From Armatimonadota bacterium (GTDB lineage Bacteria > Armatimonadota > UBA5829), in contig JBDKUO010000020.1 in the NCBI GenBank assembly GCA_039679645.1, positions 1 through 64,000 on the forward strand: a stretch of 64,000 bases of DNA, written 5' to 3'. Under the pieces are notes generated by a model. It ran no database searches. It was not told the DNA's origin and saw only the letters and a list, made by a program, of their open reading frames with translations. The position numbers were made by a program, and so were the translations under genes. Shown here piece by piece: positions 1 through 64,000 of the stretch (its first letter is position 1; each line of letters starts with the position of its first letter).

Positions 1-43
1 CAAACCATAAATTGCATTGGAATTCATTTCACTCGCTGATCCT

Positions 44-75
44 TTCGCGTTTTCGCCCTTTCGTGTTTTCGCGAT
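44..75. repeat. Octamer tandem repeat, TTCG-type
   Basis: Four imperfect 8-base units, each beginning TTCG (TTCGCGTT, TTCGCCCT, TTCGTGTT, TTCGCGAT), lie in the gene-free stretch downstream of the peptidase gene. The reverse-complement form of the same octamer family recurs at 17691-17727 and 18730-18763. The rest of 1-160 shows no gene. Confidence 0.7.
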
Positions 76-160
76 TAGAGCAACCTGCCTAAATTTTGGT
101 TATTTCCGTAGATTTGACATACACACCCCAGCGCAGGTCAAATTCGCACATCGAAACTGT

Positions 161-1147
161 TTATCTCCACCAGTCATTGCCGAGCTGCCTGCGCATGGCT
201 TCGTCGAACTCCTCCTGCTCCCACTGTCTTGCGGCTTCGATCTTCTGTTTACGTCTGACAAAAAAAGCTATGATTGCAAGAATAGCCATAACAACCGGGA
301 TCACGCCCATCGCTATGCGTGTCAACTTAAGAGCATAGTATCGTTTTGTAACATGGGCTTCCCAACTATCTGTAAACGTGTTGGCTGTTTGACCTGTGGC
401 CTTCAGCATGGCCTTATCAAACGAGCCGGTAAGCGTAAGTTCTCTGAGCATAGTCTTAGGAGACGACTTACCGTGTTTTTTGACCATAAAGCGTATTGCG
501 GATGCCGATTCGGCATATGCAAGGTCCGACTTATCCTTTGGAAAGCGGTCCACAAAGTAAGAAAGAGGGATTAGAGCGCCGTCTGCCGCTGCGTTCGCTA
601 CGAGGGTGTTGTCGGCGTCAGGAAATTCCTCGGACTCATATTGCGCGAGACCCTCATTTGCCCATAGTGGAAACCGCGAAACGTTTCTGCAAAGAATTCT
701 GAATATTACCATGTGTGTGATCTCATGGTTTATTGTATCCGTTGGGGATGCGAATACACCACTGGCGTCGACTGAGATCACTTCCCGGCTGCTTGCTGTT
801 CCCACTGTAAACTTGCTGTCTTTCAACCCGCCTGCCTCTATAAATGAGTTGTGGGTGGGGTATATGTTGAGAACAAACGGCCTGTTCTTTTCAGGCTCAT
901 AGCCTAAATCATGGCTGATACGAATTAACGCTATGCGCGCTGTTTCGGACATAAGCTGCGGCAGATAAGGATCGGCGGGGTCATAATGAACGGTAAAGAA
1001 CTCCGTCTTCATCGTTTTTGACAGCGAGGTTTCTGCGCCGCGACTGTAGGCGTACGCCTGAGCCGGAGCCAACAGCGCCAATAATGCGAGGCAGGATGTT
1101 ATAATACGGTTCACAGTAATAACCGGCAGCAAAAGTCTATTTGTCAC
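161..1147 (-). CDS. Membrane-anchored gluzincin metallopeptidase (peptidase MA-like)
   Basis: A predicted exported zinc peptidase of 328 residues. An N-terminal hydrophobic signal segment (about residues 13-33, ending AQAYA) is followed by a gluzincin domain with HEITH at about 141-145 and the downstream helix NEGLAQY at about 164-170, whose Glu would be the third zinc ligand. A single membrane helix at about 278-298 is followed by a charged cytoplasmic-type tail, so the catalytic domain should face the periplasm or exterior. This is the usual layout of the peptidase MA / collagenase-like group. The start at 1147 is GTG without a clear ribosome binding site, and an internal GTG twelve codons on is possible. 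The substrate is unknown. The gene follows the HAD gene on the same strand with an 80-base gap. Confidence 0.8.
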   Translation of the reverse strand: MTNRLLLPVITVNRIITSCLALLALLAPAQAYAYSRGAETSLSKTMKTEFFTVHYDPADPYLPQLMSETARIALIRISHDLGYEPEKNRPFVLNIYPTHNSFIEAGGLKDSKFTVGTASSREVISVDASGVFASPTDTINHEITHMVIFRILCRNVSRFPLWANEGLAQYESEEFPDADNTLVANAAADGALIPLSYFVDRFPKDKSDLAYAESASAIRFMVKKHGKSSPKTMLRELTLTGSFDKAMLKATGQTANTFTDSWEAHVTKRYYALKLTRIAMGVIPVVMAILAIIAFFVRRKQKIEAARQWEQEEFDEAMRRQLGNDWWR

Positions 1148-1227
1148 TTACCCAATAATCGTCGGAAGGTTTTAGCCCCTCGTAAACAGCGGATTGCCTT
1201 GGAGCTGCCATCCAGCCTGCGGCAGTA

Positions 1228-1989
1228 TCACACCTCGATATCCGCAACAGAATCTACCACATTCATCGGCCTGTAAGGAAACTTGGTGATCATATCGCTG
1301 GTAGTGACGCCTGTAAGGACCATGATTGTGTCCATACCGCTTTCCATACCTGCCACAATGTCGGTGTCCATTCTATCGCCGACCATCACCGTCTCCTCGG
1401 AGTGTGCTCCCAAAAATCGAAGTGCGCTTCTCATCATCAACGGATTGGGCTTGCCGATAAAGTACGGCGCGATGCCGGTAGCTTTCTGCATAAGAGCGGC
1501 CATTGCGCCACATGCGGGCTCGATGCCCTTCTCACTCGGCCCGGACGGATCCGGGTTTGTGGCTATGAACCTTGCTCCGGCTGCCACAAGTCTCACTGCT
1601 TTGGATATGCGCTCGAAATTATAGTTTGTAGTCTCGCCGAGTACCACATAATCGGGGTCGCGTTCGGTCTGCAGATAGCCCACATCGTGCAGGGCTGAAG
1701 TCAGTCCTGCCTCACCTATAACATATGCCGATCCGTCGGGCATTTGAGTGTGCAAAAACTGCGCAGTTGCCATAGCTGCAGTAAACAGTCGATCGTGGGG
1801 GACATTGAGACCCACGAGCGAGAGCCTGTGCTGCAAATCACGCGGTGTATACATAGGGTTGTTTGTAAGCACAGCAAAACGGATATCATTACCAAGCAGC
1901 CGCTCAATAAACTGCTGAGCGCCGGGGATTGCAGAGCTTCCCCGCACCAGCACGCCGTCCATGTCCAGTAAATAGCTTTTTTTAACCAT
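1228..1989 (-). CDS. HAD-superfamily hydrolase, class IIA (NagD-like phosphatase)
   Basis: A cytoplasmic phosphatase of 253 residues with all HAD motifs: DMDGVLVRG near the start (two catalytic Asp), LTNNP (motif II), the conserved IGKPNP (motif III Lys) and [10 protein letters not shown] (motif IV acids). The large cap domain between motifs II and III is typical of class IIA enzymes such as NagD and p-nitrophenyl phosphatases, which act on nucleotide or sugar phosphates. I chose the ATG at 1989, which puts the first motif nine residues in as the family expects; an in-frame TTG at 2010 would add seven residues. Neither has a strong ribosome binding site. The physiological substrate cannot be read from the sequence. 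Confidence 0.88.
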
Positions 1990-2155
1990 ATTTAGTATTA
2001 TTAAGCGCAAGTATAGAAAAGACCTTCGGTGCGCTCAAAAAGAAGCTTATCGTTTTAGGTGCAACCCTGTATTTGTTGAGTGAATCTGCCAAATAAATTA
2101 TCAGTCCGATATTAATATTATTTTCAGGAACCCATGCTAATGTCGGCAGAGGTAT

Positions 2156-2161
2156 TATAAT
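2156..2161 (+). promoter_or_regulatory. Putative -10 element for the Ig-repeat gene
   Basis: A perfect TATAAT lies 45 bases upstream of the ATG at 2207. No convincing -35 is seen at the right spacing. The following leader ends in a good ribosome binding site (CAGGAGGATACA-ATG). Confidence 0.4.
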
Positions 2162-2206
2162 CGCAAGAACCTCAGCTTTGTCTGCAATATAAATCAGGAG
2201 GATACA

Positions 2207-4234
2207 ATGAGTGTAAAGGCAATTACAGGAAAATTTGCCTCCAGGTTATCGTTAGCGCTTGTGATTGTTATGGTCTTGTCGATCATAACTCCAATATACG
2301 CGACCGAGGGTGCAAAATCAACCCAATCGGTGGCAATTTCAAGCTTTACCGATACTGCCGGAAACCTCTATATCAATGCCGGAAGAGGAGAGGGCATTCA
2401 TGTCGGCTCTAAAGGCAGCATAGTACAAAACGGAATGAAAGTTGCCGACTACGAAGTCGTGCAGGTCAATTGGGGCATATCCAGAATTGCGATTTCCAAC
2501 CGTGCCGAAGGAACGACAATACGCGCAGGCGACGAAGCTCCGATTACAAGCATCCCTCAAGTCAAAAAGAAATCCTCCAAATTCAAAAAATGGATATGGT
2601 GGGCGCTGGGCATCGGTCTGGCAACATATCTGCTTACCAGAAATCACGGCGGCGGCAGCTCGGACAGCGGCACCGGGATCACTCTCAAAGCCGAAAAGAC
2701 TACCAGTTACAGCGACACAAATGGCGACAGCAGCGTTGTTACTATAACCGCCGCCATTAGAGACGCGAACGGAGACCTGGTCACTGATGGCACAAGGGTC
2801 GATTTCTCATCTACAGTCGGCACGCTCAATCATACGACGACTGTGACATCGGGTGGAATCGCAACCGCAACGCTGACCGGCAAGACAACGGACAACAATG
2901 CTGTAGTTAAAGTCACATGTAATGGCTCGACAGCAAGCACAACAGTTTCCTTTGGGGTCAGTATCAAGCTGGAGGTAAGCCCCGCTACAATTCAAATAAC
3001 AAATGGCGGCGGCACCGCAACTTCATCTACGATCAAGGCAACCTGCTCCGACGCACAGGGCAACGCGGCGACCAGCGGCACCGTGAAATTCACTGCAAGC
3101 GTAGGAACGCTCAGCAATGACAGCGTCTCAATATCCAGCGGTGTGGCGACCACAACTCTTACCAGCACTAAGGCCGGCAGTTCCACTATAACGGCGACAT
3201 GGTCGGGCACTTCAGCGACCGATACAGTCAAAGTTACGGCGGGGCCGCCTTATTCCATCAGCCTCAGCAGCGGTAGCAGCAGCCTTTCATGCGACGGTAA
3301 CTCTAATGCTGCAATAACCGCGACCGTTAAGGATTCCGGTGGAAACCTTGTTACCGACGGCACTGTTGTGAACTTCAGTGTGGCGACGGACAGCAGCGGA
3401 GGAGTAAACGGCAGCATTACCTCGCAATCGGAGACTTCAAATGGAATCGCCACAGCATCGCTGGTCACAAAAGACTCAAGCGGCAACAAGAGCACACCGG
3501 GCACTGCAACCGTCACGGCTGCCGTCGCGTCCAGTCAGTCAGGCGACGTGCCTGCGCCAGCTTCCGGCTCCGGTGTCAGTGCTACAACCACTGTAAAGTT
3601 CGTGTCGAGCGAAGTCGGAAGTGTAAGTGTGAGCGCAGATAAAACAAATATCAGAGGTCTGGATATTGTCGGCAACACAACTACCCTGACGGCAATTGTC
3701 GCCAATACGCAAGGGGACGCAGTTCCCGATGGCACGGCAGTCACGTTTACGGCGACCCATGGCATGATCTCCAATACCACTACGACAACAAATGGCAAAG
3801 CTACCGCAACACTGACCTCGAACGCAAGCGGTGGAGACGGCAACGTGACAGTGACCGCAACAGCGGGCAGCATTACAAGCAGTTCCGTGACGGTGATTTT
3901 CTCCGGGGCCCCCGCCACAGCCAACTGCAGCGTCGAAATATCGCCCGATACGCTGGCAAGCTCCGGTGGACAAGCGGTGATTACGGTCACAGCCAAGGAT
4001 ATAAACGGCCACGCAATGGTTGATGGCACGGAAGTCACATCTGCAACCAGCAAGGGCACATTGTTGTCCTCAACTGCTCAGACAAGTGACGGCATGGCCA
4101 CATTCACGCTCTCGACAAGCACTGACTCCGTCACCCCGACTGAAGCGGGAGCAGGCACAGTGACCGTTACGATACCTGCCGGCGGAGCAGGCTCTAGTGT
4201 GACACTTACGGCCAGTTTCGAAGTCCTAAAATAG
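2207..4234 (+). CDS. Cell-surface protein with tandem Big_1/invasin-type Ig domains
   Basis: A 675-residue exported protein. A signal peptide (about 1-33) is followed by a small beta-rich domain at about 45-110 (GRGEGIHVGSKGSIV) that resembles the C-terminal domain of FlgT-like proteins. A hydrophobic helix at about 128-143 (WIWWALGIGLATYLLT) comes next. From about 160 to the end come five Ig-like repeats marked by the Big_1 signature D-x-x-G-x-x-V-x-DGT-x-V, a Ser/Thr/Gly-rich beta sandwich seen in invasins and intimins. AGGAGG sits correctly before the ATG. The next gene, an LptD-like protein, carries the same domain and follows after a hairpin, so the two may form an envelope or adhesion unit. 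The role is inferred only from domain type. Confidence 0.8.
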   Translation: MSVKAITGKFASRLSLALVIVMVLSIITPIYATEGAKSTQSVAISSFTDTAGNLYINAGRGEGIHVGSKGSIVQNGMKVADYEVVQVNWGISRIAISNRAEGTTIRAGDEAPITSIPQVKKKSSKFKKWIWWALGIGLATYLLTRNHGGGSSDSGTGITLKAEKTTSYSDTNGDSSVVTITAAIRDANGDLVTDGTRVDFSSTVGTLNHTTTVTSGGIATATLTGKTTDNNAVVKVTCNGSTASTTVSFGVSIKLEVSPATIQITNGGGTATSSTIKATCSDAQGNAATSGTVKFTASVGTLSNDSVSISSGVATTTLTSTKAGSSTITATWSGTSATDTVKVTAGPPYSISLSSGSSSLSCDGNSNAAITATVKDSGGNLVTDGTVVNFSVATDSSGGVNGSITSQSETSNGIATASLVTKDSSGNKSTPGTATVTAAVASSQSGDVPAPASGSGVSATTTVKFVSSEVGSVSVSADKTNIRGLDIVGNTTTLTAIVANTQGDAVPDGTAVTFTATHGMISNTTTTTNGKATATLTSNASGGDGNVTVTATAGSITSSSVTVIFSGAPATANCSVEISPDTLASSGGQAVITVTAKDINGHAMVDGTEVTSATSKGTLLSSTAQTSDGMATFTLSTSTDSVTPTEAGAGTVTVTIPAGGAGSSVTLTASFEVLK

Positions 4235-4240
4235 CAACCA

Positions 4241-4276
4241 AGAATATCGAGGCCCGCAACCGGGCCTCGATATTCT
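4241..4276 (+). terminator. Perfect 16-bp inverted repeat between surface genes
   Basis: Arms 4241-4256 and 4261-4276 are perfectly complementary around a CAAC loop. There is no downstream T-run (ATTAAAG follows), so it may be a factor-dependent or partial terminator, or an mRNA stabilising hairpin, between the two Big_1 genes. Confidence 0.6.
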
Positions 4277-4293
4277 ATTAAAGAGAGGCGCAA

Positions 4294-6321
4294 GTGTCAT
4301 CCTTCAGGGTCGCTATATTCTTGCTGATAGGGCTGGCTTTGTTGACTCCACTGCAAGCCGGTGCGGCTGTTTTCGTCTCAGTTGAAGCAAATCCGTCAAT
4401 AATCCCGGCTGACGGCAAGAGCCATTCGCAAGTCCTTGTTACAATCCTCGATTCCAATGGCGCGCCGGTCTCTGACGGCACCGAGGTGCGTCTGACGACC
4501 TCAGCGGGCGATATAACCGCAGCAGTCTATACATCCGGCGGTCGCGCCGTCGGTATTTTGACCTCCGCACAGTGTCCTCAGATCGCAGTCATAAACGCGA
4601 TAGCAAACGGCGGATCGGCCTCGGCTCAAGTTGAGTTCTCGTCTTCAGCCGGTTACGAGGAGGCAACCGCAAGCGCCAGAGCAATCCGTATGGAAGGCGG
4701 ATCGCTTGCATATTGTGTGGACAAAGACACAGTGCTTGCAAGCAGCGGAGTGACTATTGAGTATATGGGTCTAACTATAAAGGCCAACGCTGCTCAGGTG
4801 TCTCAGAAGTCGGGTCGAATCCTCGCTCAAGGTGACGTGACTGTCAGTAAAGGCGATACAAGCGTAAGAGCCGATGCTCTTATATGCAATACTCAAAATG
4901 ACACTATTCGCCTGCTCGGCACAGACGATAAAAGCGGAGACAAAACGTATGATATTGCGCTTGAACCGGTAGGTTCAAAAGAGACCGACGGTGATCCCGG
5001 ATTTGTGCCGCTGTCGGATGTGGACGGTAAAACATGGATAGTATCCTCAAGACTCGTCTTGATCCCGCGCGATAAGATATTGTTTTTCAAAGCCTCCATA
5101 TATGTGGGCCGGGCGGAGATCCTCAAGGTGCCTTATTATTCCTACAGCTATGAGAAGCGAGAGTCCATCCTTCAACAGGTTCGTTATACTTCCGATGATG
5201 GGATGCTCGTGGACCTGCCTCTGTATTATCAGATGTCCGATTCGGCGACCGGCGCGCTCAAGCTTCGCTATGCGGCGGACGGCAGCGATACAGGCGGTTA
5301 CACCAGGCCCAGAAAGGGTCTGAGTCTGGGTCTGGACCAGGATTATTCTATGGGTGAGAGCGGGCAGGGCAGAGTTTTCATCGACTCGGTCGGCAACTCA
5401 TCTCAAGCGCTGGAGGTCTCACATCACTTGGAGTTCGGTTCGCTGCTGACCGGCGGCAGGGCAGACATATCGACTCGCTATCAACCGTCTTCTACCTATG
5501 CCAAAAATATATATTACACGACGCTCAATGTGGCTGGCAGCATGAGCAGATACAATTATTCACTCACCGGATACTTCGGGGGCAGCAGTGTCCGGGAATA
5601 TGTTGATAATTGCCTTGAATATGTGGGGCAGTCAAACTGCACCGTAAAGGCAGTGTTCAGTCCTGCGGCCTTCAAGAGTAGTGGCAGACCATCACCCAGT
5701 TACGCCCTGGGCTACGGCACTCTCTGGACTGAATCCGACGAGGCTACATCTTCCTGTCTTTATCAATCGTTTGGGCTCAGATACAATCGCGCTGAGTCGG
5801 GGGATGGCAGATTCAGAACGGGCTTTGAGGCGATAACGGCTTTGACAATGACGGCCGATGCGGATATGGGCGCAAGCCTGAGAGCGGGCCCGACCCTGCG
5901 GCGCATATGGAATGGCGGCAATGCGTCCATCGGTTATACTCTAAATGCCATGAGCGGCACCACTGAGAGTATTTCAACCCAAGGTGTGCATCAGCTTATA
6001 TGCAGCCTGTTTTTGAGCGGGGGCAAGTGGAATTCCAACTCATCAGCGGGCTATGGGTTGGACTCAAGACGCTTGAGCCTTATTTCAAACCTCAACTTGC
6101 GTCCGTCAAAGAATTGGCGGGCAAGGTGCAGTTATAACCTCTATAGCTATGCTTACAGTCTCAATGATATCGGCTATCGCTATATAAATTCGTATCTGAA
6201 GGTTGGTCTGTACCACCCGTTGGGGCCGTATGAGATCGGCATCGCCTGGTCTCCGGACGGCCAAAACTACGGTATCGACAAAGACAAGCGGTTCTGGCTT
6301 GAGTTAGGCGGCAAATCTTGA
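4294..6321 (+). CDS. LptD/OstA-like outer-membrane protein with N-terminal Big_1 domain
   Basis: A 675-residue protein beginning with GTG behind AAAGAGAGGCGCAA. A signal peptide (about 1-25) is followed by a Big_1 Ig domain at about 28-115 (DGKSHSQVLVTILDSNG, SDGTEVRL). An OstA/LptD N-terminal beta-jellyroll follows at about 140-225 (GLTIKANAAQVSQKSG, ILAQGDVTVSKGD). The rest, about 260-675, is an aromatic-rich alternating pattern typical of an outer-membrane beta-barrel and is compatible with the LptD barrel. In the known pathway LptD inserts lipopolysaccharide into the outer leaflet. An Ig domain ahead of the jellyroll is not part of the classical architecture. No lptE or other lpt gene is in view. 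It could instead be another OstA-domain porin. Confidence 0.72.
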   Translation: MSSFRVAIFLLIGLALLTPLQAGAAVFVSVEANPSIIPADGKSHSQVLVTILDSNGAPVSDGTEVRLTTSAGDITAAVYTSGGRAVGILTSAQCPQIAVINAIANGGSASAQVEFSSSAGYEEATASARAIRMEGGSLAYCVDKDTVLASSGVTIEYMGLTIKANAAQVSQKSGRILAQGDVTVSKGDTSVRADALICNTQNDTIRLLGTDDKSGDKTYDIALEPVGSKETDGDPGFVPLSDVDGKTWIVSSRLVLIPRDKILFFKASIYVGRAEILKVPYYSYSYEKRESILQQVRYTSDDGMLVDLPLYYQMSDSATGALKLRYAADGSDTGGYTRPRKGLSLGLDQDYSMGESGQGRVFIDSVGNSSQALEVSHHLEFGSLLTGGRADISTRYQPSSTYAKNIYYTTLNVAGSMSRYNYSLTGYFGGSSVREYVDNCLEYVGQSNCTVKAVFSPAAFKSSGRPSPSYALGYGTLWTESDEATSSCLYQSFGLRYNRAESGDGRFRTGFEAITALTMTADADMGASLRAGPTLRRIWNGGNASIGYTLNAMSGTTESISTQGVHQLICSLFLSGGKWNSNSSAGYGLDSRRLSLISNLNLRPSKNWRARCSYNLYSYAYSLNDIGYRYINSYLKVGLYHPLGPYEIGIAWSPDGQNYGIDKDKRFWLELGGKS

Positions 6322-6334
6322 GCACAGGCACAAA

Positions 6335-6369
6335 AAAAGAGTGAACCGCCCAACGGCAGCCACTCTTTT
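6335..6369. terminator. Convergent terminator hairpin
   Basis: Arms AAAAGAGTG (6335-6343) and CACTCTTTT (6361-6369) lie between the end of the LptD-like gene and the end of the opposing zinc-ribbon gene. A/T tracts on both sides suit termination in both directions. Confidence 0.7.
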
Positions 6370-6393
6370 GTAGTTGCATATTTTGTTCCGCGA

Positions 6394-6729
6394 TTACTTT
6401 TTAGCTTCTTCCATCGCATCCATAATTTCGCGAAGGCTGTTTGTTTTCTCAAGCTCAAAGTGGGCGTCGATGCACTCATAAATGTCTATCCGACCCATCT
6501 TCTCAAACCTGGGCTTTTCCTCCGGCTTGAGCTCGCTCGGGATATCGTTCAGGATTCCATCTTCCCAGTCTTCCTGCTTAACAAACTGCTCACCGAGCTT
6601 CTTGCAGCGTGAACAGCGAAACTTAACATAGACAAAGCTGGGACCTATTAGGCGAAGATAATAGCCTGTTTGCATTACATCCTTAGCAAGTACACGCTGC
6701 CCGCAGTTGCATTTGATCGCGGTTTTCAT
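6394..6729 (-). CDS. Small zinc-ribbon-like protein, function unknown
   Basis: A 111-residue soluble protein. Four cysteines in two knuckles (CNC at 7-9 and CSRC at 39-42) frame a beta-rich stretch and suggest a zinc ribbon. The C-terminal half is acidic and helical. The start at 6729 is preferred over the upstream in-frame ATG at 6759 because GGAGGTG lies 9-10 bases before it. I do not recognise a named family. It stands alone, facing the Lrp regulator across a spacer with a good promoter for the latter. Confidence 0.7.
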   Translation of the reverse strand: MKTAIKCNCGQRVLAKDVMQTGYYLRLIGPSFVYVKFRCSRCKKLGEQFVKQEDWEDGILNDIPSELKPEEKPRFEKMGRIDIYECIDAHFELEKTNSLREIMDAMEEAKK

Positions 6730-6915
6730 TGTCTGAGCACACCTCCATGTTCTGTCCATATTCCGAAGTCAGCTTCATAAAGAACAGGAGAACTATCACT
6801 GGAATGGATAATTACATTTTTATTATATCACGCTAATCCGCCATTGCCAACTGAGCGGAAACAGGTTTTATATATTTCTGGGGTCGAGTCTGGTAAGAGG
6901 CGCAAATTTCGGACA

Positions 6916-6945
6916 TTGACGCTGACACGCCATCAGTGGTATATT
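6916..6945 (+). promoter_or_regulatory. Sigma-70-type promoter of the Lrp gene
   Basis: TTGACG (6916-6921) and TATATT (6940-6945) are separated by 18 bases, about 28 bases before the ATG at 6974. Matches to consensus are 5/6 and 5/6. Confidence 0.65.
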
Positions 6946-6973
6946 TTGATCAATATAAGAATAAGGAAGAGCT

Positions 6974-7459
6974 ATGGACAAGCAGATACTGAAGATTCTT
7001 GAGCGTGATGCCCGTACCTCCCCGGCGCAAATGGCCGTGATGCTGGGCAAGACCGAGGAGGAGATCGAAAAATCCATCAAGCAGATGGAGGAAGCCGGCA
7101 TCATCAGGCATTATAAGGCAGTCGTCGACTGGGAAAAGACGGGTAAAGAGCAGGTCTTTGCGTTTATAGACGTGCGGGTGAGCCCGTCGCGCGGGGTCGG
7201 TTTCGACGATGTCGCCAGACGGGTCTACAAGTATCCTGAAGTCCATTCGGTATATCTGGTCTCGGGCGACTACGATCTGAGAGTTGTCGTCGAAGGCAAG
7301 ACCATGCGCGATGTCGCGTTCTTTGTCGCGGAGAAGCTCTCCACGCTTGAGGGAGTCCTTTCCACTAAGTCCAGCTTCCTTCTTAAGAAGTACAAGATGG
7401 ACGGAGACATATTCGAAGAACCCGCCGCAGCAGAAGACAGACTGGCCGTCGCTCCATAA
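6974..7459 (+). CDS. Lrp/AsnC-family transcriptional regulator
   Basis: 161 residues. The N-terminal winged helix-turn-helix (MDKQILKILERDARTSPAQ, then a recognition helix around 26-40) is followed by an RAM/AsnC ligand-binding domain at about 60-140 with the typical VFAFIDVRVSP and LVSGDYDLRVVVEG strands. Members bind amino acids and regulate amino-acid metabolism as dimers or octamers. The gene has its own promoter and is followed after 78 bases by an aminotransferase in the same direction, which is probably its partner and target. AAGGAAGAGCT precedes the ATG. The C-terminal 15 residues are a loose acidic/Ala tail. Confidence 0.92.
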   Translation: MDKQILKILERDARTSPAQMAVMLGKTEEEIEKSIKQMEEAGIIRHYKAVVDWEKTGKEQVFAFIDVRVSPSRGVGFDDVARRVYKYPEVHSVYLVSGDYDLRVVVEGKTMRDVAFFVAEKLSTLEGVLSTKSSFLLKKYKMDGDIFEEPAAAEDRLAVAP

Positions 7460-7465
7460 GTCGCT

Positions 7466-7512
7466 CATCAGTTGTCGGCGCTCGATCGTCAGCAGGCAAC
7501 TGATGATCGAGC
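7466..7512 (+). promoter_or_regulatory. Alternative RNA hairpins between lrp-like and aminotransferase genes
   Basis: CATCAGTTG (7466-7474) pairs with CAACTGATG (7497-7505), and GCTCGATC (7480-7487) pairs with GATCGAGC (7505-7512). The two stems cross, so they form either a pseudoknot or two mutually exclusive folds. The second stem ends about 25 bases before the aminotransferase ATG. A role in translational or transcriptional tuning is an inference. Confidence 0.45.
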
Positions 7513-7537
7513 ACACAAGAAACTGAGAGAGGCAAGA

Positions 7538-8695
7538 ATGAAACCAATATCCAAAGTGGTTAGCCAGACACCTGCGTCCGGAATACGCAGGTTCTTTGAT
7601 ATAGTATCCCAGATGCAGGACGTCATTTCGCTGGGCGTAGGTGAGCCCGATTTCGACACCCCGTGGCGAATAACCGAGGCCTGCATCTACTCGCTCGAAC
7701 GAGGCAAGACTCACTACACCTCCAACTACGGCGCCATCGAACTGCGACGGGCTATCGCCGACTATCTGCGCAAGCACGAATACCTTACATATAATCCAGA
7801 CAATCAAATTCTGATTACTGTAGGCGTCAGCGAGGGTATGGACCTTGCCATGCGCGCTATCTTAAACCCCGGCGACGAAGTGATAATACCCGAACCCTGC
7901 TTTGTGGCGTATAAGCCGTGCGTCAGCTTTGCGGGCGGCGTGCCCGTTCCGGTCTGCTCTTACATGGAGGACGGATTTGCAGTAAAACCCGAGCAGATTG
8001 AGGCCGCAGTCACTCCCAAAACAAAAGCTATCTGGATCAGCTACCCGACCAACCCCACAGGCGGAGTGGCATCGCGTGATACTCTGGAGCAGATCGTTAA
8101 AATAGCAGTCAAGCATGATCTATATATAATCTCCGACGAGATATATGACCGCCTCACCTACGATGGACGTCATACGTGCGTGCCGACCATTCCCGGAGCC
8201 TATGAGCGCACGATCCTGCTCAACGGTTTTTCCAAAGCATACGCAATGACAGGATGGCGGATCGGTTACGCATGCGGCGCGCCGGATATAATCGAAGCGA
8301 TGATGAAGATCCATCAATACGGTATGATGTGCGCGCCGGTAATGGCCCAGGTCGCCGCTCTGGAAGCTATCAAGAACGGCTATGAAGACAGCGAGAGCAT
8401 GATCGAGCAGTACAGTCAGCGCAGACGGGTGATAGTCAAGGGTCTCAACGATGCAGGTCTTGGCTGTCTGATGCCCAGAGGAGCATTTTACGTGTTTCCA
8501 TCCATTAAGGAAACCGGCTTGAGTTCTGAAGAGTTCGCTGAACGGCTCCTGTTTGAAGAAAAAGTGGCCGTTGTGCCGGGAAATGCTTTTGGTGAATGCG
8601 GAGAAGGCCATATCCGGTGCTCGTACGCGACTTCTATAGAAAAGATCGAGATAGCAATCGAACGTATTGCGCGTTTCGTGTGTAAATTGAAATAA
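7538..8695 (+). CDS. PLP-dependent aminotransferase, class I/II (aspartate-type)
   Basis: 385 residues, fold-type I. It shows the N-terminal substrate-gate motif (VISLGVGEPDFDTP), the NPTGG loop, DEIYDRLTYDG (the PLP-ring Asp and Tyr) and SKAYAMTGWRIGY with the Schiff-base Lys at about residue 233. The C-terminal Arg needed for the substrate carboxylate is in HIRCSYA. The ATG at 7538 follows GAGAGGCAAG and matches the family N-terminus better than the upstream TTG at 7472. Family members transfer amino groups between aspartate, aromatic or branched amino acids and 2-oxoglutarate; exact specificity is not readable. It is paired with the Lrp-type regulator upstream. Confidence 0.93.
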   Translation: MKPISKVVSQTPASGIRRFFDIVSQMQDVISLGVGEPDFDTPWRITEACIYSLERGKTHYTSNYGAIELRRAIADYLRKHEYLTYNPDNQILITVGVSEGMDLAMRAILNPGDEVIIPEPCFVAYKPCVSFAGGVPVPVCSYMEDGFAVKPEQIEAAVTPKTKAIWISYPTNPTGGVASRDTLEQIVKIAVKHDLYIISDEIYDRLTYDGRHTCVPTIPGAYERTILLNGFSKAYAMTGWRIGYACGAPDIIEAMMKIHQYGMMCAPVMAQVAALEAIKNGYEDSESMIEQYSQRRRVIVKGLNDAGLGCLMPRGAFYVFPSIKETGLSSEEFAERLLFEEKVAVVPGNAFGECGEGHIRCSYATSIEKIEIAIERIARFVCKLK

Positions 8696-8724
8696 TGTCT
8701 GTCATAATTAAGGAAGTCTTGGAT

Positions 8725-8930
8725 GGGGGCTTTGCCCCCAATCCCCACCAGAGACTCTGTCTCTGGACTCTGCCAGGAAACCCGGTTTCCTGGACCTTCT
8801 GTCTCGAAATTGGCTATTCCCCGGCTTTTTTGCCGGGGAATAACCAATTTCGTAATGGGGTCTGGGGACGCGTCCCCAGCGGGGTTAAGGGGCAGAGGCC
8901 CCTTATGGGAGCTTGAGGGTGAAACCCTCA
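8725..8930. repeat. Array of seven consecutive palindromes in a gene-free spacer
   Basis: The spacer 8696-8978 has no gene but is filled with hairpins: 8725-8739, 8748-8766, 8773-8793, 8806-8851 (longest; arms around a T6 loop), 8862-8879 (perfect 18-bp palindrome), 8889-8902 and 8914-8930. Each has a different arm sequence. The first may terminate the aminotransferase transcript; the rest look like mobile or decaying palindromic elements stacked together. Confidence 0.85.
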
Positions 8931-8978
8931 ATACAAGTCTCCATAAATATGATACATATATCTCAAGGAAGGTCGCTT

Positions 8979-11900
8979 ATGAAATCAGGAAAGTATTTCG
9001 CTCTTGCGCTTGTCTGTATGTTGACGACTATTATGTTTGCCTCGCCGGCGATGGCCCAAGAGCCGATCAAGGACCAGGTCAAGTGCTATACCACGTTTGA
9101 CGATGCCTACCTCTATGTAGCCGTCTCAGTCGACTGCCCTGATATTCGGGCGACTCATGCGACCCCCAATGCGGACGTCACGGGTGACGACAGCGTTACG
9201 GTCTTCATCGATACGCAGGAAGAGCGTTCGGAAAAGATCGGTCCGACGTGCTTTTCCATGACCGTCTCTCCTGCGGGCGGCGCTCAGTTTAAGGCGGGCA
9301 GCGATTCGGGATCGCTGGAGCCTAAGACGATATGGACGTTCAAATACGGCAACAACGTGCAGGGCACTCTCAATAATGGCGACGACATAGACCAGGGTTA
9401 CAGCATGGAGATGGCTATTCCCTGGGCTGTTATGAATGTCAACAAGCTCTCGCCGGGCGATATGATGGGCTTCAACTTTATCGTCCGCAGGCATGGAGAT
9501 AAGCCTAACGATTTTGTAAGCCTCTCGCAAAATGTAAAGACCGAGGCCGACGTTCTTGACCCGGCCAAGTGGTCGAAGATAGTGTTTGCCAACTATTCGT
9601 TCGGCGTAGCTACCACAAGCTGGGACAAGGTATTATCTGCGCGATATATGACCCGCGCGCCGCTTATCAATGGCATAATTGCCGACAAAGAATGGCACAA
9701 GAACACGTCATATGCGATAGATATACCTACGCCGGAAGGCTTTGTCTATGAAGCCAAGTTCCCTGTGCAGCCTCTTGTTTTTGCCCGGTATGACTATAAC
9801 TATCAGGCGGATAAACGCAAAGCTGCGCCCGTGTCGGGCATAACAAATCAAGACGGCACACCCGCGCTAATCGACTTCCCCATAAAAAACGCCGGGCCAT
9901 GGTTTAGCTACGATAGGGTGCAGTGGCATAAAGAGCAACTTTCGGATATGGTTGCGGCAGGCATAGATATTGTCGCGCCCGTATACAGCGGCGATGCGGC
10001 AAGCCGCGCCGGGTATGCCGACAAGGGAATGGACTGTATGGTAAGCGCGCTTGAGGAGTTTCGGGCGGAGGGCAAGCCCTACCCGAGAGCGGCTATGCTC
10101 TTTGCAGCTACTTCAGCGGAGACACCTGAGTCGGCATACGGCACGATAAAGAGCTTTTTTGACCGCGTGCCTTGTGACTTTCGCGCGCTGGCCCAGACAG
10201 GAAAGCCAAACGCGGGAAAGATCGGTCCGATCGTATTTTTAGGGCCTGCTTTAAGTCAGAATATAAAAGATCATTGCAGTGAGCAGTTTGAGAAAGATTG
10301 CGGATGCCCGCTGGTGTTTGATTCGATCCTTGCAGGCACGATGAGCAGTATTGTCACACCCGGATGTGATCTGTGCGGACCAAATGCTGATAATCAGATA
10401 TCTTCAAGGCCCAATGGCGAAGCCTATGACAAGCAGTGGGCATCCGCAATCGATAAGAAATCGAGCTGGGTGCTTTGTGATTCCTGGGATAATTTCTCCA
10501 TCGGCGCCGATATCTGCTCTTCGCGCCAGTACGACGGCAAATACACCGATGCCACTGCTGCCAATGCAAAACGTTTCCATGGCAATAAAGACTTCGACGC
10601 GCAGTATCTGCGGGTGAGCGTGCCGCCTGTGATCGGCTCGAAGCAGATAGCTCAGGCTGAGCTTGAGATCAAAAACATCGGCAATTCACCCTGGCGGATG
10701 TCCGATGGCTATGCCATGGCATATCGCTGGTATAAGAGCGGCAGATATTACGGCGAGAGCAAGGTGCGCGTGCCTCTCGGACGTGACGTTTTGCCGGGTG
10801 AGACAATTACAGTCGATGCTGGTATCGCCACAGTCAACTCTCAGGGGGCGGCGATCCCGGACGGCAATTGGGAGCTTCGGTTCGAGCTTATCAGGACATC
10901 CGACGGCAAATGGTTCTCAAATCTCGGTGATCAACCGCTGGTTGTTCCTGTGACGGTCGGCCAGGTACCTGATTGGGGAGCGACGTGGCTTACCTGCAAT
11001 AGTCCGGTGATGCTTGCCTCAAACCAGAACTACCCGATGACTGTTCGCGTCCGCAATGACGGCTCACAGGCCTGGCTCAAAGGTGCGACTAAGCTCGGCT
11101 GCAAACTCTATAAAGTAAGTAATGACGGTTCCAGCCAGGAAGTCCCGATCAAGGATGTTCGTTGTGTGCTCGCTAGAGACTGCAAGCCGGGTGAGGTCGG
11201 CGAATTTGCATTTGACCTTAACCTTGCCGGTGCGAATAAAAAGCCCCTCGCGGCGAGCAAGCAGTCCGAGCCTTGGAGCTATCAGCTTAGGTTTGACATA
11301 TATAACGGCAAAAACTGGCTGTCGGAGAGCGGCGTTCGCACTCTGAACCGTGTAGTGAATATATATGATCAAGACTACGGTCCCAGGATAGTAGACTGCG
11401 ATCTGCCGGAAACTATCGATGCCGGGAAGACGCTTGAAGCCAAGGTTGTGGTGCGCAACAGCGGCGCGCAGACCTGGGACCGCAAGCGCACCAAGATAGG
11501 TTATCACTGGTATTATCTGGACGGCACTGAAATGCTCTGGGATGGTATCACCACTCCCATCAAGCAGAATATTCAGCCCGGCTGGCCGATTGTGATATCC
11601 GCTCAAGTCAAAGCCCCGGAATATGACGGCCAGTATGTGCTGGTCTGGGATGTAATGATAGATGAGCAGTGGCTTTCGACCGGACCGCTAAGCAGGGGCG
11701 GCGATATCTTGCCTGTGACTGTGGAAGTAAAAGGCGGCAGGCTTGCATTTGAAGACTTGAGCAAGCTCTGCAATGTCCAACTTTCAAGCCCCGACACGGA
11801 CAGAACATCCGGTGATTTCGACGGCAAAGGTTCCAGCTTCCCGTCCGAGTTGATCCCGCCAGACTCCGGCATGACTAAAGAGGTCAAGCGCGTCTACCCG

Positions 11901-12383
11901 ACGGGTTACAACTGGGTCCGCGATGATCAACCCGAGGGCAGGATCAGCTTTTTGTATCCCGACAAGACTCCCGGCACTCCCGGCGCTGTTGCTTGCGATG
12001 GACAGAGCTTGACATTTGCTCAAGGCTCATACAAGTCACTGCATATACTGGCTGCATCCACTAACGGCGACGCATCGGGCGATGTCTCGCTTGACTACAC
12101 GAAATATCCGAGGAGTATGCCACTGCAAGTCAGCGACTGGAGCAAGGGACCGTCACACGGGGAGAAGATCGGGTTTGCCGCCCGGCATCGACACAGCCAC
12201 GGCGGCGATGAGGTCGGCACGCCGTGTTATCTTTATGATTATGTGATCCCTGTAAATGCATCACGTATTTTGACGGGAATTACTTTGCCAAAGAATCCTG
12301 ATATCAAGGTTGTTGCCGTAACCCTTGAACGCGCGGAGGCTCAGGCAGCGCCGGTCGCAAAAACTGATAATACCAAGAGATGA
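8979..12383 (+). CDS. Large secreted protein: CBM9-like, GH-like and Nbr1-type Ig domains
   Basis: 1134 residues with a clear signal peptide (about 1-28, ending AMA-QEP). Residues about 30-210 resemble a family 9 carbohydrate-binding/DOMON-like module (FDDAYLYVAVSVDCPD, DSVTVFIDTQEE, MEMAIPW). Residues about 245-540 have strand-helix order like the DUF5010/GH99-type TIM barrels (PLVFARYDYNYQ, DRVQWHKEQLSDMVAAGID). From about 545 to 920 come three beta-sandwich repeats with the Nbr1-like pattern (N-x-G-x-x-x-W, G-x-x-W), a fold used as a spacer or binding module in exported enzymes. The tail is unassigned. AAGGAAGG precedes the ATG. An exported glycan-active role is likely but the barrel assignment is tentative. 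The next gene, a GH-A glycosidase, lies 152 bases downstream. Confidence 0.7.
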   Translation: MKSGKYFALALVCMLTTIMFASPAMAQEPIKDQVKCYTTFDDAYLYVAVSVDCPDIRATHATPNADVTGDDSVTVFIDTQEERSEKIGPTCFSMTVSPAGGAQFKAGSDSGSLEPKTIWTFKYGNNVQGTLNNGDDIDQGYSMEMAIPWAVMNVNKLSPGDMMGFNFIVRRHGDKPNDFVSLSQNVKTEADVLDPAKWSKIVFANYSFGVATTSWDKVLSARYMTRAPLINGIIADKEWHKNTSYAIDIPTPEGFVYEAKFPVQPLVFARYDYNYQADKRKAAPVSGITNQDGTPALIDFPIKNAGPWFSYDRVQWHKEQLSDMVAAGIDIVAPVYSGDAASRAGYADKGMDCMVSALEEFRAEGKPYPRAAMLFAATSAETPESAYGTIKSFFDRVPCDFRALAQTGKPNAGKIGPIVFLGPALSQNIKDHCSEQFEKDCGCPLVFDSILAGTMSSIVTPGCDLCGPNADNQISSRPNGEAYDKQWASAIDKKSSWVLCDSWDNFSIGADICSSRQYDGKYTDATAANAKRFHGNKDFDAQYLRVSVPPVIGSKQIAQAELEIKNIGNSPWRMSDGYAMAYRWYKSGRYYGESKVRVPLGRDVLPGETITVDAGIATVNSQGAAIPDGNWELRFELIRTSDGKWFSNLGDQPLVVPVTVGQVPDWGATWLTCNSPVMLASNQNYPMTVRVRNDGSQAWLKGATKLGCKLYKVSNDGSSQEVPIKDVRCVLARDCKPGEVGEFAFDLNLAGANKKPLAASKQSEPWSYQLRFDIYNGKNWLSESGVRTLNRVVNIYDQDYGPRIVDCDLPETIDAGKTLEAKVVVRNSGAQTWDRKRTKIGYHWYYLDGTEMLWDGITTPIKQNIQPGWPIVISAQVKAPEYDGQYVLVWDVMIDEQWLSTGPLSRGGDILPVTVEVKGGRLAFEDLSKLCNVQLSSPDTDRTSGDFDGKGSSFPSELIPPDSGMTKEVKRVYPTGYNWVRDDQPEGRISFLYPDKTPGTPGAVACDGQSLTFAQGSYKSLHILAASTNGDASGDVSLDYTKYPRSMPLQVSDWSKGPSHGEKIGFAARHRHSHGGDEVGTPCYLYDYVIPVNASRILTGITLPKNPDIKVVAVTLERAEAQAAPVAKTDNTKR

Positions 12384-12535
12384 GCAGGTGAAGCATAAGC
12401 CATTTGTTTTCGGCAACAAAGATAGAATTTTGCTGATTTAGGGCTGGATAATCTCGGCAAAGGAGCCTCTGGAGCAGCGGTTCAGAATATGAACATTATG
12501 CTGGGCATTGACGAATCGGCAGGTCTTGTTAGTAC

Positions 12536-14494
12536 ATGGCGGTAATAGCGACGAAAACTAAAATGACATCTTCTATCGATCTGACTAAGCCCGGCGGCTT
12601 TGTCGTCGGGTGTAACTATTGGGCGTCTCACGCCGGCACTCACATGTGGAGAGACTGGCAGCCTGATGTGGTCGAGTGGGACCTTGCTCGCCTTGCTGAA
12701 GCCGGACTGCAGGTACTGCGAGTATTTCCCCTGTGGCCGGACTTTCAGCCCATAACTCAGCTCTACGGCGGCGGAGGATACCGCAAGGAAATTCGGCATG
12801 GTGAGCTCCCTCTGACCGATGACCCTTGCGGGCAGGCAGGAATGTCTGCAGAGGCTATGGCGCATTTTGCCGACTTCCTCGATATGCTGGATAAGCACAA
12901 CCAGTGCTGCATAGTCGGACTGATAACCGGATGGATGAGCGGACGCCTCTTTGTTCCGCCTGCCATTGAAGGCCTCAATGTGCTCACCGACCCTATTGCT
13001 ATAAAATGGGAACTGAGGTTCATTCGGCATTTTGTGACCACATTTCGGGTTCACCCGGCAATTGCAGGCTGGGACCTGGGAAATGAATGCAACTGCATGG
13101 CAGCCGCGACTCAGGACCAGGCCTATGCGTGGACAGCAACAATCTCAAATGCCATAAAAGCTATCGACCAGACTCGGCCTGTAATATCAGGGATGCACGG
13201 CCTCTCACCAGAGGGCACTTGGACAATTCAGGACCAGGGTGAATTGACGGATATACTGACGACTCACTCTTACCCGGTTTTTACCCCTCACTGTGACCAG
13301 GACCCGGTAAATACTATACGCACTATCTCTCACTCCACTGCAGAATCTCGATTTTACAGCGATATCGGCTGCAAGCCGTGTCTGTGTCAGGAGATAGGAA
13401 CTCTCGGGCCGATGATTGCAAGCGAGAGTGTTGCTGCCGATTTTGCTCGAAGCTGCCTCTTTTCGCTGTGGGCCAATGACTGCCATGGCATGCTCTGGTG
13501 GTGCGCGAACGACCAGACCAACCTGGCGCATGCTCCTTACGATTGGAAGGCGGTCGAGCGTGAGCTGGGTCTGCTGTGCACAGACGGATCGCCCAAGCCT
13601 GTGATCGAAGAGATGGGTAAATTCCGGCGGTTTATTGCCAGCCTGCCGTTTTCGGCTCTGCCTAAGCGCACTTCTGAAGCAGTTTGTATCCTTACTCGTG
13701 GTCAGGACCAGTGGGGCGCTGCCTACAGCAGTTTTATACTGGCGAAACAGGCAGGCTTTGATATCGAGTTCCTATACTCCTCTCAGCCTATAAAGGATGC
13801 TCAGCTTTATTTGCTGCCGTCGCTCTCGGGCGGAGAGATGATTTCTCGCACCCGGTTGAATGAACTCTTGGCAAAAGTAGAGTCTGGCGCTGCTTTATAT
13901 ATCTCGCTGGACGATGGTATGCCGAGCGACTTGCAATCAATTACTGGCTTGGAGCCGCAGACACGTGAGAGAAGACGTGACTTTGGCACAATAAAGATAG
14001 ACGGCATAGATGGCTGCTTCGAAATCCCCTGCGCAGGGTCATTTAAGACCAGGTTCAACCCGACTCGCGCACAGGTATTGGCTACGGAAACAGACGGCAA
14101 CCCTGCGTTTACCGTAGCAAACTACGGCAAGGGAAAAGTCTATTTCATTTCAGTCCCGCTGGAGAAAATATTGACCCAGACACCGGGTGCATTTCATTTA
14201 GAGGATTCGCCCGATTGCTGGAGGGTCTATCAATATATTTCACGAGAAGCAGTCAATAATCGTGTGGTGCGCAAAATTCACCCAATGATTGCTCTTACAG
14301 AGCACCCGGTCAGCAATGATCATCGCTTGATCGTGGCAATAAACCAGTCTCCTAACGACATCAGCGATATATTTACGCTATCATCCGGCTGGAGACTTGC
14401 GAATGTTTTCTATGGCAAGGCGGATGCAGAGAGTTCTGAGGTTAAGGTAGAGCTGTCAAAGAATGATGCGGCTGTCTTTTCAGCAGAGCATTGA
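12536..14494 (+). CDS. Clan GH-A glycoside hydrolase (GH5-like)
   Basis: 652 residues with no signal peptide, so probably cytoplasmic. The N-terminal TIM barrel (about 10-370) has the beta-4 motif GWDLGNEC with acid/base Glu at about 184 and the beta-7 motif LCQEIGTLG with nucleophile Glu at about 286, as in retaining GH5 enzymes such as endo-mannanases. Residues about 380-560 form a Rossmann-like second domain ([22 protein letters not shown]) like the trimerisation-type domain of some beta-galactosidases, then a small beta domain. Start choice is uncertain: ATG 12536 has weak GGCAGG upstream and ATG 12563 is also possible. Its last 15 bases overlap the convergent isomerase gene. Confidence 0.8.
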
Positions 14495-15280
14495 GATAAT
14501 ACTATCTCTCGAAACTTTGGCCGCCTCACGCGGCCTTACTTCAATAGTAATCGCAATATCGGGACGATGCAGGAGATCGGCATATTGGCTGAAGTCTATT
14601 CCGCCTTCGCCGACAATCTGGTGTGATCTGAAATCTTTGATAATGTCGTGGATGTGGATTTCGCGTATGCGGTCGCAGTGCTTCAGCATAAAGCTCTCAA
14701 CCATTTCATCTTTTTGAAGGCTGCGGTCATACGTCTTGGCTATATCCCAGGTTAAAAACAACCTGTCTGTGTTTGCAAGCAGCTTATCGACTGTTTCCAT
14801 GGTAATATCGGTGAAGTTGAAATTCTCAAGGCACAGCAGAACATCCTTCGCCCGGTCGGCTAGATGCATGACATTTTCATAGAGCATACGGCTGAAGTAG
14901 TCGCGATGGGCAGCGACAAAGTCGTCATTTTTTGCATCAAACTTTTTGAGAGACGGATACGCGCCGGGGTGAATTGTTGTGTGCCGGGCCTGCAGATGTT
15001 GGGCTGAAGTGATAATAGATGAGAAGTGCTCAAGGATTCCAGAGCGGATTGCAGGATAGTCTGTATACAGGCTGATATTGTCTCCGGGCGCATGGAATGC
15101 CGGCTTCACATTCTTCGAGACGGCATAACCTCGTATTTCATCTAAACGGGCATCAGGCAGCCCGTCAATATAGAACCGGGGCACATTCAGGTCAAAAGAA
15201 ACGAAGTCGAAGCCGTTCTTTGCTGCATAGTCGAGCGCATCGAAGAAATCATCATCATAGACTGCTTGATATCCAAACAA
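14480..15280 (-). CDS. Sugar phosphate isomerase/epimerase (xylose-isomerase-like TIM barrel)
   Basis: 266 residues beginning with TTG behind a strong AGGAGG that overlaps the stop region of fhs, so translation is probably coupled. The order of strands and metal ligands fits the AP-endonuclease-2/xylose-isomerase-like barrel: HAPGDN near the N-terminus, TIHPGAY, CLENFNF (Glu ligand), LTWDIAKTYD (Asp), IREIHIHDI (His pair) and ITIEVRP at the end. Such enzymes isomerise or epimerise sugars or inositols. Being last in a C1-folate operon is odd and gives no clue to substrate. It overlaps the convergent glycosidase by 15 bases. Confidence 0.85.
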   Translation of the reverse strand: MFGYQAVYDDDFFDALDYAAKNGFDFVSFDLNVPRFYIDGLPDARLDEIRGYAVSKNVKPAFHAPGDNISLYTDYPAIRSGILEHFSSIITSAQHLQARHTTIHPGAYPSLKKFDAKNDDFVAAHRDYFSRMLYENVMHLADRAKDVLLCLENFNFTDITMETVDKLLANTDRLFLTWDIAKTYDRSLQKDEMVESFMLKHCDRIREIHIHDIIKDFRSHQIVGEGGIDFSQYADLLHRPDIAITIEVRPREAAKVSRDSIISMLC

Positions 15281-15289
15281 CTCAGCCTC

Positions 15290-16957
15290 CTAGAACAGTC
15301 CGTAAATCTCTCCATCGGCATTCAAGCCTATCTTCTCAGCAGCCGGGACTTTGGGCAGCCCGGGCATGGTCATGATATTGCCTGCGTAGATGACAATAAA
15401 CCCCGCGCCTGCGCTCACTTTTGCATCCCGGACTGTTATTCTATAGCCTGTGGGGCGGTTGATCTTCTTGGGATCGTCCGAGAGAGAGCTTTGAGTCTTG
15501 GCAATGCAGATAGGGAGCTTACCGAAACCAAGAGACTCGATCTGCCTGATGTGAGTGTTTGCTGTGGGCAGGTAGTCTGCTCCATCCGCGCCGTAAAAGA
15601 GCCCGGCTATCTGATCCACTTTATCTTTTATAGGCTGATCGGTCGAATATGTCGGGTGGAAACTGCTCTTGCCTTCGCATGCTTTGAGGACTAACTGGGC
15701 TAGCTCAAGGCCGCCTTCACCTCCCTTTGCCCAGACATCAGATAGCGCCCACTTAACATTCATCTTGCCGCAGCAAGCCGACAGAGTCCCGATCTCCTCA
15801 TCTGAGTCGGTCGGGAACTTATTGATCGCCACTATAGGCTCCAGACCCGCACTGCGCACATTTTCGATATGCTTCTTAAGATTTTCAATACCGCGCTCGA
15901 CGGCAGTCGGATTGCTTTGGGCAAGGTCAGAAAGCGCAACGCCTCCGTGCATCTTCAGCGCGCGGATAGTGGCAACTATAACGGCGGTCATGGGTTTAAG
16001 ACCGGCAGCGCGGCATTTGATATTGAAAAACTTCTCAGCACCCAGGTCAGAACCGAACCCTGCCTCCGTCACCACATAATCAGCCAGTTTCAAAGCCATT
16101 TTGGTCGCGATCAGCGAGTTGCAGCCGTGAGCTATGTTGCCGAACGGACCGCCGTGCACGAACGCGGGCGTATGCTCCAAGCTCTGGACCAGGTTCGGCA
16201 GGAGCGCGTCTTTGAGCACCACAGCCATCGCGCCGCTTGCATTGAGGTCTTTTGCGGTGACCGGAGCGCCGGATTTGTTAAATCCAACAACTATATTTGC
16301 CAGCCTGTTCTCCAGGTCTTTACGATCCGTAGCGAGACACAGCAGAGCCATAATTTCAGATGCGGTGGTGATGTCAAAACCGGACTGCCTGGGGGTGCCG
16401 TTTGTCTTGCCGCCGAGGCCGATAACGATCTCACGCAGCGCACGGTCGTTCATATCCATCACTCGTTTCCATGTGATCGAGTGGATATCTATATCCAGCG
16501 CGTTGCCCTGGTGGATGTGATTGTCGAGCATTGCAGCCAGGAGGTTGTGCGCAGTGGTGACGGCGTGGAAGTCGCCGGTAAAGTGCAGGTTGATGTCTTC
16601 CATTGGTATCACCTGCGCATAACCGCCGCCTGCAGCCCCGCCTTTTATACCAAAGCATGGCCCCAGCGAGGGTTCGCGGATTGCTATGCAGGTGGACTTA
16701 CCCAGCCTCTTCAGCGCGTCTCCCAAGCCGACTGTCGTGGTAGTCTTTCCCTCGCCAGCAGGGGTGGGCGTAATAGCTGTGACCAGAATGAGCTTGCCGT
16801 CGGGCTTGTCTGAGAGAGCGTCGATTACATCCAGTGAAATTTTCGCCTTATCCTTGCCGTAAAACAGCAGATCGTCTTCAGTCAGACCCAGGTTGGCGGC
16901 TATATTTCTTATATGATCAGGCTTAGCCTGTTGTGCTATTTCTACGTCGGATAGCAT
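15290..16957 (-). CDS. fhs: Formate-tetrahydrofolate ligase
   Basis: 555 residues, full length for the family. The enzyme makes 10-formyl-THF from formate, THF and ATP, the first folate step of the methyl branch. The P-loop [11 protein letters not shown] is at about 65-75; [47 protein letters not shown] and [14 protein letters not shown] are all family hallmarks. GGGAGAA precedes the ATG. It is the fourth gene of a minus-strand run methyltransferase-metF-metV-fhs-isomerase, separated from metV by a hairpin-rich 274-base spacer, so it may have its own control. Confidence 0.97.
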
Positions 16958-17032
16958 AGATATTCATTCTCCCGCAGATTGCAAATCCGCTCAAACCAAA
17001 TGATATGCATCAAACACTGAATGAGCCGTAGG

Positions 17033-17203
17033 GATGAAGCATTTGCCCATCAAGTTTGATAAGCCTCTAAATCATCATCGCAAATGCTTCATCCGCTAAT
17101 TACGCCCCTTGGGTTGCTTCGGTTGCGAAGCGGCCGGAGCCGCCGCCGAAGGTGGCGAGACCTCCAAACTCAGTTTCGGCGCAGATTTCAAATCTGACCG
17201 AAC
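17033..17203 (-). promoter_or_regulatory. Hairpin-rich spacer between metV and fhs
   Basis: This spacer carries no gene. Arms 17033-17046 and 17090-17103 are perfectly complementary over 14 bases around a 43-base interior holding a smaller stem. A second hairpin spans 17171-17203 with a perfect inner palindrome at 17182-17196. Both lie in the leader of fhs. They may be processing sites, an attenuator or inserted palindromic elements. Confidence 0.55.
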
Positions 17204-17231
17204 TAGAGTGATCTCCATCAAATGTCACCGG

Positions 17232-17669
17232 CTAATACTTCTTCTCTATCTCGCCGAGTTCGCCCTTCTTTAGGTCCCTGCAAAGCGATATGGGAAGTAT
17301 CTTGCCTGCGAACATATTCATCCACGCGCTGGTGTGTTCCAGCCTGCGGTCGACAGGCACGTGATATTTTCTGAGCTTACCTGTCATCCCAAGTTTCTTG
17401 GATCGCTGGTATATCAGCCACCACACACAAGCCCGCTCCGGGTAAACTTCACAATGTCCGTCAGCGCGGGTTCCCCCGCACGGGCCGTTCCTGATCTGCT
17501 TTGGGCAGCGCATCGGGCAGGTGAGACCGTCATAACCGAGCACGCACTGGCCGCAGTCCTGGCAGCCGAACACAGGCTTCTTAATACAGTTCTCGGCAAA
17601 ATGCGCGCATTTATGGAGAGGCGAGTGCCTGAGAACGAAATTGCCGATTCTCTCGCTGAGTTTACTCAT
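17232..17669 (-). CDS. metV: MetV-like methylene-THF reductase partner, Cys-rich
   Basis: 145 residues with a cysteine-rich centre (CQDCGQC, then CPMRCPK and GPCGG) matching the methylene-THF reductase C-terminal zinc/Fe-S domain called MetV in acetogens. In those organisms MetV binds MetF and is needed for methylene-THF reduction. Here it is encoded directly downstream of metF on the same strand, 99 bases apart, supporting that role. There is a weak TTAGGTAAT before the ATG at 17669. The C-terminal 40 residues are basic and unassigned. Confidence 0.85.
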   Translation of the reverse strand: MSKLSERIGNFVLRHSPLHKCAHFAENCIKKPVFGCQDCGQCVLGYDGLTCPMRCPKQIRNGPCGGTRADGHCEVYPERACVWWLIYQRSKKLGMTGKLRKYHVPVDRRLEHTSAWMNMFAGKILPISLCRDLKKGELGEIEKKY

Positions 17670-17690
17670 CTTTTATTACCTAAGAGACTT

Positions 17691-17727
17691 AATCACGGAA
17701 ACACGAAAGGAAAAAACACGAAATCAG
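17691..17727. repeat. Octamer tandem repeat, CACGAA-type
   Basis: Degenerate 8-base units (ATCACGGA, AACACGAA and so on) fill the metF-metV spacer, the same family as 18730-18763 and, inverted, 44-75. Confidence 0.6.
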
Positions 17728-17768
17728 AAAAATGTCTATTCGGTGTATCGGGAATTTATTCCAGATAC

Positions 17769-18713
17769 TTACTCTATCTTTGCATTGCCCTCGGCATCGC
17801 CTAACACCGGTCTTGGAAGCAGACCCGCCTCCTCGACTATCCTCGGTGTGATCGACTCCCACATCACGGGCATAATGTGCACACCTGCAATGCCGGGTAT
17901 CTCCTTTAGCCGCTTGATTGTCTCGACGCATATAGCGACGCCCTCTTCCTTTGGGTCATCTGCCGATTTCATGCGCGAGAAATATTCGTCCGCTATGCTC
18001 ATTCCCGGCACATTGTTCCGCATATGCTCCAGAGCCTTCACAGACTTAACCGGCATCGCACCCGCAAGAATAAATACATCCCGGTCATAACCCTCATCGC
18101 GCACTGCCTGCATCCACCGTTCGAACTTTTGAAAATTGAAGACAGGCTGGGTCTGTATGAAACGCGCACCTGCCCGTATTTTTTTGCCCAGGCGAATAAT
18201 CCGCATCTCCAGAGGCTCGGCGAACGGGTTCGCGGCCCCGCCGATGAATATCTTCGGAGGGACTTTTATCTCATCACACGAAATGAACCTGCCATCATTC
18301 ATTCCTGCGCATGTTTTAATGAGCTGGACGGAATCGAGGTCGAACACGCCTTTGGCATCCGGGTGATTACCGAAGCTCATATAGTCACCCGTCAGGCAGA
18401 GGATATTCTTTACTCCTGCTGCGCATGCGCCCAGTATATCCGACTGCTGCGCCAGGCGGTTGCGGTCGCGGCAGGTCATCTGCATGATCGGTTCAATACC
18501 GCCCTCCAGTGCAAACACACTCGACATTACCGAGCTCATGCGCACAATAGCAGCCTGGTTGTCTGTGAGGTTCACTGCATCGACAAAGCCCTTGAAATAG
18601 CCGCACTTTTTGAGAATTACGGATTTGTCTGCTCCCAGCGGCGGACTCATCTCACCACATACAGCGAAGTGGCCTTCGCTTAGAACACATTCCAGATTGC
18701 TGCCGGATATCAT
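17769..18713 (-). CDS. metF: Methylenetetrahydrofolate reductase
   Basis: 314 residues, a FAD-binding TIM barrel. Visible family features include the N-terminal FAVCGEMSPPLGAD with the catalytic-type Glu, LTCRDRNR-like MTCRDRNRLAQQSD, ILCLTGDYMSFG and GARFIQTQPVFNFQKF. It reduces 5,10-methylene-THF to 5-methyl-THF, the methyl donor for the corrinoid methyltransferase encoded just upstream. The short form without an NADPH-binding extension, together with the adjacent MetV, matches the acetogen-type complex, which uses ferredoxin or other electron donors. The ATG has only a weak GGCG before it. Confidence 0.95.
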   Translation of the reverse strand: MISGSNLECVLSEGHFAVCGEMSPPLGADKSVILKKCGYFKGFVDAVNLTDNQAAIVRMSSVMSSVFALEGGIEPIMQMTCRDRNRLAQQSDILGACAAGVKNILCLTGDYMSFGNHPDAKGVFDLDSVQLIKTCAGMNDGRFISCDEIKVPPKIFIGGAANPFAEPLEMRIIRLGKKIRAGARFIQTQPVFNFQKFERWMQAVRDEGYDRDVFILAGAMPVKSVKALEHMRNNVPGMSIADEYFSRMKSADDPKEEGVAICVETIKRLKEIPGIAGVHIMPVMWESITPRIVEEAGLLPRPVLGDAEGNAKIE

Positions 18714-18729
18714 ACATTACGCCTGCTTA

Positions 18730-18763
18730 ATCGCGAAATCGCGAAAGAGCGAAAGCACGAAAA
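18730..18763. repeat. Octamer tandem repeat, GCGAA-type
   Basis: Four units (ATCGCGAA twice, AGAGCGAA, AGCACGAA) lie in the spacer between the methyltransferase and metF genes. The next 30 bases contain CTTTCGTGATGA, partly complementary, so the RNA could fold back. Confidence 0.7.
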
Positions 18764-18805
18764 TTTAGTGTTTTCTAATTTTCATGCTTTCGTGATGAGA
18801 AAAAC

Positions 18806-19630
18806 TTATAGCCCCTCGAAGGCTCCCTCGCGTGATTTCGATATATAGTTCATGCAATAATCGTCGCGACCAAGTAGCGATTCGGTCGCGGCGATAAGAG
18901 CCATAAGATACCTGTCATTGGGGTCAACAATACCTGCATCCAAGCCCTTGCCCATGCAAAGCACTGTCATTGCCTGATTCAGGAGCTTGCGGGCGGGCAT
19001 GCCGTGCGAGATGTTGCTTAGCCCCGCGATTATATGCACCCCCGGATACTCAGCCCGGAGCTTATCAATAATATCGAACATGGTCACTGCGACATCGCTG
19101 CCCGTGCCTATCGGGAAAGTGAGCGGATCAACGTATATATCATCCAGCGGCACACCTGCGCCGGTCAAATCGACAATAAGCTTTCTTGCGACATCCAGAC
19201 GTTTGGCAGGGTCCTGCTGGATACCGGTGTCGTCCATAGCCAGGGCAATTACCTTTGCCTTATACTCCAAAACAAACGGCAAAATGTTTTTGTATCGCCC
19301 AGACTCCGCAGTTATCGAGTTGATCATAGGCTGGCCTTTGCCCGCATCATACACATTAAGCGCGCGTTCCAGAGCGGCTGCGTTTGGCGTATCAAACGAG
19401 ATCGGAGCATCTACCGCTTCCATCACAGTCTTAGTGAGCCACTCAAGAGCTTCAGGCTCACCCGAGGTCAGGGTTCCCGCGTTGACATCTATGTATGTCG
19501 CGCCCGCTTCAAACTGCTTTTTTGCGAGGTCTGCAATGTAATCGGCGTCACGGTTTGTAACAGCCGTTTCTATAACCGGCTCGCCCTTTATCTTTCGAGA
19601 TGTGTTGATTCGTTCGCCTACTATCAGCAA
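18806..19630 (-). CDS. acsE: Methyl-THF:corrinoid methyltransferase (AcsE/MtgA-type)
   Basis: 274 residues, a DHPS-like pterin-binding barrel without other domains. MLIVGERINTSRKI at the N-terminus, AGATYIDVNAGT, PISFDTPN, PMINSITAE and GLSNISHGMPAR are characteristic of methyltransferases that move the methyl of 5-methyl-THF to a corrinoid protein. In the Wood-Ljungdahl pathway the acceptor is the corrinoid iron-sulfur protein; in demethylation systems it runs in reverse. Neither acsCD nor CODH is in view, so the acceptor is unknown. The start is TTG, six bases after GGAGGTG. It heads the operon and is preceded by a terminator-like hairpin. Confidence 0.88.
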   Translation of the reverse strand: MLIVGERINTSRKIKGEPVIETAVTNRDADYIADLAKKQFEAGATYIDVNAGTLTSGEPEALEWLTKTVMEAVDAPISFDTPNAAALERALNVYDAGKGQPMINSITAESGRYKNILPFVLEYKAKVIALAMDDTGIQQDPAKRLDVARKLIVDLTGAGVPLDDIYVDPLTFPIGTGSDVAVTMFDIIDKLRAEYPGVHIIAGLSNISHGMPARKLLNQAMTVLCMGKGLDAGIVDPNDRYLMALIAATESLLGRDDYCMNYISKSREGAFEGL

Positions 19631-19657
19631 TCTGTCACCTCCGTATTATTAGAAAAC

Positions 19658-19683
19658 AGATGGCCGCTCTATGGCGGCCATCT
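19658..19683 (-). promoter_or_regulatory. Attenuator-like hairpin in the acsE-metF operon leader
   Basis: Perfect 10-bp arms (19658-19667 and 19674-19683). Read on the minus strand it is followed by CTGTTTTCT, and it lies about 28 bases before the TTG start. Upstream small stems exist, but I saw no known riboswitch signature. It could be an attenuator or a terminator for an unseen leader. Confidence 0.5.
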
Positions 19684-19966
19684 TCATAAAGGAGAGGGTG
19701 TCATTGGGTTGCTACCCTCAAATTCTACAACACAATGGTTGGGTATATCAGGCACTTTCGTGCGGTGTTTTTTGCAATCTCGTGCGATTGCCTGGTAAGG
19801 TTGTATGGTTTGGTAATCTGGTGCTGCAACTGGAACCAAACATCTACCAAAACCATGCTACTGGAGCAGGCAGCAATTCGTCAACCAAAGGATTGGCGGG
19901 CAGGCACATTGGGTAAACGCAAGTTGCTTCTGCTTTATCAAAATGCTACGGGAGGTCTCAACAATA

Positions 19967-21013
19967 ATGAAAGCTGCAAAGATAGTATTAGTGATAATCT
20001 GTATGCAGTGCGTTGTTGTTACGGTCGCCGATGCGCTGACGTATACAGTACAGGCATTTGACAATTTCCAGCCGTGCGATATCAATAACAAGGGCCAGGT
20101 GGCGGGGCGCGTATTTGAGTCCGGCGCATGGCGCGGAGCGGCGTTGTGGGAGGCAGGAACATTCACCTCTATTGAAGTGCTTTCGGGCTATGACAGCACA
20201 ATCGTGACTGAGATCAATGACAACGGCCAGGTCGTTGGATACTGCCACAGCACTAGTGGCACCTACTCAGATACGGCATTTCTCTGGCAAAAAGATACCG
20301 GCATGATCAATCTGGGGATACTTCCCGGAGCGCAATCAAGTACGGCTACTGCGATCAATAACCAGGGGCAGATTGTGGGATATGTCAACAGTGGAAAAAA
20401 TCGCCTGCCGTTTATCTGGGAAAGTGGGACCGGCATGACCGGCCTTCCTCTGCTTTTGGGATGCACTTATGGCACTGCTGCCGATATCAATGATAGCGGA
20501 CATATTGTCGGCGCATGTTTTAATCCGCTAGAAGATTTATGGGGAGATGCATTATCTCACCCGTTTGTCTGGGACGATGCGGATGGAACGCGCGCATATG
20601 GCCCGTCTGCATATATCCCGGTAAAAATCAATAATCTCGATCAGGTGGTCGGGGCCATACCGGGGGTTTACTGGTGCGAGCCCATAATTTTGCATCCAGA
20701 CGGCACTCAGGTGGCCATGCATGTCAGCCCGATAGATATGAACAACCTCGGCGAGATCATAGGCGAAGGTGATGGTGATATCTGGGTATATGGTTGCGGC
20801 TTATTCAGAAGTTGTGATGGAACTGTTGACTACATTAATTTTGCGGATTCAGGTGAAATTGTGGCGATAAACGACCACAATCAGGTTGTGTCAACAAACG
20901 CTCTTATCACAATCACGCCGGAGCCATCCAGCGCTATTGCAGTAATTGGCGGCGTCGCGGGTCTTGGTGCGGCTGCGTTTCGCAGAAAGAAAGTGGGGAG
21001 TCTATCTAAATGA
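19967..21013 (+). CDS. HAF-repeat exported protein with PEP-CTERM tail
   Basis: 348 residues. A signal peptide (about 1-23) leads into about six HAF-type repeats, each with a D/E/A-I-N-x-x-G-Q-V-V-G core and an FLW or FVW aromatic strand, a beta-propeller-like extracellular repeat. The C-terminus is a PEP-CTERM signal: PEPSS at about 322-326, a hydrophobic stretch, then FRRKK. Exosortase systems recognise this tail to anchor or export proteins, usually alongside extracellular polysaccharide. GGAGG precedes the ATG at 19967. Its last 12 bases overlap the convergent regulator gene. Confidence 0.85.
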   Translation: MKAAKIVLVIICMQCVVVTVADALTYTVQAFDNFQPCDINNKGQVAGRVFESGAWRGAALWEAGTFTSIEVLSGYDSTIVTEINDNGQVVGYCHSTSGTYSDTAFLWQKDTGMINLGILPGAQSSTATAINNQGQIVGYVNSGKNRLPFIWESGTGMTGLPLLLGCTYGTAADINDSGHIVGACFNPLEDLWGDALSHPFVWDDADGTRAYGPSAYIPVKINNLDQVVGAIPGVYWCEPIILHPDGTQVAMHVSPIDMNNLGEIIGEGDGDIWVYGCGLFRSCDGTVDYINFADSGEIVAINDHNQVVSTNALITITPEPSSAIAVIGGVAGLGAAAFRRKKVGSLSK

Positions 21014-22174
21014 CGACCTGTGAAACCTTCGGTAATCGCCCGGAGTCCTGCCGACATATTTCTGGAAGACCTTGGTGAAGTAGCTCTGGTCGCTGAACCC
21101 GCACTCCAGGCAAATCTGAATGAGGCTCTTCTCTGTGCGGATCAGCAGTTCGCGGGCCTTGTCCACGCGTATCCTTGCCAGAAGATCGGTAAATGAGTGC
21201 CCGAAGCTGCTCTTTACGACTCTGCTGAAGTGCGACGGCGAAAGGCATGCGACCTCCGCCACGTCATCTCGCGAGATTTCCTCATTTAGGTGCTCTTGCA
21301 TATACTTCATTGCCTCGCCGAGGAGTACAGTGCTCGGATACTGCTTGTTGGACTTGATCGCGTCCATCATCCTCTCGAGCATATCTACAAGCCATGCGCA
21401 GAGTTCTTCTTCAGAGTCGATCCGCGCAAGGTCAGCGACGGATGAGTAATTCGCGCCCAAAAGCTCAGTAGGGTCTCCGCCCGCTTCGACCGCGCTTCGA
21501 GACATATTTACCACCAGTTCGAGGATCAAGCTTTTAAGGAGCGTGGGTCTCTCTCGCCCAAAGAAGTAAATCCCGACCAGAATGCGGTTTATGATCTCTC
21601 TGGCGGCGGGTCTGTCACCCCGTTTGATCGCAGCTATAAGCGCGGGTTCTTCTACCAGATAAATATCTCGGATCGACTGGTAATTTTGCCCTTTGAGTTC
21701 ATGGATAGCCTCGGCTCGTTCGGATTCACGCTCGGCAGCCGTTCGTTTAAGTTCGAGCAGAGCAGCGTTGGTGAGGTTGGCTTCTTCGGCCATGGCCAGC
21801 AGATCTGAAGCGGCGCGCCGGGTGTCGGCAGGCGATAGCGCTCCAGAGTCTTTAGACGGCGCTCCCACAACCACCTTCTCAGCTACGATCCCGCCTATCA
21901 CGACCGAGTTTTGCATGACCGGCACAGCCCAGATCACGTATCCCTCGGGGCACTGCAGCATGGACGGTTCACCCCAGCGCAGCGCTTCCTGGATGGCTCT
22001 TTGCCTGAACGAGGAGCACTTGTCGGGGCAGGCGACACTTCCGGCAACGACATGTCCCTGCGCATCGGCAAGCACGCAGCAAAGCCCCCACATCCGTCCA
22101 TACTCATCTGCGAGCTGCTCGAATGCGGGTTTCACGTTTTCCATATTCGCTGTGTCCGGATAAAGTGCTTTCAT
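21002..22174 (-). CDS. PocR-domain AraC-family transcriptional regulator
   Basis: About 390 residues. An N-terminal PocR sensory domain (about 10-135; GLCCVLADAQGHVV, CPDKC, VIWAVPV, GGIVAE) is followed by a helical linker and a C-terminal AraC double helix-turn-helix (about 295-388; ISRDDVAEVACLSPSHFSR, CGFSDQSYFTKVFQKYVG). PocR domains bind small molecules such as diols or hydrocarbon derivatives. I placed the start at ATG 22174 because a perfect 8+8 palindrome, a likely operator, lies just upstream; longer in-frame starts at 22207 and 22243 exist, none with a good ribosome binding site. The target may be the divergent gene at 22288 or itself. Confidence 0.85.
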   Translation of the reverse strand: MKALYPDTANMENVKPAFEQLADEYGRMWGLCCVLADAQGHVVAGSVACPDKCSSFRQRAIQEALRWGEPSMLQCPEGYVIWAVPVMQNSVVIGGIVAEKVVVGAPSKDSGALSPADTRRAASDLLAMAEEANLTNAALLELKRTAAERESERAEAIHELKGQNYQSIRDIYLVEEPALIAAIKRGDRPAAREIINRILVGIYFFGRERPTLLKSLILELVVNMSRSAVEAGGDPTELLGANYSSVADLARIDSEEELCAWLVDMLERMMDAIKSNKQYPSTVLLGEAMKYMQEHLNEEISRDDVAEVACLSPSHFSRVVKSSFGHSFTDLLARIRVDKARELLIRTEKSLIQICLECGFSDQSYFTKVFQKYVGRTPGDYRRFHRSSFR

Positions 22175-22184
22175 AGTATAGTGT

Positions 22185-22201
22185 GATTCTAGCCTAGAAT
22201 C
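22185..22201. promoter_or_regulatory. Perfect palindromic operator candidate
   Basis: GATTCTAG-C-CTAGAATC is a perfect dyad with one central base, placed 10 bases before the PocR-AraC start and 17 bases before the divergent -35 element. It is a natural site for auto- or cross-regulation. Confidence 0.5.
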
Positions 22202-22217
22202 GCTCATCGCGCAAGTA

Positions 22218-22246
22218 TTGACCTTATGCGTTAAAAGTGTCATACT
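22218..22246 (+). promoter_or_regulatory. Putative promoter of the small acidic gene
   Basis: TTGACC (22218-22223) and CATACT (22241-22246) are 17 bases apart, about 40 bases before the TTG start at 22288. Confidence 0.5.
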
Positions 22247-22287
22247 AGGCCCATCACCGATCCGATTCGGTTATCAGGAGGTTTTCC

Positions 22288-22629
22288 TTGGAAAACAGCG
22301 GCAAGACCCAGTTTAAGCTATCGCGCCTTGTGCGCACGGCGGCCTCGGAGATATATGTGATTTGGGAGGGCGAGACGCGGGTCGGGCAGGTCCACCTGCA
22401 CTACGCCCACGACACTATCCATGCCGCGCTGCTCCTGGAAGTCGACCTGACCGTGCCTGAAGAAGAGGACCTCCTTGAAGCTATAGATGAAGATATTGTT
22501 TCCTCATATCTGCCCAGCTTTGAGCGAGAGGACCTGTTGGTGACCGTCTTCAGAGCGGAAGAGATCAGCTCATTCAGCTATGCCCCTATGGACATGGGCG
22601 ACTTCGGCCCTGAGGACGAAGAAGACTGA
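22288..22629 (+). CDS. Small acidic protein of unknown function
   Basis: 113 residues starting at TTG behind AGGAGG. The first 55 residues are beta-rich (ETRVGQVHLHYAHD, HAALLLEVDL); the C-terminus is strongly acidic (ending FGPEDEED). There is no signal peptide or membrane helix. I do not recognise the family. It is divergent from the PocR-AraC regulator with a shared promoter and operator region and is followed by a hairpin-rich spacer. Confidence 0.65.
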   Translation: MENSGKTQFKLSRLVRTAASEIYVIWEGETRVGQVHLHYAHDTIHAALLLEVDLTVPEEEDLLEAIDEDIVSSYLPSFEREDLLVTVFRAEEISSFSYAPMDMGDFGPEDEED

Positions 22630-22673
22630 TCTCGGTTTAATGATCGGATAGTTTGATCGTGTATACCGATATG

Positions 22674-22820
22674 CTTCGGGAACGGCGCTGACCGATTGCC
22701 TGTAAATCGTTCGTGAGCGTGAGTTCCCGAAGTTTCTTGCTTATATAGCATAGTGCAAGCTGCGGGAATTAACGATTGATTTGCATTTCAAGGTTCTGTG
22801 GTCTGTGTCATTCCCGCAGC
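22674..22820 (+). other. Two long hairpins in a gene-free spacer
   Basis: The spacer 22630-22967 has no gene. Arms 22674-22683 and 22723-22732 (10 bp) enclose a 39-base interior with its own nested stems (22693-22697 with 22705-22709). Arms 22759-22769 and 22810-22820 (11 bp, perfect) form a second hairpin. A third, repeat-type hairpin follows at 22826. This could be a small RNA, a 3' end structure or stacked palindromic elements. Confidence 0.5.
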
Positions 22821-22825
22821 ATAAA

Positions 22826-22856
22826 AATCCCTCCGGGTATCTTACCTGGAGGGATT
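22826..22856. repeat. Dispersed hairpin repeat (AATCCCTCC ... GGAGGGATT), copy 1
   Basis: Nine-base perfect arms around a loop containing GGGTATCTTACCT. Related copies are at 23679-23697 (left half only), 32054-32084 and 33638-33662. Confidence 0.7.
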
Positions 22857-22967
22857 AGGTGTCGGGATTTGAGGAGCGAATACAGCCTTTCAATTGACAA
22901 GATAAGTGTTCAGCCGCTCCGGAAATCCCGATACTAACCGGCAACTGCACCAGCAAGGATAGAAAGA

Positions 22968-23666
22968 ATGATGGAAACGCCCTCCTGGTACTACGATGAG
23001 TTCAAACAAATAGGCACAGATTACGCCCTTATCGACGAAGTCCGCCGATATGACGAGCGCATGCACAGCCTCCGTGATATCCCCAAAGAAACTTCGGATA
23101 CCATCGGCAGGCTCGGAATCAGCCCTGAGAGCACTCTTGTCGAGTTCGGGTGCGGCACAGGCGAGCTTTCCATTACTGCTGCCAGCCTTTGCCGCAAAGT
23201 GCATGCAGTCGATATTTCTCAGGTGATGATTGATTATGCCAAGTCCAAAGCAGAACCACGCGGAGTGGGCAATGTGGAATTTCATAGGGCGGGCTTTCTT
23301 ACTTACGAGCACGCCGATGAGCCTGCGGATATCGTAGCGACCCAGCTTGCGCTCCATCATCTGCCGGACTTTTGGAAGGTAATAGCTCTAGGCAGAATTC
23401 ATGATATATTGAAACCCGGCGGCAAGTTCTTCCTCAGGGACGTCGTGTTTTCATTCGATATGAAGGACTACAAGCAGGCGCTGGATAATTGGATGCAGAC
23501 AGTAAAGGAATGCTGCGGCAGCGTCAATTGCCGTAACCATATTCGCGATGAATACTCCACAACGTCCTGGCTGATGGAAGAGATGCTTCGGCATACCGGC
23601 TTCGACATTATCAGCGCGGACTATACCGGCGGTATGTTCGCCGCATATATGTGCGAGAAGAAATAA
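22968..23666 (+). CDS. Class I SAM-dependent methyltransferase
   Basis: 232 residues, soluble. The Rossmann fold is clear: motif I LVEFGCGTGELSI at about 62-74, the acidic end of beta-2 in VHAVDIS, and motif IV ADIVATQLALHHLPDF followed by ILKPGGKFFLRDVVFSF, typical of the Methyltransf_11/25 group. The substrate is unknown; related enzymes methylate small metabolites, lipids or quinones. ATG 22968 or the adjacent 22971 follows GGATAGAAAG. It is followed by a half copy of the hairpin repeat and then a GH28-like gene. Confidence 0.9.
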   Translation: MMETPSWYYDEFKQIGTDYALIDEVRRYDERMHSLRDIPKETSDTIGRLGISPESTLVEFGCGTGELSITAASLCRKVHAVDISQVMIDYAKSKAEPRGVGNVEFHRAGFLTYEHADEPADIVATQLALHHLPDFWKVIALGRIHDILKPGGKFFLRDVVFSFDMKDYKQALDNWMQTVKECCGSVNCRNHIRDEYSTTSWLMEEMLRHTGFDIISADYTGGMFAAYMCEKK

Positions 23667-23678
23667 CAGACGCATAGA

Positions 23679-23697
23679 AATCCCTCCAGGTATCTTA
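23679..23697. repeat. Dispersed hairpin repeat, left half only
   Basis: AATCCCTCCAGGTATCTTA matches the left arm and loop of the 22826 element; the right arm is replaced by the start of the next gene. Confidence 0.6.
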
Positions 23698-23708
23698 TGA
23701 GAGTCAGA

Positions 23709-25283
23709 ATGAAAAATCACCGGATATGGGATGTCAGAGAATTCGGCGCGCAGGGAGACGGCATTGCTCTCGACACTGCGGCTGTCCAAACTGCGATAGA
23801 TGATTGTTCGGTATGCGGCGGCGGAGTTGTTCACTTCCCCGCCGGAACGTATCTGATCGGCACACTGCGCCTCAGGAGCAATATCACTCTTGATCTGGCC
23901 GCATCGGCTGTTCTGATGGGGAGCGCTCGAAAGCAGGACTACCACGGCGGGAGCGGATTTGACTGCTACATGGGCAGCGGGTTTCTGCTCTTCGGAACAA
24001 ACATCGAAAACTTCGCGATAACCGGCCAGGGAACTATCGACGGCAGCGGCCCCGCATTCTGGCTGGATGAACAGATAAACTATATTCGTAACCTCGGCCC
24101 GATTATGAAGCCCAAGCCGTACAGACCACGCGCACTGCTCTATATAATAGATGGCCGCAACATCAGGATAAACGATGTAACTTTCCACAACTCCCCAACA
24201 TTTACGGTATGGCTGATGGGATGCGATGTCGTAAATATAGATCGTATTTCCATTATCAACGCACAGTATGGGCCCAATACCGACGGCCTTGATATCGACT
24301 GCTGCAGCGATGTACGTATATCCGACTGCTTTATTTCTGCCGGGGACGACGCAATTGCCTTGAAAAGCGATGCCGACTGCCTCGGTCGCAGAAAGGCATG
24401 CGAAAATATTACAGTGACCAATTGCACACTAAGCTCACGAGCTTGCGGAATCAGGATCGGTTATGAGGGAGATTCCCCCATCAAAAGATGCTGCTTTAGC
24501 AACATAGTTATGCGCGATACGGATATAGGCGTATCGATAGTATCCGTTCTGCCGGATATTCCCGCTGCGTGCCCCGGTGCAGTGAAAACGGAATATGTCA
24601 AGATCAAGCAGGGGTGCCAAATAGAAGACATCGCTTTCTCCAATATCATAATGGAGAACGTTAACAGGCCGTTTCATCTCTGGTCAGGAGTCGAAGTGCT
24701 CGGCGAATACCTGGGATATATCAGGAACATATCCTTCAGCGACATTATTGCCCACGCGAACAATGCCGCATATATCGGCGGCTTGTCTGACAGACCCATA
24801 GAGTCAGTGATATTCAGCAACTTCAGGCTGCTCGTCAAGGGCAATATGGAGGGGGTCGAACGCTCCACTGATCCATATCACACCGGTGTATGGGGCGGTG
24901 AACTGATACCTCTCGGTATTTACCTTCGCAACGCCCGAAATATCAAGTTAAGAGATGTCGAGATATGCTGGGAAGACGATGCCTGTGGAAACTGGATGAG
25001 TGCGCTTCGGGTTGACAGTTGTTCCGACCTGGATATCGACGGTTTCATCGGCAGGCAGTATGAGGCTGATTCCGATATACCTGCCGTAATGCTCAACGAT
25101 GTCGATACGGCTTTCATACATGGCTGCCGTTCATTGCCCGGCACAGGCGCTTTTCTCGGTCTTTCCGGCAGCAAAACTTGCAATATAACCGTTATCGGCA
25201 ATGATTTTCATAATGCCATGCAGCCAATCGCAATGAACGGCTTGCCTGATGACACAGTGTTTTTGACCGCAAACCGAGTATGA
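23709..25283 (+). CDS. GH28-family-like glycoside hydrolase (polygalacturonase fold)
   Basis: 524 residues, a right-handed parallel beta-helix. The N-terminus (VREFGAQGDGIALDTAAVQTAI) is the pectate-lyase-3/GH28 signature. The catalytic Asp residues fall in NTDGLD (about 190-195) and GDDAIALKS (Asp 213 and 214), followed by RIGYEG in place of the usual RIK region. GH28 enzymes hydrolyse galacturonan or rhamnogalacturonan. No signal peptide is seen, so it probably acts on imported oligosaccharides. I chose ATG 23709; ATG 23697 is in frame and lies inside the truncated hairpin repeat. Confidence 0.85.
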   Translation: MKNHRIWDVREFGAQGDGIALDTAAVQTAIDDCSVCGGGVVHFPAGTYLIGTLRLRSNITLDLAASAVLMGSARKQDYHGGSGFDCYMGSGFLLFGTNIENFAITGQGTIDGSGPAFWLDEQINYIRNLGPIMKPKPYRPRALLYIIDGRNIRINDVTFHNSPTFTVWLMGCDVVNIDRISIINAQYGPNTDGLDIDCCSDVRISDCFISAGDDAIALKSDADCLGRRKACENITVTNCTLSSRACGIRIGYEGDSPIKRCCFSNIVMRDTDIGVSIVSVLPDIPAACPGAVKTEYVKIKQGCQIEDIAFSNIIMENVNRPFHLWSGVEVLGEYLGYIRNISFSDIIAHANNAAYIGGLSDRPIESVIFSNFRLLVKGNMEGVERSTDPYHTGVWGGELIPLGIYLRNARNIKLRDVEICWEDDACGNWMSALRVDSCSDLDIDGFIGRQYEADSDIPAVMLNDVDTAFIHGCRSLPGTGAFLGLSGSKTCNITVIGNDFHNAMQPIAMNGLPDDTVFLTANRV

Positions 25284-25322
25284 TCCGATATGCCAAATAG
25301 GTGTCTGGATTTGAGAGTATAA

Positions 25323-26159
25323 ATGCGTCTGGGAGTCCATATCAGAATAGCGGGCGGGCTGGTTAAAGCTCTGGACCGCGCTCAGTATCTGGGCTGCGAG
25401 GCGATCCAGCTCTTTTCCGGCAACCCAAACGGCTGGGCTAGGACTCTGCTGCCGCTGGATGTAGCGAACAAATTTAGGGCTCGCACAGCCGGACTCGATA
25501 TACACCCTGTGATCCTGCACACACCGTATCTGCTGAACCTCGCCTCACCGGACGATGTCATTTGGATAAAGAGCAAGGGCGCGCTGGTAGATGCCGTCGA
25601 GAAAGCGCCGATGCTTGAGGCTGGGTATATCGTGACTCACATCGGCAGCCATAAAGGCTCCGGGTATAAGGTTGGAGTGAAACGTATAGCCAATGCAGTG
25701 CGTTTTGCTCTTGAAGCCGACCCTAACCCTATAATCGCACTCGAACTGGGCGCGGGCGCGGGTAACAGCATAGGCTCCCGCTTTGAGCACATTGCAGACA
25801 TCATGGAGCATCTGCCCGATGTGACAGACCGCGTGGGAATCTGCATAGATACGGCTCACCTCTGGGGATCGGGTTACGATATCTCCACCGAAGGTGGTGT
25901 AAGCGATATGTTTGACGAACTCGATCGATATGTCGGACTGGAGAGGCTCAAGGTTGTTCACCTGAACGACACCCAAAAGGACCTCGCCTCCCATGCCGAC
26001 CGCCACTACCACATCGGCCATGGCCAGGTTGGGCTCGAAGGCTTTCGCGCGATCCTGCATCACCCGGCTACACGCGATCTGCCCGGGATTATAGAGACCC
26101 CTGACGACATAGAGTGGGACAAACGCAACCTGAAGACACTTCACAGTCTCCAGGAATAA
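25323..26159 (+). CDS. nfo: Endonuclease IV (AP endonuclease)
   Basis: 278 residues, usual length. This TIM-barrel enzyme cuts DNA at abasic sites in base-excision repair using three zinc ions. All expected ligand motifs are present in order: VILHTPYL, VTHIGSHKG, IALELGAGAG, GICIDTAHLWGSGYD, KVVHLNDT, HADRHYHIGHG and GIIETP. The N-terminus MRLGVHI fits the family. The upstream sequence is short of a strong ribosome binding site. The stop codon directly abuts the stop codon of the convergent gene with no base between them. Confidence 0.95.
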   Translation: MRLGVHIRIAGGLVKALDRAQYLGCEAIQLFSGNPNGWARTLLPLDVANKFRARTAGLDIHPVILHTPYLLNLASPDDVIWIKSKGALVDAVEKAPMLEAGYIVTHIGSHKGSGYKVGVKRIANAVRFALEADPNPIIALELGAGAGNSIGSRFEHIADIMEHLPDVTDRVGICIDTAHLWGSGYDISTEGGVSDMFDELDRYVGLERLKVVHLNDTQKDLASHADRHYHIGHGQVGLEGFRAILHHPATRDLPGIIETPDDIEWDKRNLKTLHSLQE

Positions 26160-28223
26160 TTACATCAATTTGAATACCATACCCTCGCCTGCAGCCATAT
26201 TGAAGCTGATTCTGCCATTATGAGAGGCGATCCTGGTCATATCGGGCAATCGGGTGAGCGAAGTATCGCTATCAAACTCCAGATAGACATCTCTCGCCGA
26301 GTTGATATCTTTGTTCACCACTATCAGATAACGCTCTGCCCCAGTGCCGCAGTGGAAAGAGACTATGAGATCGTCCGATGCGCTCTTTATCCCCCAGAGC
26401 CCATTTTCGAGCCCCTCGTTATCGGGCGGAACGGGAGCGGTGTGGACTACTTTTACGAGCTTGAGCTTGCAAACTGTCGGAGCTATCGCGTTTAACCGGG
26501 CGTTAAATGATTTGAAAAGGTCGAAAGATGGGCCTTTAGTGCCGTCGCCGTTGACAGGGGCATCTACAAAATCGACATCACCGCCTGTGAAACCTCTGCT
26601 CTCAAAATACTGGATACCTTTGACCCCATATGCAAGAGCCGTGTATACCTGAAAACTCAGACTCGCGCTAGTGGGCCCGGCGATGTCGGACCACCGGCAC
26701 GATGTCACATACATCCACAGCGGCTTTCCTGTTTCGAGAGACAGGCTCGACCACAGCGCAAGGTCTCTGTAGAGGTCCTGATTGACCCTAAGATAATCTT
26801 TCGCTTGATGGACAGAGTAAAAGTCGAAGGAGAGCACCGGAGGGTTCACCTTGCCGACAAACTCACGCACATGTTCGGGATAAGCTGTCGGATATTTATA
26901 GTGACCGTAGCTTGGGATAATCGCGTTAAGCGGCAGTCTATCAGGGTCGAGCTTGAGGAGGATGTTATATGTTCTCTTCACGTCATCGAACTTTTGAGTG
27001 CTCGGCTCGTCCCACACATAATATCCGCCCAGTGCTGGGTAGCTCGAATAATCATCTGCCAGAGACTTTATCGCATCTTCCGAGGCGTTCTCTACACCGG
27101 TCATACGGGCATGGTCGGTAACAAAAAGCCGCATATCGTGTTGCTCGCATACCCTGAGAGCGCGGACCATCTCTTCACGCGTCGGGTCCTCGGCGCCGTA
27201 TTCCAGCGGGCAGTTGGTCTCTATGGCGTTAAGCCCGGCTTCATGCAATAGCGAGACTATCTTCTCGATATTGTCGCCGTGCTGAAATGACGCAAAAGTT
27301 GATAAAACAAATTTATTCTCCCACCACTTCATGGGTTTGGATGTTCCTCCGTGTAAATTTCTGTCGATAACCAGCCCGACTGCGCAGTCTATTATCGCTC
27401 TATCCGAAATCCTCCAAGGGTGCAGGCCGTCTTTGAACATATAATAGCCGTCAGAGCTTCGCGGCAGCCCGTCACTGTCTCCCGTAAGCGTAGTGCCGTC
27501 ATTTATCTCAATCACATGGCAATAATCATGAGTGAGTTTTTGCCCGGATCGCGGCGATGGATCGTGAACAATGAGTATCGACGGGTCTCGCTTGCCTTTC
27601 GCATTCATCCCATATCCGACAACAGTCACCCAGTGACCTCCCAGGCGCTCGTATGTAGACGTCTGCTTATCGTATTTATAGAAGCCTATATTGAGCCACA
27701 GCGCGCCCGCCGGGTCGCTGATCATGCTCTGCATCCATTTCATATCAGGGATATCGCCGCTGCTTTTATATTGGCCGTAGAGCTTTCTCCACCCGCGATA
27801 TTCCAGTTTTTTGCAGTGGTAGCCGGCTTTGGTTATGTAATTTTCTACACCACGCAAAATTCCATCCGCGACAGTGCCGTCTTCGGTGGTATCCATCATA
27901 TCGCGTGAGGCAAGAATCTTGACCATGGCAACTTGCGATTTCTGCTCGTTCTCAAGTTGTGGGTTTAGGCGGTCAAAGCCGTTTTTAGCCAACCACATAA
28001 GCGAATTGGAGACGGCCGCCGGTCCGCAAAACAGCTCGCCGTCCTGCCAGAAACCGGCCTCAGGATCGCACTGCGGCAGGTCGGGTGTCGAGGCGACCTT
28101 ATCTATGCAGTAATTCGGGGTAGATGAGCGGCATGGTGAGCACAGAGCCATGAGGATGATACAGACGAGCGGCACTGCCCATCGGCGGCGCGATAATGCG
28201 GAAAACACTATATATCCCTCCAT
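26160..28223 (-). CDS. Exported fusion of C39-like peptidase fold and GH-like TIM barrel
   Basis: About 687 residues starting MEGYIVFSALSRRRW, with a signal peptide (about 1-34). Residues about 45-290 look like a papain-fold C39-type domain: Cys in GELFCGPAAVSNSLMWLA, His in GGHWVTVVGYG and an Asp in IVHDPSP, in the right order. Residues about 305-600 are a TIM barrel resembling GH-A type enzymes (NAIETNCPLEY, LGGYYVWDEPS with Glu on a beta-4-like strand, VLSFDFYSVH), then a beta-sandwich C-terminal domain (RYLIVVNKD, DVYLEFDS). I know of no standard family with this pairing. The longer in-frame start at 28256 would spoil the signal peptide. No strong ribosome binding site is seen. Function is unknown. 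Confidence 0.68.
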   Translation of the reverse strand: MEGYIVFSALSRRRWAVPLVCIILMALCSPCRSSTPNYCIDKVASTPDLPQCDPEAGFWQDGELFCGPAAVSNSLMWLAKNGFDRLNPQLENEQKSQVAMVKILASRDMMDTTEDGTVADGILRGVENYITKAGYHCKKLEYRGWRKLYGQYKSSGDIPDMKWMQSMISDPAGALWLNIGFYKYDKQTSTYERLGGHWVTVVGYGMNAKGKRDPSILIVHDPSPRSGQKLTHDYCHVIEINDGTTLTGDSDGLPRSSDGYYMFKDGLHPWRISDRAIIDCAVGLVIDRNLHGGTSKPMKWWENKFVLSTFASFQHGDNIEKIVSLLHEAGLNAIETNCPLEYGAEDPTREEMVRALRVCEQHDMRLFVTDHARMTGVENASEDAIKSLADDYSSYPALGGYYVWDEPSTQKFDDVKRTYNILLKLDPDRLPLNAIIPSYGHYKYPTAYPEHVREFVGKVNPPVLSFDFYSVHQAKDYLRVNQDLYRDLALWSSLSLETGKPLWMYVTSCRWSDIAGPTSASLSFQVYTALAYGVKGIQYFESRGFTGGDVDFVDAPVNGDGTKGPSFDLFKSFNARLNAIAPTVCKLKLVKVVHTAPVPPDNEGLENGLWGIKSASDDLIVSFHCGTGAERYLIVVNKDINSARDVYLEFDSDTSLTRLPDMTRIASHNGRISFNMAAGEGMVFKLM

Positions 28224-28331
28224 ATGGATAAGATCGCAGTGTCCTAAAAGAAGCAAAATGGACGACTATCTGAGTTTATCGCATATGAGACGGGAGTGCA
28301 AATATTATGTGGAGTTTGTTTCCAGGCGACC

Positions 28332-29573
28332 TCATCCTCGCACTCTACGCAGTTTCGAAGCAGCGAGAGCTATTACCGCCATTGCCAGCGATACAAATGC
28401 GGATGGCTCAGGTGTGGATGGATTTGATGACGCGACCGGACCCGTGAATTTTGATAGCCTTCCCTCCGAGTCCATTACGAATATACTCCCATCGCTGCCG
28501 ATAGTCGGAGAAGTGTAGATAGTCGCCCCAACGCTCCTGCTCCAGTTGAGCGAGCCGTTGGTGGGGTTTATGGACAAAAGACTCCCGCTGGATGTGCCGA
28601 ATATAATGGTTCCATTTGCGTCAAGAGTGGGCGAAGAGTATATTGCTGCACTGGTTTGGTAATACCATTTCAGCGTGCCATCGGGGTTTATCGCGTGCAG
28701 ACGAGTGTCCTGAGCGCCGATATATATCGTTCCATCGGCTCCGACGGCGGGTGCTGTCGTTATAGCCTTTCCCTGAGTAGGGTATGTCCACTTTGTCGAG
28801 CCGTCTGCATTTAGAGCCACAAGTGAGCCACTGGATGTGCCTACGTATATCGAGCCGTCGGGGCCGATCGCGCAGTTGTTGCTTGGGTTTATCACAGCCG
28901 ATTTCCAGATGAGTGTGCCGCTTGAGCTGACGGCGTAAATTCGTCCGTCCTGTGATGGCGCATATATTGCATTACCGTCAGCCGACATCGAAAGGGCGCG
29001 GGTAACATCTCCATCCGTGTAATAGCTCCACTTGATCGTCCCAGTAGCATCGATCGCATAGATACGGTTGTTGTCTGAGCCTACATAAAGCGTTCCATCT
29101 CTTCCTATCAACATGGAACCGTTTACGGCTCCTGATACGGCGCATTGTGATGACCAATTCGATGTTCCATCTGAATTGAGCGCGTATATTGAGCCGCCGA
29201 GGGCCGCGAAGTACACAACACCGCTGCTTGCGACGCCTGCGCTGCCTATGATGGACGAAGAGTATCTGGGCGAGCGCCACGCAAGCGATCCGCTGCCCGC
29301 TACGGCATAGAAATACCTGTCGTAAGCGCCGAAATAGGCTGTGCCGTTTGATGCAACAATCGGTGATGCGCTGCAGGTGGTCCCGGTCGAATATTTCCAG
29401 GCGAGCTGCGGCGAGTATGTTGCCGTATAGCCGATCTGTCCGGTGCGAAGCGAGTTTCCTCTATATTGTGAGACAGGCTGTAAGCAATTGCCTTGGCCTG
29501 CGAGCGCAAATACGGCGACCGTCAAGATTGAGGCGCGTATGCGGCCTCGGAAATGGGTTCTATGTATTGGCAT
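28332..29573 (-). CDS. PQQ-type beta-propeller protein with PEP-CTERM tail
   Basis: 413 residues. The start at 29573 follows AGGGTAGGGATC; an upstream in-frame start at 29630 is less likely. Signal peptide about 1-30. Around eight PQQ-like repeats follow (GTAYFGAYDRYFYAV, GTLYVGSDNNRIYAI and so on, each ending L-x-W), forming an outer-wall propeller as in BamB-like or pyrroloquinoline-type proteins. The C-terminus STPEPSAF, a hydrophobic helix and LRRVRG is a PEP-CTERM sorting signal. It is the second such protein in this window. Probably a surface or exported structural or binding protein; no enzymatic motifs are seen. Confidence 0.87.
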   Translation of the reverse strand: MPIHRTHFRGRIRASILTVAVFALAGQGNCLQPVSQYRGNSLRTGQIGYTATYSPQLAWKYSTGTTCSASPIVASNGTAYFGAYDRYFYAVAGSGSLAWRSPRYSSSIIGSAGVASSGVVYFAALGGSIYALNSDGTSNWSSQCAVSGAVNGSMLIGRDGTLYVGSDNNRIYAIDATGTIKWSYYTDGDVTRALSMSADGNAIYAPSQDGRIYAVSSSGTLIWKSAVINPSNNCAIGPDGSIYVGTSSGSLVALNADGSTKWTYPTQGKAITTAPAVGADGTIYIGAQDTRLHAINPDGTLKWYYQTSAAIYSSPTLDANGTIIFGTSSGSLLSINPTNGSLNWSRSVGATIYTSPTIGSDGSIFVMDSEGRLSKFTGPVASSNPSTPEPSAFVSLAMAVIALAASKLRRVRG

Positions 29574-29773
29574 ATTGATCCCTACCCTTGAATCGTGATG
29601 CAAATACAGCCACTGCAAAAATCGTGCCACAACGTCATTAATTGGTTATACTTATGCATATATCTACATACAGTTGAGCTGTAATTTTACGCCTTGGGGC
29701 ATGATGTGATCGAGCTGATGAATTGTAATGGCAGAGGTTGTGACAATCCGATGTAGTTTTTTGTATGTAAGGT

Positions 29774-29801
29774 TTGAAACAATGCGGTTGCTGGGTATTT
29801 T
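29774..29801 (+). promoter_or_regulatory. Possible promoter for the structured leader RNA
   Basis: TTGAAA (29774-29779) and TATTTT (29796-29801) with a 16-base spacer point toward the structured region that begins about 45 bases downstream. The match is moderate. Confidence 0.3.
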
Positions 29802-29846
29802 GCCTGGGCTGGTAAATGCGGTGGGCCAATCGGCCTATCTGCAAAT

Positions 29847-30218
29847 GCCTCAGTAAGCGTGGATACGGTTTCTAATCCGTCCCCAGAGGCCGCGGCGGAT
29901 AATCAGGGAAACCGGCCGGCGGTGAAAGCCGCATTCAACCTGTCAAGTAAAAGAGAGTGGCTGAGAAGTATGTCTTCTCAGCCGTGGCCTCCAAGAACGG
30001 TCATGGGTAGGGATCGCTTTGTCGGCCATGCGCATTGTATCCGGCTTAGGCCTGCGTGTCAAGCCTCCGATGAAGCTGTCAAGAGCCCGATTAGGAGGTG
30101 GTGTTGGTAGTCAAAACAGCCAGTCCCTCGTAAAGGGTGGGACAACCGCTTTTCCGGCAAAGGGCCGGACCGGCGGCGACGATCTTACGCGTTTGTGCCG
30201 CTCGCGTTAAGTGTCGTC
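29847..30218 (+). ncRNA. Large structured RNA candidate (possible HEARO/omega-RNA-like)
   Basis: No credible protein gene lies in 29574-30275, but 29847-30218 is packed with consistent RNA-type pairing. Stem 29959-29968 with 29974-29983 is 10 perfect pairs with a 5-base loop. The long-range stem 29886-29895 with 29982-29991 encloses other hairpins and includes one G-U pair. Others are 29865-29868 with 29877-29880; 29904-29907 with 29939-29942; 30064-30068 with 30094-30098; 30153-30158 with 30164-30169; 30173-30177 with 30197-30201; 30178-30182 with 30214-30218. Purine-rich loops such as GGTGAAAGCC recur. It could be a stand-alone HEARO-like RNA, another large ncRNA class or a long 5' leader for the gene at 30276. 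The class name is a guess; structured character is well supported. Confidence 0.6.
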
Positions 30219-30275
30219 TAGATTGTAGAAAGCGGCGCGAAAAAAATCTCTGTTTACCTCAAAGGAGGCTATACA

Positions 30276-31184
30276 ATGCGAAGGATCATTTTTCTTGTTC
30301 TGGCACTGACCTTGGTTTGCTCTGTGCCGTCATTTGCTGCTCGAGTCACAAGCACACCGGTGATTCACCGCTTCGAGCTGAAACAAGTCTGTCCGGTTCC
30401 TTTGCCGGTTCCAGGCAATGATGTCTGCCGCTGTTACCTTGGTTATCTGACAATAGCGGATCCGACAATAGGAGAACCGGTCATCAATGCCGCACCCGGC
30501 GTACTCTGTATTGTGCCTGGCGGGATTAATTGGCCGAACTATATTGCCGCTGCGCAGCAGACGCCGGCAGTATCATACACGATCAAAAATACGACTTTCA
30601 CCAAGCAGACTCCTGAGATCGTGCAGTGCGCCGATGTGTTTCCTGCGCACAAAGTGACTCAGCAGGGCACACCCAATATCAGACTGTGGTGGCCGCTCAT
30701 GTATGAGTGCCCTTCCACTGTCTTCACACTGAGTATTCTCTATGGAACCCCAGTTGCGTGGGATGATGACGGTACTGGTCCGAACCCGCCTGCATGGGTT
30801 CACCTCGAGCAGTGGGAATGGCATGTCGATGCCGATCTTGACAGCCTAAAGGAATTGCTTTACCTGTTCCATGAACTGCCGTTCGGCAAGGACGAAGTTC
30901 CGTTGATTTCCGACGAGCTGCTCTTTGGAGAGCTTCTGCACAAGATCGACGAGGCAAAGGCTGCATACACCGTAGGCGATCTTGCTACGGCAGCTCAATG
31001 GCTGGCTGACTTTGAGTTGGAAGTCATGGATGCCTGTATTATTGATTCGCCGCCTCTGCCGAATCCGACCGGTTTTCTTACGGGTATCGCCAACAGCGAC
31101 GAGAATCCGGCTTGCTGCAAGCTCCTTTGCGACGTGGAATACATTCTGCAGACCACAGGCATAGGTAATCCCAGCAAGAAGTAA
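30276..31184 (+). CDS. Secreted protein of unknown function
   Basis: 302 residues. AAAGGAGG lies at the right distance before the ATG. A signal peptide (about 1-22, ending SFAAR) is followed by a Cys-containing beta-rich domain (VCRCYLGYL, VLCIVPGGINW) and, from about 185, a helical region (DLDSLKELLYLFHELP, LHKIDEAKAAYTVGDLATAAQWLADFELEVMDAC). The pair of Cys at about 285-290 (CCKLLC) may form disulfides. I do not recognise the family. It follows the structured RNA and precedes two further exported proteins in the same direction, with GC-rich inverted repeats (GAGCCGCC ... GGCGGCTC) after its stop. Confidence 0.75.
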   Translation: MRRIIFLVLALTLVCSVPSFAARVTSTPVIHRFELKQVCPVPLPVPGNDVCRCYLGYLTIADPTIGEPVINAAPGVLCIVPGGINWPNYIAAAQQTPAVSYTIKNTTFTKQTPEIVQCADVFPAHKVTQQGTPNIRLWWPLMYECPSTVFTLSILYGTPVAWDDDGTGPNPPAWVHLEQWEWHVDADLDSLKELLYLFHELPFGKDEVPLISDELLFGELLHKIDEAKAAYTVGDLATAAQWLADFELEVMDACIIDSPPLPNPTGFLTGIANSDENPACCKLLCDVEYILQTTGIGNPSKK

Positions 31185-31348
31185 AGTCGAGTATCGGTCA
31201 GTGGTTTGGAGCCGCCTCGGCGGCTCCAAAAAATCAATAATGCAAAACTAATCCACTGAATTGCGGAATTCAGAGCTTATCACCAAGGGGCTCGGAGGAA
31301 ATTACAACGGTCACAATTGACAGGTCGAAGACAGACTGGAGGAATAAG

Positions 31349-32038
31349 TTGAAAATAAAGATCAGTCTTTTCTCTTTATGCGCCGTTTTATCCCTGGGCG
31401 CGGCTTCCGGGGCCAAGGCTCCGGCGCCTGCAACAGTTCACTATGAGGTCAAGCTTCAGTCCTTGGCTTTCGGCAATTGCGGTGTAAGGAAGATGTGGAT
31501 CAAGGGGAACAACATGCGATGGGAGGGCAAGAGTCAAAAGCTTCCTGTATGCATTGTTAAAAATGCTGATGGAACGTTTCTTATCCATCCCTGGAACAAG
31601 ATTGCAGCCAAATATCCGACGGGATCATCTCGCAGCAATCCCAAGGTGCTTTTTCCTGGTCCCACCGGTTCTATTCAGGGATTTCTGAAATCGGTGAAAG
31701 CGGAGAAATGTGGTAGGGAGGTCGTGAATGAGAAGAAGTGCACGATTTACTCATACATGGATCCGGTCTCAAGACGTCAGTGCAGGATTTGGATTGACGA
31801 CAAGTCGACAAAACCCGTCAAACTTCTTATGAGAGGTAGGCGGGCAAAAATGGATACTCTTACAGCGGTGTATACCAAATATGAAGTCGGCATCGGCATT
31901 GCCGATTCTGTTTTTGAACTTCCGAAAGGGTATGCTGTAAGGCCGATGCCTGACGAACTGAAAGCTTCCAAAACGACGGCATCCGAACGCCGAGCATTGA
32001 GAGCAAAGGCTGACAAACAGAAAAAGGAATCGAGTTAG
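31349..32038 (+). CDS. Exported LolA/DUF4412-like protein
   Basis: 229 residues starting at TTG behind GGAGGAATAAG. Signal peptide about 1-22. The remainder has the strand pattern of LolA-like half-barrels: VHYEVKLQ, KMWIKGNNMRWEG, VCIVKNADGTFLIHPWNKIA and CRIWIDDKSTKPVKLLM, and the C-terminus VFELPKGYAVR is typical of outer-membrane lipoprotein-sorting-like and DUF4412 proteins. The last 25 residues are basic and helical. Such proteins bind lipids or act as stress-related periplasmic proteins. It lies between two other exported proteins, with 164- and 126-base gaps; whether the three share a transcript is uncertain. Confidence 0.72.
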   Translation: MKIKISLFSLCAVLSLGAASGAKAPAPATVHYEVKLQSLAFGNCGVRKMWIKGNNMRWEGKSQKLPVCIVKNADGTFLIHPWNKIAAKYPTGSSRSNPKVLFPGPTGSIQGFLKSVKAEKCGREVVNEKKCTIYSYMDPVSRRQCRIWIDDKSTKPVKLLMRGRRAKMDTLTAVYTKYEVGIGIADSVFELPKGYAVRPMPDELKASKTTASERRALRAKADKQKKESS

Positions 32039-32053
32039 CCTCGATTCATCCGC

Positions 32054-32084
32054 TATCCCTCCGGGTTTTACATCTGGAGGGATA
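32054..32084. repeat. Dispersed hairpin repeat, copy 2
   Basis: TATCCCTCC and GGAGGGATA arms around a loop related to the 22826 element, 16 bases after a stop codon. A second, unrelated hairpin (AGCCGACG with CGTCGGCT, 32093-32115) follows at once, and together they may end the upstream transcript. Confidence 0.7.
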
Positions 32085-32164
32085 ATCCATTCAGCCGACG
32101 TTTTTCACGTCGGCTAAAGTTTGCAAAAAACGAGCTGTAGCTAAAACGAAAGGGGCAATTGAAA

Positions 32165-33622
32165 ATGAAAATACCGGTTTTATTGGTGACGGTGTTCCTG
32201 CTTGCATCCGTGTCTCCTTCGATGAAGGCTTCTAGGGCAAAGCCGGTTGTAGCTGTCAAGAAAATTGCGCAAAAACCGACAAAACCATCATCTCTTGTCC
32301 TGCTTTACACATCCTGCTCGCGGGGACAGATTAGATCCTGCAACTGCACGAAGTTTCAGTTCGGGGGATATGGACGTGAGATGACTCTGCTCAAGTCGAT
32401 CCGCGAGAGCAATCCCAACGTCGTGCTTATTGAGGGCGGAGATTCTACAGCCGGAGACGACTTCCAGGCCAAGCTCAAGGCGTCAGTCGCATCGAGCGCG
32501 CTTAAACTCCTCGACTATAACGCTATAGTTCCCGGCGAGTTGGAACTGGGTAGATCAGGTGTGAATTACCTTGATTATTTCGATCCAAAGTCAGTGCCCA
32601 TCCTCTGCGCCAACGTGCCTGATTTATGCAGTGGTCAGGGTGGCTATATTCCGTATGCCATATTCAAGACCCAAGGCAATCTCAGAGTTGGGGTTATCGG
32701 TGTGCTCGATGATGCTATCACCCAGGAACTAAGAAGACGCGGGATCGATCAGCCCGTGACTGACCCTGTCGCCGTGCTGGAAAAATTAGTACCACGTGTA
32801 CGTCTGCAGTCCGACCTTGTTGTAGTGGTATATCATGGCGCATCCGATACCGCGGCAAGGTTGGCAGCGGTTAAGAGAATCGATCTGGTTTTGTGCACTC
32901 ATCTAACTGGTCGTGATTTTCTTTTTCCCGACAAGACAACCAATGAAGTATGCGCTCCCGTAGACAAGGTCGGCAGCACGATTGTCGTCAAGGGCCAGAC
33001 GAGCACGAATTGGAGCCTGGGGCGAATTGACCTCGATCTCTCCGACGGCAAGATCAAGAGCGCGACTCATAAACTCTTCTATCTGGACCGGCGATACGAC
33101 GAGGATCCGGCGATGGTGAAAGTGTACGACGACTACAACAAGAAAGTAGCCGATGCCGTACTTACTCGGTCTAAGAAGATGAAAAAAGACATGGAAGTTA
33201 TGCTGGTAAGTCGCGGCCTACAGGTGAATGATATGAGAAAGCGCCTGCATACGTCGCCGTTCGCCGGTGATAAAAAGTGTAAAGAGTGCCATGCGGATAT
33301 TCATGATACCTGGTCGAAATCGCAGCACGCTCATGCCATGGCAACTCTTGAAGCTACTAATCAGGGCTTTGATCCGGAGTGCGTGAGCTGTCATGTCACG
33401 GGGGCGAATACGCGTTATGGCTTTTCAAATAAGAACGATACACCGGAGATGGTGAATGTTCAGTGCGAGGCCTGCCATGGTCCCGGTGATGAGCATTCGA
33501 AAGATCCGAAAGCGGGCTACGGACCGGTCGGCGAGGAGACCTGCCGGTCATGCCACACAAACGAACGCACTCCCGACTTCGACGCTGAGAAGGCATGGGA
33601 GACGATCAAACACCAATTATAA
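32165..33622 (+). CDS. UshA-like domain fused to tetraheme cytochrome c
   Basis: 485 residues, exported. After a signal peptide (about 1-23), residues about 43-330 follow the order of UshA-type metallophosphoesterases (VVLIEGGDST, VGVIGVL, LVLCTHLTG), but the first metal motif D-x-H is replaced by YTSCSRGQ and the Asn-His/Glu motif by PGELEL. Instead there is a conserved-looking CNC cluster (Cys 51, 59, 61) followed by KFQFGG. The C-terminus has four c-type heme motifs CxxCH at residues about 372, 406, 434 and 460, like the cytochrome c554 family. A redox role in the periplasm is likely. ATG 32165 has AGGGG at a better distance than the TTG at 32159. Related proteins sometimes carry selenocysteine; here all are ordinary TGC or TGT Cys codons. 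Confidence 0.8.
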   Translation: MKIPVLLVTVFLLASVSPSMKASRAKPVVAVKKIAQKPTKPSSLVLLYTSCSRGQIRSCNCTKFQFGGYGREMTLLKSIRESNPNVVLIEGGDSTAGDDFQAKLKASVASSALKLLDYNAIVPGELELGRSGVNYLDYFDPKSVPILCANVPDLCSGQGGYIPYAIFKTQGNLRVGVIGVLDDAITQELRRRGIDQPVTDPVAVLEKLVPRVRLQSDLVVVVYHGASDTAARLAAVKRIDLVLCTHLTGRDFLFPDKTTNEVCAPVDKVGSTIVVKGQTSTNWSLGRIDLDLSDGKIKSATHKLFYLDRRYDEDPAMVKVYDDYNKKVADAVLTRSKKMKKDMEVMLVSRGLQVNDMRKRLHTSPFAGDKKCKECHADIHDTWSKSQHAHAMATLEATNQGFDPECVSCHVTGANTRYGFSNKNDTPEMVNVQCEACHGPGDEHSKDPKAGYGPVGEETCRSCHTNERTPDFDAEKAWETIKHQL

Positions 33623-33637
33623 GTATCAATTAAAAAT

Positions 33638-33662
33638 GCCTCCAGGCATCTTACCTGGAGGC
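33638..33662. repeat. Dispersed hairpin repeat, copy 3
   Basis: Perfect 9-bp arms GCCTCCAGG and CCTGGAGGC around CATCTTA, 15 bases after the cytochrome stop codon and before the convergent glycosidase. It shares the CTCCAGG-ATCTTACCTGGAG core of the other copies and is a likely terminator. Confidence 0.7.
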
Positions 33663-33687
33663 TATAAATGAGATTCTAATCCTGACT

Positions 33688-35781
33688 CTACTCATAGCAC
33701 AACATCATCGGGCCGAGATAGACCGAGCCTTTTATGTCTCGTGCCAGGTTGTCGATCAAGAGCAGCCTGCTCCATGTAAGAGGGCACTCCATACGTCCAT
33801 CACGAGTTCCGCCCCAATGATCACCGCTCGTGGATGTCATATCAATTGTGACACATCGCCAATCGGTAAAGTCGGCGAGACCGCAGTCGGGTTGAAACAC
33901 CTCATCACGGGCGTCGGTAATCTCAAGCCTTAAAGACCCGTCGTTTCCGTCTCCTTTGATCCATGCCTTAAGGCCGGTCGGCTGAATCTCCTGTTTGATC
34001 GGTGTTGCTGGTGTTACCAAAGCAGTGCATTTGGCATTTGTGAGCAAGTAATCGAGCTTTGCGCAGACACTCATAGGACTTTGCTGAGGCGCTTTTACAT
34101 ATGTAAGATCTGCCATTCCTTTTGCGTCTTTTGAATTATCCGACCAGGATGGATAGGTCTTCTCAGTAAATTCAGCATTGTATTTCGTCACCTGATCGCC
34201 TGGTTTGCCGTCTGCAAATGTTTCTACAATAGAATATCTTTTTGCGGGAATGGACGCGATTTTGCGGCCATTCTGATCTATGAGCGTGCATCCGAACGAG
34301 AATATGGGCGCAGGTGGTCCATCAATCTTTATTCTGATGATTGCCCGGTCCTGGCTTGGCGCAAGGCTAAGAGCGGCAAAGTCTGAAGCTGTTTTTATTC
34401 CTTTTGTGCCTCCGATAAACACCTTGCCCTTGAAGTTGGTTCTAAGTTGAGCCGCCGGCCGTCGCACCTCAATAAGCAGGTTTCCCTCGACCGGCGCAAG
34501 CACTTCCATCCAGGGTAACTCTGTTTTGCTGATTACTACTTTTCTTGCTTGCGCAGCCAAGGCATTGCTTGGCTTGGAGGGCTCTATATACTGGACCGAG
34601 CTTTCTAGGTCAATACGCAGCGTTCCATTGGTTTCAACCTGCTTTTTCTCTCCTAATAGGGAGACGATATCCAGGCCTTGAACGTCAATCGGAATAGAGA
34701 CGGCATGCGGTTTTGCTGTGGTCCAAGCTGCCAGGCGATAGTCATTTTCTTTCCTGAACAGGACCAGGTAATCCTCGTCCGACTTAGCCTGCAGCCGTTT
34801 TACAAAAGTATATCCTTTCAACTGGGTCGAAAGGGTTTTCATGGCCACATAAGCCGGTTTTTCCTTGAAATCGTTATATACCACGCCGTAGTTGTGCTCA
34901 CCATTTGTATACTCGGTGCCGTCGTTGCGCCAGTCATACCATATGTTAAGCCTGCAGCCGCACATAATATTGGTCAGGAACATCCTGGACAGATATTCCG
35001 CCTGCTTATCAAGGCTGATGCCCCACTTGCTGGTGTTGTATCCCCATTCTCCGCTGATAATGGGAATACCGATCTTTTGCGGATCATATTTGCGTATAAT
35101 CGAGCGGACTTTGGAGTAGAACACGATAGCATCTTCTGGCATCGCCGGGTCATACGGGTGTAATGAGAGTATGTCAATGTAATTGAGCAGCCCGGACTTG
35201 ATTGCTTTAGCGAGGTAACCATAGTCCCAGCGGTTGAGCGCCGGTCCCGCGACCAGCGCGTTGGGGTCGGCCTCTTTTACCGCCGGGTATACTGCTTTAG
35301 CCAGCTCTACATAATCTTCAGGGTTAGGCTTTGCCCCCCAACACTCTCGGTTAGGCTCGTTCCATATCTCCCAGATTACGCCTTTGCTTTTGAAATGAGC
35401 GGCGCTTGCCTTCGCAAATGCAGCGAACGCGGCTCTTCCATCGTCTGTGGTATTTGGATGGGACCCATATAGTCCATTGCCATAGCCGAGAATAAAGAAT
35501 GCACGTACACCTCTTGATGCCAGTGAGTCTACAAGGGCATCATAACTAGCGAAGTTATAGACTCCCTTCTGCGTTTCGATTGCCCCCCAGACGAAGTCCA
35601 TGCGTATGAATCGGAACCCGCCATCGGCGATTTGGTCAACTTGCGCCTGCTGGCGTCCGCTGAAATGGATGTTGACACCCAGACAGTCCGGGATCGTGAG
35701 CGAAGGCAGTGATGACGGCACAGCGTGGCATATCGAGCAGGCAAGGACCGTCAGAAGAATGATCACTAATACTCTTATCAT
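33688..35781 (-). CDS. Secreted clan GH-A glycosidase with C-terminal extension (GH39/GH5-like)
   Basis: About 697 residues. I set the start at ATG 35781 (GGAGAAAG upstream), four bases after the preceding stop, rather than the longer 35871 start inside that gene. Signal peptide about 1-20. The TIM barrel (about 30-330) begins LGVNIHF, has FRFIRMDFVWGAIE and the acid/base motif WEIWNEPN; a later PIISGEWGY carries the likely nucleophile Glu. A beta domain follows to about 420 and then a 270-residue tail with jelly-roll-like strands (CVTIDMTSTSGDHWGG) that may bind carbohydrate. It is a tandem paralog of the next gene upstream. Beta-glycosidase activity such as xylosidase is inferred. Confidence 0.82.
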   Translation of the reverse strand: MIRVLVIILLTVLACSICHAVPSSLPSLTIPDCLGVNIHFSGRQQAQVDQIADGGFRFIRMDFVWGAIETQKGVYNFASYDALVDSLASRGVRAFFILGYGNGLYGSHPNTTDDGRAAFAAFAKASAAHFKSKGVIWEIWNEPNRECWGAKPNPEDYVELAKAVYPAVKEADPNALVAGPALNRWDYGYLAKAIKSGLLNYIDILSLHPYDPAMPEDAIVFYSKVRSIIRKYDPQKIGIPIISGEWGYNTSKWGISLDKQAEYLSRMFLTNIMCGCRLNIWYDWRNDGTEYTNGEHNYGVVYNDFKEKPAYVAMKTLSTQLKGYTFVKRLQAKSDEDYLVLFRKENDYRLAAWTTAKPHAVSIPIDVQGLDIVSLLGEKKQVETNGTLRIDLESSVQYIEPSKPSNALAAQARKVVISKTELPWMEVLAPVEGNLLIEVRRPAAQLRTNFKGKVFIGGTKGIKTASDFAALSLAPSQDRAIIRIKIDGPPAPIFSFGCTLIDQNGRKIASIPAKRYSIVETFADGKPGDQVTKYNAEFTEKTYPSWSDNSKDAKGMADLTYVKAPQQSPMSVCAKLDYLLTNAKCTALVTPATPIKQEIQPTGLKAWIKGDGNDGSLRLEITDARDEVFQPDCGLADFTDWRCVTIDMTSTSGDHWGGTRDGRMECPLTWSRLLLIDNLARDIKGSVYLGPMMLCYE

Positions 35782-35785
35782 CAAT

Positions 35786-37066
35786 TTACTTTCTCCAAGA
35801 AGTGTCCAGTGCCCACCGGCGGCAGGGTGCAGCCGGTTCAATATACTGCACTGATCCTGCAAGATCAACATTTATCGTTTCGTTTTCGACTGCCATGCTC
35901 TTCCTGTCTCCCATAAGCGAGACTACATTGACGACGGGCGTATCGACTGGTATTGAGACAGTATGCGCGTCACCGACAGTCCATGCGGCGATGCGATAGT
36001 CGCCGCCTTTGCGCAGGAGTATCACATAGTCATTGATGGTCCCCATAGAGATCCGGCGAACAAACGAATAGCCGTCAAGCTCTTTGTAGAGAGTCTTCAT
36101 TGCAACATAAGATGGCTTCTCCTTAAAGTCGAAAAAGAGTGTGCCGAAGTTGTGTTCCCTGTCTCCGGGATTGGTTCCGGTGCCGTCATTGCGCCAGTCA
36201 TACCATATACTGATCGGGCAGCCGTTCATAGTGTTGACCAGAAGCATTCGAGCCAGATAATCGGCCTGGCCTTCAAGCGTAACTCCGTCGCCGAAAGTAC
36301 TGGACGGCAGAGACGGATAACCCCACTCGCCGCTTATGATCGGACGCGAGGCACCCTTGGGACCGTACTGGCTTATCTTGCGCCGCAGCCAGGAGTAGAA
36401 CACATTGGCGTCCTCCGGTTTCTTACATCCGTATGGATGCACCGAGACTGCATCGACATATTCCAGCAAGCCGGACTTGAAAGCCTCTTCCAGATATTTT
36501 CGGGCCCATGAGCCGCAACTCGCGGGGCCGATAACCACACTATCCTGATCGGCCTCCTTAATTGCCTTGTAAGTGACCTTCGCCAGCTTTACATAATCCT
36601 CAGCTTTGGGTTGCTTCCAGAACCAGTCACCGTTGGGCTCATTATATATCTCCCAAACAACGCCCCGGCCCTTGAAGTGGGCTGCTCCGGCCTTTGCATA
36701 AGCCGCGAAGGCTGCTCTTGCCTCATCAGTAAGGGGAGGAGCGCTGTTTTCGTAAATCGGGTTGCTGTAATCGAGGATCAGGATCACGCGGATGTTGCGC
36801 GCAGCCATGGAGTCGACCAATTCGTCGAAAATCTTAAAGCTATACTCTCCCTTTTTAGTCTCGACGCCGCCCCACCCGAAATCCATGCGCACAAACCTAA
36901 AGCCCGCGTCAGCAATCTTGTTTACCTGCGCCATATCGCTTCCGGCAAAATGGATGTTCACACCCAGACCTTCGGGAATCGCAGGCGGAGGCAGGGATGA
37001 TGGCGCACCCATGCAGCTCCCGCAGACCATCATCGTCAGAAGCATCATTACGATAGCTGTTTTCAT
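35786..37066 (-). CDS. Secreted clan GH-A glycosidase, short paralog
   Basis: 426 residues with a signal peptide (about 1-20). It is closely similar in order and motifs to the gene at 33688: LGVNIHFAG, FRFVRMDFGWGGVE, WEIYNEPN (acid/base Glu) and PIISGEWGYPS (nucleophile Glu), then YDWRNDGT and a short beta domain ending VQYIEPA. It lacks the long C-terminal extension of its neighbour. The spacing of 3 bases from the epimerase gene and 4 bases to the paralog implies one transcript and coupled translation. The pair probably arose by tandem duplication. Confidence 0.85.
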   Translation of the reverse strand: MKTAIVMMLLTMMVCGSCMGAPSSLPPPAIPEGLGVNIHFAGSDMAQVNKIADAGFRFVRMDFGWGGVETKKGEYSFKIFDELVDSMAARNIRVILILDYSNPIYENSAPPLTDEARAAFAAYAKAGAAHFKGRGVVWEIYNEPNGDWFWKQPKAEDYVKLAKVTYKAIKEADQDSVVIGPASCGSWARKYLEEAFKSGLLEYVDAVSVHPYGCKKPEDANVFYSWLRRKISQYGPKGASRPIISGEWGYPSLPSSTFGDGVTLEGQADYLARMLLVNTMNGCPISIWYDWRNDGTGTNPGDREHNFGTLFFDFKEKPSYVAMKTLYKELDGYSFVRRISMGTINDYVILLRKGGDYRIAAWTVGDAHTVSIPVDTPVVNVVSLMGDRKSMAVENETINVDLAGSVQYIEPAAPCRRWALDTSWRK

Positions 37067-37069
37067 TGC

Positions 37070-38254
37070 TTACTCACTTTCAAAGTATGTGTTGTTGAAG
37101 AGAGATGAGCATACCAGAAGCATTCGGGGCAGATGGAAGAAGCATTTCCACTTGCCGCCTTTGAGCATGTGAGTCGGCTCACCATATCTGTTCAAATAAG
37201 CGAACCATTCGCCGTATTCTGGGTCAGGAAATCTCTCCCAGGTCCAGTCGTGAATACGCTTGAACCACTCGGCTAATTCTTGCTTTCCAGTAAGCTTGTA
37301 TCCCATGGCGGTTGCTATCAGCGCTTCGTTATGCACCCACCACAGCTTCATGTCCCACTGCAGTTCCAGAGGGGGCTTGCCGAGCGCGTCCATGAAGTAA
37401 AATATACCGCCGTGATCGGGGTCCCAGCCGAACTCAAGCTCCGCCTGCGCGATATCCGCAGCGCGTTGTGCCAGTTCCGTCTCACCCGCTCTGGCAGCGA
37501 TATTCATAATAAACCACATCGCCTCTATGGCATGGCCGGGGTTGAGATGGCGTCCCTGCATAGAGTCGAGGTCAAATGACCCGTCCTGCCTGACATTCTC
37601 GAACATTACCTTAAAGTCAGGGTTCCAGAAGAGGTCCATTACCATTCTGACCGTATCTATAGACTCCGAGCAGGCAGATATACCGCCGATGCATTCGTCT
37701 AGGACGGCAAGCAGATTGGCTTTCATCATATAGAAGCCAAGTGCTTTCATCGGCTCCCGGCCTTCCATTTCTTTCGTCCACTCACCCTTTGGTTTCATCT
37801 CACGCGAGAGATAGCTTTCAAATGCTCGCAAAGCTTCTGCACGGGCGCCTTCATCACCTGTAGCGCGATAATATGCCGCCGAGCCCATTACTGCAAAGCA
37901 ATCGGAGAAGACCGAATATGGCGCCATTGTTGGCCTGCCGTCGCGCGCAAGAGCGAAATAGTATCGTCCCCGCTGATCGCGTCCATACTTTGTAAGAAAG
38001 TCATAGCCGAGCCGTGCTAAGTCGATCCATTCCTGCCTTGGCTCAAGCTTGTTATATAGCTCGCAGAACATCCACACCTTGCGCCACTGCATCCACATAT
38101 ACTTCTCGGTGTCATAGACGCTGCCGTCTCTATCCAGACAATCAAAATAGCCGCCGTACTCGTGGTCGGGGCAATTCTTCTGCCAAAATGGAATGCAGTC
38201 ATTAACTAGAGCGCTGCGGTATATATCTGCGTATGAGTCGAGAATTGAATTCAT
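37070..38254 (-). CDS. N-acylglucosamine 2-epimerase (AGE) family sugar epimerase/isomerase
   Basis: 394 residues, an (alpha/alpha)6 barrel. Family features include GGYFDCLDRDGSVYDTEKYMW-type opening (DCLDRDGSVYD), WMFCELYN, the catalytic-region HLNPGHAIEAMWF with His and Glu, and WWVHNEALIAT near the C-terminus. Members interconvert N-acetylglucosamine/mannosamine, mannose/fructose or cellobiose/glucosyl-mannose. In an operon with beta-glycosidases, a cellobiose- or mannobiose-type 2-epimerase is a reasonable guess. No signal peptide, so cytoplasmic. Confidence 0.88.
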   Translation of the reverse strand: MNSILDSYADIYRSALVNDCIPFWQKNCPDHEYGGYFDCLDRDGSVYDTEKYMWMQWRKVWMFCELYNKLEPRQEWIDLARLGYDFLTKYGRDQRGRYYFALARDGRPTMAPYSVFSDCFAVMGSAAYYRATGDEGARAEALRAFESYLSREMKPKGEWTKEMEGREPMKALGFYMMKANLLAVLDECIGGISACSESIDTVRMVMDLFWNPDFKVMFENVRQDGSFDLDSMQGRHLNPGHAIEAMWFIMNIAARAGETELAQRAADIAQAELEFGWDPDHGGIFYFMDALGKPPLELQWDMKLWWVHNEALIATAMGYKLTGKQELAEWFKRIHDWTWERFPDPEYGEWFAYLNRYGEPTHMLKGGKWKCFFHLPRMLLVCSSLFNNTYFESE

Positions 38255-38265
38255 AACTTTTTCCT

Positions 38266-39465
38266 TTAAGGCAGCAGCGACAGCCCGAGTATATCCATAG
38301 CAAAAGTGAATGAAATAGGGGCGTTTGTCCAGCCGCTGTATATACTGCCTGCGCCGCCTTCGTATTTATCACCCCCGCCCCAGGCGCGTTTCTCCATGTC
38401 GTACATCCCTCGCCAGCAGCCGTTAAAGTGTGGAGCAGGAGTATCATCCTGAATGCTTGCAAGCAGGCGGACAGACCGCTCATATGCCTCGCGATAAGCA
38501 GTATCGCCGGTCAGCTTCCATATTGCATGCAGGCCGAGGGCGCACCAGTTTTGGGTGTAGATTGTGTCTACAAGGTTTTTTCCGGTGGGCGCTTCATTAT
38601 GCTCACTCGGAATTAGCCCTTCAGGGGACATAATGGACAAGATATAATTTGCGCTTTCCCTCGCTTCCTTAAGGAAGCAATCGTCTTCGAATGCGGAGGC
38701 GCAGCATGCATTGCCCATAAGGTAGTAGCCATGCTCGCTGCTTGAGAAGCTCTGCTTCTTATCCTGCACCCTATCGATATATTGAAGCGCGGTCGATTGT
38801 AAATTGCTGTTTTGGAACGCTTTCCAACTGTGAGCAAAAGCCATAATAGCCAGCGCGGCAAAATGTGGAGAGAGTTCCAGTCCTGAGACCGGCGGCTGGT
38901 CTTTCGGCTGCTCTTTACCGTCTAGGTAGTTTTGCAGGCTTACCCGGATCGTCTCGATTGTCTCTATACCCTTATCGACAAGCGAGTGCTGTGCGTTCAG
39001 GTCGGGATAGCGCCTGCCGATCATAATCGAGAGCGCTCCGTTCCATGAATTGTCGTCTACATAATAAGGCTGCCACCAGTATCCGGATGCCCATCGCCAC
39101 ATAAATCGCACATTGTTGTCTTCTATCTCATTGCGGGTGCAGCTTCTGCGAAACAGGAAATGCAGAATATTGCTCGCAGTTTGATGCATATCACTGCTGT
39201 CGAAAACTTCCGCGGCAAGCAGAAACATAAGCGCGGCCTCGAAGTTGCAGTCGGGGCGGCGGTGCTCGATCACGGAATATCCGTCAAAATCCGAATATGC
39301 CGTAAATGCCTTCTTTATTGCTTCGATTGCCGAGTTATCCTCAGTCAGAGCGATTCTTTCCGCCAGACCCCAGCTCCCGTCTGCAGGGTCCATTATGCCG
39401 GATTCTTTGAACCATTTAAGATTACGTTTCAATGAGTCAGCTTCAATTTGTCTTATCTCGTCCAT
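38266..39465 (-). CDS. Predicted (alpha/alpha)6-barrel carbohydrate enzyme
   Basis: 399 residues. The start at 39465 follows GGAGTGAGA; the reading frame is open further upstream but lacks a good start. No signal peptide. The repeated helix pattern with aromatic pairs (FMWRWASGYWWQPYYVDDNSWNGAL, split as FMWRWASG and DDNSWNGAL; QNWCALGLHAIWKLTGD; HFNGCWRGMYDM) is typical of glycoside hydrolases or lyase-like barrels such as GH76, GH88 or GH105. I cannot assign a family. It is the first gene of a tight four-gene operon with the epimerase 11 bases downstream, so it should act on the same sugars. Confidence 0.68.
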   Translation of the reverse strand: MDEIRQIEADSLKRNLKWFKESGIMDPADGSWGLAERIALTEDNSAIEAIKKAFTAYSDFDGYSVIEHRRPDCNFEAALMFLLAAEVFDSSDMHQTASNILHFLFRRSCTRNEIEDNNVRFMWRWASGYWWQPYYVDDNSWNGALSIMIGRRYPDLNAQHSLVDKGIETIETIRVSLQNYLDGKEQPKDQPPVSGLELSPHFAALAIMAFAHSWKAFQNSNLQSTALQYIDRVQDKKQSFSSSEHGYYLMGNACCASAFEDDCFLKEARESANYILSIMSPEGLIPSEHNEAPTGKNLVDTIYTQNWCALGLHAIWKLTGDTAYREAYERSVRLLASIQDDTPAPHFNGCWRGMYDMEKRAWGGGDKYEGGAGSIYSGWTNAPISFTFAMDILGLSLLP

Positions 39466-39820
39466 TCTCACTCCAATAGATAATAGAATATGATGCGGAT
39501 CGATACTGCGTCGTAAGGGGACTTTATATAGTTGTGGCAGCAGTTTCAGCCGCCCTGCGACTGAACCAGCATTATTCATCAACAAGCTGGCCTATCGTAT
39601 CCAGTCATCCCGAGCGAAGTCGAGGGATCTGCTTTGAACCGAACCTATCGCAATAATCCTGCCTTCACCAAAACCAGACACACGTTACAAGTAATATAGC
39701 ATATAATCTGAGGCTGCTAATAGCCTGCGAGCTAAAAAATGTCGGAGTATAGTGAGAGTGGTGGTGACGTCAGATGAGGATTTGACGCCATCTAGTTGCG
39801 GATTCTATATAAAGGGCTTC
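39466..39820. other. Gene-free spacer with dispersed repeat
   Basis: No gene is visible. It holds a GTCATCCCGAG-type repeat (39604-39640) and a TATAAT at 39702-39707 without a clear -35. The promoter of the minus-strand sugar operon should lie near 39480-39560 but is not distinct. Confidence 0.4.
39604..39640. repeat. Dispersed GTCATYCCGAG repeat, copy 1
   Basis: It aligns with 58533-58569 over 37 bases with identical ends (GTCAT and GCTTTGAACC or CGCTTTGAACC) and scattered differences. This is a widespread type of intergenic repeat in several phyla. Confidence 0.65.
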
Positions 39821-40348
39821 TTACTGCGAGCGATTTTGAAGAGCACGAAGAAACTCTTCTTCCTTTGCAGCCAGGTCGGCTTCGCTCAGGCGCTTTACGG
39901 GCTGATCCTTTGCCTCAGCGGGATCCGGGGCCCTGGCAGGGCCCTTATGATCAGCAGCAGAGTCTTTATTTGATCCGGATTCCTCGGATGTCCGGTTGGT
40001 TTTCTTTTTAGGACTTTTAGTTGGTTCCAGGTCTTTTTTTGATACAAGTATTTTGTAGCTTATTTTGAGCTTTTTCTGATCTTCGGTGAGCCGGTTTCTA
40101 GCTTCGCCCGAAAGGCTGTCGAGCCATCTCTTTCTCTCCGCTTCCTGAGTGTCGAGATGTCTTTTGCGCGCATCCTCAGTCAGGCTGTCAATGTCTATTT
40201 CAACGCATACCGAGCCGTCATCATATATTCTGTCCACACTTCCAACAAGTCCGCCGAAATACGCGAAATACAGGCTGCTCTTATAGTCGTCATTTGTAAC
40301 CTCTCTGGTTATAACCTGCACCGTATCGCCGACTTTCAACTCCGCCAT
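39821..40348 (-). CDS. Small protein with SH3/KOW-like N-terminus and charged tail
   Basis: 175 residues. GGGAGGATTACAT fixes the start at 40348. The N-terminus (MAELKVGDTVQVITREVT, then YFAYFGGLVGSVDRIYDDGSVCVEID) has the pattern of a KOW or SH3-type barrel. The C-terminal two thirds are highly charged and probably disordered or helical (EAERKRWLDSLSGEARNRL; later Lys-rich PTKSPKKKTN). It may bind nucleic acid or ribosomes, but this is a guess. It is not obviously linked to the flanking sugar operon or two-component genes; the gap to the kinase gene is 58 bases. Confidence 0.65.
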   Translation of the reverse strand: MAELKVGDTVQVITREVTNDDYKSSLYFAYFGGLVGSVDRIYDDGSVCVEIDIDSLTEDARKRHLDTQEAERKRWLDSLSGEARNRLTEDQKKLKISYKILVSKKDLEPTKSPKKKTNRTSEESGSNKDSAADHKGPARAPDPAEAKDQPVKRLSEADLAAKEEEFLRALQNRSQ

Positions 40349-40406
40349 ATGTAATCCTCCCGATTGGCATTTCACTATAACATCATATCACTTCCGAACG
40401 CGGATT

Positions 40407-41657
40407 TCACCTTTTGGGAATAACTATGGTTACCGTAGTCCCCGCGCCTTCTTTGCTGTCGATGTTCAGATTGCCGCCGTGCGCTTCAACCAGCCTGCAC
40501 GCGATGCTTAATCCCAGACCCGAGTGGCAGTCACCTGGAGTTCTTGCTGCATCCGCTCGATAGAACGGGTCGAGCACGCAGCCTATATCCGCCTGCCGAA
40601 TACCTTTTCCGGTGTCTGAGATGATTATTTTGATCTGATCTCCATCCTCCAGAGTCACATTGACGTGCGAGCACTCTCCGGCATAACTGATCGCGTTATC
40701 AATTATATTGTCGAGCACCTGAGTAATTCGATCAGGATCAACCTTGGCTGTTACGAACTCGGGCGACTGGAGCGGATGAATAATAATTCCTGCCTCAGCA
40801 GCTTTCGCATCCTGTAAGCAGATCACGGATGTGACCAGCTCTCGCATGTCTACGTCACGCACGTTAAGCGGAAAGTCGTCCAGGTCGATTTTAGCCAGTT
40901 CCATCAGGTCTCGGACCAGCCGCAGCAGCCTTTCAGATGTGCCCACCAGCGCTGATATAGCTCTTTCCTTGCGTTCGGGCTCGTCAGCTATACCGTCTGA
41001 CAGGGCCCCTGCCATGGTGCGCATTGTGGCGACCGGGCTGCGGAATTCGTGTGCAATATCGGCCAGGAACTGTCTTCTGCGTTCGGCGTCCTTTTCCAGC
41101 CGCCTGATCTGATCGGAGACCTGTCCGGCCATATCGTTCATAGCGTCCGCTACTTCCGCGAATTCACTCTTTCCACTGATGGGTATTCGGTATTCAAAGT
41201 CGCCCGACCTGAACGCTTCGGCTCCACTCGTCAGTTGTGTGAGAGGTCGGGTGAACCTGCGTCCAAGCCATGCTCCTGCCAGCGCAGCCAGTCCGAGAGC
41301 CACCCCAAGGCGTATAAACGACCATTTTAGGTCAAACGGAATTGACGACCGGTCGGGTGGCCTTTCGACAGGAGGCCGGGGTTTGTTCATCATATTCGGA
41401 TCAGGCGGAGGTCGGCGTTCGTGCTTAGGTGGAAAGGGATAGCTCGCGCTCAAAAACTCCATCCAACCGAATCTCGGTTCCGGCATTGGCCTCGGGTAGA
41501 GTTCCGGGTGTTTAACCATTTCCTGCTGAAACGAGCGAATATTGAGATAATTGAGATAGTTCGCGATCCCCGAACTGATGATCCAGCTCAATACAATAGT
41601 CAGCAATATTGCTAGAGCTAGGCTCACACGTACATTAACCCTCGGGACGATACGCAT
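40407..41657 (-). CDS. Sensor histidine kinase
   Basis: 416 residues. Two membrane helices (about 11-33 and 112-132) flank a short periplasmic loop that is very Pro/Arg-rich (about 80-105). A HAMP domain (about 133-185) leads to HisKA with phospho-acceptor His about 203 in DIAHEFRSP and an HATPase domain with N box DNIIDNAISYAG, G1 DTGKGI and G2 GLGLSI. AGGAGTC precedes the ATG, which lies inside the end of the response-regulator gene (23-base overlap), so the two are translationally coupled. With a divergent Spy/CpxP-like gene nearby it may sense envelope or metal stress. Confidence 0.95.
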   Translation of the reverse strand: MRIVPRVNVRVSLALAILLTIVLSWIISSGIANYLNYLNIRSFQQEMVKHPELYPRPMPEPRFGWMEFLSASYPFPPKHERRPPPDPNMMNKPRPPVERPPDRSSIPFDLKWSFIRLGVALGLAALAGAWLGRRFTRPLTQLTSGAEAFRSGDFEYRIPISGKSEFAEVADAMNDMAGQVSDQIRRLEKDAERRRQFLADIAHEFRSPVATMRTMAGALSDGIADEPERKERAISALVGTSERLLRLVRDLMELAKIDLDDFPLNVRDVDMRELVTSVICLQDAKAAEAGIIIHPLQSPEFVTAKVDPDRITQVLDNIIDNAISYAGECSHVNVTLEDGDQIKIIISDTGKGIRQADIGCVLDPFYRADAARTPGDCHSGLGLSIACRLVEAHGGNLNIDSKEGAGTTVTIVIPKR

Positions 41658-42315
41658 ATCCGACTCCTCTCACCGTTGCAATCGGGAAATCGACGCATCC
41701 TGCGCCGGTGAGTTTTTCGCGGAGTCGATATACCAGGTTGTCGACCAGGCGAAGCTCGCCGTAGAAGTCGTCTCCCCATATCGCTTCCACCAACTGCTCG
41801 CGCGCGAGCACAACCTGCGGGCTGCCCATAAGCGCGGCAAGCAGATCGAATTCCATCGCAGTAAGCTCGACTATCGTTCCGTCAACACTCGCCCGATGCT
41901 CGGCGATGGCAAGTTCCAAATTATTCCAGTGATATGATGACTCCAGCGACTTGCCGCGACCTTTTCTGCGCAGCAGCGCCTGAATTCTTGCAAGCAGTTC
42001 GGATGTATGGAACGGCTTTGTAACATAGTCGTCAGCGCCTATTTTGAGCGCCCGGACCTTGTCTATCTCGCTGTCGCGAGCGGAGAGCATCATTATCATG
42101 GCATCGGAGCTGCGGCTTATCATCTCGCACGTCTTGATCCCGTCCATCTTCGGCATCATAATGTCCAGTATTACCAGGTCAGGCTTTCTACCGCAAAACA
42201 ACTCTATAGCCGCCTCGCCGTCCGTCGCCGATATAACTTCATAGCCCTCGGCTTCCAGATACCATCTAAGGCCTTCTATAAGATCAGCATCATCGTCAAC
42301 GATCAGGATAAGCAT
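41635..42315 (-). CDS. OmpR-family response regulator
   Basis: 226 residues. Receiver domain 1-120 with acidic pocket DDD at 7-9, phospho-acceptor Asp 51 in LVILDIMMPKMDG and the conserved Lys in YVTKPF. A winged-helix DNA-binding domain follows (about 130-225; LTAMEFDLLAALM, VDNLVYRLREKL, TVRGVGYAYRP). TGGAGTAAAAAT precedes the ATG. It is cotranscribed with the overlapping kinase gene. The divergent gene at 42631 is a probable target. Confidence 0.95.
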   Translation of the reverse strand: MLILIVDDDADLIEGLRWYLEAEGYEVISATDGEAAIELFCGRKPDLVILDIMMPKMDGIKTCEMISRSSDAMIMMLSARDSEIDKVRALKIGADDYVTKPFHTSELLARIQALLRRKGRGKSLESSYHWNNLELAIAEHRASVDGTIVELTAMEFDLLAALMGSPQVVLAREQLVEAIWGDDFYGELRLVDNLVYRLREKLTGAGCVDFPIATVRGVGYAYRPEG

Positions 42316-42630
42316 ATTTTTACTCCATCATCTCTGGATCATCCATTCTGATTCTAGCATGCGCGCCACCTTCCGGCAAATCCGCATTGCCTATACGATG
42401 CAACTTAAACACAACTGTGATGTATGTGTGATCTGTTTTTGGAACTGATTGTGAGCGCGTTTTCGTCATAGTAACTGGAAGCAGGCTACAGCAGAAAAGC
42501 GGCTTCATTGCAGTTTTGAGACGCACTTACGGCACTCACGCTCACACTGCAGACAGTTGGATGAGCGGAAGCAGTTGCGAGCTTTAGCTCTCAACTCTCC
42601 ACTCTCAACTTTTCAAAGGAGGAACCGGAA
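42316..42630. other. Divergent control region of the two-component and Spy-like genes
   Basis: It contains no gene. TGTGATGTATGTGTGAT (42416-42432) is a direct repeat of TGTGAT 11 bases apart centre to centre, a plausible OmpR-type binding site. A heptamer repeat (42590-42610) lies next to the Spy-like ribosome binding site. No strong -35/-10 pair was seen. Confidence 0.35.
42590..42610. repeat. Heptamer tandem repeat CTCTCAA/CTCTCCA
   Basis: About three 7-base units occur 20 bases before the Spy-like ATG. A shorter related stretch (TTAGCTCTCCACTTTCAG, 61181-61198) precedes the sppA ribosome binding site at a similar place. Confidence 0.55.
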
Positions 42631-43143
42631 ATGAAGCTCACTACTTTGATCGTGGTAATGCTGGCAGTTATGTGTATGACACCCGCGTGGTGTCAGGGCG
42701 GCCCCAGACAGGGCGGCATGGGAACGTCCAGCGTAATGATGGCGGTAATGCCGCCAAAGGCCGATATGATTGATCGGCTCACTGATAAGCTCAGTCTCAC
42801 GACTGACCAAGCGGAAAGCCTGAAGACCATTTTAACGGACGGTGATTCGACCATCCAGTCTCTTACGAAGACGTCCGCCGCGGCATCCAAAGCCCTTCGC
42901 GAGGCTATCTTTGCCTCCACATACGATGCCGATGCTGTAGCGGCAGCGGCAGCCAAGGCTGAGAAAGCGGAAGCTGCTGTTGTCAGTGAAAGCATAAGTG
43001 TGTGGGCAAAGGTCAGAGGCATTTTGACTTCCGATCAGATCACGTCGCTCCAGTCGGCGACCACATTTTCCGGCAAACCTGATGGCCCCGGTGGCCCCGG
43101 CGGACCACCACCAGATGGTTCATCTTCGCCAGGCAGCTATTAA
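42631..43143 (+). CDS. Spy/CpxP-like periplasmic protein
   Basis: 170 residues with a signal peptide (about 1-21, ending TPAWC). The mature part is helical with LTDKLSLTTDQAESLKTILTDGD, which has the LTxxQ-type motif (LTTDQ) of the Spy/CpxP group, and a second helix pair rich in Ala (about 85-125). The last 20 residues are Gly/Pro-rich (PDGPGGPGGPPP). Known members are small periplasmic chaperones or metal-stress sensors induced by CpxR-type two-component systems. The divergent kinase and regulator agree with that. AAAGGAGG precedes the ATG and a classic terminator follows. Confidence 0.78.
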   Translation: MKLTTLIVVMLAVMCMTPAWCQGGPRQGGMGTSSVMMAVMPPKADMIDRLTDKLSLTTDQAESLKTILTDGDSTIQSLTKTSAAASKALREAIFASTYDADAVAAAAAKAEKAEAAVVSESISVWAKVRGILTSDQITSLQSATTFSGKPDGPGGPGGPPPDGSSSPGSY

Positions 43144-43184
43144 GATGTGCAGCGTCCTGGCAAGCATTAAGTAGGCGCTGCCGT

Positions 43185-43220
43185 AAAGCCCCCGCATCTC
43201 TCTCCCGCGGGGGCTTTTTG
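43185..43220 (+). terminator. Rho-independent terminator of the Spy-like gene
   Basis: An 11-bp perfect GC-rich stem (43185-43195 with 43207-43217) is followed by TTTTT. Confidence 0.9.
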
Positions 43221-43346
43221 CTGTTTTAGCTCCCACAATTCCTGATTTGTCATCTCGACAGACGAGACAGGAATTTCCGAGATAGTTACCGAAAACCTAT
43301 AAGTAAATCGAATCTGCAGGACGATAGTCGGAAACAACAGAAGAAA

Positions 43347-45029
43347 ATGAAGCAAAGTATATTACTGCTCTTATGCATACTCATATTTGCCTGCACAGCG
43401 ACAACCTTAGCCCAACCGGCGCGGCAGCCAATTCTATTGGGCGTCGACAATGCGGGAAGCGAATGGTTGGCAAGCAAGACCGGCAACCCGTTCGGTGACG
43501 GTTCTGCGCTTGTCAAAAGTGCTCTTGCCGATCTCGGGGTTAATTTTATGGTCTACCACCTTTTCCCAACTAGCGGCGATGGGAACATGGCTCGTCGTGT
43601 TCAGGCAATTGACGAGTCAATGCGCGAATGCGGCCTGAAGTATATGCTCAACAATGAGATCCCCAACTTCGTCAAGTCCGCCGAGATCGCCCCGGGAGTC
43701 AACGAGTTTACGCATCCGGACGGCACGCACCGCTGGGACCTTCGCATGTCCTGGCTTGATCCTATCCTGCCGCCGCAAAAGGCTGGGCAGGCTGCGCTGC
43801 TCGGCGTCACTTATGACGAGTGCGAGCACATGCAGCTGACCGGCAACATGTTTGTCCACACTGATGATAAACAGAGATTTGATGCTCCATTTTTGGTTGA
43901 TACAAAAGGCAAGGACCTTATTACCTCATACAATCTCCTGGTCGAAAAGTGCAAACAGCTAAAGCGAATCCATTATAAGGATCGGCTGACGCTCTCGACG
44001 GAGGACGTATGGCCGGATATGTTCCATATTTTCGCTCGCGCAGGCTGGACCATCACTCCAAAGATTCTTAAAGAAAACCTGAGTTCAGTTGTGATGTCTA
44101 TTTCTCTTGGGGCTGCACTTGAGTACAAGAATTCGGATGCGGATTGGTGGGTTTCACCGGATCTTTGGTGCAAAAGCTGCTATCCCGGCCATTCTCCGCA
44201 GGCGCTGAAGTCGGCTCTTATGATGGGCTACTGGCTCGGAGCTGAAGCTTTGTATGTCGAGAACTTGGATTATCCCGGCAGGCCAGGCAAACGTCATCCG
44301 CTTGCTTCACCGACGGGCTCATTGATTTCATGGGAAGATGACGGCTCATATAAGCTGACAAATCACGGAAAAGTTGTCCAGGATTTCTATAAGAGATATG
44401 TTCCTGAGCACCCCAGGAGCTATTCCTGGCGGGATTACAGGCCGCGTGTCGCAATTATCCGACTGCCGGACGGAGCCTGGGGCCAGCGCGGAACAATGTA
44501 TCGTGATCGTCTGCTTGGAAACCCCGATCATCCGATGGACGATGTCAGCGCCGAGTGGCTGCAGGTATGGCCGATTTTAACTCACGGGGTTGCCCGCCCC
44601 GGAGCTATTTCGATCAACAATCATAATGTGTATCCCGAATATCCATGGCCGTTTTTCGTGCCGATAGACAGCGTAGCGGTCTTCGACCATCTTGTGACAG
44701 GTCCTGTCCTCGACAGCGTCGAGTGTTTCATCGTATGCGGCCATGCTTTATCCGATCAAACGTTCAATGATATTGCTGTGAGAGTGAAGAATGGCGCAAC
44801 CTGCATAATCTCACGCTCACTGTATAATGCCCACACATCCGGCTCGCTTCAAGGCAAGTGGGTGATTGTGGACTCCTTTACTGACCCGGTCGTATCGACA
44901 TCACTAAAGCCATATCTCGGTCCACACAACGTCGCCAGGTTCAGGTTCAAGGGCTTTACTGTGGAGTTTAGAGCAGAAGACAACAAGGATGTTGTAGAGC
45001 CGAAAATCATACCCGTTAACCACGAGTAA
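43347..45029 (+). CDS. Secreted TIM-barrel-like protein, putative glycosidase
   Basis: 560 residues with a signal peptide (about 1-22, ending TLAQP). Residues about 30-370 alternate beta strands and helices as in clan GH-A or related barrels (ILLGVDNAGSEWL, VNFMVYHLFP, LLGVTYDECEHMQ with acidic residues on one strand, LTLSTEDVWPDMF, LGAEALYVENLDYPG). The C-terminal part (about 370-560) includes a Rossmann-like strand pattern (VECFIVCGHAL, TCIISRSL) then a short beta tail. I do not recognise the exact family and catalytic residues cannot be fixed. It ends 6 bases from the convergent aspartase gene. The ribosome binding site is weak. Confidence 0.6.
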   Translation: MKQSILLLLCILIFACTATTLAQPARQPILLGVDNAGSEWLASKTGNPFGDGSALVKSALADLGVNFMVYHLFPTSGDGNMARRVQAIDESMRECGLKYMLNNEIPNFVKSAEIAPGVNEFTHPDGTHRWDLRMSWLDPILPPQKAGQAALLGVTYDECEHMQLTGNMFVHTDDKQRFDAPFLVDTKGKDLITSYNLLVEKCKQLKRIHYKDRLTLSTEDVWPDMFHIFARAGWTITPKILKENLSSVVMSISLGAALEYKNSDADWWVSPDLWCKSCYPGHSPQALKSALMMGYWLGAEALYVENLDYPGRPGKRHPLASPTGSLISWEDDGSYKLTNHGKVVQDFYKRYVPEHPRSYSWRDYRPRVAIIRLPDGAWGQRGTMYRDRLLGNPDHPMDDVSAEWLQVWPILTHGVARPGAISINNHNVYPEYPWPFFVPIDSVAVFDHLVTGPVLDSVECFIVCGHALSDQTFNDIAVRVKNGATCIISRSLYNAHTSGSLQGKWVIVDSFTDPVVSTSLKPYLGPHNVARFRFKGFTVEFRAEDNKDVVEPKIIPVNHE

Positions 45030-45035
45030 AGCTGT

Positions 45036-46463
45036 TTATTTGCCCGTGGCCTTTGGCTTAAAAGCTTTAGCCCCTGCTATTCCAGGTTTAGTCATTTCCA
45101 CAGACGACAGAATTGTGTCCAGTTGTTCCCTGGTAAAGAGCTTCTTCTCGAGAGCGACCTCGCGGATAGTCCTGCCGGTTTTGTCCGCTTCAGTAGCAAG
45201 TTCGGACGCTGCTTCGTAGCCTATGTGTGGGCTTAAAGCAGTGAGCATAGCAAAGCTGCCTTCGACGAGCATGCGGCAGCGGTCGGAATTAGCCTCTATT
45301 CCCCTGACACACTTATCCGCCAGCAGCAGCGCTGAGTTCTGAAGCAGTTGGAGCGATTGGAATAGGTTATGCGATAGCATAGGCAGAAACGCATTGAGCT
45401 CAAGCTGCCCGCTCATCGCCGCGATTGTAATTGCATGATCGTTTGCCATTATCTGGAACGCAGCCTGGCTCACGGCCTCAGTTGCAACGGGGTTTACCTT
45501 ACCCGGCATAATCGAGCTTCCTGCCTGCAGCGGTGGCAGCTTGATTTCGCCGATCCCGGCTTTTGGCCCGGAGCTTAATATGCGCAGGTCTGATGCGATC
45601 TTGGCAAGGTTTACGGCAGCCGCCTTAATAAGTCCCGATACCTCGACATATACATCCGCATTTTGAGTGACGTCTATCATATTCTCAGCCCGAGCCAGAG
45701 GGACATTCGTGATCTCACGCAGGATATCTACAACTATATAGACATATTTCTGATCTGCATTAAGACCTGTCCCTATTGCCGTTCCGCCAAGGTTTACCTG
45801 CCTGAGGCGTTCTTCGACTTTATACAGCCGCCACCAGTCGCGCTGGACGGCCTGCGCCCATGCCGCAAACTCCTGGCCGAGAGTAATCGGCACAGCGTCC
45901 TGCATTTCAGTTCTGCCGGTCTTGAGCACAGCAGCGAAATCGTTTTCTTTCTCCTGAAGCGCGCGCTGGAGTTCGGATGCAGCCTTGCTCGTAGGAATAA
46001 GAAGGCGTATAGCGGCGAGTTTGACAGCCGTCGGGAAAACATCATTTGTGGCCTGAGCCAGGTTCACATGATCGAGCGGGTGGACGATGCTGTAATCGCC
46101 CTTTTTGCCGCCAAGGATTTCAATTGAGCGGTTAGCGATTACCTCATTGGCGTTCATATTGGCCGATGTTCCGGCGCCGCCCTGAAATACATCGGTTATG
46201 AACTGATCGTGCAGCCTGCCCGACGCTATTTCATCGCAAGCTCCGGCTATTGCGTCGGCTATATGCCGGTCCAGGTGTCCTGTGCGCAGATTAGCCAGAG
46301 CGCAGGCTTTCTTAACATCAGCGAGCGCACGAATAAGCTCCGGGTGGAGCCTGATCCCCGAGAGATTAAAGTTTTCATGAGCGCGGAGAGTGTGGATGCC
46401 GTAATACGCATCCGCTGGCACTTCCATCGCGCCCAGCAGGTCATGCTCAGTCCTTGTTTTCAT
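45036..46463 (-). CDS. aspA: Aspartate ammonia-lyase
   Basis: 475 residues, cytoplasmic, fumarase/aspartase superfamily. It converts aspartate to fumarate and ammonia. The N-terminus TEHDLLGAMEVPADAYYGIHTLRA is best matched by aspartases (key part EHDLLG and DAYYGIHTLRA). GGAGTSANMNANEVIANRS and the signature GSSIMPGKVNPV with its mobile catalytic Ser loop are present. A class II fumarase reading is less likely because of the N-terminus and the 475-residue length. It stands alone between the convergent TIM-barrel gene and a repeat-filled spacer. Confidence 0.92.
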   Translation of the reverse strand: MKTRTEHDLLGAMEVPADAYYGIHTLRAHENFNLSGIRLHPELIRALADVKKACALANLRTGHLDRHIADAIAGACDEIASGRLHDQFITDVFQGGAGTSANMNANEVIANRSIEILGGKKGDYSIVHPLDHVNLAQATNDVFPTAVKLAAIRLLIPTSKAASELQRALQEKENDFAAVLKTGRTEMQDAVPITLGQEFAAWAQAVQRDWWRLYKVEERLRQVNLGGTAIGTGLNADQKYVYIVVDILREITNVPLARAENMIDVTQNADVYVEVSGLIKAAAVNLAKIASDLRILSSGPKAGIGEIKLPPLQAGSSIMPGKVNPVATEAVSQAAFQIMANDHAITIAAMSGQLELNAFLPMLSHNLFQSLQLLQNSALLLADKCVRGIEANSDRCRMLVEGSFAMLTALSPHIGYEAASELATEADKTGRTIREVALEKKLFTREQLDTILSSVEMTKPGIAGAKAFKPKATGK

Positions 46464-46534
46464 ATCGGTATTATATCACCCGGGCTTGAAACAGAGCGAA
46501 CGAATCAAAATGCCATTTACCTTGTTTTGGCCTC

Positions 46535-46640
46535 TGCGGTTAAAACCGCAGCTAAAAACTGCACAAAGTGTCCCTGCGGGCACTGAGGTTTCAGTCGGCG
46601 AAGGCCGACTTTGTGTATTTGTAGCAGTGACTTTAGTCGC
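46535..46640. repeat. Cluster of hairpin repeats, including a composite two-hairpin element
   Basis: Hairpins at 46535-46550 (TGCGGTT with AACCGCA), 46567-46584, 46593-46610 (AGTCGGC-GAAG-GCCGACT) and about 46627-46640. The last two plus the link TTGTGTATTTGTAGC align with 60751-60798, where a different stem sequence is kept in the same frame. The spacer 46464-46661 has no gene. Confidence 0.65.
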
Positions 46641-46661
46641 AAGGCACCATTTAACACAAAA

Positions 46662-48194
46662 TTAAGGTGCGATTGTCCCGGCCATAGAAATCACCGGCTC
46701 TCGCACAGCGGCAGCCGGTAAAGTATTATTATTAGATTGATCGTGTCGAGCCACATACGAGCGCAAGATATCTCTCGTGCTCAAGTCCGTTTTAGTGATC
46801 TGCGCGTCGGAAAGCGCAGGGCTTGTTATGGCATAGTAGTCTTCGCTTGCAATTGTATAGTATGATGCAGGCTCTGCCTTATTGTTACCAACATATAGCT
46901 GACCGTCGCGTATCTCGGCTCCTACAACAGCAGCATTCGGCTGCAGCACAAGTTTATTAATCTGAGCGCCCGTTGCCTTTACAACCACTACTTTGTTATT
47001 CCACGGGACCATTTTTCGCAGATCAAGCTCGGTGACAGGTCCTGTTGCAAGTCCGCTCTCAACTCCGTCATATGGCCGGAAGCCTATGTCCGACTTTGTC
47101 GCTTCTCGAAGCCTTTCGGCGACCCATGCCGGGGCATTTGATAAAGTGACATCCTTATCAAGTGTACCGATCTTGACCATATACGGCTTTGTGTAGTTCT
47201 CGAGTATGATCTCAACGTCTTGCGCAGGCTGAATCGATGAGTCTATATCGATCACTTGATCTTTATAACTCATCACTAGATAACGCCCATCGCTCTCCTT
47301 GTGCAGATACAAGTCCAGTTTGCCCAGGGCCTTTCCCCATTCCCCATCCTGACAGATGATTGTTCCGCCTACCCAGCAGGCTGTTTCACTAGCATTATCA
47401 TTCTTCACAAGAGTCGGTTTATCCAGCCATGTGTGAGAATCGCCTCCAATAATTACATCTATTCCCGGCACAGAGCTTGCCAGCGCGAGATCGGAATCAT
47501 ATCCGATATGGGTCAATGCTATAATGAAGTCGCATTTGTCGGACAGCTCCGCCACCATTTTTTTTGCTGTGGCTATTGGATCGTTAAGCTGTAGCGCTAC
47601 TGCCTGTGGATAACCGGCAACCCTTGGGGCAGTGAGCCCAAACACCCCTATTTTTATTCCGCCCGCTTCAAAGATATGACAAGGCGCTACCAGCGTGCTC
47701 CCTGTCGATTTTTCTATTACATTTGCTGAGATTACGCTAAATTCTGCTTGTTTGATCCTTTCACGCAATATATCCAGACCTAGAGGGCTGGGATTGTTTA
47801 TGTAGCTGTCTCCTTTGAACTCGTTGTTGCCCAGTGTCATTATGTCATACGGCACAGCGTTCATAACATCGAAATCGGGCTTGCCTTCAAGGTCCTGCAG
47901 AGGCCCACGCGTGAACACGTCTCCCGCATCCATCACGATCACCGGATTTGTGGATTCGCTTTTAATTGTTCTGATCATTGCAGCTCTGCGCGCCGCGCCG
48001 CCTACATTGGTTTCAGGTTTGCCGAGGGCATTGTAGTCGAATGGAAAGAGATGACCGTGTATATCATTTGTATGAAGTATGGTCAGGGCAAGGTAATTAG
48101 GCTTATCTGCCCCAAAGACGGATATTTGTATGCAAAGCGAGAGAATAACACCAAGAAGAGTAAGAATTCTGATGCGTTTGTGCAAATTAAGCAT
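46662..48194 (-). CDS. UshA-like 5'-nucleotidase/phosphodiesterase, exported
   Basis: 510 residues with a signal peptide (about 1-29). It is an intact metallophosphoesterase: LTILHTNDIHGHL (Asp, His), VIVMDAGDVFTRG (Asp), TLGNNEFKGD (Asn), IALTHIGYDSD (His) and GGDSHTW (His). A C-terminal 5'-nucleotidase domain (about 325-480) has the substrate-binding VVKATGAQIN region. Such enzymes release nucleosides and phosphate from nucleotides or cyclic dinucleotides in the periplasm. GAGGTGGCAT precedes the ATG. It contrasts with the degenerate copy of the fold at 32165, which has lost these ligands. Confidence 0.92.
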   Translation of the reverse strand: MLNLHKRIRILTLLGVILSLCIQISVFGADKPNYLALTILHTNDIHGHLFPFDYNALGKPETNVGGAARRAAMIRTIKSESTNPVIVMDAGDVFTRGPLQDLEGKPDFDVMNAVPYDIMTLGNNEFKGDSYINNPSPLGLDILRERIKQAEFSVISANVIEKSTGSTLVAPCHIFEAGGIKIGVFGLTAPRVAGYPQAVALQLNDPIATAKKMVAELSDKCDFIIALTHIGYDSDLALASSVPGIDVIIGGDSHTWLDKPTLVKNDNASETACWVGGTIICQDGEWGKALGKLDLYLHKESDGRYLVMSYKDQVIDIDSSIQPAQDVEIILENYTKPYMVKIGTLDKDVTLSNAPAWVAERLREATKSDIGFRPYDGVESGLATGPVTELDLRKMVPWNNKVVVVKATGAQINKLVLQPNAAVVGAEIRDGQLYVGNNKAEPASYYTIASEDYYAITSPALSDAQITKTDLSTRDILRSYVARHDQSNNNTLPAAAVREPVISMAGTIAP

Positions 48195-48321
48195 ATGCCA
48201 CCTCGGTTTGGATTATGCGGAATTATATCACATTTAGTGTCGTTTTCGGGAGTATAGGGTAACCAAATTATGTCGGGCGAATCCGTCCCGTCAAGATTAC
48301 AGTTGGGCGAGGGTAAAGGCG

Positions 48322-48702
48322 ATGGAGTATTATCCTGACTTTCCCGAAGAGGAAGAAAAAGGCGGCCTGGTCAGACTAAGCCGTGTTACATATCAATTGG
48401 CAGACGGCCAGCCCGACGCGATGGGTTGGCGAGTACTGGATGCGGATGGCGTGGAGTTCGGCAAAGTATCGGACCTTCTGGCCGATGTCGGTACCGGCCA
48501 GATCATATTTGCCGCAGTGACAAGTCATGCATCGGGCAAGACTGCTCTGATTCCAGTTGAAGGGATGTATCTGGACCTCACGGCGGGCGCGGTTGTTGTG
48601 CCTGTGAGCCAGTCGGCAATAAGCGAGTGCCCGGAGTTTACGGATGACGTTGTGGATGTGATGCCCTACGTGGAGTATTGGTTGCGAAGAGTTGCTGCAT
48701 AA
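48322..48702 (+). CDS. PRC-barrel domain protein
   Basis: 126 residues, soluble. The central part (about 35-110; GWRVLDADGVEFGKVSDLLADVGTGQ, split as GWRVLDADGVEFGKV and SDLLADVGTGQ) has the PRC-barrel pattern found in RimM, photosynthetic reaction centre H subunits and many small stress-related proteins. A short acidic leader (EEEEKGG) precedes it. GGGCGAGGG lies before the ATG. It is divergent from the nucleotidase gene and followed by a strong terminator. The function is unknown beyond the fold. Confidence 0.82.
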   Translation: MEYYPDFPEEEEKGGLVRLSRVTYQLADGQPDAMGWRVLDADGVEFGKVSDLLADVGTGQIIFAAVTSHASGKTALIPVEGMYLDLTAGAVVVPVSQSAISECPEFTDDVVDVMPYVEYWLRRVAA

Positions 48703-48736
48703 TTTTTGACGGATACAGGTCGGCAGCGAACCAGAG

Positions 48737-48770
48737 AGGGCCGGAATATGAGGCGAGTTCCGGCCCTTTT
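48737..48770 (+). terminator. Rho-independent terminator after the PRC-barrel gene
   Basis: A 10-bp perfect stem (48737-48746 with 48758-48767) is followed by TTTT. Confidence 0.88.
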
Positions 48771-48980
48771 GCTTATTTATGCCTGCATCTTTATCTCCAT
48801 CGAAAGGCGCGGTGATATTTAGCCACACTCGCTTGACGTCAGGCCAAGAAGAGCCTAGTATGTATGTAAAATAGATGGCTAAAATTTATAGAAGTTTGGG
48901 CGAAATCCCGAAAGAATGGACTAGGCCAAATGCTGAATCCATGAGTGTGTTGGCTGCCATCTGAAAGGAGTATCCTTGCA

Positions 48981-49100
48981 ATGGGTGACAAATCTCCAAA
49001 GAAAGATGTGAAAGCGCCGAAGAAGGACATTAAAGAGAAGCGCCGTGACAAGCAGGGCAAGAAGGCAAACAAGGGATTGATTCCCGGCTCGACCTCTTGA
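48981..49100 (+). CDS. 39-residue Lys-rich protein
   Basis: A very short open frame, starting MGDKSPKKDVKAPKKD and ending PGSTS, with AAAGGAG about 10 bases upstream and a terminator 40 bases downstream. It is strongly basic (Lys/Arg-rich, no aromatic residues) and probably disordered. Similar tiny proteins beginning MGDKSPK are common in diverse bacteria and remain uncharacterised; nucleic-acid or ribosome association is only a guess. The own ribosome binding site and terminator support a real, monocistronic gene. Confidence 0.78.
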   Translation: MGDKSPKKDVKAPKKDIKEKRRDKQGKKANKGLIPGSTS

Positions 49101-49140
49101 TTCTCTAAAGCACATACATTTCTGTTTTTTTATCCTATCT

Positions 49141-49173
49141 GGCCCTGGAGAGAACAAAGCCCGGGGCCTTTTT
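49141..49173. terminator. Terminator after the 39-residue protein gene
   Basis: GGCCC (49141-49145) pairs with GGGCC (49164-49168), followed by TTTTT. The convergent TPR gene ends 5 bases later. Confidence 0.75.
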
Positions 49174-49177
49174 ACGG

Positions 49178-50725
49178 TCATACATCATTAGCTCCCAGGC
49201 GCTCTGCTTCACGGAATTCCTCAACAGCTTCTTCTGACCGACCAAGGCGCTGGAGAATATCCCCAAGTTCATCGTGCGCGTCAGCATCATTCGGATTCAG
49301 GCGAAGTCCTTCGCGATAGGCCTGGTCGGCAAGCTCCAGCTTCCCGAGTCTAGAATAGCAGTATCCTAGATTGAAGTAGACAGTATCTTCCTCCGGGTTA
49401 ATTTCCAGTGCTTTTTTATAAAGCGCAATTGCTTCTTCATACTTCTCTTGATCGCGAACTACATTTGCGAGGTTGTAATAAGGCCACCAGTTCTCAGGCT
49501 TGATACGTGCCGCCTCGCGATATTCTGCAGATGCCTCATTGAGCTTGCGTAGTCTTTCATAAGCCCAGGCAAGTCTGTAATGAGGGCCATAATCATTGGG
49601 GTTAAGGCGAATAGCTTCTTTGAATACCTGTGCACATTCTTCATGACGGTCAGTGTCTTCGAGCACCAAACCAAGCTGATAATACATATCCGGGTCTTGA
49701 GGTTCAAGGCGAATTGCCTCGCGTGATTCGGATTCTGCTTCGCCAAGTCTGTTCAATTCTTGCAGTGTTTGTGCTAAGAAGTAATGTGAATCGGCGCATT
49801 CTGCATTGAGGCTGATAGAATGAAGACATGCTGCTATTGCCTCTTCTATTTTACCGCAATGTTTGAGTGAAAAACCAAGGCTGTTCCAAAGCATATACTC
49901 AGCTTCTTCAGGCTTCAGGCGAATTGCCTCACGATAAGCCGAGACTGCCTCTTCATATCGACCGAGTTCATCGAGCGCGTCGCCCAACCTCCAGTGAGTG
50001 TCAGAGTTCTCCGGCATAATTGCAAGCGCCTTTTTATATGCTGCTATTGCCTCTTCATATTTGCCAAGATCGGCAAGGGTCCAGCCTAGCACATCCCAGT
50101 TATCTTTATCTTCCGGGTCAAGTCGGACAGCTCCCTGAAATTCCTTCTCAGCATCACTCGTGCGTTTCATTTTCAAATAAAGAGACCCAAGATTATAATG
50201 TGCATCTGCATATTCCGGATCGATCCTAATTGCTTCTTGGTATTCTTTCTCAGCATCAACCAGGCGTTCCAGTTTCGAGTAAAGAAGCCCGAGATTGTAA
50301 TGTGCATCTGCATATTCAGGATCAATTCGTATGGCTTCATTAAGCGCGTCAATTGCCTCATCATATCTCTCAAGGTCCTCGAGAATATAACCGAGCAGGA
50401 ACCAATAGTCTGGATTTTCTGGGTCGATCCGAATGGCTTCCTTAATGGCAGACGCAGCTTCTTCATGCCGACATTGCCATTCCAAAATATATCCAAGACC
50501 CTGATTCAAATGTGGGTTATCAGGCTCAACCGACAATGCCTTGCGGTATACATTTTCAGCCTCTTCAGCTCTATCTACAAGATACAGAGCATAGCCGAGG
50601 CTGTCCAATATCTGGACGTCATCAGGCTTTAATGTAACAGCGGCTTGAAGCTCGTCTATCGCTTCGTCGAGGTTACCATCTTCATCTAATTGCTTGTCCA
50701 ACTCATCGTGGCTGATGTTCTTCAT
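49178..50725 (-). CDS. TPR-repeat protein
   Basis: 515 residues made almost wholly of about 14-15 tetratricopeptide repeats of 34 residues with the canonical W-LG-Y-A-F-A-P pattern (for example YADAHYNLG, EEAIAAYKKALAI). There is no signal peptide, membrane helix or enzymatic domain. Repeats with near-identical codons around 50173-50360 suggest recent internal duplication. A protein-interaction scaffold is likely; the partner is unknown. CGGGAAC is a weak ribosome binding site. CopA's gene follows on the same strand side but its end is 56 bases upstream of this gene's start. Confidence 0.92.
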   Translation of the reverse strand: MKNISHDELDKQLDEDGNLDEAIDELQAAVTLKPDDVQILDSLGYALYLVDRAEEAENVYRKALSVEPDNPHLNQGLGYILEWQCRHEEAASAIKEAIRIDPENPDYWFLLGYILEDLERYDEAIDALNEAIRIDPEYADAHYNLGLLYSKLERLVDAEKEYQEAIRIDPEYADAHYNLGSLYLKMKRTSDAEKEFQGAVRLDPEDKDNWDVLGWTLADLGKYEEAIAAYKKALAIMPENSDTHWRLGDALDELGRYEEAVSAYREAIRLKPEEAEYMLWNSLGFSLKHCGKIEEAIAACLHSISLNAECADSHYFLAQTLQELNRLGEAESESREAIRLEPQDPDMYYQLGLVLEDTDRHEECAQVFKEAIRLNPNDYGPHYRLAWAYERLRKLNEASAEYREAARIKPENWWPYYNLANVVRDQEKYEEAIALYKKALEINPEEDTVYFNLGYCYSRLGKLELADQAYREGLRLNPNDADAHDELGDILQRLGRSEEAVEEFREAERLGANDV

Positions 50726-50781
50726 TGTTTTGTTCCCGTGCTTTGTAGTCTATTCAATATAGACTGTCATATAGGAAATGC

Positions 50782-53142
50782 TCAGTGCCTTGCCACAAAC
50801 TTTCTCAATCTCAGAGCATTACTGACCACCGACAGCGAACTCGCAGCCATAGCAACAGAGGCTATCATAGGGTTTAGCAGAATGCCGAGCGCGGGGTAGA
50901 GTGCGCCCGCTGCAATCGGTATTCCGAGAGTGTTGTAGATAAATGCGAAGAAGAGATTTTTCTTGATATTGGCCATGGTAGCGCAAGAGAGTTCGATTGC
51001 TGTAGCGACACCGTTCAGGTCTCCGCTGATCAGGGTGATGTCAGATGATTCGATAGCGATGTCTGTCCCGCTGCCTATTGCTATTCCAAGATCAGCCTGA
51101 GCAAGGGCGGGTGAGTCGTTTATTCCATCCCCCACCATCGCGACAGTCCCACCAGTACGCTGAATTTCTTTAACTGCAGCAGACTTGTCACCCGGCAAAA
51201 CCTCTGCCATAACTTCATCAACCCCGACTTCCGACGCGACAGCATTTGCTGTCTGCTTGTTGTCTCCGGTAATCATCACGACCTTAAGCCCCAGCCGCTT
51301 CAATCGTGCGATAGCCGGTATAGATTCGGGCTTAACGGTATCTGCCACAGCAAGCAGCCCTGCGCATTCGCCGTCCACTGCCACATACATAACCGTTTTG
51401 CCGTGTGAACCAAGCTCCTGGGCGGACTCATCCAGCGCCGAGGTATTGATGTTGTTCTCACCCATCAGCTTACTCGTGCCGATCAGGATATTCTTTGAGT
51501 CGACTGTCGCCCTGATTCCTCCACCTGGAAATGCTTCGAATCGGGTGGGTGAGGATATCTGCAATTTCTGTGATTGTGCGCCCTTCACAATTGCTCCGGC
51601 TATAGGGTGCTCACTTGCCTTCTCGGCTGAAGCAGCTATCGTCAGTAGCTGATCCCTGTCAATGCATGTGATTGGAATTACGTCAGTCAGCGACGGCTCC
51701 CCGCGTGTGATCGTGCCTGTTTTGTCCAGAACGACAGCGGTGAGCTTTCTTGCCGTCTCAAGAGCCTCGGCGCTTCGGATCAATATTCCGTTTTCCGCTC
51801 CTTTGCCCGTTCCGACAGCTACAGCGGTAGGCGTTGCAAGCCCTAGAGCGCATGGGCAGGCGATAATCAGCACAGATACAAACGATATCAGCGCAAATGT
51901 GATCGACGGCGCGGGTCCGAATATAAACCAGACCATAAACGCCGCAATTGCAATGCAGATAACCACCGGCACGAATATCCCCGCCACCATATCCGCGAGT
52001 TTTTGTATGGGAGCTTTTGTCGCTTGAGTCTGCCTCACCATTTTGACTATCTGCGAGAGCATCGTGTCCCTGCCGATCTTTGTCGCCTCGAACGTGAAGC
52101 TGCCCGTCTTGTTGATTGTCGCGCCGATCACTTCATCGCCGGGCTGCTTATCGACAGGCACGCTCTCACCTGTGATCATCGATTCATCAATTGCTGACGA
52201 TCCATCGGTTATGACCCCATCTACAGGTATTTTCTCGCCGGGTCGCACGATAATCTTTTCACCCACGCTCACCTCTTCAATGGGTATATCGAACTCTTGG
52301 CCGTCACGTATAACTCGCGCAGTCTTTGCCTGCAGACTCAGGAGCTTGCGGATTGCGTCTGATGTGTGGCTGCGCGCACGCGCTTCCAGGAATTTACCTG
52401 TGAGGATCAGGGTTATAATCACCGCCACAGTCTCGTAATACACATGCGGCTCGACCCCGTATCTTAAGAACAGCCCAGGCGCAATAGTTGCAAATGCGCT
52501 GTAGATATATGCTGCAAAGGTGCCCACAGCTATCAGCACGTTCATATCGCTCGCGCGGTTGGTTATGGCTCCGATTGCGCTCTTGTATATCCGCCATCCC
52601 GCGTAAAAGAGCACAATAGACGTGAGAACAAACTGAACATATACCAGCGGCGAGGGGGGCATGGCGATCTTCATACCGAAGAAGACCGGCAGCACCATGG
52701 ATATTATCAGGACGGGCAGGGTAAGCGACACCGAGACGATCAGCCTCATGCGGACGTCCCTGACCTCGGTCTCCATGTCCGGTGCGGACTCTTCGGTCAT
52801 CTCCCGCTCTTCGGTAATAGGTGTCGCCGTATACCCGAGTTTGTCGACTTTCGATGAGATATCCTTGACCGTGAGCGCATGCGGGTCATATGTGACCGTC
52901 GCCCGCGCCGATTCGAAGTTGGTGCTTACATCTGAGACGCCTTCGGTGCGTGAGAGCACTTTCTGTATAGAGAGCATGCAGCTCGGGCAGTGGATGCCGG
53001 TAATAGCGAAGTCGGATTCGACACTCTCCGGCATCTCTTCTTTAGTCTGTATCGACTCTTTCTTGCCGCCGAAGAAGAACCATAGCACGAATATTATAAG
53101 CGCGATTCCAGCGGCAAGAACTGAATAATGGGTTGTAGACAT
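50782..53142 (-). CDS. copA: Copper-translocating P-type ATPase
   Basis: 786 residues. The ATG at 53142 follows GAGGTG and opens a membrane helix (about 5-24). One HMA domain carries Cys 52 and Cys 55 in GIHCPSCM. Then come the transport helices with the ion-site motif [10 protein letters not shown], the actuator TGES, phosphorylation site DKTGT, the nucleotide-binding HP in ASEHPIA and [14 protein letters not shown]. This is a P1B-1 type exporter of Cu(I) (or Ag). No copper regulator, chaperone or CopZ gene is next to it in this window. The N-terminal extra helix before the HMA is unusual but seen in some relatives. Confidence 0.95.
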
Positions 53143-53173
53143 GATAAACACCTCTGCCGTTATCATACCCACA

Positions 53174-53222
53174 AATAAGGCGACAGGCAACAGCTTTGAT
53201 CCCTGTTGCCTGCCGCCTTATT
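53174..53222 (-). terminator. Long hairpin between the GH106-like gene and copA
   Basis: Arms 53174-53182 with 53214-53222 and 53184-53193 with 53203-53212 form a stem of 19 pairs with one unpaired base on each side. On the minus strand it is followed by TGTGGGTATG, not a clear T-run. It probably ends the GH106-like transcript before copA. Confidence 0.65.
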
Positions 53223-53224
53223 CT

Positions 53225-53245
53225 ATTACCTGTTACCTATTACCT
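53225..53245. repeat. Heptamer tandem repeat overlapping a stop codon
   Basis: ATTACCT, GTTACCT and ATTACCT are three adjacent 7-base units. Read on the minus strand, the last codons and the TAA stop of the GH106-like gene fall inside them. Confidence 0.7.
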
Positions 53246-56227
53246 GTTTTTGAATATTGACACACTCTCCAGACCAAACTCGAAGAGTTCGTAGCCGCGC
53301 TTGAACTTGGACATCTCAATAAAGCTGCCGGGGCCGATCCCGGTATCCTCTTTGATGCCGGTCCTGCGGTTCGGGCCGAAGCAGTTGACCAGAGTCGTCG
53401 CAATATCCAGTTCCAATGTGTTTTTGCCGGATTTCACAGTGTCTGTGATATCCAGTGCAAACGGCTTCCATCTCAAGGTTCCGCACTCTTTGCCGTTGAC
53501 TTTGACCACAGCCGACGCCAGATTAGCCCGGTTGAGCTTCAGATAAAGCCTTCCTGCGGGTTTTTCAGAGAGCTCAAACTCGGATGAGAGCAATGCGCGT
53601 CCGCAATAGAACGGGAAGCCTTCATCTGTCAGGTTCTTGCCGGCGGGCTGTTTGAACTCTGTGATCACATATTGACCGTCAGATATCGGCGAAAGAGAGA
53701 ATTTACCTGTCAGATAGACTTCTTCCGCTTCAGTCGGCTGATGTTCCTGCCAGTTCGGCACCCTTTCGTGGAAACCTATCCCTGTGATGTTGTTGATCTT
53801 TATCCCTTCAATGACGAGCGTGTTTGTTCCCTTCTTAATGACGGGCAGAGGCACTTTTGTGAAGTTGATGTCTTTCCAGCTCTTTGCGGGGTCGAATGCT
53901 CCCAGCTCGCCGCGCTCTTTGAGAGCCTTTACCGGCAGGCCGTTGAATGTGATCGAGTCGAGGTTTTCAGCGACTTCTATTGCCGCAACTGCGTTTTCGA
54001 CTTCACACTCCGAGATGAACTTGTATGTGGCCTTAAACGCAGTGCCGTTGTCGGCTTTGTAATAATAGTCATGCCATGAGCCGCACACAGGGCCTTCGTA
54101 TGCCACTTTCCCGTCCAGTTCGAGAGTTAAGTCATTGAGCAGCAGCACATTATCCTCCAGAACCCGACAGTCAAACTTGCTGATCACTGCCTCCGGCATG
54201 CTCTGTGTGAAGTCGGTAAGGCATACACCCGATCCCAGCACTGCGGGAGCGCTCTTGGTCGCCTCTTTAGCCTCTTCGCCACAGATTATCAATATGCTTC
54301 CAGCGGGAGCGAAGTTGACGTCTATCACGCCGTCTTTTGCTTCCAGCTTGTAAAACGATCCATCGTACAGGTCGAAAATTGCCGTTGGCTGATTGCCGGG
54401 CATGTTGATTGTCGAGCGTATAGGCCGCTGCTCGTCAGTGTTCACGATAAGGTGACGAGTCGATCCGCCGACCTTCCGAGAGTGGATAAATACTGCTCCG
54501 GCGTTCTCTCCGGTGTATTTGTCCGTGACCTTTATCCTGTCCGGGAATGCCTTGGATACTTCTTTTACAGCCTCATCCACATCAAATGCAACCGTGCAAT
54601 CGGCAATATCCACAGCCGTTCCAATTCCGTCGATCATAGTCGGCAGCGAGCCGGTGAATATGAGTTTGCCGCCGTTTGCCGCGTATTGCTTGAGCAGATC
54701 AAACGTATGCGATTTGATGTTGCATGCAGGTGGAACAACCACGCAGCTATACGAATGCTTACCTATCTTAAAGGTCTTGCCTTCTACAGATGCATATTTA
54801 GCCATCAGGTTTTCATTCCCAAAGTGGAAGTCGAGCTTTTCGGCCATAAGCTTGGAGGATATATCGGTGAATGCTTCATCATATAACCGCTCCGGCGCTT
54901 CGGATGCCGATTTATGCAGCGGTGAATATTCGCTCCACACACTAGCCAGAGGCTGGATCAACAGCACGTCCACCATTCGCTCGCCTTCAGAGACCGCCGC
55001 GCATACCCGGGCTTCATAATCTGCGAACTCCTTCTCATCGTTCCACCACGGCTGCTGGTAATAGAGGTTAGCCGGGAAGTCGCGCTTTCGCTCGCCGCGC
55101 ATCGAGTAGAGCGATAGATGATGATTGACGAAACTTATTCCCAGTGCCGCCTGCCAGTCACCGATCCACTTGCGGTGGAAGAAACTGACCTGCCCGCCTA
55201 CGCATCCGAACACTTCACAGAAGGAGCGTTCTTTACCGAGTTGATCGGCGGCTGATGTGACCTGCTTGACCGTCAGCAGTTGGCTCGGCCATGTTACGCG
55301 CGAGAGTTTGTCTATCCCCGGCCAATGCATAAACTCATAATGAGTCATCACATCGCCCGACCACTGTGTCTGGTATACCAACCCGTCTTCCGCCATGAAG
55401 TGGCCGGTCATAATCATGTTGTTTTCACTGCACCAGTCATAGTACTGCTTTGTAAAAGATCGCTTGAAGAGTTCTGTTGCCGCATCGTAGAAGTCGAAGC
55501 GCACCTTGCGGTAGTCTTCAATGTCGACAAAGAGCTGCGGCAGCTTGTCTGTCAGGTCATACCCTTTGAGCTGCTTAAAGAAATCCGGCAGAAAATCGGA
55601 CCACGGCACCACAGGCACGTCATACCTGTGCTGAGCCAGATAGCATGGTTCGTCCGTGAAGATGCCCGGTATTGTCTTGCCGAAGTGCCTGCTGCAGTGC
55701 TGTTTATATCTTTCGTGCGTGCAGTTGATGAACTCTCTGACGGCGTCCGGGCTCATCAAATCCACATAGCTTGCCCCGTTGAACCACAAGTCACCAAGAG
55801 GCTGCACGCGCTTGCATATATCATACTCTGCACCTTTGTATGTCACGGAGCAGAGAAGCTCATCATTTTCTGTGGCGCCGCCCTTTTTGACGAACACAAG
55901 GGCGCGTGATCGATACGCTGCATCCTTTTCGGGCACTTCTCCGCCTGCAAATCCCGACGGCCACTTGTCTTCATCATAGAGCCATGCGTATGTGCCGGTC
56001 TTTTCGGCTTCGTCAGCGCAGGCGTTTATCAGTTCAAACCATTCGTCCGACAGATATCCGGTCACAAGCCCGACCCGAGAGTGCATAAAAAAGCTTCCCC
56101 AGCCTTTTTGAGCCATTTCGCGAATCTGCCGCCTGAGTTCCTGCTCATCAAGCTTATCGTTCCAGCTCCAAAACGGCGCAGGGCGCATAAGAGCGCCCGG
56201 TTGTATCAGTTTATCCAGTGAGTTCAT
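53240..56227 (-). CDS. GH106-like glycoside hydrolase (putative alpha-L-rhamnosidase)
   Basis: 995 residues, no signal peptide. The start at 56227 is preferred (GGAGTAAGCC upstream); the open frame extends to 56386 without a good start. The N-terminus (RPAPFWSWNDKLDEQELRRQI, key part FWSWN and QIREMAQKGWGSFFMHSR) and the middle region (PGIFTDEPCYL, MTGHFMAEDG) follow GH106-type rhamnosidases. A large beta-rich C-terminal part (about 720-995) contains jelly-roll domains with GRALLSSEFEL. These enzymes remove rhamnose from pectic or other glycans. Catalytic Glu residues cannot be fixed without alignment. It shares a divergent promoter region with the oxidoreductase at 56503. Confidence 0.8.
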   Translation of the reverse strand: MNSLDKLIQPGALMRPAPFWSWNDKLDEQELRRQIREMAQKGWGSFFMHSRVGLVTGYLSDEWFELINACADEAEKTGTYAWLYDEDKWPSGFAGGEVPEKDAAYRSRALVFVKKGGATENDELLCSVTYKGAEYDICKRVQPLGDLWFNGASYVDLMSPDAVREFINCTHERYKQHCSRHFGKTIPGIFTDEPCYLAQHRYDVPVVPWSDFLPDFFKQLKGYDLTDKLPQLFVDIEDYRKVRFDFYDAATELFKRSFTKQYYDWCSENNMIMTGHFMAEDGLVYQTQWSGDVMTHYEFMHWPGIDKLSRVTWPSQLLTVKQVTSAADQLGKERSFCEVFGCVGGQVSFFHRKWIGDWQAALGISFVNHHLSLYSMRGERKRDFPANLYYQQPWWNDEKEFADYEARVCAAVSEGERMVDVLLIQPLASVWSEYSPLHKSASEAPERLYDEAFTDISSKLMAEKLDFHFGNENLMAKYASVEGKTFKIGKHSYSCVVVPPACNIKSHTFDLLKQYAANGGKLIFTGSLPTMIDGIGTAVDIADCTVAFDVDEAVKEVSKAFPDRIKVTDKYTGENAGAVFIHSRKVGGSTRHLIVNTDEQRPIRSTINMPGNQPTAIFDLYDGSFYKLEAKDGVIDVNFAPAGSILIICGEEAKEATKSAPAVLGSGVCLTDFTQSMPEAVISKFDCRVLEDNVLLLNDLTLELDGKVAYEGPVCGSWHDYYYKADNGTAFKATYKFISECEVENAVAAIEVAENLDSITFNGLPVKALKERGELGAFDPAKSWKDINFTKVPLPVIKKGTNTLVIEGIKINNITGIGFHERVPNWQEHQPTEAEEVYLTGKFSLSPISDGQYVITEFKQPAGKNLTDEGFPFYCGRALLSSEFELSEKPAGRLYLKLNRANLASAVVKVNGKECGTLRWKPFALDITDTVKSGKNTLELDIATTLVNCFGPNRRTGIKEDTGIGPGSFIEMSKFKRGYELFEFGLESVSIFKNR

Positions 56228-56427
56228 CTGAAGGCTTACTCCAATCAAGCAATGTTTGTTCTTTGTTTTTGTTTGCTCGATACGAGCTGCAGTTCCTTCT
56301 TTTTGTTCAATATACCTGCAGGCATTGAGTATTGGCTGTATGCAACGGTGTGGTTTTTTCCAGATGACGGCGGTTTGAATCATCACATCTCTGGCTCCTC
56401 ACAATTGACGCAAATCCCGGTCTACCA

Positions 56428-56456
56428 TTGAAAAAGCCGAACAATACGGCTAAACT
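56428..56456 (+). promoter_or_regulatory. Promoter with palindrome in its spacer (Gfo/Idh/MocA gene)
   Basis: TTGAAA (56428-56433) and TAAACT (56451-56456) are 17 bases apart. The spacer is almost exactly AGCCG-AACAATA-CGGCT (56435-56451), a dyad placed where a repressor would block polymerase. It lies 47 bases before the ATG at 56503. Confidence 0.5.
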
Positions 56457-56502
56457 GTAAAAGATAGGTCTATTCAACAAGAAGTTTTTTTGGAGAAGTA
56501 TC

Positions 56503-57744
56503 ATGAGAAAGGTATCATTTATAGTCGTAGGCGCCGGCAGTCGCGGCAATGCCTACGCAAAGTATGTAAAGGCATTCCCTGATGAGGGGGAGATTATTGC
56601 GGTATGCGAGCCGAGGGATGATGTCCGCAACGACTATGCCGATACCTATAACATTCCCGAGAACATGCGCTTTAGAGACTGGCGGGATATTTTGGACAAA
56701 CCGAAACTCGCCGAGGCCGCCATTATCTGCACGCAGGACGCCGACCATCGTGACCCGGCTGTGGCTCTGGCTGGCATGGGCTATCATTTAATGCTCGAAA
56801 AGCCCATGGCTCCAACTCCCGAGGACTGCAAGATTATCTATGATGCCGTAATAAAGAGCGGTGTTATGCTGGCGGTCTGCCATGTCTTGAGATACACTCC
56901 GTTCAATCGCAAACTTAAAGAGATGATCGACAGCGGCATCATTGGCAAGGTGCATAATATCCAACTGCTCGAACCGGTCGGCTATTGGCATCAGGCTCAC
57001 TCCTATGTCCGAGGCAACTGGCGCAATGAGAAGATGTCATCGTTCATGCTTCTTGCCAAGTCCTGCCATGATATCGATCTGCTCAATTACTTCATACCCA
57101 GTAAATGCACCGCAGTGTCGTCATTCGGCAGCCTTTCGTATTTCACGCGCGCCAATCAGCCGCAGGGCGCATCGGACCGCTGCGCCGAATGCAGCATCGA
57201 GCCAAAGTGTCCCTATTCGGCATTTAAGATTTATATAAGAGATATCACCCATTTCGACAGGTGGCCGGTGAACGTTGTGACTCGCGGCGGCACGCCCGAG
57301 GCCGTAAAGCTTGCTCTCAAGGACGGTCCTTACGGACGATGCGTCTTTGCATGCGATAATGATGTTGTCGATCACCAGGTGGTCAACATGGAGTTCGGCG
57401 GCGGCGAGACAGCGGGCTTTACTATGACTGCTTTTAATTTGTCAGGCGGCCGGGAGACGTACGTTATGGGCGATCAGGGCACTCTTCGGTGCATCGATCA
57501 GGGTATCGAGCACGCCGATTTTTTGACCGAGAAGAAGACCATGGTCGAGCTGGATATGGGCGACGGTCAGATCACTACGGGCCATGGCGGCGGCGATTTC
57601 GGTCTGATGAAGAGCTTTTTGTCAGCCGTACGCGAGGATGACCCGTCGCGGATCACATCCGGGCCCGACATCTCGCTTGAGAGCCACTTAATCGTCTTCG
57701 CGGCTGAGCGCGCGCGGAGAAGCAAGACAGTAGAGACCTTATAG
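56503..57744 (+). CDS. Gfo/Idh/MocA-family oxidoreductase
   Basis: 413 residues. The N-terminal NAD(P)-binding fold has VVGAGSRGNAYAKY, EIIAVCEPRDD and the LMLEKPMAPTPEDC motif with the conserved Lys. The C-terminal alpha/beta domain is long and contains a Cys cluster (CAECSIEPKC at about 225-234), which is not a usual feature of the family and could bind metal. Family members oxidise or reduce sugars and inositols or cleave sugar aldehydes. TTGGAGAAG precedes the ATG. Divergence from a putative rhamnosidase suggests a shared sugar. Confidence 0.9.
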   Translation: MRKVSFIVVGAGSRGNAYAKYVKAFPDEGEIIAVCEPRDDVRNDYADTYNIPENMRFRDWRDILDKPKLAEAAIICTQDADHRDPAVALAGMGYHLMLEKPMAPTPEDCKIIYDAVIKSGVMLAVCHVLRYTPFNRKLKEMIDSGIIGKVHNIQLLEPVGYWHQAHSYVRGNWRNEKMSSFMLLAKSCHDIDLLNYFIPSKCTAVSSFGSLSYFTRANQPQGASDRCAECSIEPKCPYSAFKIYIRDITHFDRWPVNVVTRGGTPEAVKLALKDGPYGRCVFACDNDVVDHQVVNMEFGGGETAGFTMTAFNLSGGRETYVMGDQGTLRCIDQGIEHADFLTEKKTMVELDMGDGQITTGHGGGDFGLMKSFLSAVREDDPSRITSGPDISLESHLIVFAAERARRSKTVETL

Positions 57745-57816
57745 ATGAAACTGTGCAGTTGGCAGTTGTTATCTTGGTTGCAATTTCCGAATCCCAAAGC
57801 TTGGAGGTATCCGATA

Positions 57817-58467
57817 GTGACCAGATTTATTGCTGTAATTGCAGTGCTTGTATGTTTGAACGGCTGTGGAGGAAGCGGCAGTGACTCCAGCGACTCCAAC
57901 AGAAGTAATGAAATTACTGTATCTTCGACCAGGTCTTCACCTGTCGATATTTCAGTCGATAAGGGTAACAGGGTCATTTGGACCAACGATACGTCAAGCT
58001 CAATCAAAATTGTCAGCGGCACCCTGGAGCAGGTGAGCAAGCCGGTCGTGCGCGATGATATCTCATGTCTTTCCGACGGCACGTTTTCACCCGACAGCAT
58101 GGATGCGGACCTTGGCGATAAAATCGTCTGGCGGAATTTGAGCAGCAAGGACGCTATTGCTGTTGAGATCCTCAATGCTTCCGGCAAAGTGATTAAAAGC
58201 CTGCCGATTGAGCCGTCCATGACTGCTTCATTCAACGCATTTCCGAGAGCGGGAAAATACACATATCGAGTTGCAGGATCAACAAAATCAGGCTCGCTTT
58301 TGCTCTACGGCGTCCCGACCCCGGACGGCAATTTCGAGAGCATATATCTTGCAAACGGCAGGCAATATTCCACTTTGCTGTTTCAGCCGGGGGTTCAAAA
58401 CTACTATATAGTTCAACAAAACAGCACCGGTAGAAGCTGCGTAACCGCGAAAATAACCGTGCTTTAG
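57817..58467 (+). CDS. Lipoprotein with two cupredoxin-like beta domains
   Basis: 216 residues. GTG at 57817 with GGAGG upstream is chosen over the ATG at 57745 because it gives a clean lipoprotein signal peptide ending in the lipobox LNGC, so the mature protein is lipid-anchored. A Ser-rich linker follows. Residues about 40-85 and 90-150 look like duplicated half-barrels (VDISVDKGNRVIWTND; MDADLGDKIVWRNLS; FPRAGKYTYRV) resembling cupredoxins. I see no His/Cys/Met copper-ligand set, so copper binding is not supported. It is 72 bases downstream of the oxidoreductase. Unknown function. Confidence 0.7.
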   Translation: MTRFIAVIAVLVCLNGCGGSGSDSSDSNRSNEITVSSTRSSPVDISVDKGNRVIWTNDTSSSIKIVSGTLEQVSKPVVRDDISCLSDGTFSPDSMDADLGDKIVWRNLSSKDAIAVEILNASGKVIKSLPIEPSMTASFNAFPRAGKYTYRVAGSTKSGSLLLYGVPTPDGNFESIYLANGRQYSTLLFQPGVQNYYIVQQNSTGRSCVTAKITVL

Positions 58468-58532
58468 CTGAGTCGAAAAGTTTGAAGGTCAAAAAGTCAA
58501 AAGTTTTGCTTTGGCGAAAGCATTTCAACTAT

Positions 58533-58569
58533 GTCATTCCGAGTGGAGCCGGGGAATCCGCTTTGAACC
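58533..58569. repeat. Dispersed GTCATYCCGAG repeat, copy 2
   Basis: It matches 39604-39640 (see that entry) in the spacer after the lipoprotein gene. Confidence 0.65.
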
Positions 58570-58599
58570 AGGCCTCTCAATAAGCAGATTTCCCGAAGC

Positions 58600-59955
58600 T
58601 CATACAATCTTTTCCCTGATCACTGCGCTAGCGTAGTCCATCAACATGACCACTCCCGCGATGAGCCATATCGCCGTTGCGGCCTGCCGCCACTGCAGCA
58701 GGTTCATATACTGGATCAATTGATATCCGATCCCGCCGCCGCCAACTAGGCCGATCACTGTCGCCATACGCACGTTTATGTCCCAGCGGTACAGCGTGAA
58801 AGCAATAAACTGCGGCACCACCTGCGGCACGACCGCGTAGACTATCACTTGAAGGTCGCTTGCGCCGGTCGATCTGATAGCCTCTATGGGGCCATGTTCT
58901 ATGCTTTCGATAGCCTCCGAGTAGAGCTTTCCAAGCGCGCCGATCCCATGGATAGCAAGGGCTAATACGCCCGCAAACGGCCCAATCCCCACAGCCGCGA
59001 CTGCAATCACGGCAATAATCAGCACCTCTACAGACCGCAGCACACTGAAAAGTCCCCGCACAATGCCGTAAATTGCTTTTAATAATGCATTCCCGGACAT
59101 CAAATTGCGCGCTCCCAAAAAGCTCAACGGCAGCGCAAAGATCAGCGAGAGCGCCGTCCCGATGAACGCGAGATATATAGTCTCGAACATTCTTGGCGCT
59201 GCATCTTTGAGGGTGCTGCTCAGGCTCCATCCGCCTGTCGGCACATCCATCTGCGCCTGCACGAAATAGTCGCCGGGTATATAGCGCGGGTTTACAAAAG
59301 TCTTCTCGAATCGACCATTCCGATCGGTATGAAACACCCCGACAGGCATCTCATCAGCCCCAAGCAGGATCAGTGAGCCTTTTGAGTTGGGCGCAAAGTT
59401 TTTCCCTGTAACAGTAATCGACTCGGCCTTCTTGACCATGCTGGGGCTTATCGTAATCACCGGCTCGCCGCTTTTTACCACAGGCTGCTCCACCGACTCC
59501 GGCGCGCCCGGTCCTACGACTATATACTTGGTTGTCGCGCTCAGGTGCCTGGTCTTGCGTGAGACAAAGTCCGGGTTGCCCAGCCCCGAGACAATATTGC
59601 CGATGACGCTTCTCTGTTCCGGCTGAAGCGACGGAACGTGTATATCGGTAACTTTCCACGCCGCCACGAAGTTAAGCAGCAATATCAGAATGACAGGCCC
59701 GGCAGCCGAAGCCGCGATTCCCTTCGCCAGGCAGCGTGCATCCCATATATTCCAAAGCCATATCAAAGCCATCCATCCGGCAAGCCACGGCGCACCCACT
59801 CCGTAAAATAGGGCAGCCTGTGCGGCAAGCCCGACAAAAAGCGAGATGCCTCGTGTCAGTTTACCTGCGTATATCTGACCCAACCCGGGTATCAAAGCAG
59901 ACAGCACAGAAGCGAGTATCGGGTTTTTGGGTGGTTTAGTCTCGCTCATCAACAT
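58600..59955 (-). CDS. phnE: Phosphonate/phosphate ABC transporter permease with extra N-terminal domains
   Basis: 451 residues, longer than the usual PhnE (about 260-280). The C-terminal half (about 250-451) is a MetI-type permease with the EAA-type cytoplasmic loop (SIEHGPIEAIRSTGAS) and ends in a membrane helix. It is preceded by about four short hydrophobic helices with a TM2/DUF5683-like pattern (about 10-105; LIPGLGQIYAGKLTRG) and an Ig/IPT-like beta domain (about 165-245; ITISPSMVKKAESITVTG). This makes an unusual fusion. The gene starts with an overlap of 7 bases with phnC, so both are coupled. No substrate-binding PhnD is seen nearby. Substrate (phosphonate, phosphite or phosphate) is unknown. 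Confidence 0.8.
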   Translation of the reverse strand: MLMSETKPPKNPILASVLSALIPGLGQIYAGKLTRGISLFVGLAAQAALFYGVGAPWLAGWMALIWLWNIWDARCLAKGIAASAAGPVILILLLNFVAAWKVTDIHVPSLQPEQRSVIGNIVSGLGNPDFVSRKTRHLSATTKYIVVGPGAPESVEQPVVKSGEPVITISPSMVKKAESITVTGKNFAPNSKGSLILLGADEMPVGVFHTDRNGRFEKTFVNPRYIPGDYFVQAQMDVPTGGWSLSSTLKDAAPRMFETIYLAFIGTALSLIFALPLSFLGARNLMSGNALLKAIYGIVRGLFSVLRSVEVLIIAVIAVAAVGIGPFAGVLALAIHGIGALGKLYSEAIESIEHGPIEAIRSTGASDLQVIVYAVVPQVVPQFIAFTLYRWDINVRMATVIGLVGGGGIGYQLIQYMNLLQWRQAATAIWLIAGVVMLMDYASAVIREKIV

Positions 59956-60701
59956 ATCTCCACCTGCTCGGCGTCCTCACCATAGATCTGTTTGAACCTG
60001 ATATCGTCAATCTCATCAGGTAGGCCGTCAAAGACTATTTCACCTGCTTTTAGTGCGACTACCCGGTCGGCGTATCTCCTTGCAAGGCTCAGGAAGTGAA
60101 TGTTACACAGCACAGTCATCCCGTCGCGCTTGTTCATCTGTTCCAGGTGATCGAGCACAGTGTGCGCGGTTGCCGGGTCGAGTGAGGCAACGGGCTCATC
60201 AGCCAGAATCAGCTCAGGCTTTTGCATCAGAGCACGCGCAATGCCTACGCGCTGCTGCTGGCCGCCTGAAAGTGAGTCTGCCCGTTCAGATTCTTTTTCC
60301 AGCAGCCCGACCCGCGCCAGGTTGGCTCTTGCGTCTGCTATATCCTCACTGCTGAATATATGCGCCAGACTTGCCGCGGGGTTGGCATATCCCAGCCTGC
60401 CGCTTAGGACATTGGTCAGCACGCTGGAGCGTTTTACGAGGTTGAAGTGCTGAAATATCATTCCTATCCGCCGTCGAATTTCTCTGAGGTCTTTTGCGGC
60501 AGTGACTTCTATGTCGTCGAGGGATATTTTGCCCGATGTAGGTTCGATGAGGCGGTTGATGCAGCGAAGCAGCGTGCTCTTGCCTGAGCCGGATAATCCG
60601 ATTATTGCGACAAACTGACCGGCAGGCACTTCCAGCGATATTTCATTTAGTGCCCGAGTCCCGTTCGGATATACCTTTGTCAGGTTTTCAATTTTAAGCA
60701 T
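59949..60701 (-). CDS. phnC: Phosphonate-type ABC transporter ATP-binding protein
   Basis: 250 residues. Walker [14 protein letters not shown] loop IFQHFNLV, signature [15 protein letters not shown], Walker [13 protein letters not shown] and the switch His in CNIHFLSLA are all present. The N-terminus [14 protein letters not shown] and the IDDI/D-rich region match the PhnC group. The ATG at 60701 starts the conserved sequence; longer starts up to 60737 lack support. The ribosome binding site is poor. It overlaps the phnE-like gene, so it supplies ATP hydrolysis for that permease. Confidence 0.9.
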
Positions 60702-60750
60702 TATATTCTTGTCCAAGCACGCTTGGTGTGCCTGCATCTACTGAAATACG

Positions 60751-60798
60751 AGTCCCCGTAGGGGGACTTTGTGTTTTCGTTGCCGCGAATTCATTCGC
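60751..60798. repeat. Composite two-hairpin repeat, copy 2
   Basis: AGTCCCC-GTAG-GGGGACT (60751-60768), then TTGTGTTTTCGTTGCC and GCGAATTCATTCGC (60785-60798). The architecture and linker match 46593-46640 although the stems differ in sequence. Confidence 0.6.
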
Positions 60799-60893
60799 CG
60801 GGAAACTGATCACTCGGCAGAAATGCTCCCCATCCGCTGGGAATAGCTTGCCTGAATACGGTCGTTGGGGGTATACTAGCTGCGGCTAAAACA

Positions 60894-60979
60894 TGGTGCC
60901 GGAGACCGGAGTCGAACCGGTATGAGGTCGCCCTCGGTGGTTTTTGAGACCACTGCGTCTGCCATTCCGCCACTCCGGC
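60894..60979 (-). tRNA. tRNA-Leu (anticodon CAA)
   Basis: On the minus strand the 7-bp acceptor stem GCCGGAG/CTCCGGC, discriminator A and an encoded CCA end are seen. The anticodon stem GTGGT/ACCAC holds loop CTCAAAA, giving CAA. The T arm CCGGTTCGACTCCGG and a long variable arm (GAGGGCGACCTC) fit a class II tRNA. It decodes UUG. Confidence 0.95.
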
Positions 60980-61217
60980 AAATGATAAGTCATTATACTT
61001 TTTCCAATCAGGGCTGTCAATCGCAATAGTCCGGGGAGTGTCCAGTTCTTCGGGAAATGACCTCTATACTTCGCGGGCGAATGCCCCGAAGGTTGGCATT
61101 ATAGCGGGGCAGCTTTTTAGGCGTGCCGGAAGGGCGAGGCTCCCGCTGAGCCATAACTGAGCGTTAGTGGTTCCGGGCTCTTAGCTCTCCACTTTCAGCC
61201 ATTAAAGGAGACACACA

Positions 61218-62351
61218 ATGAGTGACGATATGCAAGACCGACCGCAAGAGCCGGAGCAGCCTCAATCCGGTCAACCTTCACAGTCGACCGGGCAACCAGG
61301 CCCGCAGCCGGGCTACAGACAGTATGCGCCAGGGCCAGGCGGCTATCAGGCGCCTCCACCCGGCGCGTGGCAGTATGTCCCATATCAGCCGCAGTCCAAA
61401 CCCAGATACTGGATTCCTATTGTGATAGTGTTGGGCGTGTTGTTCCTGTTTTTCATATTTACAATCGGGATCATCGGCGCAATCGTAGGCGGCGGGGCAG
61501 GCACTACAGTGGAGCGCGGCTCTCACGTCGCGCTGATACGGGTTAACGGCGTGATAACAGCGGGCACAAGCGGCGGCAGTCCTTTTGGAGAGAGCGTCTC
61601 GGGTTCTGAAGATATAGTAGAGCAGCTTGAGCAGGCTCGAAAAAACAATGGCGCAAAGGCCATTGTAATCAGGATCAACAGCCCCGGCGGCAGCCCCGCT
61701 GGCTCCGAAGAGGTCTATAACGAGATCAATCGTGTGCGCGATTCGGGTAAAGTGGTGTATGTCTCGATGGGCGATGTCGCCGCTTCAGGCGGATATTACA
61801 TTGCCTCGCCCTGCACCAAGATATATTCGGACGCAAATTCAGTTACCGGCAGCATAGGCGTTATTATGTCAACTGCCGACATGAGCGAACTTTATAAGAA
61901 GATAGGTTATCGCCCCGAGGTGATCAAGTCCGGCAAGTTCAAGGATATCGGCTCACCCAACCGGGCTATTACTCCCGAAGAGCACGCGCTGCTTCAGGAG
62001 ATCATAAACACGACTTATATCAACTTCGTAAAGGCAGTTTCCAAAGGGCGCAATCTGCCGTTCGATCAAGTTAAAAAGATAGCCGACGGGCGCATATTCA
62101 CAGGCGACCAGGCGCTTAAGGTCAAACTGGTGGATGAGATTGGCGGCCTGCATGAGACAGTGAGAGCCGCAGCCAAGGCAGGCGGAATTAAAGGCGCGCC
62201 CAAAGTGGTTGAATATGGCCGCAAGGGATTCCTGCAGAGCCTGCTTGGCGGAGATTCGTCCAAAGCATCCGCCGAGCTGGACAGCGCAGTCACGCGTAAA
62301 GCTCTTGAGCTGATCTTGAGAAATCAGGGAACCACGGTGTCTCCGAGGTGA
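61218..62351 (+). CDS. sppA: Signal peptide peptidase SppA (S49 serine protease)
   Basis: 377 residues. A Pro/Gln-rich cytoplasmic N-terminus (about 1-60) is followed by one membrane helix (about 70-95) and the S49 domain. The nucleophile Ser is in GDVAASGGYYIASP, the Lys partner region follows in NRVTGSIGVI-like SVTGSIGVI, and KIADGRIFTGDQAL is the family C-terminal signature. It cleaves leftover signal peptides or membrane proteins. AAAGGAG precedes the ATG. polA begins 2 bases after its stop, so the two are cotranscribed. Confidence 0.93.
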   Translation: MSDDMQDRPQEPEQPQSGQPSQSTGQPGPQPGYRQYAPGPGGYQAPPPGAWQYVPYQPQSKPRYWIPIVIVLGVLFLFFIFTIGIIGAIVGGGAGTTVERGSHVALIRVNGVITAGTSGGSPFGESVSGSEDIVEQLEQARKNNGAKAIVIRINSPGGSPAGSEEVYNEINRVRDSGKVVYVSMGDVAASGGYYIASPCTKIYSDANSVTGSIGVIMSTADMSELYKKIGYRPEVIKSGKFKDIGSPNRAITPEEHALLQEIINTTYINFVKAVSKGRNLPFDQVKKIADGRIFTGDQALKVKLVDEIGGLHETVRAAAKAGGIKGAPKVVEYGRKGFLQSLLGGDSSKASAELDSAVTRKALELILRNQGTTVSPR

Positions 62352-62353
62352 CA

Positions 62354-64000
62354 ATGACCGATAGGAAGAGACTGGTCGTAATTGACGGCAACAGCCTGCT
62401 CTACCGCGCGTTTTTCGCTATGCGGTATCTGTCGACCGCGAGCGGCCAGCCGACTAATGCCGTCTATGCACTGACTATGATGCTCCTGAGGCTCTTCGAG
62501 GAAAAACCGGACTATATAGCCGTTGCCTTCGACACGCCCACGCCTACCTTCAGGCATGTGGAGTATGAAGAATATAAAGCGCATCGCAAGCCGACCCCGG
62601 ACGCACTGATTGAGCAGTCGCCGGTCGCTCGTGAGCTGATCCGCGCATTCAATGTGCCCGTGATTGAGGTTCCCGGCTATGAAGCCGACGACATCATCGG
62701 TGCAATGGCCAAAGATGCAACGGCTCGCGGCTGGGAGACCACCATCGTCACAGGCGATCTCGATGCACTGCAGCTTGTCGACGAGAGCGTCAGAGTTATG
62801 ACTACAGTAAAGGGCGTTACCGATACTGTCGAATACGACTCAAATGCAGTCAAGGATCGCTTTGGCCTTACTCCCGATCAGATAGTCGATTATAAGGCTT
62901 TGAAGGGCGATTCGTCGGACAATATTCCCGGTGTGCCCGGAATAGGCGACAAGACGGCAGTGAGCCTGCTTCAGGAATACGGCACACTCGAAAACCTGCT
63001 CAATCATGTCGGCGATCTTCCTGAGGGCAAGGCCAAGAAGGCGCTGCAAGCCAATGAAGAAATGGCGCATCTCTCCAAGCACCTTGCTACGATAGTCACT
63101 GACCTGCCGGAGAAGCTGGATCTGGACGATTACGCCAGGCGCGAACCTGACTATGATGCCCTTCGGGACCTGTTCGTAAAACTCGAGTTCAAGACAATGC
63201 TCAAGCGCCTGCCCGAGATCGGGATGGCCGAGGGCAAAGCCGCTCCCGAGGAGAGGGTCGCACTGGGAGCATGCAGCCGGATAGAGTCAGCAGATGAACT
63301 CAAAAGACTTATCGATTTGCTCAAATCAGAGGGCGGGTTTGCCATGCAGTGCCACACTGCCAACGGTAAATCGATCGATGCAGAGATAATTGGTATCAGC
63401 TTCTGCAAGGGCATAGGCGACACTGCATACGTTCAGGTAATTGACCCTGCCAAGAAATCGACCGGCTCACTTGAGTTGGGCTTCGATGGTCCGTTCCAGG
63501 CCGACCTCAGTGCATTTAAGGAAGTCCTCGAATCGGATAAGGTTAAAAAATTCTGTCACGATTCAAAGCTCAATCATGCAGCTCTTGCCCTGCGAGGTGT
63601 TGTGCTCAGGGGCGTCACGTTAGACTCTATGCTCGGCGCATACCTGCTCGATTCATCCAGAGGCTCCTTTGAGATAGGGGATGTCGCCTTTGAGCAGCTC
63701 TCACTTGAACTGCCTGGTGTGACCTCTAAGCAGGAAAATAAGATTGATGACGCCACTCTGATCTGCGGCGAGGCCGAGGCCATATACCGTGTCCGCGAGC
63801 CTATCGAATCGCGCCTGCAAAATGACGGTCTTATGGACCTCTATACCAAAGTCGAACTCCCGCTTGCCCCGATCCTTGCTGAGATGGAGCTTAACGGGGT
63901 CGCGGTCGATGTGAGCCAGCTCGGCAACCTTTCGATCACTCTTGATGTCGATATACGCGAGGTCGCTCAGAGAATTTACGACCAGGCGGGCGAAGAGTTT
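62354..64000 (+). CDS. polA: DNA polymerase I, partial (runs off the window)
   Basis: The first 549 codons, open to the window end; the polymerase domain is mostly missing. Residues 1-about 290 are the 5'-nuclease (flap endonuclease) domain: VIDGNSLLYRAFFAM, AFDTPTPTFRH, YKAHRKPTPD, YEADDIIGAM, TGDLDALQLV and GDSSDNIPGVPGIGDKTA. Residues about 310-480 are the 3'-5' exonuclease-like domain, but the catalytic acids are gone (GFAMQCHTANG where D-x-E is expected, DSKLN where NLKYD is, and no Asp in GEAEAIYRV), so proofreading is probably lost, as in Taq-type enzymes. A short polymerase start (ELNGVAVD) is visible at the end. It starts 2 bases after sppA. Confidence 0.95.
   Translation, partial: MTDRKRLVVIDGNSLLYRAFFAMRYLSTASGQPTNAVYALTMMLLRLFEEKPDYIAVAFDTPTPTFRHVEYEEYKAHRKPTPDALIEQSPVARELIRAFNVPVIEVPGYEADDIIGAMAKDATARGWETTIVTGDLDALQLVDESVRVMTTVKGVTDTVEYDSNAVKDRFGLTPDQIVDYKALKGDSSDNIPGVPGIGDKTAVSLLQEYGTLENLLNHVGDLPEGKAKKALQANEEMAHLSKHLATIVTDLPEKLDLDDYARREPDYDALRDLFVKLEFKTMLKRLPEIGMAEGKAAPEERVALGACSRIESADELKRLIDLLKSEGGFAMQCHTANGKSIDAEIIGISFCKGIGDTAYVQVIDPAKKSTGSLELGFDGPFQADLSAFKEVLESDKVKKFCHDSKLNHAALALRGVVLRGVTLDSMLGAYLLDSSRGSFEIGDVAFEQLSLELPGVTSKQENKIDDATLICGEAEAIYRVREPIESRLQNDGLMDLYTKVELPLAPILAEMELNGVAVDVSQLGNLSITLDVDIREVAQRIYDQAGEEF

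Follow-up and report, generated by a model that had tools for sequence, protein, structure and literature searches.

As shown by comparative sequence evidence, the core of the intergenic gap at positions 29574-30275 is a gene for a base-pairing small RNA (sRNA) of about 79 nt on the minus strand, with a promoter, two hairpins and an intrinsic terminator. All positions refer to the window, a stretch of 64,000 nt from a 3.4-Mb Armatimonadota genome, referred to below as the own genome. We consider it probable that the sRNA would block the Shine-Dalgarno (SD) region of the adjacent PQQ gene and that its gene lies within, and antisense to, the leader of a secreted-protein gene, which may sponge the sRNA. 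A first-pass annotation had assigned the stems in the gap to one plus-strand RNA. These stems do exist. The best-conserved segment of the region, however, sits on the minus strand, and the strand, the promoter, the function of the terminator and the target had been missed.

The gap separates two divergent genes, a minus-strand gene for a PQQ-type propeller protein and a plus-strand gene for a secreted protein of 302 amino acids (30276-31184), the latter with orthologs at the shared locus. A protein family search of 29574-30275 revealed no gene that fills the gap, in agreement with the earlier reading. The 302-residue protein itself had no match in Pfam or NCBIfam, and a structure model of it was discarded as unusable (pLDDT 43). 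Its C-terminal part of about 230 residues (window 30276-31184; L027-L046) recurs within ORFs of several hundred to about 1,900 amino acids in the same phylum. Using DNA searches, homologs of the region were identified in all five species of the own genus in the set and also in G005, a species from a second genus. The six full homologs share the same flanking genes. A shortened version of the region is present in G013, with no more than a decayed remnant of the sRNA, and in G011 and G007 the divergent gene order is kept without the sRNA. A 20-base core was detected in only four contigs of a collection of 84,980 species, all four among the homologs already found, and searches of phage, plasmid and viral collections with the region gave no match.

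A promoter scan identified a sigma-70 type promoter for the sRNA on the minus strand (30034-30062), consisting of a -35 element TTGACA (30057-30062), a 17-nt spacer and a -10 element TACAAT (30034-30039). It matches the sigma-70 consensus at 11 of 12 positions, and TTGACA-N17-TACAAT occurs as an exact copy only once in the window. In the alignment of the six genomes all 12 hexamer columns are invariant and the spacing is always exactly 17, whereas only 1 of 17 columns in the spacer, 1 of 6 in the discriminator and 2 of 30 upstream are invariant. Conservation returns at GGCC/GGTC, the expected start of the sRNA, and 48 of 54 columns of the body are invariant. It is hard to account for this pattern of hexamers, spacing and body unless a promoter precedes a functional RNA. 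The gene is accordingly placed at 29949-30027 of the minus strand, the start being taken from promoter spacing and the onset of conservation and the end from the T-rich tail.

The predicted fold comprises a 5' hairpin (29986-30027, minus strand), with a C-rich seed GAUCCCUACCC (30005-30015) in the apical loop and upper stem, and a terminator hairpin (29959-29983, minus strand) followed by ACTCTCTTTT (29949-29958). Substitutions within the 5' hairpin fall in the loop, the bulge or the linker, or they retain pairing as G.U. The terminator was found by a terminator scan, which detected it in G002 as well, and all six sRNA homologs carry a T-rich tail 3' of the hairpin. A small protein encoded in the body could be ruled out, since there is no synonymous pattern and the changes in the body alter residues in the only candidate frame; the start codon of this ORF varies (ATG, ACG, GTG, CTG).

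Folding energy by itself gives no strand, because the region beats dinucleotide shuffles about equally on both strands (z -2.86 for plus, -2.55 for minus). For the sRNA, with its 5' hairpin and terminator, z was -5.62 for the window copy, the other genomes giving values from -3.1 to -5.6. All 23 of its pairs are kept in the six genomes, and each of the two substitutions that fall within stems produces a G.U pair on the minus strand, where the plus strand would have A.C. The arms of the terminator hairpin, GGCTGAGAAG and CTTCTCAGCC, form the perfect 10-bp inverted repeat that the first-pass annotation had described as a plus-strand RNA stem. The repeat was confirmed; the hairpin, however, belongs to the minus strand as an intrinsic terminator, because an arm change in G002 and G013 keeps pairing on that strand alone (G.U on minus, A.C on plus). 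The long-range helix proposed between 29886-29895 and 29982-29991 can pair, with one G-U, but in most relatives this holds only for its GAGGCC/GGCCTC core, and there is no compensatory change. A further helix, P4 (30040-30051 with 30060-30072), was rejected; it lies inside the spacer of the minus-strand promoter, and only 67% of cells pair.

A covariance model of the sRNA, searched against 291 genomes of the phylum, recovered exactly six at 99-106 bits, with the next best hit at 28. Each of the six contains one copy, at one syntenic place; five of these carriers come from one genus, so that they represent few independent events. The first-pass annotation had offered a new class of non-coding RNA as one possibility. 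The data support an RNA family new to Rfam in these six genomes, but in a different form, namely as the minus-strand sRNA of about 79 nt. The near-invariance of the body suggests further partners, either a protein or other mRNAs, of which none was found. A search of an open-access library yielded no sRNA studies in Armatimonadota.

The predicted target is the adjacent gene (28332-29573, minus strand), which encodes a PQQ-repeat beta-propeller (Pfam PF13570/PF13360) with a C-terminal PEP-CTERM-like end (weak PF07589). Its start is most likely the ATG at 29573, reassigned from an upstream GTG at 29630 on the basis of the translation and the placement of the SD and of a sigma-54 promoter. A search for the complement of the seed brought up, as another site within this region, the SD context of this gene, which reads CAAGGGTAGGGATCAAT-ATG. 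The predicted site TCAAGGGTAGGGATCAA (29575-29591, minus strand) contains GGGTAGGGATC (29577-29587), which pairs perfectly with the seed; on the side of the sRNA the letters CCCUACCC are the predicted partner. Between GAUCCCUACCC and GGGUAGGGAUC of the SD region a perfect core of 11 bp and 3 bp beyond one mismatch can form (-25.6 kcal/mol). Apart from the antisense of the sRNA itself, this site was the best of 21,322 windows scanned on both strands of the 64 kb, the next independent site reaching -22.0.

Comparison of the genomes showed that the seed is complementary to the PQQ SD region and that this complementarity is conserved. Five of the six genomes carry the exact site; G002 has one A.C mismatch and a predicted duplex of -19.6. 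The 17-nt target block is conserved across the six while its flanks vary. Conservation of an SD alone could reflect nothing but ribosome binding; in G011 and G007, which lack the sRNA, the PQQ SD differs, the complementary site is absent and pairing is weaker (-16.6 and -12.3). Full-length duplex energies that ignore accessibility did not single out the site, and the case for the target therefore depends on the loop being exposed. The 11-nt seed extends into the upper stem of the 5' hairpin, and this part must open to pair. A second candidate target was rejected, a GGDEF gene (G000:C45) complementary over 19 of 20 nt, with a BLAST E value of 0.2 and an ortholog in G003 that lacks the site. The 20 or more ATGGGTAAGGATC sites in the own genome were also set aside, being part of an unrelated palindromic repeat. 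This interspersed repeat, ATGGGTARGGATCTCYGAATCCYTACCC, is present in at least 20 copies in the genome of the window (G000, e.g. L090, L098, L107) and in some copies in G004 (L082, L092); its partial similarity to the sRNA target is a chance one.

The PQQ gene is preceded by a perfect predicted sigma-54 promoter, TGGCACG-ATTT-TTGCA (29614-29629, minus strand), the sole copy in the window, 41-56 nt upstream of the ATG. In all six homologs TGGCACG-N4-TTGCA is located 42-44 nt upstream of the target site, and it is recognisable in G011 and G007 as well. Because the PQQ gene has this promoter of its own, the sRNA is best regarded as a transcript apart from that of the PQQ gene. A search of five genomes, the own genome included, gave two rpoN genes in each. 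One of the two in G011 (G011:C178:2991-3425) adjoins the PQQ gene (3531-4694), possibly a functional link to its sigma-54 promoter.

On the plus strand, the secreted-protein gene likely has a long mRNA leader that would start near 29808, out of a conserved block A (29771-29813), although its promoter is weak. Block A occurs once per genome in seven genomes. It contains the candidate leader promoter TTGAAA-16-TATTTT (29774-29801, plus strand) obtained by the promoter scan, a match of only 9/12; across 7/7 homologs TTGAAA does not vary and TAnnnT is retained. A candidate helix within block A, P1, was rejected in favor of the promoter reading, since 4006 of 5040 permutations of its arms among species were equally good. 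The putative leader (29808-30275, plus strand; start inferred) contains the helices P2, P5, P6, P7 and P8 (29919-29923/29928-29932, 30075-30080/30106-30111, 30123-30127/30139-30143, 30153-30158/30164-30169 and 30195-30202/30231-30238), with plus-strand G.U pairs. In P5 (30075-30080 with 30106-30111) three pairs are changed on both sides and none is broken among the five sequences aligned there, and only 8 of 720 permutations of the arms among species pair as well as the true arrangement. P2, P6, P7 and P8 likewise show compensatory changes and plus-strand G.U, with arms that were chosen by hand, which favors them. In the sRNA, whose sequence hardly varies among the six genomes, no pair has changed on both sides.

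The loop of P5 carries a conserved AGGAGGTGGTG (30093-30103, plus strand), to which GCCTCC (29987-29992) elsewhere in this leader is complementary; six pairs are possible in 6/6, without compensatory change. A hairpin CCTC-AAAG-GAGG (window 30256-30268) holds the SD of the secreted-protein gene, and its stem is invariant in seven homologs while the loop length varies. The leader matched no known riboswitch or leader family in Rfam, and the scan detected no plus-strand terminator-like site between the leader and the gene. Compared with the 9/12 promoter of the window, that of the ortholog in G011 and G007 (L036:898-1500, L037) is strong: a near-consensus sigma-70 promoter lies about 575 nt upstream, followed by a structured leader (z -4.36 in G011) and no sRNA. 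The region upstream of the orthologous gene in G021 is also structured (z -3.06). Homology of the G011/G007 leader to the core of the window was rejected because the covariance model gives no match; by eye, the two have in common only a P5-like hairpin with AAGGGGGUGGU. The suggestion of the first-pass annotation that the gap holds a long leader for the gene at 30276 is supported for the plus-strand parts outside the sRNA, with their compensatory helices, G.U pairs and counterparts in related genera.

Could everything, the conserved core included, be explained by a single large structured RNA of the plus strand that serves the secreted-protein mRNA as a leader or riboswitch-like element? Helices P2 and P5-P8 speak for it, as do the long leaders in G011, G007 and G021 and the synteny. 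It would nevertheless leave unexplained the invariant hexamers 17 nt apart around a variable spacer, the minus-strand terminator with its T-rich tail and the changes that keep pairing on the minus strand only; moreover, G011 and G007 retain a long leader without the core, and we regard this reading as improbable. We also give little credence to a purely cis-acting antisense RNA that would affect the secreted-protein leader by transcriptional interference or leader cleavage, the PQQ SD match being incidental. Overlapping antisense RNAs are common, and the complementarity to the leader is perfect by position, but mere overlap needs no sequence conservation, yet the sRNA body is near-invariant, and the PQQ SD gives the best match in 64 kb, one that goes along with the presence of the sRNA.

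It is quite unlikely that the minus-strand RNA is a prematurely terminated PQQ leader, i.e. an attenuator whose readthrough mRNA would carry its own anti-SD. Both lie on the same strand, the PQQ start following some 380 nt downstream of the terminator, and GAUCCCUACCC and GGGUAGGGAUC could pair within one molecule; the perfect sigma-54 promoter in between, in 6/6 homologs and recognisable in G011/G007, argues against it. The first-pass annotation had also considered HEARO, the IscB omega RNA, or another Rfam class, an assignment that now seems scarcely credible and for which only the size and the stem-rich character speak. The Rfam search it had proposed, with HEARO and other models, gave no relevant match in 29574-30275 on either strand at E <= 10, the only hits, no better than chance, being to two families of vertebrate RNAs; RF02033 was absent from the whole genome at the same threshold. 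A Pfam scan of seven neighbouring proteins detected no IscB-type nuclease. Like HEARO (RF02033) the element is structured, non-coding and intergenic; unlike it, it has no covariance-model match to that family, a fixed genomic position, a core on the other strand and a length of about 79 nt.

According to the preferred reading, an sRNA directed at the PQQ SD, the sRNA would pair with the PQQ mRNA at the SD and block ribosome binding, and the PQQ gene would remain off for as long as the sRNA is neither removed nor outnumbered. Provided that the leader is transcribed from block A, the sRNA gene would be situated inside and antisense to it. By this overlap the secreted-protein mRNA would carry a perfect binding site for the sRNA and may, in the weakest step of the scheme, act as a sponge that links the two genes. 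Tentatively, these elements might be combined into a three-part switch, in which a sigma-70 dependent sRNA silences a sigma-54 dependent surface-protein gene at its ribosome binding site and the divergent leader across the sRNA gene sponges or blocks the sRNA; turning on one exported protein would then release the other. Since a specific target and pairing site are predicted for it, the sRNA is directly testable. The locus also illustrates that the folded strand may explain a 'structured RNA' less well than a promoter signature on the strand opposite.

For IsrR of Staphylococcus the binding of C-rich regions to SD sequences is established, and FsrA is described in the same report (PMC9410917). 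The predicted sRNA resembles these Firmicutes RNAs in the single-stranded C-rich loop stretches facing a G-rich SD and in the stem-loops followed by an intrinsic terminator. It differs in that it belongs to another phylum, no sequence relation is known or was found in Rfam, and its predicted target is the adjacent gene. The sRNA ChiX of E. coli represses chiP mRNA by pairing and is sponged by the chbBC intergenic region (PMC7815308). The proposed leader sponge would act as this segment of the chbBC mRNA does; in contrast to the ChiX system, it would lie in a divergent leader and match the antisense of the sRNA gene exactly, and the sponging is here only a proposal. Control of PEP-CTERM genes by RpoN is known from Aquincola (PMC9850573). 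The window locus is similar in that a surface protein gene of the PEP-CTERM type is predicted, from its promoter, to be under RpoN (sigma-54), and different in its sRNA, the available part of the Aquincola account mentioning no small RNA.

Two minor observations concern other sequences. The start of contig G013:C41 (L014:1-30) looks like a Nextera adapter (AGATGTGTATAAGAGACAG), an assembly artefact. At 32159-33622 of the window, a match to an UshA-like (seleno)protein family, under its cut-off, is fused to a cytochrome c554-type region.
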